Positions 1-34,463 of a DNA stretch of 34,463 bases are shown piece by piece. Position 1 is the first letter of the stretch. Every line of letters starts with the position of its first letter. Position numbers and translations under genes: made by a program. Below the pieces are notes generated by a model. It was not told where the DNA came from. It worked only from the letters and a program-made list of their open reading frames with translations, and ran no database searches. Origin of the DNA: Alphaproteobacteria bacterium (lineage in GTDB: Bacteria; Pseudomonadota; Alphaproteobacteria; M2410); NCBI GenBank assembly GCA_030614785.1, contig JAUWTJ010000044.1, positions 1 through 34,463 of the forward strand, read 5' to 3'.

Positions 1-497
1 GCCCGCGCTCGAAGCAAATCGGACAACCCCTCCGGCTGCCCCACTGCTGCCTGTAGCTCTGAAAATGGACCTATTTCTTTATGTATTACTCTTCGGACTC
101 GGCCAGCAATTTTCTTTTGTTCCTCAGGTATTTCGTGATTGTAGAACTTTCTTGAAATCAAACCGTCACCATAATCGTCCGCAATCCATGCGCTGAGTGC
201 ACTCAATCGATGGGCACCATCAATGACAAAAATGAAACTAGGTGATTGCCACAAAATCACCGAGGGAATTAGCTCCCTGTCAACATAACTCTTCAAAAAA
301 CTCAGCAATTGACTTTGCGACCAATGATTTGTCTCCCTTTGAAAATCAGGCTTCCTCAAATTCTTTTTTACAAGCGAGTTGTCTGACAATTGTTCGACAC
401 CCAGACTTTGGATTTTCTCACCGGTATCCGTACTTGCTGGTTCCAAGGCAAAATCAGCTCGAGGGATCATCGCATCCAAATTAATTTTGGCGGCCAT
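1..497 (-). CDS. DUF262/ParB-like (GmrSD N-terminal type) protein, 3' end cut by window edge
   Basis: An open frame runs from ATG at 497 to the window edge with no stop (165 codons visible). GGAG and AGAGG stretches stand just upstream of the ATG. The translation has the layout of a DUF262 domain: DFQRE followed by a Trp (WSQSQL), then IPSVILW, then FVIDGAHRLSALSAWI at roughly residues 85-100, then DDYGDG. In this family the DGQxR-type motif is the core of a ParB/Srx-like nucleotide-binding or nuclease fold, and members include GmrSD restriction enzymes and other defence proteins. Here the motif reads DGAHR rather than DGQQR. The C-terminal effector part lies outside the window, so function cannot be assigned. 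The DNA is AT-richer than the genes to its right (25 of 60 G/C in 241-300), which fits acquired DNA. The superfamily call is fairly firm; a defence role is inference. Confidence 0.75.
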   Translation of the reverse strand, partial: MAAKINLDAMIPRADFALEPASTDTGEKIQSLGVEQLSDNSLVKKNLRKPDFQRETNHWSQSQLLSFLKSYVDRELIPSVILWQSPSFIFVIDGAHRLSALSAWIADDYGDGLISRKFYNHEIPEEQKKIAGRVRRVIHKEIGPFSELQAAVGQPEGLSDLLRAR

Positions 498-600
498 CCT
501 CTTTCTCCCAGAATCTACTACATGTTGTTTTTGAAAGCACAATTCAACATATGCGATCTTAACTTTCAAGTGTGTATTCTGGAGGGCACAACATTAGGTC

Positions 601-624
601 CGATTGGTATGAAAAAACCAATCG
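601..624. repeat. 8-bp perfect inverted repeat upstream of the DUF262-like gene
   Basis: CGATTGGT (601-608) and ACCAATCG (617-624) form a perfect dyad with an 8-nt AT-rich loop. No T-tract follows on either strand, so an intrinsic terminator is unlikely. It lies in the 214-bp gap between the DUF262-like gene and the TetR gene, where I see no other gene. It could be an operator or a trace of the junction between the AT-rich and GC-richer DNA. Confidence 0.4.
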
Positions 625-711
625 ACTCAACTTAATATCCCCAAAAGACTTGCAGCGGAATTTTATCCTCTTGAACATGCGGATAACGCTTTAATGGCTC
701 AAACGGTCGAC

Positions 712-1305
712 TTATTGGCTCCCTCGATAGCCTTCAATCAACCGCACAATTCCGTCCTCAAACGCCTTGCCGTAGAGGCCCCTGTAGTCCTCCAGCACAG
801 CGGCTTGCACCACGCCCATGACGGCACGGGACAGGATGAAGGTATCGGTTCTTGTCGCGCCTTTGGGAGCGGGCAAAAGGTAGGAGGTGGTGTCGGCACT
901 CTTGCCCATCTGCTCGGGGGTTGCCTCATCGCGGATCGCCTTCAGGGCAGCGCGGCGGGTGGCGGGGGTCTCCTTCATCATACTGATATAGAAACGCATC
1001 GAGGCGCGCGTAGCCTCCCGGGTACTCAGCCCCTCTTCGATGAGCCGCTTGTTATTGGCCCTGTGTCTGGCCGTCTCGCGCATGCCGAGCTCGATGAGGA
1101 TATGTTCCTTGCGGGCGAAATATTGATAGAGCGTTCCGATGCTGACACCGGCGCGTTCGGCGATCCGGTTGGTGTTGAACGCCGCCTCCCCCTCGCCCTC
1201 CAAAATCTGAATAGCGGCTTCTAAGATCGCCGCTTTGGTCGCACGAGCCCGCGCCTGCTTTGGGCGGCGACGTGCGGGCTGCGACGGTTCTGCGGGATCT
1301 GGCAT
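712..1305 (-). CDS. TetR/AcrR family transcriptional regulator
   Basis: A protein of 197 residues with a basic N-terminal tail (RRRPKQARARATK) and a typical TetR helix-turn-helix at about residues 44-63, including AERAGVSIGTLYQYFARKEHIL. The C-terminal ligand-binding half is generic and gives no clue to the effector. The gene is divergent from the thioesterase gene at 1390. The 84-bp gap between them holds the dyad TGAGTA-T-TACTCA, a plausible operator for repression of both genes. By analogy with other TetR regulators divergent from acyl-CoA-active enzymes, the ligand could be an acyl-CoA or an aromatic compound, but nothing in the sequence decides this. Confidence 0.9.
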   Translation of the reverse strand: MPDPAEPSQPARRRPKQARARATKAAILEAAIQILEGEGEAAFNTNRIAERAGVSIGTLYQYFARKEHILIELGMRETARHRANNKRLIEEGLSTREATRASMRFYISMMKETPATRRAALKAIRDEATPEQMGKSADTTSYLLPAPKGATRTDTFILSRAVMGVVQAAVLEDYRGLYGKAFEDGIVRLIEGYRGSQ

Positions 1306-1344
1306 CGGGGTTTTTCATCCTCATTAAAAGCGAGTAGCTAAATA

Positions 1345-1357
1345 TGAGTATTACTCA
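1345..1357. promoter_or_regulatory. Candidate TetR operator between divergent genes
   Basis: TGAGTA (1345-1350) and TACTCA (1352-1357) form a perfect 6-bp dyad around a single T. It sits about 40 bp upstream of the TetR start and 32 bp upstream of the thioesterase start, the usual location for an operator shared by divergent genes. Assignment to the adjacent TetR protein is inferred from position. Confidence 0.45.
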
Positions 1358-1389
1358 GATTATATGCCAAAGCAAACAGGAGTAACCGA

Positions 1390-1848
1390 ATGACGAATAC
1401 AAATGATGAGCCCGGCGAGACCTGGGCGCGGCGGCGCCTTGATGAGATCAAGGCCGGAACAGTTGATACGCCCGTCCTCGTCGAGACCCTTCAACTTGGT
1501 CTGCTTGATGACTGGGCACCTGGTTGGGTGAAAAAACGATGGGCCCCGAAGCCGGAACTTTTACATGCCGATGGTTCAAAATTCGGAGGCTATACGGCGG
1601 CGCTCGCCGACCAGGTGATGAGTTTTGCCGCCATGACCGTCGTGCCGGGTGACAAGGCGTTTCGCACAATCAATCTCTCTCTTCAGTTTTTCAAATTGAG
1701 CCACGCAGAAGAACTTGTCATCGAAGGCCACGTCGTGGCGCAGTCAAAGCGGATCATCTCTGTGGAGGTAACCTTCTGCCATCCAGACGGAACACTGGTG
1801 GCCAAAGCCACGGGTCAACAGGCGGTCATCGCGTATCCTGGCGGCTGA
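1390..1848 (+). CDS. PaaI-type (hotdog-fold) thioesterase family protein
   Basis: A protein of 152 residues, within the usual size of single-domain hotdog thioesterases. The segment with GSKFGGYTAALADQVMSFAAM at about residues 62-82 matches the hotdog central helix in position and character: a Gly-rich turn, then a helix with Asp in the place of the usual catalytic acidic residue. It is followed by beta-strand-like stretches (FRTINLSLQFF, LVIEGHVVAQSKRIISVEVTFCHPDGTLVAKATGQQAVI), which resemble the strand pattern of the PaaI/4HBT group. Members hydrolyse acyl-CoA or aryl-CoA thioesters in the cytoplasm. The gene has a divergent TetR neighbour that probably controls it. SD-like CAGGAG stands upstream of the ATG. 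Family is likely; the substrate is unknown. Confidence 0.8.
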   Translation: MTNTNDEPGETWARRRLDEIKAGTVDTPVLVETLQLGLLDDWAPGWVKKRWAPKPELLHADGSKFGGYTAALADQVMSFAAMTVVPGDKAFRTINLSLQFFKLSHAEELVIEGHVVAQSKRIISVEVTFCHPDGTLVAKATGQQAVIAYPGG

Positions 1849-1889
1849 ACGGGTCCTGGAAATGTGAGCGCGACTCTACACTTAATGTG

Positions 1890-1927
1890 AGTGATCACTT
1901 GCTTACATAAAACCCGACTGATAACGA
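1890..1927 (+). promoter_or_regulatory. Palindrome and weak candidate promoter upstream of the lipoprotein gene
   Basis: A perfect 10-bp palindrome AGTGATCACT lies at 1890-1899. TTGCTT at 1899-1904 is followed after 17 bp by TAACGA (1922-1927), a poor -10 match. The palindrome overlaps the start of the -35-like hexamer, so it could be an operator. Weak evidence, by eye only. Confidence 0.3.
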
Positions 1928-1960
1928 TACGCAGCTTCGTTGAAACAGGAGGGTATTGTT

Positions 1961-2914
1961 ATGAAAACGCGTATTCTACTGGTTCTTCTTGCGCCGCTGC
2001 TGTGGTCCTGTGCCACCGCCGAAACGCGGCCGGCGGTTGATGCTTCGGCCTATTTGTTCGACCTTGAGGTTGCGGTAAGTCCGGAGCTTGCAGACTTTGA
2101 TCCCGACGTCGCCAAGGGCGGCGACTCGGGCGCCTTGCGCGGGGCGGGCATGGGCGCGGGTGGATGTATTATGTTCGGACTTGAGGCGGATGCGACGAGT
2201 GGGGGCAGCACCTTCCTGCTGGGAACAGCACTTGGTGTTGTCCTGTCACCAGCCTGTGCCCTTGTTGGCAGCGTCGTTGGTGGCAGTATGGCAGAGACAA
2301 AGGAAGATGTTACTGCCCGCATTGCTGCACTCAATGATATGGCCCTCGAACTCGACTACCCCTCCGATCTTGCCCGGCTTCTGGCGGAAGACCTGAAGTC
2401 CGGTTCGACCTATCATATTGATCAGTCATCTGATGACAGGCAGAAGGCTCCTGTTACTCCCGAGCCATCGCTCGATCATTCCGCGAGCGGCACCATCGCA
2501 GAAACGAGGCCCGTTCTGGCGCCCGGGACCAACTATGAGGACACCCTGCCCGCTGTGGTGGTCCGTCCGACCGAGCCCAATGCCAAAGTTCAACTTAACA
2601 TCACCGGCTATGGCCTGACTGGCGGGGGCATCGACCCCAAATTGCCATTGCAGCTAACCGCAACGCTCTGCGTAACTCAATACGCGACCGGCGAGGCGCT
2701 GGTTTCTCGCAGGCTCACCGTTGCAAGCAAATCCATGCGGCTTGAGGATTGGGCGGCGCTCGGGCCAGATGGGCTTGAGGCCGAGACACAGTCGCTTGTT
2801 CATCGCCTGTCAGCTGCGACGCAAGCTGCCATGGGCGCCCAGGTCAAATTGGACTACAAGACATCTTGCGATCAGAAGACCCTATTTGGCCGCCTGGTGC
2901 TGCCCGTGTCGTGA
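1961..2914 (+). CDS. Predicted outer-membrane/periplasmic lipoprotein, function unknown
   Basis: I place the start at ATG 1961 rather than the upstream in-frame TTG at 1940, because a strong AGGAGGG Shine-Dalgarno lies at 1947-1953 and the resulting N-terminus (MKTRILLVLLAPLLWSC) is a good lipoprotein signal with lipidation Cys at residue 17. That gives 317 residues. After the signal there is a Gly-rich, small-residue hydrophobic segment at roughly residues 56-100 (RGAGMGAGG, then a stretch ending VVGGSMAET) similar to glycine-zipper membrane segments. A charged region and a Pro/Thr-rich linker come next. The C-terminal half is beta-rich (VQLNITGYGLTGGGIDPKL, LPLQLTATLCV). I do not recognise a named family. 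It stands alone between the thioesterase and the serine hydrolase. Confidence 0.8.
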   Translation: MKTRILLVLLAPLLWSCATAETRPAVDASAYLFDLEVAVSPELADFDPDVAKGGDSGALRGAGMGAGGCIMFGLEADATSGGSTFLLGTALGVVLSPACALVGSVVGGSMAETKEDVTARIAALNDMALELDYPSDLARLLAEDLKSGSTYHIDQSSDDRQKAPVTPEPSLDHSASGTIAETRPVLAPGTNYEDTLPAVVVRPTEPNAKVQLNITGYGLTGGGIDPKLPLQLTATLCVTQYATGEALVSRRLTVASKSMRLEDWAALGPDGLEAETQSLVHRLSAATQAAMGAQVKLDYKTSCDQKTLFGRLVLPVS

Positions 2915-3004
2915 GTAACCTGTTGCCTTATTTTTCAGGTTGCTCTGAAGGCAATATCCCCTATTGTCCAATCATAACAGCGACAACATGAAGGGGACGC
3001 GCCA

Positions 3005-4216
3005 ATGTCTGTAGCGCCAGCGACGAATATGAGTGTGCTCGACGACACGCTAGATTTTGAGAAAGTTCATTCAACCTTACAGAGTTATGTGGACAGGGAA
3101 CTCTTGTCCGGCGTCTCTTGCGCCATCCTCAAAGGTCAGGATCTTGTTGATGTCTTTGCCACGGGTCATGCAGATATTGAAGGCGGCGAGACGCTTGGTA
3201 TGGATCACCTCTTCAGGGTTTTCTCCAACACCAAACTGGTAACGACCACGGCCATCATGATGCTGTTCGAGGACGGCAAGATCGAGCTTGATGATCCGAT
3301 TGAAAAGTGGATACCGCAGCTTGGCAATCGAAAAGTCCTGAAACCCGGCGCAACGGATGCCAGCGACGTGGAGGACGCGGAACGGTCCATTTCCATTCGC
3401 CATCTGCTCTCCCACTCCTCCGGTTTAACCTATGGTCTGTTTGATCCGGGGAGTGTGGCCTACGCACTCTATCAGGATGCTCGTGTCAATGATCCGTCGA
3501 CGCCGCTTTCGGTGATGATGGATGCGCTTGAACCCCTGCCGCTTGTGTTTCACCCTGGAACATCGTGGGAATATTCCGTGGCAACCGATGTGCTGGGGCA
3601 TCTGGTGGAAGTCATAAGCGGCAAGAGCCTCGGCGACTTCTTTGCAGCGCGCATCTTTGATCCGCTTGGCATGATCGACACAGGGTTTCACAGACCCGAA
3701 AGTGATCGCCCGCGTCTTGCCAAAATCTATCTGGGCGCAAGTATGGAAGAGCCCATGAAGACCGGTCTTACCGAATCGCCAGGCCTGATGTCTTTTGACC
3801 ATTTTGCTCCGCCAATACGGCCGTCGGGCGGCGGCGGTCTGGTCTCGACCCTGCCGGATATGGTGGCGCTGATCCGCAGCTACATGCCTGGCGGGCGCGA
3901 TCTGCTCAAGCGCGAGACCATCGGTATGATGATGACCAATCAACTGGCAAAGGACGTCAACGTCCAGTTCCCCATGTTTGGCGCGGTTTCCGGTGTCACC
4001 TTCGGACTTGGCGGCGCGCTCAAGGAGCAGCCGGCCCCGGGAGAACCTGAAAGTGCCATAGGAGAATTCCAGTGGGGCGGCGTTGCCGGGACGCACTGGT
4101 GGATCAATCCGCAGACCAATATTGCGGCGCTCACCATGACCCAGCGCGAGATGGCGTTCTGGCATCCGTTCTCGGCGGACTTCAAGCGCGAGGTTTACAC
4201 GGCCATGGCCGAATAG
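3005..4216 (+). CDS. Serine hydrolase of the beta-lactamase/esterase (class C-like) fold
   Basis: A protein of 403 residues with the motifs of the beta-lactamase-related serine hydrolases. The SxxK motif is S74-N-T-K77 in FRVFSNTKLVT. The second motif is Y190-S-V in SWEYSVATDVLGHLVE, where beta-lactamases have YxN and esterases of this family commonly have YSx. HLLSHSSGLTYG is the usual family block, and GGVAGTHWWINP near the C-terminus occupies the KTG/HxG position. No signal peptide is visible, so a cytoplasmic EstB-like esterase or lactonase is more likely than a secreted beta-lactamase. GGGGA-type SD sequence (AAGGGGAC) lies upstream of ATG 3005. The preceding 90-bp gap holds an imperfect TTGCCTT/AAGGCAA inverted repeat. 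Substrate unknown. Confidence 0.88.
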   Translation: MSVAPATNMSVLDDTLDFEKVHSTLQSYVDRELLSGVSCAILKGQDLVDVFATGHADIEGGETLGMDHLFRVFSNTKLVTTTAIMMLFEDGKIELDDPIEKWIPQLGNRKVLKPGATDASDVEDAERSISIRHLLSHSSGLTYGLFDPGSVAYALYQDARVNDPSTPLSVMMDALEPLPLVFHPGTSWEYSVATDVLGHLVEVISGKSLGDFFAARIFDPLGMIDTGFHRPESDRPRLAKIYLGASMEEPMKTGLTESPGLMSFDHFAPPIRPSGGGGLVSTLPDMVALIRSYMPGGRDLLKRETIGMMMTNQLAKDVNVQFPMFGAVSGVTFGLGGALKEQPAPGEPESAIGEFQWGGVAGTHWWINPQTNIAALTMTQREMAFWHPFSADFKREVYTAMAE

Positions 4217-4226
4217 CGATCACTCG

Positions 4227-4255
4227 TTGCCGAGGTTCAGGCGCCGTGCTAATCT
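4227..4255 (+). promoter_or_regulatory. Candidate promoter of the merR-gfa-ygfZ-persulfide dioxygenase operon
   Basis: TTGCCG (4227-4232) and TAATCT (4250-4255) are 17 bp apart and end 33 bp upstream of the MerR start. Both hexamers are only partial matches to a sigma-70-type promoter. It is the best candidate in the 72-bp gap before a closely packed four-gene run. Confidence 0.35.
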
Positions 4256-4288
4256 CTACAGTCTCTGGAGCTATTTGCGAGACACGTC

Positions 4289-4738
4289 ATGGATCACGCC
4301 TTTACAATCGGACGCCTTTCGAAAGAAAGCGGCGTCAAGGTTCAGACCATTCGCTATTACGAAGAGATCGGCATGATGCCTCTGGCGATGCGGTCTGAAG
4401 GCAATCAGCGGCTCTACGGCGACGCGGAGATCGCCCGGCTGAAATTTATCCGCCACGCGCGCGACCTCGGCTTTGGACTGCCGGCGATCCGTGAACTGCT
4501 GGAACTTGGCGATGCGCCGGAAGCGCCGTGCGCCCACGCGGACGAGATCGCCAAACGCCAGCTGCGCGACGTCGAGGAAAAGATCGAGCAATTGACCGGT
4601 CTGCAAACCGAGCTGACCCGCATGGTCAAGCAATGCAATCACGGCCAGATTTCCGATTGCCGCGTCATTGAAATTCTCTCCGACCACGACAATTGCCTGG
4701 AAGAATCCCACGGAGGTCGCGCCCATGTCAAATCCTGA
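4289..4738 (+). CDS. MerR family regulator with metal/thiol-type cysteines
   Basis: A protein of 149 residues. The N-terminal MerR winged helix-turn-helix is clear (FTIGRLSKESGVKVQTIRYYEEIGMMP, residues 5-31, and NQRLYGDAEIARLKFIRHARDLGF). A long dimerisation helix follows at about residues 82-115. C81, C116 and C124 sit where ZntR/CadR/PbrR-type sensors have their metal-binding cysteines (PCAHADEIA before the helix; QCNHGQISDCRVIEIL after it), and there is an extra C136. In that family these residues bind Zn, Cd or Pb. The gene overlaps the GFA-fold gene by 14 bp and heads an apparent operon with thiol and sulfur functions, so a thiol or persulfide signal is also conceivable. Family is certain; the inducer is not. 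Confidence 0.92.
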   Translation: MDHAFTIGRLSKESGVKVQTIRYYEEIGMMPLAMRSEGNQRLYGDAEIARLKFIRHARDLGFGLPAIRELLELGDAPEAPCAHADEIAKRQLRDVEEKIEQLTGLQTELTRMVKQCNHGQISDCRVIEILSDHDNCLEESHGGRAHVKS

Positions 4739-5129
4739 TACAAGAAAGGGGTCGTGCCATTGCGGCGGCGTTGCCTTTGAAGTGCGGTCCGATGTGCCCG
4801 ATGTGACGTTCTGCCATTGTGTGGACTGCCGTAAAACGACGGGTCACTTCCATGCGGCGGTCGGGATCAAAGAAAAGAACTTCAAGTTGACAAAGGACGA
4901 GACGCTGAAGTGGTACGCCTCATCGGAAAACGTCCGACGCGGATTTTGTGAGCGGTGTGGCGGCAATCTGTTTTATCAACGTGAGGGAAATGAAACTTCC
5001 TATATAGCTGTCCAGGCGGGAATGTTTGATGTCCCGACAGGCCTCACAGGAGGACGTCACATTTTTGTTGGTGAAAAATCTGATTACTACGAGATCGGCG
5101 ATGATCTCCCGAAAGTTGATAGATGGTAG
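4725..5129 (+). CDS. GFA (glutathione-dependent formaldehyde-activating) / CENP-V family protein
   Basis: The start is set at ATG 4725, preceded by GGAGGT at 4712-4717. A longer frame opens upstream but runs inside merR. The product has 134 residues with the full GFA cysteine set: C11-H-C13 (SCHCGG), C30-H-C32-x-x-C35 (CHCVDC) and C75-x-x-C78 (CERCGG). These bind two zinc ions in the fold. Characterised members include glutathione-hydroxymethyl synthase Gfa, but most paralogs are uncharacterised, so formaldehyde chemistry should not be assumed. The 5' end overlaps merR by 14 bp and the 3' end overlaps ygfZ by 7 bp, so translation is likely coupled. The neighbouring persulfide dioxygenase also uses glutathione adducts, which supports a low-molecular-weight thiol substrate. 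Confidence 0.88.
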   Translation: MSNPDTRKGSCHCGGVAFEVRSDVPDVTFCHCVDCRKTTGHFHAAVGIKEKNFKLTKDETLKWYASSENVRRGFCERCGGNLFYQREGNETSYIAVQAGMFDVPTGLTGGRHIFVGEKSDYYEIGDDLPKVDRW

Positions 5130-5998
5130 ATATTTGCACCCTTCCCTCCCGCGCGGTCTTTCGTCTGACCGGCAGCGATGTCACCGAATGGCTACAGGGC
5201 CTGATCACCAATGATATGGCGCGCCTTGAGGCCGAAGGCGCGCTTTATACCGCCCTTCTGTCGCCGCAGGGAAAGATCCTGTTTGATTTTCTGGTCTACC
5301 AGGCAGATGACGGCTTGCTGATCGACTGCGAGGCTGTCTCTCTTGAGCCCCTGATGAAACGTCTGTCGATGTATCGGATGCGCAGCGATGTTATGCTTAC
5401 GCCCCAACCCTCCCTCGGTGTCATCTCGTCGTGCACGCCGCTCGACACGGCCCTGCCCTTTGTTGAACTTGCGGTGCGCGATCCGCGACTGGAAAAGCTC
5501 GGGCACCGCATGGTCGGCGACCCGGCACTGATGCGACAAGAGTATGAGAGCCAGGGCCACAGGGTTGATGACGAGAGCGTCTATCGGGATTATTTGCTGA
5601 AGCTGGGCGTGCCCAATGGTGCCGCAGACTTTGCGCCGGGCAAGGCCTATCCGCTGGAGAGCAATTTCGAAGAACTGAACGGCGTCAGTTTCACCAAGGG
5701 TTGCTTCATTGGCCAGGAAGTCGTTGCGCGTATGAAGCACAAGGCGGTTCTCAAAAAGCGAACCCTGCCCTTTACGACGGATGGCGGCACACTGGCCCCG
5801 GGCTCCGAAATTCGTGCCGGCAGTGCAAAGGCAGGAGAAGTCATCTCAAGTTCGGGGCGCGCTGGCCTCGCCGTTATCCGGCTTGAAGAATGGCGACAAT
5901 CCAAGGCGGCGGAGTTGTCACTGGAGGCGGATGGTGTAAGATTGAAAGTAGCTTTTCCTGACTGGCTCAATCTGAAAGAAGAGCTGAGCCCTCTTTAA
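5123..5998 (+). CDS. ygfZ: YgfZ/CAF17 folate-binding protein
   Basis: A protein of 291 residues, close to the size of bacterial YgfZ. The diagnostic K-G-C-x-x-G-Q-E signature is KGCFIGQE at residues 192-199, with the conserved Cys at 194. The N-terminal block (FRLTGSDVTEWLQGLITNDM and LLSPQGKILFDFLVY) is the aminomethyltransferase-like fold typical of the family. YgfZ and CAF17 bind tetrahydrofolate and assist maturation or repair of a subset of Fe-S enzymes in the cytoplasm. ATG 5123 lies inside the end of the GFA-fold gene, so the two are probably translationally coupled. A link to quinolinate synthase (NadA, a 4Fe-4S enzyme encoded further right) is possible but not shown here. Confidence 0.9.
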   Translation: MVDICTLPSRAVFRLTGSDVTEWLQGLITNDMARLEAEGALYTALLSPQGKILFDFLVYQADDGLLIDCEAVSLEPLMKRLSMYRMRSDVMLTPQPSLGVISSCTPLDTALPFVELAVRDPRLEKLGHRMVGDPALMRQEYESQGHRVDDESVYRDYLLKLGVPNGAADFAPGKAYPLESNFEELNGVSFTKGCFIGQEVVARMKHKAVLKKRTLPFTTDGGTLAPGSEIRAGSAKAGEVISSSGRAGLAVIRLEEWRQSKAAELSLEADGVRLKVAFPDWLNLKEELSPL

Positions 5999-6015
5999 GT
6001 AGAAGGACATACCCG

Positions 6016-7053
6016 ATGATCTTTCGTCAGCTTTTTGACTACACATCCTACACCTATACTTACCTGCTTGCTGACCGCCCGGGCGGCGAAGCCCTGATTA
6101 TTGATCCTGTGCTCGAGAAAGTTGATCGCTATATCCAGCTTGTCGAGGAGCTCGACCTGAAGCTGGTGAAGGCGATCGACACACACGTCCATGCCGATCA
6201 CATCACCGGCCTTGGCGCGCTACGGGACCGAACGCGCTGTGTGACAGTCATGGGGGCGGAAAGCGGCGTTGATGTTGTGTCGATGCGGGTCAAGGATGGC
6301 GAGCATGTCACGGCAGGCGGCATCGCTCTCACCGCAATGCACACGCCGGGGCATACGGACGATTCCTACTCCTTCCTGCTGGACAACATGGTGTTCACCG
6401 GGGACACGCTTTTCATCCGCGGCACGGGGCGCACAGATTTCCAGGCTGGCAGCTCCAAGGCGCAATATGACAGCCTGTTTAACAAGCTTCTGAAACTGCC
6501 TGACGATACCCTGGTTTATCCCGGTCATGACTATAAGGGCGATACGGTCAGCACTATTGGCGAGGAAAAACGTTTCAATCCGCGCCTGCAGGTTTCCGGC
6601 GTCGATGAATATGCGCAGATCATGGAAAACCTCGGGCTCGACAATCCGAAGATGATGGATGTCGCGGTGCCGGCCAATCTCAAAATGGGTCTGAGCCAGG
6701 ATGAGCTCGAAGCCAAGGGATGGTCGCACACGCCTGAAGAAGCCAAACGTCTGCTTGGCGAGGCCGGTGTGATCTTTGCCGACCTTCGCGACGCGGAGGA
6801 GCGAGACCACCATGGCATTTTGCCCGGCAGCGTTCATGCACCTTACGGTGCAATCGATGAAAATGTATGTCCCGGCGGCATGCTGCGGGAGCTTGTCACG
6901 GCGTCAGGCGCCAAACTCATATTCTATTGCGCCTACGGTGAGCGCTCGGCCATGGCTGTGCAGGCGGCACGGGACAACGGGCTCGAGGCGTGGAACCTCA
7001 AGGGCGGCATCGATGCCTGGAAGGCTGCAGGCGGAGAGTTCGGAAAGGTTTAG
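6016..7053 (+). CDS. Persulfide dioxygenase-like MBL-fold protein fused to a C-terminal rhodanese domain
   Basis: A protein of 345 residues with two domains. Residues 1-235 form a metallo-beta-lactamase domain of the ETHE1/Blh type, with H57-x-H59-x-D61-H62 (THVHADH), H113 (HTPGHTDD), D130 (FTGDTLF), GTGRTDFQ and H171 (YPGHDY). Together these give the mononuclear iron site of persulfide dioxygenases. Residues about 242-343 form a rhodanese domain with active-site Cys305 in the loop CAYGERS. Such proteins oxidise glutathione persulfide to sulfite while the rhodanese moves sulfane sulfur. SD AGAAGGA precedes the ATG, 17 bp after ygfZ. It is the last intact gene of the run that begins with merR. 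The exact substrate is inferred from family. Confidence 0.9.
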   Translation: MIFRQLFDYTSYTYTYLLADRPGGEALIIDPVLEKVDRYIQLVEELDLKLVKAIDTHVHADHITGLGALRDRTRCVTVMGAESGVDVVSMRVKDGEHVTAGGIALTAMHTPGHTDDSYSFLLDNMVFTGDTLFIRGTGRTDFQAGSSKAQYDSLFNKLLKLPDDTLVYPGHDYKGDTVSTIGEEKRFNPRLQVSGVDEYAQIMENLGLDNPKMMDVAVPANLKMGLSQDELEAKGWSHTPEEAKRLLGEAGVIFADLRDAEERDHHGILPGSVHAPYGAIDENVCPGGMLRELVTASGAKLIFYCAYGERSAMAVQAARDNGLEAWNLKGGIDAWKAAGGEFGKV

Positions 7054-7267
7054 AGACCGGCGACGAGAATTCCAAAGTCTGACTTCACAGAAGAAGGTTT
7101 TGACGCCTTTGATCGCAGACTTCGCGAGGGAACAGATCTTCTGGAGACCTGGTTCGAGGACAGTCGATTCTATTCCGGCACCAGTGAGAGTGGATCAGAA
7201 CTTGAATCCTGGCAGATCGATTCCGAAAGGCAGCCGGTGCATGAATGGTCCGTATCTTGAAAGTTAG
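7054..7267 (+). pseudogene. Short gene relic resembling the N-terminus of GCS2-type glutamate-cysteine ligase family proteins
   Basis: Directly after the persulfide dioxygenase stop, the same frame stays open for 68 codons to TGA at 7258-7260. It has no ATG at a sensible position and no ribosome binding site. Its content reads like real protein: FDAFDRRLREGTDLLETWF, then ESGSELESWQIDSERQPV. Proteins of the glutamate-cysteine ligase family 2 often begin with a segment of the form RL-x-E-x-x-LL-x-WF, then ELE-x-W-x-x-D, then P-x-N-x-x-YLE. The missing N-x-x-YLE part appears in another frame just downstream (NGPYLES, ending at 7267), as if by a frameshift. I read this as a decayed fragment. Family recognition is from memory of motifs and remains tentative. 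Confidence 0.35.
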
Positions 7268-7294
7268 TATCAGCTATGACTACTCATGACTGAC

Positions 7295-7693
7295 CTATCT
7301 TTGGTAAGGCACCATATTATCGAGCGGTGAAGTATAAAGATAACCAAGTGATGTCACTGTTCCATTCGGACTTATTCCGATATGGATGTACTGTTCGCCG
7401 AATCCATATTCATATGGCCACAAGAATTCGTGCACAGGATAGGAACGGCGACCTCCATCGTAAATGGATGGAATGTCAATGATCCTTTGAATAAGTGACT
7501 TGCCATTGTACAGGACTTCATCGCCAATGCTGTCCGGGGCAATGACATGAGTTCGTATAGCGTCAGGAAGTCTCTCTTCCGCCATTTGAAAAGCTCTGTC
7601 CGGACTGTAGAACACTGCGCGTATCATGAAGAGAAACCAGATATCAGCCGCGAGAAACAGGAGAAGAAGCAAGGAATTCAGTTTTCTGGTCAT
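7295..7693 (-). CDS. Hypothetical membrane-anchored protein
   Basis: A protein of 132 residues with an uncleaved-looking N-terminal hydrophobic segment (residues 6-24, LNSLLLLLFLAADIWFLFMI) preceded by basic MTRK. The rest is soluble and rich in Tyr and Pro (VHEFLWPYEYGFGEQYIHIGISPNGTVTSLGYLY), probably in the periplasm. I recognise no family. Its start overlaps the stop of the upstream minus-strand gene by 4 bp (ATGA), so the two are likely made as a pair. Confidence 0.65.
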   Translation of the reverse strand: MTRKLNSLLLLLFLAADIWFLFMIRAVFYSPDRAFQMAEERLPDAIRTHVIAPDSIGDEVLYNGKSLIQRIIDIPSIYDGGRRSYPVHEFLWPYEYGFGEQYIHIGISPNGTVTSLGYLYTSPLDNMVPYQR

Positions 7694-8094
7694 TCGTAGG
7701 TCCCCGCGTTACATGAACCTTCGCCGTAGACCATAGTGTCAAACGATGTGGCCGGGGTAATCATCCCGTCAAAAGTTCCCAGATGAATTTCGCCGGACGG
7801 CGCAATGAAGGCCGTCAGATCACATTCGTTTGGATTTATCCAAAACAACCAGGTGAACCAGCGTGTTGTTCCTGATCCGTAGATTTCACCGATAGTACGT
7901 AATCGGGGTTTGTATTCACCTTCATAGAGGCTATGTATTTGAATGGCTTCAACCGACTGCCCCGATTTCGCCAGATACGCGGTGACCGCCCTTTCCACTC
8001 GCCACTCTGCGAAGGACTGTGGATATAACCAGGCTTGAGAGAACCACATCTGGAAAACAAACAACGCCAGGATGATACTTTTGACCAGTTTCAT
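7690..8094 (-). CDS. Hypothetical exported or membrane-anchored protein
   Basis: A protein of 134 residues starting with MKLVKSIILALFVFQMWFSQAW, a basic N-region followed by a hydrophobic core, i.e. a signal peptide or anchor. The remaining part has two Cys (NECDLTAFIAP and GSCNAGTYE) that could form a disulfide in the periplasm, and ends shortly after them. I recognise no family. It is the first gene of a two-gene unit with the 132-residue protein, with a good promoter candidate about 45-70 bp upstream. Both partners are short and N-terminally anchored and have a similar layout (anchor, helical segment, then ISPNGTVTSLG or IAPSGEIHLGTF), so they may be distant paralogs. Confidence 0.65.
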   Translation of the reverse strand: MKLVKSIILALFVFQMWFSQAWLYPQSFAEWRVERAVTAYLAKSGQSVEAIQIHSLYEGEYKPRLRTIGEIYGSGTTRWFTWLFWINPNECDLTAFIAPSGEIHLGTFDGMITPATSFDTMVYGEGSCNAGTYE

Positions 8095-8136
8095 TTTCTG
8101 ACGCCCCCGCCTTCCCCAAATCGATCAATCCGACCT

Positions 8137-8166
8137 ATTCTACACCCTGGAACTTAATACGGTCAA
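8137..8166 (-). promoter_or_regulatory. Candidate promoter of the two small membrane-protein genes
   Basis: Read on the minus strand, TTGACC (8166-8161) and TAGAAT (8142-8137) are separated by 18 bp. TAGAAT matches the -10 consensus at five of six positions and TTGACC is a recurring -35-like hexamer in this window. The start codon of the first gene is about 43 bp downstream of the -10. Confidence 0.5.
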
Positions 8167-8266
8167 CAAATACTACTTATCGGTTTAACATCCTTTCTCT
8201 GCCTGTGTTCCAGAGCGCGCTGTTTGACCCTCCCGGGCCAAAGCCCACCTGTCCCGACAGACGCAG

Positions 8267-9091
8267 CTATGTGAATTTCAGTTCCAGGGCCCCTTTGAAC
8301 CACTTCTTCTTCGGCGCAATCGTGTAGCGGATTTGTCGATTTGGAATGCCATTTGAATGAACGGGAAGAACGTTACCTGCATAGCCCTGGTGATCAGACA
8401 ATTTCCAAATGATCATATCCTCAATTTCCGGTGAGGTCGTTTCAAATACAGGCCCTTCAGACTCGTCCTCAGGTTCCAGCGGCCAGCCACCAAATGAGGT
8501 CATTGGACTTTGCGTTGTTGCCTCCTTCCCTCGAGTATTGCCGGTGGAAGATTCGAGATATTCAACAGTCAGGCCGTATTGTGTTTTATCGCTGGCAGAT
8601 GACGGTGTGAAATAGACTCCCATCTGGAAATCTCCTGTAAACGAGACATCCATGCTCCAGGGTGTACCATCTCTAACTGTGACTCCTATCGGATCCGAAA
8701 TTGTTGGTGGGCGCCGGGGGTCATCATCGTCTACCGGGTTCCGTGTCGTATCAGGCTGCGGCGGCGGCCTTGACGATACACTGCCAACATTGCCATATTC
8801 TTCGGCAAAGCTACTTGCCGGGAGCACTCCGGCCGCGAGGTTATCCGGGTTTCCCGGCAGACCTTTCGAAACATCCACCAGATCGCCTGCTACGACTTCG
8901 CCACTTCCCCCCAGTCCTTTGGCCATAACGACCTCATAGGCCGGGATCAAATCCTTGTGCATGCCCGGGTAGAGCCGATCGCGTTCATGACGGGAAAGTC
9001 CGTCTACGTATGCTTTCCAGTCTTCCATGGTCCTGAGGCTGCCGTTTGGCTTCAAACCGCCTTTGCCGGGAAACCAATCGAAACTTCTCAT
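8267..9091 (-). CDS. Hypothetical protein with acidic/Pro-rich linker
   Basis: I choose ATG 9091 (274 residues) over the upstream in-frame start at 9148, because AAAGGAC lies a few bases before 9091 and the extra 19 residues are unusually basic. Residues 1-65 are soluble and mixed in charge (RSFDWFPGKGG, EDWKAYVDGLSRHERDRLYPGMHKDL). A Gly/Val/Asp-rich part and then a disordered linker (RPPPQPDTTRNPVDDDDPRRPP) follow, and a beta-rich C-terminal domain ends in KKKWFKGALELKFT. There is no signal peptide and no family I recognise. The order (small N-terminal region, linker, beta domain) recalls secreted or surface effectors that use non-Sec export, but that is speculation. Confidence 0.65.
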   Translation of the reverse strand: MRSFDWFPGKGGLKPNGSLRTMEDWKAYVDGLSRHERDRLYPGMHKDLIPAYEVVMAKGLGGSGEVVAGDLVDVSKGLPGNPDNLAAGVLPASSFAEEYGNVGSVSSRPPPQPDTTRNPVDDDDPRRPPTISDPIGVTVRDGTPWSMDVSFTGDFQMGVYFTPSSASDKTQYGLTVEYLESSTGNTRGKEATTQSPMTSFGGWPLEPEDESEGPVFETTSPEIEDMIIWKLSDHQGYAGNVLPVHSNGIPNRQIRYTIAPKKKWFKGALELKFT

Positions 9092-9263
9092 GCCTTGTCC
9101 TTTCGGCTTGCGTCGCCATTTGTGACGGAGGCCCGAGCATAGGCGCATTGACGGATGCGGGGATGACAGCTACCCGGGAATATTTGAGAAACACCTTGAC
9201 TGCGGCGGGGGAAAACGCGCATGAAGCGCCGGAATGTGAAGCCAAACCGGGCATAATCCTGCG

Positions 9264-9620
9264 ATGTACCAGATTTCGAAGCGCTTTGAGTTTTCCGCCA
9301 GCCATGTGATTGGCGGACTGCCCGACGATCACCCGTGCTCGCGGCTGCACGGGCACAACTATGTTGTCGAAGTCGTGCTCGAGGGCGCAGACCTCGACAG
9401 TGTCGGATTTATCCGGGACTACCGCGAGCTTTCTGCCCTCAAGGGTTTCATTGACGAGACTGTTGACCACCGGCATCTCAATGATGTGATGGGACATGAC
9501 CGGACCACCGCCGAGGCACTGGCCAAATGGCTTTACGACTGGTGCGCCGCGAAGTGGCCCGAGACGGCTGCGGTACGCGTTTCAGAAACGCCGCGGACCT
9601 GGGCCGAATATCGCCCCTGA
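9264..9620 (+). CDS. queD: 6-carboxy-5,6,7,8-tetrahydropterin synthase
   Basis: A protein of 118 residues with the complete QueD/PTPS signature. Zinc ligands are H14 (FSASHVIGG) and H29/H31 (LHGHNY), the catalytic Cys is C25 (HPCSRLHGH, spacing C-x3-H-G-H), and DHRHLND (residues 69-75) is the usual His/Asp block. QueD converts dihydroneopterin triphosphate to 6-carboxytetrahydropterin, the second step of 7-deazaguanine (queuosine) synthesis in the cytoplasm. The other queuosine genes are not in this window, so it appears to stand alone. The 170-bp gap upstream is shared with the divergent hypothetical gene. Confidence 0.93.
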   Translation: MYQISKRFEFSASHVIGGLPDDHPCSRLHGHNYVVEVVLEGADLDSVGFIRDYRELSALKGFIDETVDHRHLNDVMGHDRTTAEALAKWLYDWCAAKWPETAAVRVSETPRTWAEYRP

Positions 9621-9636
9621 GCCCCCCCGCAATTTA

Positions 9637-9666
9637 TTGCACTTTGTCGACACTTCTCCCTAAACT
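9637..9666 (+). promoter_or_regulatory. Candidate promoter of the acyl-CoA ligase gene
   Basis: TTGCAC (9637-9642) and TAAACT (9661-9666) are 18 bp apart, ending 33 bp before the ATG. The -35-like hexamer overlaps a perfect 12-bp palindrome GCAATTTATTGC at 9629-9640. The same -10-like TAAACT occurs before the VOC gene and the KAS III gene. Confidence 0.35.
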
Positions 9667-9699
9667 GGCCTCATAAATAGTCAGACCCAGGGAGAGACA

Positions 9700-11265
9700 A
9701 TGTTTGAGATCAAGACCGATTTTCTGGCGGACGTTGTGCGTCAGCAGGCACAGATCCGCCCCGATGCCATTGCGCACATTTTCAATGGCCGGGAAACGAC
9801 GTTCGGTGAACTGGACGAAGCGGCCAACCGGGCAGCGCAGGGCTTTATCACTGAGGGCTGTAAACCTGACGCGCGTGTCGCCTATATGGGCAAGAACAGC
9901 AATCTCTACTTCGAAATGCTGGCCGGGGCGCTGCGCGCGAAAACCGTTCTGGTCGGCGTCAACTGGCGTCTCGCGCCGCCGGAAGTCGCCTATGTTCTGA
10001 AAGACTCGCGCACTGAAATCCTGTTTGTGACAGACGATTTCTATGACCTCATCGACGAGATCAAGGATGATTGCCCGGATTTGCGCCTGATTATCGCGAT
10101 GGATGGCGGACACAATGCATGGCCTCGCTATGAAGACTGGTCGGCCCGGTTCGAGGCAGTGGACCCGAAGCTCCCGCACCAGCCTGATGATGATGTGCTG
10201 CAGCTCTACACCAGCGGCACGACCGGCTATCCCAAGGGGGTTCAGCTCACCAATGACAATTTGAAGGATGTTGTGCGGCAGGCGCGCGAAGGCGGCTGGG
10301 CAGACTGGCATGCAGGTGAGCGCAATATGATCTGTATGCCTCTGTTTCATGTCGCCGGTGTCAATATTGGCCTGCTCGGCCAGATTTGCGGATGCTGCAA
10401 CATCATCCTGAAAGATGTTGATCCGCGGGTGATCCTTGATCTTGTTGAAGAACACGAAATCAATCTCTTCTTCATGGTCCCGGCGATCATTCTCTTTCTT
10501 ATTCAGCAGCCCGATATCCGAACCCGCAAACTGTCGAGCATCAGGGCGATCCTTTATGGCGCGTCGCCGATCTCCGACGAAGTCCTGACCCAGGCGCAGG
10601 AGATTTTCCAGTGTGACTTTATCCAGGTCTACGGGCTGACTGAAACAACAGGGGCCGCCAGTTCGCTGACGCCTGCGGACCATGTGAAAGGCGGCAAGCT
10701 GCTGCGCTCGTGCGGCAGACCCAATCCCGGTGTTCAGGCGCGGATCGTTGACGATCATGACATTTCATTGCCAACGGGCGAAGTTGGCGAGATTTGCCTC
10801 AAGGGGGCGTTTGTCATGAAAAGCTATTGGAACCGTCCCGAGGCGACAGAGGAAGCCATTGTCGATGGCTGGTTTCACACTGGCGATGCCGGGTTCTTTG
10901 ACGAGGACGGCTATCTCTATATCCACGACCGGGTGAAGGACATGATCGTCTCCGGCGGCGAAAATGTCTATCCGGCCGAGGTTGAAAACGGCCTGTTCTC
11001 CCATCCCGCGATTGCCGACGTTGCGGTGATCGGTATTCCCGATGAAAAATGGGGCGAGGCGGTCAAGGCCATCGTCGTGCTGCAGCCGGGCACCGAGGCG
11101 AGCCCTGAAGATATCATTGCCTATGCCAAAACGCAGATCGCGGGCTTCAAAGTGCCAAAGTCGGTTGACTATATCGACGTGTTGCCGCGCAATCCTTCCG
11201 GCAAGGTTCTAAGGCGTGAGCTTCGCGAGCCCTATTGGGAAGGCCGCGAGCGGAATGTGAATTAG
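9700..11265 (+). CDS. AMP-dependent acyl-CoA synthetase/ligase (fatty-acyl-CoA ligase type)
   Basis: A protein of 521 residues, the usual length of class I acyl-CoA ligases. The ANL-family motifs are in order: the P-loop LYTSGTTGYPKGV (residues 169-181), VYGLTETTGA (310-319), the adenylate-binding WFHTGDAGFF with Asp396, the hinge DRVKDMIVSGGENVYPAEVE (410-429), and A10 PSGKVLRREL with the catalytic Lys502. The enzyme activates a carboxylic acid as acyl-AMP and then forms acyl-CoA in the cytoplasm. The resemblance is to medium- or long-chain and aromatic acid ligases of the FadD3/FadD13 kind, but motifs alone do not settle the chain length. It is convergent with the ABC permease gene, with 5 bp between stops. 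Confidence 0.9.
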   Translation: MFEIKTDFLADVVRQQAQIRPDAIAHIFNGRETTFGELDEAANRAAQGFITEGCKPDARVAYMGKNSNLYFEMLAGALRAKTVLVGVNWRLAPPEVAYVLKDSRTEILFVTDDFYDLIDEIKDDCPDLRLIIAMDGGHNAWPRYEDWSARFEAVDPKLPHQPDDDVLQLYTSGTTGYPKGVQLTNDNLKDVVRQAREGGWADWHAGERNMICMPLFHVAGVNIGLLGQICGCCNIILKDVDPRVILDLVEEHEINLFFMVPAIILFLIQQPDIRTRKLSSIRAILYGASPISDEVLTQAQEIFQCDFIQVYGLTETTGAASSLTPADHVKGGKLLRSCGRPNPGVQARIVDDHDISLPTGEVGEICLKGAFVMKSYWNRPEATEEAIVDGWFHTGDAGFFDEDGYLYIHDRVKDMIVSGGENVYPAEVENGLFSHPAIADVAVIGIPDEKWGEAVKAIVVLQPGTEASPEDIIAYAKTQIAGFKVPKSVDYIDVLPRNPSGKVLRRELREPYWEGRERNVN

Positions 11266-11270
11266 GTGGG

Positions 11271-12377
11271 TCAATCCAGCCGCTTGGTGAACCGCAGAAC
11301 CGCGATCGTCATTGCCACGATGAAGAAGGTGATGAGGGCGAGCACCTCGGGCCACATTTCAATCAGGGTTGCGCCGCGCAGGATGACGCCGCGGATGATG
11401 CGCAGGAAGTGGGTGAGCGGGAGGACTTCAGCAACAACTTGCGCCCAGCGCGGCATGCCATCAAAGGGGAACATGAACCCGGACAGCAAGATCGACGGCA
11501 GGAAGATGAACAGCGTCAGCTGGAAGGCCTGAAACTGGCTCTTTGCGAAGCTGGAGATAAGTAACCCCAGCGTCAGGGAGGCACAGATAAACAACATCGA
11601 TCCGAGAAAGATATCGCTGAGGGTCCCGACGATCGGAACGCGGAAAACCGTATAGCCAAGACCAAGAATGATCGCGACCTGAATGAGACCGATTACGATA
11701 TAAGGCAAAATTTTGCCAATCATCAGCTCATGGGAGCGCACCGGCGTGGTGATCAGCATTTCCATATTGCCAAGCTCGCGCTCGCGCACAATGGCAATGG
11801 CTGTGAACAGCACCATGGTGAGCGTCAGAATGACGCCGATAAGGCCGGGCACAATCTGGACTTCGGTGCGCCGCTCCGGGTTATAAAAGGCCCGTATTTC
11901 AAAGGGCCCCGGCGATTTCGTGAAATCCAGCCCGGGTGCCTTTCGCAGGTTAAACGGCATCAGTCGTAAAGCCTGGACCTGACCGAGGATGACGGGATCT
12001 GAAGCATCGACCAACAGGTCCGCTGCGGTTTTGTCACCGCGCGTGATCCGCCTTTCAAAGTCCGGCGGGATATAGATCCCGACAGAAATGCGGCCCACAC
12101 GGAGGAGATCCTCCAGTTCGTCGCCGGTGCGAACATGAACGTTGACGTCGAGAACCTGTGTCGCTTCGACGGCAGAGACAAGAGAGCGCGAGGCCGATGT
12201 GCCAGCCAGATCTGCGACACCGGCAGAAATGTGCCTGACATCCTGATTGATGGCGAAGCCGAAAAGCAGGAGCTGAATGATCGGAATTCCGATGATCATA
12301 CCAAACGTCAAGCGATCACGAGAAAGCTGCAGCACCTCCTTGATGGCAATGGCTTTGGTGCGCCTCCAGGATTTCAT
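11271..12377 (-). CDS. ABC-2 type transporter permease
   Basis: A protein of 368 residues with the ABC-2 permease layout: one N-terminal membrane segment (residues about 22-44, LTFGMIIGIPIIQLLLFGFAI), a large extracytoplasmic domain of about 130 residues, then five hydrophobic segments from about residue 175 to the C-terminus. RERELGNMEMLITTPVRSHELMIGKILPY is the usual conserved cytoplasmic loop. The start overlaps the ATPase stop by 4 bp. In related systems (YhiI-RbbA-YhhJ, YbhG-YbhFSR) the permease, ATPase and HlyD-like protein form a drug or metabolite exporter. Here there is one permease gene rather than two, so a homodimer is likely. Substrate unknown. Confidence 0.9.
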   Translation of the reverse strand: MKSWRRTKAIAIKEVLQLSRDRLTFGMIIGIPIIQLLLFGFAINQDVRHISAGVADLAGTSASRSLVSAVEATQVLDVNVHVRTGDELEDLLRVGRISVGIYIPPDFERRITRGDKTAADLLVDASDPVILGQVQALRLMPFNLRKAPGLDFTKSPGPFEIRAFYNPERRTEVQIVPGLIGVILTLTMVLFTAIAIVRERELGNMEMLITTPVRSHELMIGKILPYIVIGLIQVAIILGLGYTVFRVPIVGTLSDIFLGSMLFICASLTLGLLISSFAKSQFQAFQLTLFIFLPSILLSGFMFPFDGMPRWAQVVAEVLPLTHFLRIIRGVILRGATLIEMWPEVLALITFFIVAMTIAVLRFTKRLD

Positions 12378-13339
12378 GCGGCCTCCCCTGTCGCTCGGCC
12401 CCGCTGGCGCCGTGTTTTGCCGCGTGTCGCCATGACGAAGACATCTTCAATACTGGCGCGCACCTGCGTGACCTGTGCGGCAACGGATCTGGATGCAAGA
12501 GCCTCTTCGACGTGCCTTACGGGTTCTTCGGTTTGCGGGTCGAGGAGAACGTGGAGCCGTTGTCCCAGCTGGGCAATGGAGAGGACGCCGGGCAGGTCCT
12601 GCACTGCCCGTTTGGCACTGGCTGGCTCTGCCGTCTCAATGGTGAGAACCTGCGCCTTGATATCATCCATCAGGGCATCAGGCGTTCCGACCGCCACGAG
12701 CGTGCCCTTGTCGAGAATCGCAAGACCGTGGCAGCGCTCGGCTTCGTCCATATAGTGGGTTGAAACCAGGATCGTCGTGCCGCGTTCGACCAGCGCGAAA
12801 AGGGATTCCCAGAAGTCGCGGCGGTTTTCCGGGTCAACGGCGCTGGTGGGCTCGTCGAGGAAGAGGAGTTCGGGCTCGTGCAGCGTGGCCACGGCGAGGG
12901 CGAGGCGCTGGCGCTGACCGCCGCTCATGGCGCGCGCCTGGCGGTCTTTCAGGGCTCCAAGATCGTAGTCCTCCAGCAACGCAGCGATGCGTGCGTCGAT
13001 ACGCGCCGGTTCCATGTCGAAAACCTCGCCAAAGAACCGCATATTCTCAAGCACTGTAAGATCTTCATAGAGTGAGAAGCGCTGCGTCATATAGCCGATA
13101 CGTTGCCTGAGTGCTTCGGCATCATCAGGGATTTTGAGCCCGAGAACCTCGGCGCTGCCACTGGTCGGCGTCAGAAGACCGCACAATGTACGGATCATGG
13201 TTGTCTTGCCAGATCCATTTGGCCCGAGAAAGCCATAGATTTGGGCTTTGGGGATTTCGAGACTGACACTGTCGACCGCCTTTACAGCACCAAAGTAGCG
13301 CGATAGCGCCTCAGTCCTGATGGCAATGTCGCCCGTCAC
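12374..13339 (-). CDS. ABC transporter ATP-binding protein (efflux type)
   Basis: A protein of 321 residues with one nucleotide-binding domain: Walker A GPNGSGKTT (39-47), Q-loop YMTQRFSLY (83-91), signature MSGGQRQRLALA (138-149), Walker B LLFLDEP (158-164) and H-loop His195. About 90 extra C-terminal residues follow, as in the DrrA/CcmA-like export ATPases. It powers the permease encoded next. Its stop and the permease start overlap (ATGA), and its own start overlaps the HlyD stop in the same way, so it is the third gene of a tightly coupled four-gene operon. Confidence 0.93.
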   Translation of the reverse strand: MTGDIAIRTEALSRYFGAVKAVDSVSLEIPKAQIYGFLGPNGSGKTTMIRTLCGLLTPTSGSAEVLGLKIPDDAEALRQRIGYMTQRFSLYEDLTVLENMRFFGEVFDMEPARIDARIAALLEDYDLGALKDRQARAMSGGQRQRLALAVATLHEPELLFLDEPTSAVDPENRRDFWESLFALVERGTTILVSTHYMDEAERCHGLAILDKGTLVAVGTPDALMDDIKAQVLTIETAEPASAKRAVQDLPGVLSIAQLGQRLHVLLDPQTEEPVRHVEEALASRSVAAQVTQVRASIEDVFVMATRGKTRRQRGRATGEAA

Positions 13340-14310
13340 TTCGTCACCTCCACAGGGAACCGCACTTCAACCGCCAAGCCCGTCGGCAGGTCCTGCGCCT
13401 TCGGCTCCTCAAGATCGACTTCTGCCAGATAGCTGAGTTTGCCGCGATCATGTTCGGTCAAGGCAAAGAACGGCGTAAAGACGGCATCGGACGAGATGTA
13501 ACGCAGATGTCCGACGAAAATATCGTCAATGCCGGTGACCTCGACCTGCGCAATGGCGCCAGCGGTCAGGGTCGCCCGAACAGCTTCGGGCACATAGATG
13601 CGGGCATAAGGGGCGCCGTCTGCCAACATCACGGCAACGCTTCTGCCAATAGTTGGCCGCTCGCCGACTTCCCAGGGCAGAGCTTCAACGATACCCGCAA
13701 CAGGGGCGCGCACTTCGTGGCGTGCCAGATGAAGCTGCGCTTCCTGCACACCAAGATCGGCGCGCAGCAGCGTGGCCCTTGCCTGATCGAGCTGTTCGCT
13801 GCGGGTGCCTTCTTCCAGTTCTTCAAGCTGGGCCCGCGCGGTATCTCTGGCGGCGCGCGCCTGTGCGTACTGCAAACTCGCAGAGTCCCGACGGGCCTGC
13901 GAAATGATCTTGTCCTTGAGCAGCGCATCGGCTCTGTCCAGCGCCCGCCTTGTCTCGCTCAAGGCCTCCTCGGCTCCAGCCAGAGCAGCCCTTGCGGCAA
14001 CGATCCGCTCGCCACGCGGGCCCTTTTCAAGCTCGGCGACAAAGGCTGCGGCCACATCGCGTTCGGCCATGGTGGCTGCCAGGCGGATGTTTGCCCTCTC
14101 GGGATCAAGGCGCAGCAACACATCGCCCGCACTCACCTTATCTCCCTCCCGCACAAGGATCTGGGCGACAGGTTCAAAGGCCTCAGTGGCGAGTTCAATC
14201 CGGTTGCGTTCCAGAGTTCCAGCGGCAAGGCCATCATTGCGCCCCTCACCGCACGCACCGAGCAAGACAATGAACAAACCAGTCAACAGGACCTTCATCA
14301 CATGTTTCAT
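13336..14310 (-). CDS. HlyD-type periplasmic adaptor (membrane fusion) lipoprotein
   Basis: A protein of 324 residues starting with a lipoprotein signal whose lipobox is LGAC with Cys20. The split lipoyl/biotinyl-like domain is visible as VAQILVREGDKVSAGDVLLRLDP (N-terminal half) and VRAPVAGIVEALPWEVGERPTIGRSV (C-terminal half). They flank a long alpha-helical hairpin rich in Ala, Arg and Glu (about residues 75-190). This is the architecture of adaptors that bridge an inner-membrane transporter to an outer-membrane channel. No outer-membrane channel gene is next to it, so a shared TolC-like protein is presumably used. Start and stop both overlap neighbours by 4 bp. Confidence 0.92.
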   Translation of the reverse strand: MKHVMKVLLTGLFIVLLGACGEGRNDGLAAGTLERNRIELATEAFEPVAQILVREGDKVSAGDVLLRLDPERANIRLAATMAERDVAAAFVAELEKGPRGERIVAARAALAGAEEALSETRRALDRADALLKDKIISQARRDSASLQYAQARAARDTARAQLEELEEGTRSEQLDQARATLLRADLGVQEAQLHLARHEVRAPVAGIVEALPWEVGERPTIGRSVAVMLADGAPYARIYVPEAVRATLTAGAIAQVEVTGIDDIFVGHLRYISSDAVFTPFFALTEHDRGKLSYLAEVDLEEPKAQDLPTGLAVEVRFPVEVTK

Positions 14311-14996
14311 TTCATTGCCTTCGCTTTGGGACCATTGATGCCCTGATGGAAAAGTTTTGCCGCATGATCCACATAGTCCTTACGCATCTGTTCGGAATAA
14401 TCGAGATCAAGAATATCCTCGACGACGCCTCGGGCGATAAACGGAAAAGCCGTAAGACCAAGCAGCGAGATGGCAGCGAAGCCTTCATCAACATCGGCCC
14501 TGATCTCGCCCTTCTGCTTGCCATCGGTGATGACGGCAGTGAGAAGCGCAAGCACCTTGGCAGCATAGGTTTCAATGAACTGGTCTCGAAGCGGCCCCGG
14601 CTGCAACAGCACCTCTCGCACAATAAGGGTGACGGCCCAGGGTTCGGCCAGGATTGTGCGGCTGGCTATGTCCATCAGTGCCCTGAACGGATCCTGACCA
14701 ACGCCCTCAGCCGCCGCCGCCTCAATCTGCGCCAGAAGGCGCCCGGTCAGGTCCTCCAGCATGGCGCTGAAAAGGCCATCCTTGTTCTTGAAATAATAGT
14801 GGATCATGGCTGGCGTGAGACCGGCGGCATCGGCCAGACGCCGCAGCGAGACACCGTCATACCCCTGCGAGGCAAACATTTGCTCGGCCTGGGTCAGCAG
14901 TGCGCGCCTGAGATCCGGGTCCGCCGCATCTTTTTTCGGGCGACCGGGTTTGCGAGGTCGCTGCCCCGCCCTGTCATCCTTTTTCTTTGCGGCCAT
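14307..14996 (-). CDS. TetR/AcrR family regulator of the ABC efflux operon
   Basis: A protein of 229 residues with a very basic N-terminal tail (residues 1-25, many Lys/Arg) and a TetR helix-turn-helix at about 50-70 (SLRRLADAAGLTPAMIHYYFKNKDGLF). The C-terminal domain resembles that of CecR/YbiH-like regulators, which head similar HlyD-ABC operons in other proteobacteria (order knowledge, not a search result). It is the first gene of the operon, overlapping the HlyD start by 4 bp, and a long perfect dyad lies 28 bp upstream of its start. Negative autoregulation of the whole operon with relief by the exported compound is the simplest model. Confidence 0.92.
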   Translation of the reverse strand: MAAKKKDDRAGQRPRKPGRPKKDAADPDLRRALLTQAEQMFASQGYDGVSLRRLADAAGLTPAMIHYYFKNKDGLFSAMLEDLTGRLLAQIEAAAAEGVGQDPFRALMDIASRTILAEPWAVTLIVREVLLQPGPLRDQFIETYAAKVLALLTAVITDGKQKGEIRADVDEGFAAISLLGLTAFPFIARGVVEDILDLDYSEQMRKDYVDHAAKLFHQGINGPKAKAMK

Positions 14997-15023
14997 ATCT
15001 CACTCTTCCACAAAAATTTCCGT

Positions 15024-15059
15024 TCTTGTAATTAATCAATCAGTTGATTAATTACAAGA
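15024..15059. promoter_or_regulatory. Perfect 16-bp inverted-repeat operator for the TetR-ABC operon
   Basis: TCTTGTAATTAATCAA (15024-15039) and its exact complement TTGATTAATTACAAGA (15044-15059) flank the 4-nt centre TCAG. It lies 28 bp upstream of the tetR start and 124 bp upstream of the divergent membrane-protein gene. The size and symmetry are what a TetR dimer or pair of dimers would bind. It is too AT-rich, and lacks the T-tract needed, to be a terminator. Confidence 0.75.
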
Positions 15060-15182
15060 TGAATCTTCCACCAGCCCTGTCAGGCAACATCTGGCCACAA
15101 TTGATGGCCATGATCCTGCCTGACAGTCGTTGGTTGCGGCTGCCTCATAACTCTCACGCGGAGACTGCATTGGGTTCAAACA

Positions 15183-15533
15183 ATGACTGCATCAAGGGCT
15201 GCATCAGGAAACAGAGTATTTTGGCGATGGACGGTAATCTATTTTGCCGTCGCGGGATTTTATGCCCTGGCCAGTGACGCGGTTTGGGAAACCATGCGCG
15301 GCGTTCTGCCCGACCGTGTCATGGGCGTTCTGTTCTTTCTTTGCGGGCCGATCATCAGTACAGACTTCATTCATTTCTTCTCCCCATGGCCGTTTATATT
15401 CGAGACATTGGTTGTTCTGCTTCTGCTATCATTCTACGTCCGCACTGCCCACCTGCGCTATCTCGTGCTGCTGTCCGGCGTCTGGCTCCTGTCTCTTGAG
15501 ATCCACAGCGAATTGATGGGACGGCTTGCTTGA
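15183..15533 (+). CDS. Hypothetical integral membrane protein
   Basis: A protein of 116 residues, mostly hydrophobic, with about four predicted membrane segments: residues 15-32 (WTVIYFAVAGFYALASDA), 45-63, 68-86 (PFIFETLVVLLLLSFYVRT) and 90-106. I recognise no family. It is divergent from the efflux operon and could share its operator. A clear Shine-Dalgarno sequence is not visible before ATG 15183, so the start is uncertain. It is kept because the hydrophobic pattern is coherent over its whole length. Confidence 0.55.
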   Translation: MTASRAASGNRVFWRWTVIYFAVAGFYALASDAVWETMRGVLPDRVMGVLFFLCGPIISTDFIHFFSPWPFIFETLVVLLLLSFYVRTAHLRYLVLLSGVWLLSLEIHSELMGRLA

Positions 15534-15613
15534 ACTCTCATGAGATTACGAGGTATGGTGGGCAATAACAGGTCCACAGCCCGAGCCTGCCAAAAACAGA
15601 AAGTCACCCTTCC

Positions 15614-16525
15614 GTGATCCTGATCAGAACCCTTATCGTTGCTCTTGCCTGTGCAACATTTTCACCCTCAGCTCTTGCAGCAGAACCGGGTTTTGACCCT
15701 GTCACCGAGGACGTCGTCGTGGTGGATCGACAGTTTCCGCCCACTTCCATCGAGGTCGCAATCGCAAGTGACGAGGCGACAATGCACGGGCTTCTGTATC
15801 TGACGCATGGCAAGGGCCCCCATCCGACCCTGGTTCTTCTGCATGGCTTTCCGGGATATGAGCTTAACCTGGACCTGGCCCAGGCGCTGCGCCGGGCAGG
15901 TTTTAACATTCTGACCTTCCACTACCGCGGCTCCTGGGGTTCCGAGGGCATCTTCTCCATTCTCAACGCACGCGATGATGTTGCCGCCGCCGTCCGGTTC
16001 CTGCGCGATCCCAGGAACCCGTCCGCAGCCCGCATTGACACGTCCCGCATTGGACTGGTCGGCCATGCGCTGGGCGGCTTCCTGGCGCTCGAGGCAGGCG
16101 CAATCGACCAGGATCTATCGTGTATCATCGCCCTAGCGCCAGCCAATATGGGTGTCATGGCGGAAGCGGCGCGCAGCGATCCGGAATACCGCGCCGCGCT
16201 TGAAGAGGAAAGCGGAAGACTTGGTCCGGTTAACGGCGTCAGCGGCGAAATCCTGGTGGCAGAGCTGCTGTCCCACCCCGAACTCAACGCAATCACCCTG
16301 GCACCTCAGCTTGCTCCGCGCCCTCTGCTGCTTGTCGGCGCCTCGAGCGACACGGTCCTGCCAAATGCGGTTTTTCACACGCCGCTCACCATCGCCTATC
16401 AGGCCCTTGAATGGCCGGCCCTGCGGGTCGTCCTGATGGACGGCGACCATTCCTTCTCCTGGAACCGCATTGCCCTCACACGCAAAGTGACCGACTGGGC
16501 ACAATCAAGCTGCGCTGCGGAGTGA
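15614..16525 (+). CDS. Exported alpha/beta-hydrolase-fold protein lacking the nucleophilic Ser
   Basis: A protein of 303 residues from a GTG start, with a Sec signal (ILIRTLIVALACATFSPSALAAEP, cleavage after ALA at about residue 22). The core is an alpha/beta hydrolase: oxyanion block LLHGFPGYE (75-83), strand and nucleophile elbow IGLVGHALGG (146-155), acid Asp246 in SSDTVLP, and His279 in GDHSFS. In the elbow the expected G-x-S-x-G reads G-H-A-L-G, with Ala152 encoded by GCG where Ser would be TCG. The Asp and His remain. This suggests a non-catalytic or altered member, or a single-base change. GTG 15614 has no clear SD, so the start is moderately sure. It is convergent with nothing and followed by the VOC gene. 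Confidence 0.85.
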   Translation: MILIRTLIVALACATFSPSALAAEPGFDPVTEDVVVVDRQFPPTSIEVAIASDEATMHGLLYLTHGKGPHPTLVLLHGFPGYELNLDLAQALRRAGFNILTFHYRGSWGSEGIFSILNARDDVAAAVRFLRDPRNPSAARIDTSRIGLVGHALGGFLALEAGAIDQDLSCIIALAPANMGVMAEAARSDPEYRAALEEESGRLGPVNGVSGEILVAELLSHPELNAITLAPQLAPRPLLLVGASSDTVLPNAVFHTPLTIAYQALEWPALRVVLMDGDHSFSWNRIALTRKVTDWAQSSCAAE

Positions 16526-16539
16526 CTCCCTAATTGTTC

Positions 16540-16567
16540 TTGCTTTGTTCTAACTGCCTGATAAACT
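16540..16567 (+). promoter_or_regulatory. Candidate promoter of the VOC and tag genes
   Basis: TTGCTT (16540-16545) and TAAACT (16562-16567) are separated by 16 bp and end 31 bp before the ATG at 16599. The tag gene follows the VOC gene by 39 bp and may be cotranscribed. Confidence 0.35.
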
Positions 16568-16598
16568 TCGCTGCAACGGTTTTGGCAAGGAGGCTTTG

Positions 16599-16979
16599 AT
16601 GTTTGATCATGTTTCAGTCGGGGTTGATGATCCTGGCAAGGCACGGGCGATTTATGACGGGGCTTTGGGCGCGCTTGGCCTGAAGGTGGTTTTTGAACAT
16701 GGTGATGTCGCTGTGGCCTATGGCACTGACCATCCATCATTTTGGGTGCAGAAGCCCGACGATCAAAAACCGGCCAGCAGCGGCAATGGCACGCATATTT
16801 GTTTCAAGGCCACGACACGCCGCGCGGTGCATGATTTTTATGATGCGGCGCTTAAAGGCGGCGCGGAAGATGCCGGGAAGCCTGGTCCAAGGCCTGACTA
16901 TACACCAACTTATTATGCAGCATTTTTCAGGGATGGAAACGGCAACAAGATCGAGGCCGTGTGTTATGCCGAGAGCTGA
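16599..16979 (+). CDS. VOC (glyoxalase/bleomycin-resistance) family protein
   Basis: I set the start at ATG 16599, 5 bp after AAGGAGG (16587-16593). A TTG one codon earlier is less likely. The product is 126 residues, a single vicinal-oxygen-chelate unit of two beta-alpha-beta-beta-beta modules. The likely metal ligands are H4 (MFDHVSVGV), H66 (GNGTHICFKA) and E119 (GNKIEAVCY). The C-terminal motif FFRDGNGNKIEAVCY is characteristic of the family. Substrates vary too widely (glyoxalase, dioxygenase, resistance) for a specific call. It precedes tag. Confidence 0.9.
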   Translation: MFDHVSVGVDDPGKARAIYDGALGALGLKVVFEHGDVAVAYGTDHPSFWVQKPDDQKPASSGNGTHICFKATTRRAVHDFYDAALKGGAEDAGKPGPRPDYTPTYYAAFFRDGNGNKIEAVCYAES

Positions 16980-17018
16980 TCTCCCGCCCTCATTATTCCC
17001 GAGCAGAAGGACCGTATC

Positions 17019-17612
17019 ATGACAAAATCGAAAGATACCCCTTCGGGCTGCACGTGGCCGGGCACCGACCCTTTCTATCTGGCCTATCACGATGAGGAAT
17101 GGGGGGTTCCGGAATATGATGATCAAGCTCTGTTTGAAAAACTGATACTGGACGGGTTTCAGGCCGGACTTTCATGGATCACGATCCTCAGAAAGCGAGA
17201 CAATTTCCGCAAGGCCTTCGACGGGTTTGAGCCTGAAAAAATCGTGCGCTACAAAGACGCCAAAGTGGAAAAGCTGCTGCAGAACGAGGGCATCATCCGC
17301 CATCGCGGCAAGATCGAGGCAACCATCGGCAATGCCAGGGCATGGACCGGGATCATGGAAAAAGAGGACGGGTTCTCCAACTATCTGTGGGACTTCGTCG
17401 ACGGCAAGCCACTGCAGAATCGCTGCGCCACCATGAAAGATGTTCCGGCTCAAACAGAGCTGTCCAAAGCCCTGTCGAAAGACCTGAAGGCACGCGGATT
17501 CAAGTTTTGCGGTCCAACCATCGTCTATGCCTTCATGCAGGCGGTCGGAATGGTCAATGACCATGTCGATAGCTGCCCGAGGCAAAAGGCCGTGGCCCGG
17601 CTCGCTCGGTGA
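17019..17612 (+). CDS. tag: DNA-3-methyladenine glycosylase I
   Basis: A protein of 197 residues closely following the Tag family. It has the opening CTWPGTDPFYLAYHDEEWGVP, the catalytic-site segment LFEKLILDGFQAGLSWITILRKR with the acidic residue in LFEKL, and the zinc snap residues C11, H24, H182 and C186 (HVDSC at the end). Tag removes 3-methyladenine from alkylated DNA in the cytoplasm. The length is close to that of E. coli Tag (187). The gene is downstream of a VOC gene. Immediately after the stop is a short direct repeat (ATCCGGAG twice, around 17612-17629). Confidence 0.95.
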   Translation: MTKSKDTPSGCTWPGTDPFYLAYHDEEWGVPEYDDQALFEKLILDGFQAGLSWITILRKRDNFRKAFDGFEPEKIVRYKDAKVEKLLQNEGIIRHRGKIEATIGNARAWTGIMEKEDGFSNYLWDFVDGKPLQNRCATMKDVPAQTELSKALSKDLKARGFKFCGPTIVYAFMQAVGMVNDHVDSCPRQKAVARLAR

Positions 17613-17653
17613 TCCGGAGATCCGGAGATCTTCGCGGCCTCCTATTCTTTGGC

Positions 17654-17682
17654 TTGGACGGAAACGAAAACTCGCCTAAACT
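17654..17682 (+). promoter_or_regulatory. Candidate promoter of the KAS III-type gene
   Basis: TTGGAC (17654-17659) and TAAACT (17677-17682) are 17 bp apart in the 124-bp gap upstream of the KAS III-type gene, leaving a 54-bp leader. Both hexamers are moderate matches, and TAAACT recurs in other gaps of the window. Confidence 0.3.
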
Positions 17683-17736
17683 CCTCCGAAAATCGGTCCC
17701 CGGGGCCGAACATGTACTTTCAGAGGGAAATCTACC

Positions 17737-18858
17737 TTGCATAATGTTGTCATCAGCGGAACCGGCCTGTTCACGCCGCCCCATTCCATCAGCAATGAAG
17801 AGCTGGTTACAGCCTTTAACGCCTATGTCGATCTCTTCAACGACGAGAATACCGAGGCCATAGCGGCGGGCGATGTCGAACCGCTGGAAAAGTCGAATGC
17901 TGCGTTCATTGAGAAGGCTTCGGGGGTCAAGAGCCGTTTCGTGATGAACAAGGAAGGGATCCTTGATCCCACACGCATGTGTCCCAACATCCCTGCGAGA
18001 GCCGATGATGAACTCTCGGTGCTTGCCGAAATTGCTGTCGCAGCGGCGAAAGACGCCCTGGCGAATGCGGGGCGTACAGGGGCAGACATAGATGGAATTC
18101 TGTGCGGCGCTTCCAATATGCAGCGCGCCTATCCGGCCATCGCCGTCGAGGTTCAACTGGCACTTGGTGCCACAGGCTTCGGCTTTGACATGAACGTTGC
18201 GTGTTCCTCCGCCACCTTTGCGATACAGGCCGGGGCTGATATGATCCGGGCGGGGTCAGCGCGGCGCATACTGATTGTCAACCCGGAGATCTGTTCGGGT
18301 CACCTCAACTTCCGGGACCGCGATAGCCACTTCATCTTTGGCGATGTCGCCACTGCTATTCTGCTTGAAAATGCCGAAGATGCGGATAAGGATGAGCGCT
18401 GGGATATTCTGGGCACGAAGCTGATTACACAATTCTCCAACAATATTCGCAATAACTTTGGCTTCCTCAATCGCACCGCGCCGGAAGACACCAACGTTGC
18501 GGACAAGCTCTTTGTGCAGCAGGGCCGCAAAGTCTTCAAGGAAGTCATCCCAATGGTATCGGAACTCATTCAGACCCACATGGGTGAGCTTGGCCTCGAT
18601 CCGCAGGACGCCAAACGCATCTGGCTGCATCAGGCCAACATTAACATGAATGAGATGATTGCCCGCAAGGTGCTTGGCCGCTCGATTGACGCAGAATCGA
18701 CCCCGACCATTCTTGATGAATATGCCAACACCTCATCAGCCGGGTCGGTCATTGCGTTCCACAAGCATTCGCGAGACCTGCCACCCGGCAGTCTTGGTCT
18801 TATGTGCTCGTTCGGAGCGGGCTATTCGGCAGGCTCGGTCATACTACGCAAGCACTGA
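17737..18858 (+). CDS. 3-oxoacyl-ACP synthase III (FabH/KAS III) family protein
   Basis: A protein of 373 residues from TTG 17737, with SD-like AGAGGGAAA upstream. The TTG start fits because the family N-terminus (VVISGTGLFTPP) follows immediately. The KAS III triad is complete: Cys156 in NVACSSATF, His298 in LHQANINM, and Asn331 in YANTSSAGS. It is longer than housekeeping FabH (about 320) and has an insert at residues 25-70 typical of the extended KAS III group seen in proteobacteria, such as the PA3286-like enzymes. Those condense acyl-CoA or acyl-ACP with malonyl-ACP. It is probably not the main FabH, since no fab or acpP genes are adjacent. It is convergent with the universal stress gene, with 7 bp between stops. 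Confidence 0.9.
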   Translation: MHNVVISGTGLFTPPHSISNEELVTAFNAYVDLFNDENTEAIAAGDVEPLEKSNAAFIEKASGVKSRFVMNKEGILDPTRMCPNIPARADDELSVLAEIAVAAAKDALANAGRTGADIDGILCGASNMQRAYPAIAVEVQLALGATGFGFDMNVACSSATFAIQAGADMIRAGSARRILIVNPEICSGHLNFRDRDSHFIFGDVATAILLENAEDADKDERWDILGTKLITQFSNNIRNNFGFLNRTAPEDTNVADKLFVQQGRKVFKEVIPMVSELIQTHMGELGLDPQDAKRIWLHQANINMNEMIARKVLGRSIDAESTPTILDEYANTSSAGSVIAFHKHSRDLPPGSLGLMCSFGAGYSAGSVILRKH

Positions 18859-18865
18859 CAATTGG

Positions 18866-19744
18866 CTAATGCGCCATGAAGACAGGGAATTTTGCCTCGT
18901 GCAGAACCTGACGCGTCGCGCCGCCAAAGATGAATTCGCGGACGCGGCTGTGACCATAGGCCCCCATGACCAGAAGGTCGGCGCCGGAGTCTGCAAAATC
19001 CCGCAATATAATATCACCGGCGTTTTTTGATTTGTCGATCGTGATCCGGGTTTCCGCCTTGATCCCGTGACAGGCAAGATAGGCCAGGGGCAGAGCGAGC
19101 TCGGCCTTTGCGGACGCCTCGTCGTCGGCGATCATGGCCACCTCAACCTTGTCGGCAAAGGGCAGGAACCCTCGTGCCTGACGGATTGCAGAAGCCGCCT
19201 CATGGCCCGAGTTCCAGGCAATAACAATGTGGGAGCCGATACTTTCCACAGGATCCTCTGGCGCGATCAAAAATGGCCGCCGGCACCCGATCAGGAGGTC
19301 GGGCAGGACATTTGCCAGCTCCGACGTCACTCCCTGGGCCGGGTGCGTATAAACAACAAGATCCGTCAACTGACTTTCTTGCTGCAACACCGCAAATAAT
19401 GGACCCTTGGCCTGATGGAAGGAGATCGACGGCTGATCGCAAACTTCGCCGTGTTTCGTGATGGGCAGTCCCGCCGCCTCCGCTACGGAAACCACATTCT
19501 TGCGTGCCTTTTCTGCCAGTTCATCGCCGGCACTGTCGACCGCTTCAAGAATGTCCTGAGCGACGATCCCACTATATCCCTCTCCCATGACGGGCAGGAA
19601 TTCGGCGGCATCCGCTCGGACAATCAGCGCATCGATATGGGCACCAACCCGGCGAGCGATCTGCACGGCAGTTTTCAGGGTGGATTTATCACACTCCCGG
19701 CCAACGACCGGAACCAACATACGGCGAATAGACATCTGCAGCAC
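18866..19744 (-). CDS. Tandem universal stress protein (two UspA domains)
   Basis: A protein of 292 residues with two UspA units. The first (residues 5-150) is degenerate and lacks an obvious G-2x-G-9x-G loop. The second (about 170-292) ends with MGAYGHSRVREFIFGGATRQVL, a proper ATP-binding loop. Proteins of this type act in the cytoplasm in stress or growth-arrest survival. This mixed organisation (one degenerate, one complete domain) is common in alphaproteobacterial Usp proteins. Start codons at 19744 and at the M four codons in (MSIRRMLVPV) are both possible; the latter begins directly at the first strand. Confidence 0.9.
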   Translation of the reverse strand: MLQMSIRRMLVPVVGRECDKSTLKTAVQIARRVGAHIDALIVRADAAEFLPVMGEGYSGIVAQDILEAVDSAGDELAEKARKNVVSVAEAAGLPITKHGEVCDQPSISFHQAKGPLFAVLQQESQLTDLVVYTHPAQGVTSELANVLPDLLIGCRRPFLIAPEDPVESIGSHIVIAWNSGHEAASAIRQARGFLPFADKVEVAMIADDEASAKAELALPLAYLACHGIKAETRITIDKSKNAGDIILRDFADSGADLLVMGAYGHSRVREFIFGGATRQVLHEAKFPVFMAH

Positions 19745-19859
19745 CTTTCATTCCAAACCAATGAATAAACTGGCATACCTCAAGCGCTAAAGGTGTGGAT
19801 TTAGCCTGCCGATGTCAACAGCCAACCGGCATAATGCGTCAATATACCCCTCGCAATAT

Positions 19860-19936
19860 GCGGCGGCCAAATGGCGGTGCCTGGGGATTCACCGGGGATT
19901 CAATCGTCTTATTTTCATGCGTTTATTGGCCGCCGC
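19860..19936. repeat. 11-bp inverted repeat enclosing a 9-bp direct repeat, upstream of the HD/NAD regulator genes
   Basis: GCGGCGGCCAA (19860-19870) and its complement TTGGCCGCCGC (19926-19936) are separated by 55 nt. Inside, GGGGATTCA occurs twice, at 19883-19891 and 19894-19902, 11 bp apart, each holding a GATTC. The 300-bp gap 19745-20045 shows no convincing gene. The dyad could fold a stable leader hairpin or be a binding region for the genes on either side. Confidence 0.5.
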
Positions 19937-19976
19937 CAGCCGACCCTGACCTCGAACGACACAGGACTGCCCCGCG

Positions 19977-20003
19977 TTGCCTCGGCACCACAAAAAGTAT
20001 AAA
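19977..20003 (+). promoter_or_regulatory. Weak candidate promoter of the HD-nadQ pair
   Basis: TTGCCT (19977-19982) and TATAAA (19998-20003) are 15 bp apart, a short spacing. TATAAA is a good -10 match and lies 43 bp before the HD gene ATG. It would start transcription of the HD gene and the overlapping NAD regulator. Confidence 0.3.
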
Positions 20004-20045
20004 ACGCCCTTGTCGATACCAAACACAGGTTCAAGATCCCCGTTT

Positions 20046-20753
20046 ATGGCCCAATCAGGACGAACTCTGGCAAGGAAGACGCCATCATCTGCTCGCAAAG
20101 CGGCGGCCGAGGCTCCGCGTGCCTGGCAGCGCATGCTGAGCGGGCGGCGCCTTGACCTGCTCGACCCCTCGCCTTTTGATGTCGAGCTTGAGGACATTGC
20201 GCATGGCCTATCGCGTGTTGCGCGCTGGAATGGCCAAACGTCGGGTGCAAATCCCTATTCGGTCGCCGAGCATTCTCTGCTGGTTGAAGTTCTTGTGAAT
20301 GAGTTCAAGCCGGGACTGGATACAAAGTGGCGACTGGCAGCCCTGCTTCATGACGCGCCGGAATATGTGGTGGGTGATCTTATCAGCCCGTTCAAGGCGG
20401 CGGTCGGACTTGACTACAAAGCGCTTGAACACCGGCTCATGGCCGCTATTCATCTCAGATTTTCGCTTCCCTCCGGACTGCCTCAGCAAATTGAGAAATT
20501 GATCAAGCGCGCCGACCTTGCTTCGGCTTATCTTGAAGCCACGACGCTGGCGGGTTTTTCTGAGGAGGAGGCTAATAAAGTCTTCAAGAGGCCGCGCCTC
20601 GCCGAGAACCTGTGGCAGAGGCTTGCGCCCAAACCCGTCACCGCCAATCGCGCGAAAGCGGCGTTCATCGATCGGGCCAATGATCTTCTTGCACAAATGT
20701 CCGGACAGAAGGGTCCACCAGCCGGCGCAGGCGAAGGAGGACCGCGTGGCTGA
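20046..20753 (+). CDS. HD-domain phosphohydrolase resembling YfbR 5'-deoxynucleotidase
   Basis: I start at ATG 20046 (235 residues); an upstream in-frame ATG exists, but the 23 extra residues do not look conserved. The HD motif set is H76 (SVAEHSLLV), H102-D103 (ALLHDAPEYVVGDLISPFK) and D157 (IKRADLASAYLEA). The block AEHS, then LHDAPEYVVGDL followed by a Pro-Phe-Lys, is the YfbR pattern, where the enzyme removes phosphate from deoxynucleoside monophosphates. The stop overlaps the GTG start of the NAD regulator by 8 bp, so both are translated together. A role in nucleotide or NAD breakdown fits this pairing, but the substrate is not shown by the sequence. Confidence 0.85.
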   Translation: MAQSGRTLARKTPSSARKAAAEAPRAWQRMLSGRRLDLLDPSPFDVELEDIAHGLSRVARWNGQTSGANPYSVAEHSLLVEVLVNEFKPGLDTKWRLAALLHDAPEYVVGDLISPFKAAVGLDYKALEHRLMAAIHLRFSLPSGLPQQIEKLIKRADLASAYLEATTLAGFSEEEANKVFKRPRLAENLWQRLAPKPVTANRAKAAFIDRANDLLAQMSGQKGPPAGAGEGGPRG

Positions 20754-21747
20754 TCAGGACAGACGTCAGGCGGAGCATAGTACCGTCATCATGGAGCTTA
20801 ATGCCGCCATTGTAACGGTGCGCGATGACACACCGCTCGTCCTTGTCGTGCGAGAAAAACAACCTGGCTCGAACGAGACAAGCGAAACGACCTTCGGACT
20901 TCCCTATGGTCCCTTTGAGCCGATCCGTGACCGAACCCTTGAACTGGGAATGCGGCGCTGGGTGGAAGAACAGACCGAGCTGGAAATGGGATACTTCGAA
21001 CAGCTCTATACATTTGGCGACCGGGGGCGGCATTCCGGACCGGATGACCAGGACCGCTTTGTCTCGGTTGGCTATCTTGCTCTTACTGATCGCGCTACAG
21101 ACAGCGCTCTGCCCGATGCCGTATGGCGATCCTGGTATGATTTTTTTCCATGGGAAGATCATCGCGGAGGGTTTCCGGAGATGGTTGATGACGTCATCCG
21201 CCCCGCCCTTCAGACCTGGGCCGCAGCAGCAGAGTCAGATCCCCTGCGCAGTCAAAGGCGTGACCGCGTGAAGCTTTGCTTTGGGGCAAAGAATGTTGCG
21301 TGGGATGATGAAAAGATACTCGAGCGCTATGAACTTCTCTACGAAGCTGATCTTGTGACGGAAGCCTCTCGCGATGAAGATTTGCCGCAGCAGGGCGAAA
21401 GTCACGCCATTGGCATGGCTATGCGCTTTGACCACAGACGGATTCTGGCAACCGCGATGGGCAGGCTCCGGGGAAAGCTCAAATATCGTCCGGTTATTTT
21501 TGAACTTATGCTGGACACTTTCACCCTGCTGGAACTGCAGCGGACCATTGAGGCTATTGCCGGCGTCCATTTACACAAGCAGAACTTCAGGCGTCTTGTG
21601 GCAACAAGTGGACTGGTGGAAAACACCGGTACAATCAGTGCACAAACCATAGGCAGACCCGCTCAGCTTTTCCGCTTTCGGCGTGAAGTCTTGCAGGAAC
21701 GTGTCGCTCCTGGCGTCCGCATGCCGTCACCCCGAGGTCGGCGTTAG
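20746..21747 (+). CDS. nadQ: Nudix/winged-helix NAD biosynthesis regulator (NadQ/NrtR type)
   Basis: The start is GTG 20746, with GAAGGAGGA at 20733-20741 (333 residues); a longer frame opens upstream but lies inside the HD gene. Residues about 16-160 form a Nudix-like domain with a degraded Nudix box: after GPFEPI the conserved Glu is Arg, and the REUxEExG core reads RRWVEEQT, so hydrolysis is unlikely and ligand sensing more so. Residues 250-315 form a winged helix (LMLDTFTLLELQRTIEAI, HLHKQNFRRLVATSGLVE, GRPAQLFRF). Regulators with this layout control NAD synthesis: NrtR, and in alphaproteobacteria the longer NadQ-type. nadA and nadC lie just downstream behind two dyads that suit such a repressor. 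The exact NadQ name rests on family and context. Confidence 0.82.
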   Translation: MADQDRRQAEHSTVIMELNAAIVTVRDDTPLVLVVREKQPGSNETSETTFGLPYGPFEPIRDRTLELGMRRWVEEQTELEMGYFEQLYTFGDRGRHSGPDDQDRFVSVGYLALTDRATDSALPDAVWRSWYDFFPWEDHRGGFPEMVDDVIRPALQTWAAAAESDPLRSQRRDRVKLCFGAKNVAWDDEKILERYELLYEADLVTEASRDEDLPQQGESHAIGMAMRFDHRRILATAMGRLRGKLKYRPVIFELMLDTFTLLELQRTIEAIAGVHLHKQNFRRLVATSGLVENTGTISAQTIGRPAQLFRFRREVLQERVAPGVRMPSPRGRR

Positions 21748-22085
21748 TCGTTCCCGATTGGGAACTCTACAAAGCCAAGTCCCTGCATCCTTTCAAGGTC
21801 ACCTGATTCAATTGAGAGAATATGCACCCGACCTGTCGCTGCGCCGCACATGGCAACCCGCTTGCGCCCGTCATGTCCCGTGCGGGCACTGAAAACGTCA
21901 ATATCAGCGGCTTCGACCTCCGCGACGCTTTCCGCCAGCGTGATTGCCGGACCGTCGCCGCATTGTACCGAGCCATCAGCGCGTGACACCTCCACAAGAT
22001 CTGCGCCAGCGGGCGGCGGTGTTTCAGCGCTGGCTATGGAAAGCAGAACGATACACATTGCGATACACGTGAAAAATATCCGCAT
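21744..22085 (-). CDS. Small predicted exported protein, function unknown
   Basis: I start at ATG 22085 (113 residues), which gives a clean Sec signal (MRIFFTCIAMCIVLLSIASA, cleavage before ETPP) and an AGGA about 5 bp upstream. A longer frame upstream has no such quality. After a Pro-rich start, the mature part has two Cys (VQCGDGPAI and VAMCGAATG) that could pair in the periplasm, with beta-like segments AADIDVFSA and VHILSIES. I recognise no family. The stop overlaps the end of nadQ by 4 bp on the opposite strand. Confidence 0.6.
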   Translation of the reverse strand: MRIFFTCIAMCIVLLSIASAETPPPAGADLVEVSRADGSVQCGDGPAITLAESVAEVEAADIDVFSARTGHDGRKRVAMCGAATGRVHILSIESGDLERMQGLGFVEFPIGND

Positions 22086-22267
22086 AATATCCTCATCACC
22101 CTTGTTGGAACCCCGTTTCCCCGGGTTCAGTTCCTTGATACAAGCCCTTCGACACCGCCATTTGGACGGCCAATTCGGGCGGGATTTGGGCGCAATTGGG
22201 GTGATTTGAGAACTGTGACGGTCGGACACAACGACGCATCAAGCTGCGCCGCCAATAATTTTCGTAT

Positions 22268-22306
22268 TTTTTTCTTGACCTGAGTAATGCTCAAACATAG
22301 CATAAG
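22268..22306 (+). promoter_or_regulatory. Upstream copy (A) of a 39-bp nadA operator/promoter module
   Basis: Copy A has a T-tract, TTGACC (22275-22280), then ATGCTCA and AGCATA arms (dyad region 22286-22304), then AAG. It matches copy B at 22334-22372 at 30 of 39 positions, with all arm bases kept and the centre diverged. TTGACC, 17 bp and TAGCAT could serve as a promoter. Confidence 0.65.
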
Positions 22307-22311
22307 TCCAT

Positions 22312-22339
22312 CCTGCCCCGATTTCGGGACGGGTTTTTT
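22312..22339 (+). terminator. Intrinsic terminator/attenuator between the two operator copies
   Basis: CCTGCCCCG (22312-22320), loop ATTT, and CGGGACGGG (22325-22333) form a 9-bp stem with one mismatch and one G-U pair, followed directly by six T (22334-22339). It is oriented toward nadA and lies 42 bp before its ATG. It could stop transcripts starting at the upstream copy A or read-through from nadQ. Confidence 0.65.
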
Positions 22340-22372
22340 CCTGACCTGATATATGCTCACTGTGAGCATAAG
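22334..22372 (+). promoter_or_regulatory. nadA: Downstream copy (B) with a perfect 19-bp dyad, nadA operator
   Basis: TATGCTCAC-T-GTGAGCATA (22352-22370) is a perfect dyad with 9-bp arms around one T. It is preceded by CTGACC (22341-22346) and followed at once by the nadA Shine-Dalgarno AAGGAGA. The likely binder is the NadQ/NrtR-type regulator encoded 0.6 kb upstream. Occupancy would also cover the leader next to the ribosome binding site. Confidence 0.7.
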
Positions 22373-22381
22373 GAGACAGCA

Positions 22382-23521
22382 ATGAACGAGAACACAACGA
22401 GCCTGGAGTATACCGAAGAGGTCGCCCGGGAAATGGCGCCGCTTTATGATCACGTCAAAGACGTTGTCCCGGCAGTTGAATGGCCCTTCTTCGCTCCCAT
22501 GATCCGGGAGATCAATCGGCTGAAGCAGGAAAAGAATGCCGTCATTCTTGCTCATAACTACCAGACACCGGAGATTTTCCACTGTGTCGCCGACTATGTT
22601 GGTGACAGCCTGCAGCTCGCGCTTCAGGCCTCCAGAACCGATGCCAATGTCATCGTTCAGGCCGGCGTCCACTTTATGGCATAAACTTCAAAGCTGCTGT
22701 CACCTGAAAAGACCGTCCTGATACCAAGCATGGAAGCGGGATGTTCACTCGCTTCGTCCATCACAGGTGAAGATGTTCGTCTCATCAAGGCTAAATATCC
22801 CGGCGTCCCTGTCGTCACCTACGTCAACACCTCTGCCGACGTGAAGGCTGAAAGCGATATTTGTTGCACCTCATCCAACGCTATTGAAGTTGTTGAAAGC
22901 CTTGGCGTCGACCGGGTCATCATGATCCCGGATGAATATCTGGCGCGCAATGTCGCCGCCGAAACCAACGTGGAAGTGATCGCCTGGAAAGGCGCCTGTG
23001 AAGTTCACGAACGATTTACTGCTGATGAAATGCGCGCCTATAAAGCCAATGACCCAAATATCGTCATTCTGGCTCACCCGGAATGTCCGCCTGATGTCAT
23101 GCAGGAAGTTGATTTTGCGGGCTCGACGGCGGCGATGATTTCTTACGTCAAGGATCGCAAACCGGCCCGCGTCGTCATGGTCACCGAATGTTCCATGAGC
23201 GACAATGTCGCGGTTGAATGTCCGGAAGTTCATTTTGAGCGGCCCTGCAACATTTGCCCGCACATGAAACGGATCACGCTGGAAAATATTCTGCACACGC
23301 TGCAAACCGGTGAGCATGAAGTCATCATCGATGAGGATATGGCGCGGCGCGCCCGGGTTTCGGTCCAGCGCATGGTTGACCTCAAGACACCGGGCGTGAA
23401 CCGATACAATGCAAGCAAGCCGATTGACGTTGTTATCGAAAACAAGGGTTCTATCAGACCGACCGTGCGGTCCAAAGTCTCCAACAGGCCAAGCGAGGCC
23501 GCGATGGCGGCCGGCGATTAA
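22382..23521 (+). pseudogene. nadA: Quinolinate synthase nadA with an in-frame TAA at codon 101
   Basis: The frame from ATG 22382 to TAA 23521 has 380 codons, a normal NadA size. It is unbroken except for TAA at 22682-22684. The context is GVHFMA[27 protein letters not shown]. NadA proteins have Glu here (HFMAETAK), and GAA to TAA is a single change. No frameshift is present. All family marks are intact in the second part: the three conserved cysteines expected to hold the 4Fe-4S cluster are at codons 121 (MEAGCS), 206 (KGACEVH) and 292 (NICPHMK), with VTECSMSDN between. NadA condenses iminoaspartate with dihydroxyacetone phosphate to give quinolinate. A protein starting at Met 22730 would lack the first of three subdomains. 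The cause may be a sequence error or real loss. nadC follows after 20 bp. Confidence 0.85.
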
Positions 23522-23541
23522 ACGACAGGTAGTTCGCTCAC

Positions 23542-24426
23542 ATGTCTGACAGTCCAAAACTGCCACACCTGGCAACTCTCCTTCTTGAGGGCCCGGTCCG
23601 CATTGCATTGCTCGAAGACCTTGGCCGCGCCGGTGATATCACATCCCAAAGCGTGGTTCCGGAAGATGCCGTTGCGCGTGTTTCCCTGACGGCCCGCGAA
23701 GCCGGAATTGTTGCCGGCCTCGACGTTGCTCGCACGGCCTTTCGCCTTGTCGATACCTCACTCAAAATTGCGGTCATCCGTGAAGATGGCACAAGGGTAG
23801 GCCCGGGCGATGACATTGCCCTGATCGAAGGGCCCGCCCGATCCATTTTGACGGCTGAGAGAGTTGCGCTCAATTTCATGGGGCACCTCAGCGGCGTTGC
23901 CACCGCGACCCGCAGCCTCGTCGATGCTGTGGAAGGGACCGGCGCGCGCATCTGCTGCACGCGCAAGACCACGCCAGGGCTTCGCGCCTTTGAGAAACAT
24001 GCCGTTCTTGCAGGCGGCGGCGTGAACCATCGCTTTGGCCTCGACGACGCGATCCTCATCAAGGACAATCACATTGCTGCAGCAGGCGGCATAACCAAAG
24101 CTCTCAGCGCCGCTCAGCAAGCGGCGGGGCACATGACCGCCATCGAAATCGAGGTCGATACGCTGGAACAGCTGGATGAGGCGCTGGCTGCCGGTGCACG
24201 CATCATTCTTCTCGATAACATGACACCGCCTGAACTTGAGGCCGCAGTAAAAAAAGCCGTGGGCAAGGCAGCGCTTGAAGCCTCGGGGAAAATCAATCTG
24301 GAGACTGTCCGCGCCGTTGCCGAAACCGGCGTCGATTACATTTCCTCCGGCTTTATTACCCACAGCGCCCCAACTCTCGATATTGGCCTCGACTTCGATG
24401 CTCTGGTCCCCGGAGCCGGAGATTGA
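23542..24426 (+). CDS. nadC: Nicotinate-nucleotide pyrophosphorylase (quinolinate phosphoribosyltransferase)
   Basis: A protein of 294 residues, full length for NadC. Diagnostic blocks are LLEDLGRAGDITSQSVVP near the start, LNFMGHLSGVATATRSLV, and the active-site stretch CTRKTTPGLRAFEKHAVLAGGGVNHRFGLDDAILIKDNHI. The last carries the Arg, Lys and His residues that bind quinolinate and PRPP. IEIEVDTLEQLDEAL and LLDNM complete the barrel. The enzyme turns quinolinate and PRPP into nicotinate mononucleotide. The start lies 20 bp after nadA, so the two form an operon. nadB (aspartate oxidase), often between them in other species, is not here. If nadA is really dead, nadC loses its internal substrate supply. 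Confidence 0.95.
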   Translation: MSDSPKLPHLATLLLEGPVRIALLEDLGRAGDITSQSVVPEDAVARVSLTAREAGIVAGLDVARTAFRLVDTSLKIAVIREDGTRVGPGDDIALIEGPARSILTAERVALNFMGHLSGVATATRSLVDAVEGTGARICCTRKTTPGLRAFEKHAVLAGGGVNHRFGLDDAILIKDNHIAAAGGITKALSAAQQAAGHMTAIEIEVDTLEQLDEALAAGARIILLDNMTPPELEAAVKKAVGKAALEASGKINLETVRAVAETGVDYISSGFITHSAPTLDIGLDFDALVPGAGD

Positions 24427-24518
24427 ATAATGGTCTGGTTGTGTAAGCTGGTTTACAGGACCCGCTGGCGACTTGATCTATCTTGACGACAGTTTCATAC
24501 CGTCGAGGAGATTCTGTC

Positions 24519-25247
24519 ATGTTGATCAGGGAATTTGCTGTTGCCGCTTCCGTCTTTGCACTAACCGCCTGCGCCGCAGCTCAAGCCGACCAGGCAGATG
24601 CAAAATTCAAAGATGCAGACCAGAAGGACCATTACGCTTTTGTTTTGGACGGCCGCGACTATGACGTCTCAATATCCAGGATATCCCATGAAGAGCAGGC
24701 TGAATTGCGCCGTGAGATCAATGACGAGGTGCGCGACGCACTCGCGGAAGCCAGACTTGAAATAAGCGAAGCCCTTGCTGAAACAAAAAGCGAACTAGCA
24801 AGTCTGAGTATCGAAACCCGCCTGGATGGAGAAGGTTTTAGCCAGACCATCGCGATGTCTGTGCAATCCGCATTGCGGGAGGCACAGCGGGGACTTGAAC
24901 AGGCCGAAATACGGCTGGCCAGAGACGAAGATCGTCTGGCGAGACAAGCTGAACACATGGCAAGGCAAGCCGAACATATGGCCCGGCAGGCAGAACGCTT
25001 GAACGGCAAGGCGGCTGAAATGAAAATCAAGGCTGAAGCCATGAAACGCGAGGCCGATGAGATGAAGCGCGAGGAGGAGCGTGTCAGGAAAGAAGTGCCG
25101 AGAGCGCCGGTGCCGACACAAGCACCCAGGTCGCCCAAGTCAGACAAGTCGCCCAGATCAGACAAGTCGACTTCCACAGCGCCTGCGCCAGCTGCCGGCA
25201 AACCTTTTCCCCTGTATCGCCAGGCTTTGGCCCCGTATATCCATTAG
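24519..25247 (+). CDS. Coiled-coil lipoprotein, function unknown
   Basis: I start at ATG 24519, with GAGGAG at 24505-24510. The product has 242 residues and a lipoprotein signal (MLIREFAVAASVFALTAC, lipidation at Cys18). Residues about 55-195 are highly charged and helical, with a near-perfect repeat of the unit ARQAEHM in the middle (residues 141-161) and further KAEAMKREADEMKREEE repeats, so a long coiled coil is likely. A Pro/Ser/Lys tail follows with repeated SPKSDKSPRSDKS. The architecture recalls envelope spacer lipoproteins anchored in a membrane, but no family is recognised. It stands between nadC and the pentapeptide-repeat gene. Confidence 0.75.
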   Translation: MLIREFAVAASVFALTACAAAQADQADAKFKDADQKDHYAFVLDGRDYDVSISRISHEEQAELRREINDEVRDALAEARLEISEALAETKSELASLSIETRLDGEGFSQTIAMSVQSALREAQRGLEQAEIRLARDEDRLARQAEHMARQAEHMARQAERLNGKAAEMKIKAEAMKREADEMKREEERVRKEVPRAPVPTQAPRSPKSDKSPRSDKSTSTAPAPAAGKPFPLYRQALAPYIH

Positions 25248-25285
25248 ACCCACATATATCCATTGAACCCATATGTCCGTTGAAG
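25236..25285 (+). repeat. Three degenerate tandem copies of an ATATCCATTRRACCC-like unit
   Basis: The segment overlapping the stop of the coiled-coil gene contains ATATCCATT followed by AGACCCA, then ATATCCATT followed by GAACCCA, then ATGTCCGTTGAAG, with spacings of 19 and 17 bp. The repeats run past the stop codon (25245-25247) into the gap, so the gene's C-terminal end may have shifted by repeat expansion. Confidence 0.55.
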
Positions 25286-25376
25286 ATGACGCCGGGATCG
25301 CTGTGCCGGTTGGCTCAGCATCGCAACCGACCCCCGCCACGTATGTAAACCGGGTTACCCTTCTGGGCATTAACCC

Positions 25377-25418
25377 TTGTCATTATACAATTCGTTCCCT
25401 ATATAATATGATATAGGG
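25377..25418 (+). promoter_or_regulatory. Promoter with overlapping dyad for the pentapeptide-repeat gene
   Basis: TTGTCA (25377-25382) is followed by TATAAT (25402-25407) at 19 bp, or by CTATAT (25400-25405) at 17 bp. The -10 region lies within a dyad with perfect 8-bp arms, CCCTATAT (25397-25404) and ATATAGGG (25411-25418). A repressor bound there would block RNA polymerase. Elsewhere in 25286-25469 I see no gene. Confidence 0.55.
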
Positions 25419-25469
25419 GTTTCAGGCGCGGGCGACGGTCTCCGCGTCTCGGACAGAACGAGGAACACT

Positions 25470-26468
25470 ATGCTTGCGTCCAGGCTTGGCGTTGCTGCCC
25501 TGATTGTCATGGCGCTTTCCTTCTTCACCAATCACCGTCCGGTTGGCCGTGTTCATGTGGTGAAGGGCGACTCTTCTTTCATTGAGAAAGAAGTCGAACC
25601 CAAGGTGACGATAGGGCCGTTCACCATTGATCCCAACGGCACGGACGGCGACACAATTCGCCAAACGATAGAAGTGCTGCGCAACTCCGATATTCTTGAC
25701 GAGAAAAACATCAAGGCAATACATGACGAGCTTGAACGAACCCAGGCAAACCATGAGCTTGAGGCTAAAGCTCTCGAAGCCGCCGGGCTTGAGATCGCGC
25801 GTAAACTTTCGGCCCTCGACATTGAGAAATCTGATGCTTCCCAGCCGGACCGCCTGAGCGAGACCGAAATTCAAAATCTCGTGGTCGAACGGCTCCTGTC
25901 TGTTCAAAACCAGATGCACGATGAAGAGGCCCCTGGCGAAGACCCGGCCCGACCGGCTCCCTCTCCAGCGTCAGCGCCGCCGCCACAAGGGCGCGCAGGT
26001 GAGGCCGTCAGTTCCGCCGAGGACACCGTATCTGAAGTCCCGCCGGTTCCCGCAGCTCCATCGGGCACGCGCGCGCCGGGCGATCTCAAGCGGATCGAGG
26101 GAGACTTCTCCGGTAAGACATTGATGGGTACAGATTTCCGCAATCGGGATCTGTCGGGCCTGGATTTTTCCAACGCGCGGTTAACCGCCGCAGAGTTTGA
26201 CGGTTCGGACCTCACGGGCGCGAATTTCTCGGGGGCCAAGATTCAGGGGGCCAGCTTCGCAGGGGCCATCATGGATGACATCATTCTCACCAATGCCCAG
26301 GCGCAGACAGCACATTTCGAGCGCGCTTCGCTCCTGCGCGCCAATCTGAGCTACGCCAACTTTGCAGGGGCCGTTCTGACCGGTGCGGACCTGCGGGGGG
26401 CTGTCATGGATAGTCTCAATCTCAACGGCGCTGTCATGCAGGGCACTCGCATGGGCGAAGCGCCGTGA
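25470..26468 (+). CDS. Membrane-anchored pentapeptide-repeat protein
   Basis: A protein of 332 residues. Residues 4-20 form a signal anchor (SRLGVAALIVMALSFFT) and keep the rest in the periplasm or leave it exposed there. Residues 60-150 are helical and charged. Residues 153-205 are a Pro/Ala-rich linker (APSPASAPPPQGRAG). Residues 211-328 hold about 20 pentapeptide repeats of the A(D/N)LxG type (DLSGLDFSNARLTAAEF, DLTGANFSGAKIQGASF, DLRGAVMDSLNLNG), which fold as a right-handed quadrilateral helix. Such modules mimic DNA or act as scaffolds. The membrane anchor and linker make a scaffold or interaction role more likely than gyrase protection. A regulated-looking promoter precedes it. Confidence 0.85.
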   Translation: MLASRLGVAALIVMALSFFTNHRPVGRVHVVKGDSSFIEKEVEPKVTIGPFTIDPNGTDGDTIRQTIEVLRNSDILDEKNIKAIHDELERTQANHELEAKALEAAGLEIARKLSALDIEKSDASQPDRLSETEIQNLVVERLLSVQNQMHDEEAPGEDPARPAPSPASAPPPQGRAGEAVSSAEDTVSEVPPVPAAPSGTRAPGDLKRIEGDFSGKTLMGTDFRNRDLSGLDFSNARLTAAEFDGSDLTGANFSGAKIQGASFAGAIMDDIILTNAQAQTAHFERASLLRANLSYANFAGAVLTGADLRGAVMDSLNLNGAVMQGTRMGEAP

Positions 26469-26502
26469 GGCGGCAACTGCCTGCCATCATAAGGCCGGAT
26501 GT

Positions 26503-26520
26503 CAGAGCGATCAGGCTCTG
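26503..26520. repeat. Hairpin between convergent genes, weak terminator candidate
   Basis: CAGAGC (26503-26508), GATCAG, GCTCTG (26515-26520) forms a perfect 6-bp stem in the 42-bp gap between the pentapeptide-repeat gene and the convergent hydrolase gene, overlapping the latter's stop. No clear T-tract follows on either strand, so termination is uncertain. Confidence 0.3.
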
Positions 26521-27185
26521 TCGCCCTTGTAAAAGATGTGGCTGCCGATGCTGACCGTCTTTTGCAGATGCTCGGACCAGAACGGCGAGACATAGTCAGC
26601 GTGGTAGTGGGTCGCTGCATCGGTGAGCCGAAGACTGTCATCGGCCATTACATAGTTTGCCAGCGATACGGACTTGTTCCAGGTCTTGCCGTCAGGCGGC
26701 GTGTCGGTCTTGCCATCACAGGCAAAAGAGAACTGACAACGGTTCTTTTTGTGTTGGTTCTGGAAAACAACACCGCAAATCGTATTCGGATAGCGCCTGG
26801 ACTCTTGACGGTTGAGGATAACCTCGGCGACGGCAATCTGTCCCGGCAATGGCTCGCCGCGTGCTTCATAGTAGATCGCCTGGGCCAGACAATGTGCCTC
26901 GGTCTCGTCGCGCGACGGCAGACTGTCCAGAACACGGGCCGAGAGAGCTTCGAGAACGGCGCGAGACTGGACGGTTTCCTCGCTCATGGCGACAATTATC
27001 GCCTCGGCACTGTCCCTCTGTGACTGGGCCGCACTGATCCCGGCATTATTCAACGTCGAAGATTGCAGAAGAATCACCCCTGCGCATAGCACTGCAAACA
27101 GCGAAAGAGCCGCTGCGAGTTTTTTTCTATCTGACTGTAGCGCGTTCAACATTGCTATCTTTTCCACGTTCAACATCTCTCTCAT
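26511..27185 (-). CDS. SleB-type cell wall hydrolase
   Basis: A protein of 224 residues with a membrane or signal segment at about residues 25-42 (AALSLFAVLCAGVILLQ) and a C-terminal Hydrolase_2/SleB domain (about 90-224). Family marks are LAQAIYYEARGE (the Glu of YYEARGE is the expected catalytic acid), IAVAEVILNRQESRRYPNTICGVVFQ, NRCQFSFACDG, and the closing THYHADYVSPFW. In spore formers SleB is a germination-specific lytic transglycosylase; in alphaproteobacteria the same domain serves peptidoglycan remodelling. The start may instead be one of two internal Met (codons 4 and 12), because the SD for 27185 is weak. It is preceded by a good promoter candidate. Confidence 0.88.
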   Translation of the reverse strand: MREMLNVEKIAMLNALQSDRKKLAAALSLFAVLCAGVILLQSSTLNNAGISAAQSQRDSAEAIIVAMSEETVQSRAVLEALSARVLDSLPSRDETEAHCLAQAIYYEARGEPLPGQIAVAEVILNRQESRRYPNTICGVVFQNQHKKNRCQFSFACDGKTDTPPDGKTWNKSVSLANYVMADDSLRLTDAATHYHADYVSPFWSEHLQKTVSIGSHIFYKGDRA

Positions 27186-27278
27186 TCGTTTTCAGGCCGG
27201 TGTCCCATCACGATCTTGTCGCTTCATAATCCAGGCCAACTCGCGTCTTCTGCTCAAAGTATTAAAGGCGCGGCGGGA

Positions 27279-27306
27279 CTTATAGCGTCGGAATCACCGA
27301 GGTCAA
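27279..27306 (-). promoter_or_regulatory. Candidate promoter of the SleB-type hydrolase
   Basis: On the minus strand, TTGACC (27306-27301) and TATAAG (27284-27279) are 16 bp apart, with the ATG about 94 bp downstream. A GAATC site (27291-27295) falls within the spacer, which could tie expression to GANTC methylation. Confidence 0.45.
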
Positions 27307-27492
27307 CGTCCAAATTGTCCCATAAATCCGCGGGTCTCGTGCAAAATTGTGCTAATATGATTAAAATTTGAATCAATCTTTTGAATCAAACGCTTAACCG
27401 AGACTCTTGCCATTTTGGACTGCGGCAGTTTCGCAACACCGAATCGAGGATTGCGATTCGCGCTGCTGATTTTCTGTATCAAATCGGGATTC
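27291..27492. promoter_or_regulatory. Cluster of seven GANTC sites in the gap between the hydrolase and ppdK
   Basis: GANTC occurs at 27291, 27370, 27383, 27402, 27441, 27455 and 27488, seven in 202 bp, where about one would be expected by chance. Two are within a 10-bp direct repeat TTTGAATCAA (27367-27376 and 27380-27389) and two are within the inverted repeat CGAATCG/CGATTCG (27440-27446 and 27454-27460). GANTC is the target of the cell-cycle methylase CcrM in alphaproteobacteria. The gap 27186-27501 shows no gene. Confidence 0.6.
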
Positions 27493-27501
27493 GTACGCTG
27501 A

Positions 27502-30174
27502 CTAAAGCTGGTTCTTCGAAGTCAGAAATGCCTGTGCGGCCGCAAGACGAGCGATCGGGACCCGGAAAGGCGAGCATGATACGTAGTCCAGGCCAACCGT
27601 CTCACAAAAGTCGATAGAAGCCGGGTCGCCGCCGTGTTCACCGCAAATACCCAACTTGATGCCCGGCCTTGCGGCCCTGCCTTTTTCAACGGCGATCTTG
27701 ATCAACTGACCAACGCCCTGCCTGTCAAGGCTGACAAAGGGATCCCGCTCTATGATCCCTTTCTTGATGTAGTCGGTCAAAAAGCGCGCCGCATCATCTC
27801 GGCTGATGCCCCAGGTGGTCTGGGTCAGGTCATTGGTGCCAAACGAAAAGAACTCTGCAGACTGAGCAATGTCATCTGCGTTCAAGGCCGCTCGTGGCAG
27901 TTCTATCATGGTCCCTACTTTAAAGGCGAGCTTGCACCCCCGCTCACTTTCGACGAGGGCGGCGACGGCAACAATACGGTCTTTCAGGTAGTCAAGCTCA
28001 CTCTTGTCGGCAACCAGCGGGATCATTATTTCTGCTTCAACGGTCTTTTTGAATTCCTTCGAGACATGGTCCGCGGCTTCAAAAATAGCGCGCGCCTGCA
28101 TCTCGTAGATCTCGGGGTGGGAAATACCAAGTCGGCAGCCGCGATGGCCGAGCATCGGGTTGGTCTCGGCAAGATCGCGGGCACGGTCACGAACATCACC
28201 CGGCGTCAGTCCTGTGACCTTGCACAGTTTGTCGATTTCATCATCGCTGTGCGGCAAAAACTCGTGCAAGGGCGGGTCAAGCAACCGGATGGTCACAGGA
28301 AGCCCGCGCATAATCTCAAAAAGCTCAACGAAGTCCTGTCGCTGCATCGGCAGAAGCTTGTCCAGGGCCTGGCGGCGACCGTCTTCATCTCCGGCCAGGA
28401 TCATCTCCTGGACACTTGTGATGCGCTCTGCGTCAAAGAACATATGCTCGGTCCGGCACAGCCCGATACCTTCGGCGCCAAAATCCCGGGCGGTGCGCGC
28501 ATCCAGCGGGGTTTCCGCATTGGCCCGCACTTTCAAGCGGCGCACGTCGTCGGCCCACTCCATAAGCCGGGAAAAATCGCCCGAGAGTTCCGGCTGAATG
28601 GTCGGAACCTTGCCCAGCATGACTTGCCCCCTGGTGCCATCAATGGTGATAATATCACCCTTTTTGACCTCCTGCCCCATGGCCGTGAATCTCTCCCTGG
28701 CGTAATCGATACGAACGGAGCCAACACCCGAAACGCACGGGCGGCCCATGCCCCGGGCAACCACCGCCGCATGAGACGTCATACCGCCGCGTGATGTCAA
28801 AATGCCCTGGGCAGCATGCATCCCGTGAATATCTTCCGGACTGGTCTCGATGCGGACAAGGATGACCTTGCGCCCATCGCTGGCAACTCGCTCCGCGTCC
28901 TCTGAATTAAAAACCACTTCGCCGCTTGCCGCGCCGGGCGATGCGGGCAGCCCTGTAGCTATGATCGTGCGTTCGGCAGCCGGGTCAAGTGTCGGGTGGA
29001 GCAATTGATCGAGTGATTCCGGTTCTATGCGCCCGAGCGCCTCCTCTTTGGTAATAAGCCCTTCATCGACCATATCGACCGCGACCTTCAGAGCCGCCTT
29101 TGTTGTGCGTTTGCCACCTCGAGTCTGGAGCATCCAGAGCCTGCCCTGCTGGACGGTGAATTCGATGTCCTGCACGTCCTTGTAGTGTCTCTCGAGTTTG
29201 TCGAAATTCTCCGCGAGCTCGGCATAAACTTCAGGCATCAGCTCTTCCAGCGAAGGATCAGCGGACCCTTGCTCCGCCCTGCCCTTTTTTGTGATTTGGC
29301 GCGGCGTCCTTATACCGGCGACCACGTCCTCGCCCTGCGCGTTGACCAGGTATTCGCCGTAATAAACCCGCTCACCGGTTGCCGGGTTGCGGGTAAAGGC
29401 GACGCCCGTTGCGCTGTCATCACCCATATTGCCAAATACCATGGCCTGAACGTTGACTGCCGTCCCCCAGCTTTCGGGAATATTGTGCAAGTTTCTGTAA
29501 GTTTCGGCGCGCGCGTTACGCCAGGAGCCGAAAACAGCGGCGATGGATCTCGAGAGCTGTTCTGCCGGGTCCTGGGGGAAGGCCTCGCCGCCTTCCCTCT
29601 CGACGCACTCCTTGTACTGGCCGACAATTATTTTCCAGTCGTCTGCATCAAGATCCGTGTCAAATGTGTGGCCCTGCTCTTCCTTGTAGATGTCGAGTAA
29701 CTCTTCGAAAGAATGATGATCCATACCCAACACCACACTGGCATACATCTGGACAAAACGCCGATAACTGTCCCAGGCAAAGCGCGGATCGCCGGAGAGC
29801 GACGCCAGTCCCTCAACGGTCACGTCATTGAGCCCAAGGTTGAGAACCGTATCCATCATCCCCGGCATCGAGGCCCGCCCGCCGGATCGCACCGAGACAA
29901 GCAGCGGGTTAGTCTCGTCGCCAAACGTGCGCCCTGCGGCGGCGCCTATCTGTGCAAGGGCGGCATCAACCTGGATACCGAGGGCGGCAGGTAGTTTGCG
30001 GTCATTGGCGTAAAAGGCTGTGCATACTTCGGTGGTCACGGTGAAGCCGGGCGGCACCTGCAGGTCGAGATTACTCATTTCGGCCAGATTTGCGCCCTTG
30101 CCACCGAGTAAATCTTTCATTTCGGCGGTGCCTTCGGCATGCCCTGCGCCAAATGAATAAACCCATTTCGTCAT
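27502..30174 (-). CDS. ppdK: Pyruvate, phosphate dikinase
   Basis: A protein of 890 residues, full length for bacterial PPDK. The N-terminal nucleotide-binding domain starts at KWVYSFGAGHAEGTAEMKDLLGGKGANLAEM. The central phosphohistidine domain carries TSRGGMTSHAAVVARGMGRPCVSG, with the catalytic His in TSHAA. The C-terminal PEP/pyruvate barrel has GIGLCRTEHMFF, SFGTNDLTQTTWGISRDD, and the conserved Cys near the end (DYVSCSPFRVP). The enzyme interconverts pyruvate, ATP and phosphate with PEP, AMP and pyrophosphate in the cytoplasm. It sits 33 bp downstream of glyS and is probably cotranscribed with glyQS, an order also common in related alphaproteobacteria. Confidence 0.97.
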   Translation of the reverse strand: MTKWVYSFGAGHAEGTAEMKDLLGGKGANLAEMSNLDLQVPPGFTVTTEVCTAFYANDRKLPAALGIQVDAALAQIGAAAGRTFGDETNPLLVSVRSGGRASMPGMMDTVLNLGLNDVTVEGLASLSGDPRFAWDSYRRFVQMYASVVLGMDHHSFEELLDIYKEEQGHTFDTDLDADDWKIIVGQYKECVEREGGEAFPQDPAEQLSRSIAAVFGSWRNARAETYRNLHNIPESWGTAVNVQAMVFGNMGDDSATGVAFTRNPATGERVYYGEYLVNAQGEDVVAGIRTPRQITKKGRAEQGSADPSLEELMPEVYAELAENFDKLERHYKDVQDIEFTVQQGRLWMLQTRGGKRTTKAALKVAVDMVDEGLITKEEALGRIEPESLDQLLHPTLDPAAERTIIATGLPASPGAASGEVVFNSEDAERVASDGRKVILVRIETSPEDIHGMHAAQGILTSRGGMTSHAAVVARGMGRPCVSGVGSVRIDYARERFTAMGQEVKKGDIITIDGTRGQVMLGKVPTIQPELSGDFSRLMEWADDVRRLKVRANAETPLDARTARDFGAEGIGLCRTEHMFFDAERITSVQEMILAGDEDGRRQALDKLLPMQRQDFVELFEIMRGLPVTIRLLDPPLHEFLPHSDDEIDKLCKVTGLTPGDVRDRARDLAETNPMLGHRGCRLGISHPEIYEMQARAIFEAADHVSKEFKKTVEAEIMIPLVADKSELDYLKDRIVAVAALVESERGCKLAFKVGTMIELPRAALNADDIAQSAEFFSFGTNDLTQTTWGISRDDAARFLTDYIKKGIIERDPFVSLDRQGVGQLIKIAVEKGRAARPGIKLGICGEHGGDPASIDFCETVGLDYVSCSPFRVPIARLAAAQAFLTSKNQL

Positions 30175-30207
30175 GCTCGTGGCCTTTCGCGACGTTCCCG
30201 GCTTCTT

Positions 30208-32289
30208 CTATCCCTCGATTCTGGAGAACACTGCAACGCTTTCAAGAACCGAACGGATCCCGGACAGCAGCAAGAGCCGGTTTTTCCGAACCTTGCCGTC
30301 CTCGGCATTGACAGTCACACTTTCAAAGAAGGCATCGACGGGACCGCGCAATTTGCTCATGGCAGTCAGAGCACTGGCAAAATCCTCGGCTTCGACGGCT
30401 TTACCGGTGCGGGTCAGAACGTCGGCCAATTCGGCAAACAGCTGGCGCTCCTCATCCTGCTCGAAAAGCGCCGGATCGGCTTCACCGAAATATTCAACCT
30501 TGTCCTTCTTTTCTTCCTTACCAAGAATATTAACAGCACGGCGATAGAGCGCGAGGAGATCTGCTCCGTCGCTACTTGCCAGAAAACCTTCCAGGGCCTT
30601 GACCCGCTCCACAATGAGAACCAGATCATCCTGACCGCCGAGAGCAAAGACCGCATCAATCAGATCATGACGAACCCCCGTCTCGCGGAAATAAGGTTTC
30701 ATGCGCTCGGCGAAGAAACTCATGAGATCGGCAATTTCTGCATAGTCAACGCGGCGCTTGCCGCTGTGACCATCAACCATCTGCTGGTTCGCCGCGAACT
30801 GAAAGAGTTCAAGCAAACTGATCCGCAAATTGTTTTCCAGGATCAGACGAATAGACCCAAGCGCCGCGCGGCGCAGCGCAAAGGGGTCCTTTGACCCCGT
30901 GGGTTTTTCATCAATGGCCCAGAAGCCGGTCAAAATATCAACCTTTTCGGCAAGGGCCAGCGCCACACTGACGGGCGCCGTCGGGCAACGATCCGAAGGG
31001 CCCTGCGGCGAATAGTGATCGCGCACCGCATCACCAACCGCTTCGACCTCACCGTCGCCAATGGCGTAGTAACGTCCCATCAGCCCCTGAAGCTCGGGGA
31101 ACTCGGCGACCATTTCTGTCAAAAGATCCGCTTTTGCCAGACGAGCGGCGCGCGCCGTGTTGATCTTGTCAGCGCCAATAAGTTCGGCACATTTTTCGGC
31201 CAGTTTTTCGACCCGGCCGACCTTGTCATAGACGGTTCCGAGCCGAGCGTGGAAGACCATGTCCTTCAAACCATCAAGACGGCTCTCGAGTTTTTGTTTT
31301 CTATCCTGATCCCAGAAGAACTTGGCGTCCGACAGACGTGCGCGCAGGACGCGCTCATTGCCATCGATAATGGCAGCGCCCTGATCAGCCGTCTCCATAT
31401 TCGCGACCACAATAAAGCGCGGTGCGAGTTTGCCCGTTGCTTTGTCATTCATCGAAAAGTATTTTTGATGCGACCGCATGGCGGTAATCAAAACTTCGGC
31501 GGGAACATCCATGAAGGCATCATCGATTTTGCCTGTCAGCACGACAGGCCATTCGACCAGACCCGCAACTTCGTCAATCAAGCCCTGGTCCTCTATAAGG
31601 TCATAGCCCGCAGCGCTTGCTGCTTGCAGCGCGCCTTTCAGGATTGCCGCCTTGCGCTCCTCGCGATCAAGCATGACTTTGGCACCCCTGAGGCCTGCTG
31701 CATAACCGTCAAAATCCTTCACCGCGAAGGGCTCGGGGGCGAGGAAGCGGTGACCCGACGTCTGATTTGTCGACTTGATCTCTTCCACCTGGAACGGCAC
31801 GACCTTGCCGTCAAACAGGCACAGGATACGGTGCAAGGGACGCACCCAGCGCAGGCTCGAAGACCCCCAGCGCTGGGACTTCGGCCAGGGGAAGTTTCGC
31901 ACAACAGAAGGGACAAGCTCGCCGATGACATCGGCGGTCGGACGGCCCTTTTTTTCTGTAGTGGCAATGTAAAAATCACCTTTTGGGCTCGACTGGACCT
32001 CGACCTCATCCAGTGTCTTGCCGACAGAGCGCAGAAACCCCTCAACGGCTTTTTCCGGCGCGCCAACTTTGGGACCCTTGCGTTCCTCGCGCAGATCAGA
32101 TTGCGCCTCTGGCAAGCCTTCCACATGGAGCACCAGACGACGCGGCGTCACACAGGCAACCATGTTGGAAAACGCCAGAGCTTCGTTCTTAAGGCCCTCG
32201 GAAACGAGACGTTGCAGATCATCCGTCGCACCTTTTTGCATGCGCGCCGGGATTTCTTCAGAGAAGAGCTCAAGCAGCAGATCAGCCAT
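30208..32289 (-). CDS. glyS: Glycyl-tRNA synthetase beta subunit
   Basis: A protein of 693 residues, normal for GlyS. The start is typical ([29 protein letters not shown]). Further family blocks are [62 protein letters not shown], and [53 protein letters not shown]. The beta subunit binds tRNA-Gly and completes the alpha2-beta2 enzyme with GlyQ. Its start overlaps the glyQ stop by 8 bp, so the two are coupled. Confidence 0.97.
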
Positions 32290-33190
32290 GGTTCACCCCC
32301 TGACTTTCCAGCCACCTGGCCGCACAGCCGCGCGCAAGGTTCCGTACACGTCCGATATAAGCGGCGCGCTCGGTTACAGAGATAACGCCGCGCGCATCGA
32401 GGAGATTGAACGTGTGGCCAGCCTTCAACATTTGATCATAGGCCGGAAGCGTAAGAGAATGTTCGAGCAGATTGAGACATTCGGCTTCCGCATCGGTGAA
32501 ATGGCGAAATAATTGCTCTGTGTCCGCATGTTCAAAATTATAAGCCGAGAACTCCTGTTCGGCCTGCAGGAAGACATCTCCATAGCTCACACCGTGGCCG
32601 TTAAAATCAAGATCATAGATCGAGTTGACACCCTGGACATACATAGCCAGGCGCTCAAGCCCGTAGGTGATTTCGCCGGCGACGGGATCGCAGTCATAAC
32701 CGCCGACCTGCTGAAAATAGGTGAACTGGGTGACCTCCATGCCGTCGAGCCAGACCTCCCACCCAAGTCCCCAGGCGCCGAGGGTCGGGTTTTCCCAGTC
32801 GTCCTCGACGAAGCGTATATCGTGGGCCATGGGGTCAATACCCAGTTCGCGCAGCGAATTCAGATAGAGCTCCTGAATATTATCCGGTGAGGGCTTGAGG
32901 AGCACCTGATACTGGTAGAAGTGCTGCAGGCGATTGGGGTTTTCCCCGTAGCGGCCGTCTTTGGGTCGGCGTGACGGCTGCACATAGGCAACATTCCAGG
33001 GCTTCGGGCCGAGGGAGCGCAGTGTTGTCGCCGGGTGTGAGGTCCCGGCCCCCATCTCCTTGTCATAGGGTTGCAGCAGGACACAGCCCTGCTTTGCCCA
33101 ATAGGTCTGAAGCGTGAGGATCAACCCCTGAAAGGAAATATCGGGACTTGTCGTTCCGTCATTCGGCCCGGTAGCCTGCTGTGGCGCCAT
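32282..33190 (-). CDS. glyQ: Glycyl-tRNA synthetase alpha subunit
   Basis: A protein of 302 residues, full length for GlyQ. It contains the catalytic class II blocks: [84 protein letters not shown], then [41 protein letters not shown]. It activates glycine and joins it to tRNA-Gly together with GlyS. About 15 N-terminal residues before SFQGL are less conserved, so a slightly later start is possible. A promoter candidate lies upstream. Confidence 0.97.
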
Positions 33191-33265
33191 AACTGGTACT
33201 CATCATTATTTGAAAACGCCGGTCCAACAGATCGTTGCGAGTCGGCTCAAGGCGGGTCGGGGTGG

Positions 33266-33294
33266 AAACTAGCGACAGGGACCGCAGGGGTCAA
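33266..33294 (-). promoter_or_regulatory. Candidate promoter of glyQ-glyS
   Basis: On the minus strand, TTGACC (33294-33289) and TAGTTT (33271-33266) are 17 bp apart and end 75 bp before the glyQ start. The -10-like hexamer is weak. It lies in the 131-bp gap after the PP0621-family gene, the only sizeable gap in this run of genes. Confidence 0.4.
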
Positions 33295-33321
33295 GATATG
33301 CCTGGATCGAGCCAACAAGGA

Positions 33322-33582
33322 TCACCAGGGGCACCCCTGACGGCCGCAATTGGACGTGGCGCTCATCGGGACATAGGCTTCGCAAACCGCACACTGGCGC
33401 ATATCTTCAGCGGTTACCTTTTCACGGGTCTGATGCTCGGCTCGGGCCTTTTCCTTGTACTCTGCGGCCTTTCGTTTGGCCTCTTCCATTTTGGCCTTAT
33501 AGCTTCCCTTGCCGCCAATGAGGGACCTGAAGAAGAAAACACCAAAGAGCACCACGAGAAGGGCTGACAGGGCATTTAACAT
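33322..33582 (-). CDS. PP0621-family small membrane-anchored Cys-rich protein
   Basis: A protein of 86 residues with an N-terminal membrane segment (ALSALLVVLFGVFFFRSLI), a charged helix (residues 26-58, many Lys and Glu) and a C-terminal four-Cys group: C64-x-x-C67 (QCAVCEAYVP), C79 (NCG) and C84 (GCPW). Tiny proteins of this form (membrane anchor, charged helix, zinc-ribbon-like end with C-x-x-C and VP) are known as PP0621 family, and their role is unknown. It is cotranscribed with the S49 peptidase gene (21 bp gap). Confidence 0.75.
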   Translation of the reverse strand: MLNALSALLVVLFGVFFFRSLIGGKGSYKAKMEEAKRKAAEYKEKARAEHQTREKVTAEDMRQCAVCEAYVPMSATSNCGRQGCPW

Positions 33583-33603
33583 GGCTACTCTCCTGACTAC
33601 TGA

Positions 33604-34463
33604 TTAAAGGCCAAACCGGGACCACAGGGAGCGAACCTCGACGGCATTGAGAAGCTCGCCGGCAAACCCTGCACCAATGGCGCGCGCAGGCTGTTCTTCG
33701 ACAGAGCCCGCCTTCATCCCGAAGCTGGTGGCACGCTTCCACCAGGGCCGCTCCCGCGTCACAACTATGAGCCTTACTTTTTTGCCAAAGCGGCGGCGCA
33801 TCACGGTGCGCAGATCACCGATCCCGTCGATAAGACCGAGCTTGACCGCCTGAGTGCCAGACCAGAACTCTCCGGAAAAGAGCTTGTCGTCGTCCTCCGT
33901 GAGACGATCACCTCGCCTCTCTTTCACAACGGACTTGAAGGTGGTGTGCACTTCGGCCTGCATGGCAAGGAGCCGCTTGATATCTTCCTCATTCTCGGGT
34001 TGGAAAGGATCAAGCGTGGCTTTGCGGTCGCCCGCAGTATAGATGCGGCGCTCGACACCAAATTTCTCGATTGCCTTGTCAAATCCGAACCCGGCTGAAA
34101 CGACACCGATCGAGCCCACAATCGAGCTTTCGTCGGCAAAGATCTCATCGGCGGCGACCGAAATATAATATCCGCCCGAAGCGGCGACATCTTCCATGAA
34201 AGCAAAGACCGGGACGCCCTTCTCATCCGCAAGGGCGCGTATTCTCTTGAAGATCAGGCTGGACTGCACCGGCGAGCCGCCTGGAGAATTTACCACCAGG
34301 GCAACTGCCTTCATCTGCGGCATGTCAAAGGCATGTTTAATTGGACCGGCCAGACCACTCAAATTCAGCCCCTGACCGAAGCGCCCCTCGGAAGAAATCA
34401 CGCCGTTCATTCTCAGAACTGCTACACGCGGCCCACGTTTCCGGGTAAAGGGTAATTTTTGCA
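33604..34463 (-). CDS. S49-family signal peptide peptidase, 5' end cut by window edge
   Basis: The frame continues to the right edge with no stop, so the true start is outside; an ATG at 34410 is internal, because the 17 codons before it also read like S49 sequence (RKRGPRVAVLRMNGVI). About 286 codons are visible. Family blocks are ALVVNSPGGSPVQS, the catalytic-site motif EDVAASGGYYIS (Ser nucleophile) and ADESSIVGSIGVVSAGFGFDKAIEKFGV. The probable general-base Lys is in GDRKATLDPFQPE. This is the SppA/SohB group, which digests leftover signal peptides in the inner membrane. The LDPF segment is more like SohB. Neighbours downstream are the PP0621-family protein and glyQ. Confidence 0.9.
   Translation of the reverse strand, partial: QKLPFTRKRGPRVAVLRMNGVISSEGRFGQGLNLSGLAGPIKHAFDMPQMKAVALVVNSPGGSPVQSSLIFKRIRALADEKGVPVFAFMEDVAASGGYYISVAADEIFADESSIVGSIGVVSAGFGFDKAIEKFGVERRIYTAGDRKATLDPFQPENEEDIKRLLAMQAEVHTTFKSVVKERRGDRLTEDDDKLFSGEFWSGTQAVKLGLIDGIGDLRTVMRRRFGKKVRLIVVTRERPWWKRATSFGMKAGSVEEQPARAIGAGFAGELLNAVEVRSLWSRFGL

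What the first reader, a model, noticed from the sequence alone, without database searches (positions are those of the whole stretch)
22268..22372. Duplicated operator/promoter module with a terminator between the copies, upstream of nadA
Two 39-bp copies (22268-22306 and 22334-22372; 30 of 39 identical) each have a T-tract, a TGACC box and ATGCTCA/AGCATA arms. Copy B is a perfect 19-bp dyad next to the ribosome binding site. A stem-loop with T6 sits between them, and its T-tract is part of copy B. This could give two promoters, one attenuated, under one repressor, so nadA output would depend on repressor occupancy and read-through.
Basis: partly seen in the sequence, partly recalled or inferred. 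Interest (0 to 1): 0.6.

Follow-up and report, generated by a model that had tools for sequence, protein, structure and literature searches.

The report
Repressor site locked behind nadA terminator
In front of an NAD-synthesis gene sit a promoter carrying one binding site for the NAD regulator NadQ, then an RNA "stop" hairpin, then a second NadQ site a fixed ~15 bases past the stop signal; this layout recurs across many Alphaproteobacteria, which suggests that the bound repressor acts as a barrier that switches on a premature stop of transcription.

Summary
Two 39-bp copies (30/39 identical) lie upstream of nadA, with a hairpin and T6 between them. Copy B is a perfect match to the published NadQ operator. 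nadQ itself is in the window (full-length match to solved NadQ). Copy A is a degenerate NadQ site overlapping a sigma70-like promoter.

Relatives sharpen the picture. In 64 distinct alphaproteobacterial leaders (nearly all nadA) with NadQ sites at least 50 bp apart, the interval usually holds a hairpin plus T-tract (51/64). The T-tract sits at a fixed place, starting 16-19 nt before the downstream operator, while its distance to the upstream site varies (SD 0.8 versus 7.1 nt). Hairpin arms differ between species but stay complementary. A search of 385 genomes gave 26 hits and none with the reversed pattern; 24 precede nadA. The upstream site often carries a promoter, the downstream one almost never, so "two promoters" is unlikely; the 39-bp likeness is peculiar to this genome.

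Best reading: NadQ on A blocks initiation; NadQ on B stalls escaped polymerase on the T-tract, so the hairpin terminates it. The anatomy is shown; the coupling is inferred. I found no description of it in the papers held. This genome's nadA also carries an in-frame stop codon.

The parts
20791..21747 (+). nadQ, the NAD-biosynthesis repressor gene (COG4111; NrtR-type winged helix at the C-terminus)
   Evidence: PDB 7q91 'NADQ transcription factor' residues 12-315, E 2e-80; PF21906 NrtR_WHD. The start codon chosen is inferred.
22275..22280 (+). -35 element TTGACC of the promoter at copy A
   Evidence: promoter scan, spacer 17, 9/12; a -35 of >=5/6 at this place in 30/64 leaders
22287..22303 (+). 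Operator A: degenerate NadQ site ATGCTCAAACATAGCAT (2 mismatches), whose right arm TAGCAT (22298-22303) is the -10 element
   Evidence: TAGCAT in 32/64 relatives at this site
22312..22333 (+). Terminator-like stem-loop CCTGCCCCGATTTCGGGACGGG
   Evidence: -11.9 kcal/mol; hairpin at this place in 52/64 leaders with covarying arms
22334..22339 (+). T-tract (T6) after the stem, starting 19 nt before operator B
   Evidence: T-tract at -16..-19 before operator B, SD 0.83 nt, in 55/64 leaders by an unbiased scan
22352..22370 (+). Operator B: perfect NadQ dyad TATGCTCACTGTGAGCATA (core 22353-22369)
   Evidence: 0 mismatches to the core of the published consensus ttATRCTCannntGAGYATaa (PMC5343134); unique exact match in the genome
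22370..22375 (+). Ribosome binding site AAGGAG
   Evidence: read directly
22382..23521 (+). nadA (quinolinate synthase), interrupted by in-frame TAA at 22682-22684
   Evidence: PF02445 on both parts; the stop replaces a Glu found in 91/91 relatives
23542..24426 (+). nadC (quinolinate phosphoribosyltransferase), downstream in the presumed operon
   Evidence: TIGR00078, 333 bits, above cut-off

Best explanation
The element is the NadQ-controlled leader of nadA. Transcription starts at one promoter whose -10 lies inside the weaker operator A, so NadQ on A blocks initiation. Polymerase that escapes makes a ~25-30 nt RNA, forms the hairpin, and reaches the T-tract just when its front would meet NadQ on the strong operator B. 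NadQ on B therefore acts as a roadblock that holds polymerase on the T-tract, so that an otherwise leaky terminator releases it; when NadQ leaves, polymerase reads through into nadA-nadC. Shown here: the operators, the promoter-like sequence at A rather than B, the covarying hairpin, and the fixed T-tract-to-operator distance across Alphaproteobacteria. Inferred: NadQ occupancy of both sites, the start site, the stall, and that the stall raises termination.
For: Operator B fits the published NadQ consensus exactly, and nadQ is in the window. 59 of 85 nadA leaders hold two NadQ-like sites versus 1 of 1700 Markov controls. 26 genome-wide pattern hits in 385 genomes, 0 for the reversed pattern, 24 of them directly before nadA. 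Hairpin (<= -6 kcal/mol) plus T-tract in 51/64; arms complementary within but not between leaders (0/5000 permutations). T-tract to B distance SD 0.83 nt, to A SD 7.1 nt; 55/64 in register versus 10% of shuffles; hairpin 3' side, T-tract and B align without gaps. Hairpin present whether or not nadQ lies just upstream, so it is not nadQ's own terminator. Hairpin + T-rich element + roadblock protein site 15 bp downstream is the experimentally shown layout of Pol I terminators (PMC12366685). Repressors acting as roadblocks are established in bacteria (PMC10310618, PMC4132739).
Against: No experiment. The fixed distance is what the model predicts but does not prove coupling. About a fifth of leaders lack a canonical hairpin (e.g. 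L013, L070 in the same family), although their T-tract remains. Leaders with sites 26-35 bp apart have no hairpin. In LacI work a roadblock very close to a promoter was read through more than expected (PMC4132739). Bases -12..-7 before B are also conserved and weakly complementary to the 5' leader (31/5000, 69/5000 after thinning), which the model does not explain. The exact stall distance of bacterial polymerase against NadQ is unknown.
Confidence: 0.5

Rival explanations
1. Plain double repression plus an independent terminator: NadQ on A and B represses initiation and elongation, while the hairpin is a constitutive, NadQ-independent attenuator or insulator that lowers basal or read-through transcription into nadA.
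For: The hairpin looks like an ordinary intrinsic terminator; it occurs where different genes or nadQ lie upstream.
Against: An insulator for upstream read-through would be expected before promoter A, not after it, and there is no reason for its T-tract to be locked to B with SD 0.83 nt while its distance from A varies by SD 7.1 nt.
Confidence: 0.25
2. DNA looping or cooperative binding: NadQ dimers on A and B interact; the hairpin is a 5' mRNA stabiliser or incidental.
For: Two sites of unequal strength; a hairpin near the 5' end of an mRNA can protect it from decay (general knowledge).
Against: A-B spacing ranges from 52 to 93 bp without clear helical phasing (R 0.21, n 64). A stabilising hairpin needs no T-tract, yet the T-tract is conserved even where the hairpin is weak.
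Confidence: 0.12
3. Two promoters, one attenuated, each with its own operator.
For: In this genome copy B has CTGACC 17 bp before GAGCAT and a T-tract upstream, like copy A.
Against: The promoter scan finds only the A promoter; a -35 of >=5/6 occurs at B in 2/64 leaders against 30/64 at A; a start at B would remove most of the ribosome site.
Confidence: 0.06
4. RNA-level attenuator: the conserved bases after the T-tract pair with the 5' leader or the hairpin's 3' arm and switch termination in response to a ligand or protein.
For: Weak excess complementarity leader:box (31/5000; 69/5000 after thinning) and 3' arm:box (217/5000).
Against: Only ~25-30 nt of RNA precede termination (median 29), too little for a sensing domain or leader peptide; no Rfam match near threshold.
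Confidence: 0.07

Closest known systems
NadQ regulon (COG4111; PMC5343134, 2016; Minazzato et al. 2022, not held, known only from citations)
   Same: Same regulator family, same operator consensus, same target (nadA with nadC).
   Different: The passages read describe operators and target genes only; the fixed hairpin/T-tract/second-operator arrangement is not mentioned there. RegPrecise or the 2022 paper may list both sites.
Transcriptional roadblock by bacterial repressors (LacI, PurR, CcpA, CodY; PMC10310618, PMC4132739)
   Same: A repressor bound downstream of the start would block elongating polymerase.
   Different: In those cases removal of stalled polymerase is credited mainly to Mfd; here an intrinsic hairpin and T-tract lie at about the expected stall position.
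RNA polymerase I terminators (Reb1/Nsi1/TTF1; Nielsen and Zenkin 2025, PMC12366685)
   Same: RNA hairpin, T-rich element and a roadblock protein site 15 bp downstream, in the same order.
   Different: Eukaryotic, at the end of the rRNA gene, constitutive; here bacterial, ~30 nt from the start, with a metabolically controlled repressor, and the hairpin adjoins the T-tract so no deep backtracking is needed.
Classical attenuators (trp-type, riboswitch terminators)
   Same: Conditional terminator in a biosynthetic operon's leader.
   Different: No leader peptide, aptamer or clear anti-terminator; the proposed control is a DNA-bound protein downstream.

Membership tests
NadQ regulon / NadQ operator | Operator matching ttATRCTCannntGAGYATaa | tested here: met
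   B exact at core positions, A with 2 mismatches
NadQ regulon / NadQ operator | NadQ (COG4111) encoded in the genome, often next to nadABC | tested here: met
   PDB 7q91 match E 2e-80 over residues 12-315, ~0.6 kb upstream
NadQ regulon / NadQ operator | NadQ binds the site | not testable with these tools
   needs purified protein
Intrinsic terminator | G+C-rich stem directly followed by a T-tract, conserved by compensatory change | tested here: met
   one mismatch in the stem in this genome, not reported by the simple scan
Intrinsic terminator | RNA release at the T-tract | not testable with these tools
   needs in vitro transcription or RNA 3'-end data
Repressor roadblock | Operator lies downstream of the start site | tested here: inconclusive
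   B core begins 50 bp past the end of the predicted -10 of A; the start is predicted, not mapped
Repressor roadblock | Polymerase stalls upstream of the bound repressor | not testable with these tools
   geometry only (PMC12366685)
Tandem promoters | A -35/-10 pair at each operator | tested here: not met
   A 30/64, B 2/64; one promoter in the window region
NrtR regulon | Regulator with ADP-ribose-type Nudix domain plus NrtR winged helix | tested here: not met
   NCBIfam ADPR-responsive repressor equivalog far below cut-off (73.5 versus 400 bits); only the winged helix is shared; best structure is NadQ

The most novel reading that the evidence does not exclude
A widespread bacterial 'repressor-gated intrinsic terminator': a metabolic repressor bound at a fixed distance past the T-tract turns a leaky, promoter-proximal terminator on, so one protein controls both initiation (site A) and termination (site B) of NAD synthesis across Alphaproteobacteria.
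Probability: 0.42. Interest if true: 0.78.

Novelty: new variant of a known kind. Interest (0 to 1): 0.6.

Why it matters
It would link two textbook mechanisms, repressor roadblocks and intrinsic termination, in one compact module of a central cofactor pathway, and would be a bacterial counterpart of the hairpin + T-tract + roadblock terminators of RNA polymerase I. It predicts that a repressor's distance from a T-tract can be read from sequence and used to find other such modules, and it offers a small (<110 bp) system to test whether roadblocks trigger intrinsic termination.

Tried and rejected
Rfam search of the leader: nothing near threshold. Pfam/NCBIfam NrtR assignment: only the winged helix fits, NadQ is the right family. 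Terminator of an upstream gene: rejected because the hairpin is present with and without nadQ just upstream (10/17 versus 41/46 with stable hairpin) and lies after promoter A. Helical phasing of A and B: no clear signal. Anti-terminator pairing 3' arm:box: 217/5000, weak; leader:box 31/5000, unexplained. My first T-run scan was centred on -17, so it was repeated without that bias; the unbiased most stable hairpin often extends past the T-tract (3' end at -21..-14 in only 27/64), which I cannot explain. Literature: no paper found on a NadQ leader, attenuator or tandem operator, nor on a bacterial repressor-gated intrinsic terminator; subscription papers, including the NadQ structure paper, are not held.

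Full report
WHAT WAS CLAIMED AND WHETHER IT IS THERE. The two 39-bp copies (22268-22306, 22334-22372; 30/39, 66 bp apart) come out of a de novo repeat search. Copy B is a perfect 19-bp dyad (22352-22370) directly before AAGGAG and nadA. A stem-loop (22312-22333, -11.9 kcal/mol) followed by T6 lies between the dyads; the T6 is the first part of copy B. Taken alone the hairpin is no better than many shuffles (z -1.33) and it was not reported by the simple terminator scan, so relatives had to decide.

THE REGULATOR. The gene 0.6 kb upstream on the same strand encodes NadQ: residues 12-315 match PDB 7q91 'NADQ transcription factor' (E 2e-80) and the C-terminus is the NrtR-type winged helix. The NrtR-type equivalog model is far below its cut-off. 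The published NadQ consensus is ttATRCTCannntGAGYATaa (PMC5343134): B fits without mismatch in the core, A with two mismatches. B is the only exact match in the 3.86-Mb genome.

COMPARISON OF LEADERS. From 80 named loci and genome relatives, 85 nadA leaders had 300 bp of upstream DNA; 59 hold at least two NadQ-like sites (<= 3 mismatches), against 1 of 1700 Markov sequences. Two classes appear: sites 26-35 bp apart without room for a hairpin, and sites mostly >= 50 bp apart. A whole-genome pattern search (two sites, 28-58 free bases between) in 385 alphaproteobacterial genomes gave 26 hits in 26 genomes and none for the reversed pattern; 24 of the 26 lie directly before nadA, one sits at a contig end beside nadQ, and one (L127) has no nadA next to it. 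A few of these genomes overlap with the first set; duplicates were removed.

THE INTERVAL. In 64 distinct leaders of the wide class, 52 have a hairpin of <= -6 kcal/mol ending at the T-tract, 59 have a T-tract of at least 4 T in 6, and 51 have both. The stems are of many different sequences (29 different outermost five-pair stems among 52), and 5' and 3' arms fit each other within a leader but not between leaders (mean -11.5 versus -6.5 kcal/mol; 0 of 5000 permutations; thinned set likewise). Without any assumption about position, the most T-rich hexamer between the sites starts 15-20 nt before operator B in 55/64 leaders versus 10% of shuffles; within these its distance to B has SD 0.83 nt while its distance to A has SD 7.1 nt. 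The last paired base is at -19.06 +/- 0.63 (this figure is conditioned on adjacency to the T-tract). Sixteen diverse leaders align without gaps from the hairpin's 3' side through operator B. So hairpin, T-tract and operator B form one rigid unit, and operator A with its promoter is a separate, movable unit.

PROMOTER. A -35 of >= 5/6 at the right spacing occurs at A in 30/64 and at B in 2/64; TAGCAT replaces GAGCAT at A in 32/64 and at B in none. Site A thus trades operator quality for a -10 element. In this genome copy B has CTGACC, which is the source of the 39-bp likeness: flanks agree at 15/19 positions here, versus a mean of 5.6 and a next best of 10 in other leaders. This looks like a lineage-specific homogenisation (inference), not the conserved design.

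MECHANISM. Shown: operators, promoter-like sequence at A, covarying hairpin, fixed register. From general knowledge of bacterial termination: RNA is released about 7-9 nt after the stem, i.e. about -12 to -10 before B. From PMC12366685: roadblocked Pol I halts in a T-rich stretch 15 bp upstream of the roadblock site, and an RNA hairpin then releases it rapidly; the same paper gives ~8 nt as the bacterial hairpin-to-3'-end distance. From my own memory, not checked in a held paper: EcoRI-type roadblocks stop E. coli polymerase about 14 bp before their site. These numbers roughly coincide with the T-tract here. Inference: NadQ at B holds polymerase where the hairpin can act. In LacI work Mfd removes most stalled polymerases, but short promoter-roadblock distances behave differently and the authors discuss retained sigma hindering Mfd (PMC4132739); a built-in hairpin would supply release in that situation. 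Physiology (inferred): when NAD supply is sufficient NadQ closes A and makes leaked polymerases terminate; when NadQ leaves, both locks open.

ALTERNATIVES. An upstream gene's terminator is disfavoured by position and by its presence regardless of the neighbour. An independent attenuator/insulator remains possible but does not explain the locked distance to B. Looping is not supported by phasing (R 0.21). An RNA switch is disfavoured by the short RNA (median 29 nt to the T-tract), although the conserved box at -12..-7 and its weak complementarity to the leader remain unexplained.

NOVELTY. NadQ and its operator are known; repressor roadblocks are known; hairpin-plus-roadblock termination is known for Pol I. 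I found no paper that joins a bacterial repressor's operator to an intrinsic terminator at fixed distance, nor any on the NadQ leader, with the caveat that the library lacks most subscription papers, including the 2022 NadQ paper. I rate it a new variant of a known kind.

CAVEAT ON THIS GENOME. nadA has an in-frame TAA (22682-22684) where 91/91 relatives have Glu; it is the only nadA found. The rest of the gene, nadC, nadQ and the leader are intact, so this is a recent mutation or a sequence error. The leader should be tested in a relative with an intact gene.

Noticed in passing
22682-22684: In-frame TAA inside nadA at a Glu codon conserved in 91/91 relatives (GAG/GAA); the only nadA copy found in the genome. 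Recent pseudogene or sequence error.
   Followed up: partly
G000:C142:15841-16107 (L136) and L109: No NadB was found (the family hit L109 is a succinate dehydrogenase flavoprotein by its sequence), but an aspartate dehydrogenase (PF01958) is present and could supply iminoaspartate; it has no close NadQ site.
   Followed up: partly
-12..-7 before the downstream operator in 43 leaders (window about 22341-22346): A second conserved box (C-A/G-G-G/A-C-C) between T-tract and operator, weakly complementary to the 5' leader and to the hairpin's 3' arm; role unknown.
   Followed up: partly
leaders L065, L072, L074, L039, L057, L067, L073, L100, L108 (26-28 bp) and L080, L087, L095, L097, L098, L101 (34-35 bp): A compact class (Rhizobium, Martelella, Chelativorans, Beijerinckia types) has the two NadQ sites 26-28 or 34-35 bp apart, with no room for a hairpin, so the terminator has been lost or gained with spacing.
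   Followed up: no
L110, L117, L013, L070: Leaders with a T-rich stretch between the sites but no hairpin before it; in L110 and L117 complementary arms flank the T-tract instead, which places it in the loop.
   Followed up: no
L127 about 1500-2088: An intact leader without nadA behind it; an integrase-like ORF runs across it on the other strand and a guaA-like gene follows. Possible insertion or misassembly.
   Followed up: no
21744-22229 (-): A divergent small ORF with a signal-peptide-like start (probably ATG near 22084) lies between nadQ and the nadA leader; no Pfam or NCBIfam match.
   Followed up: no
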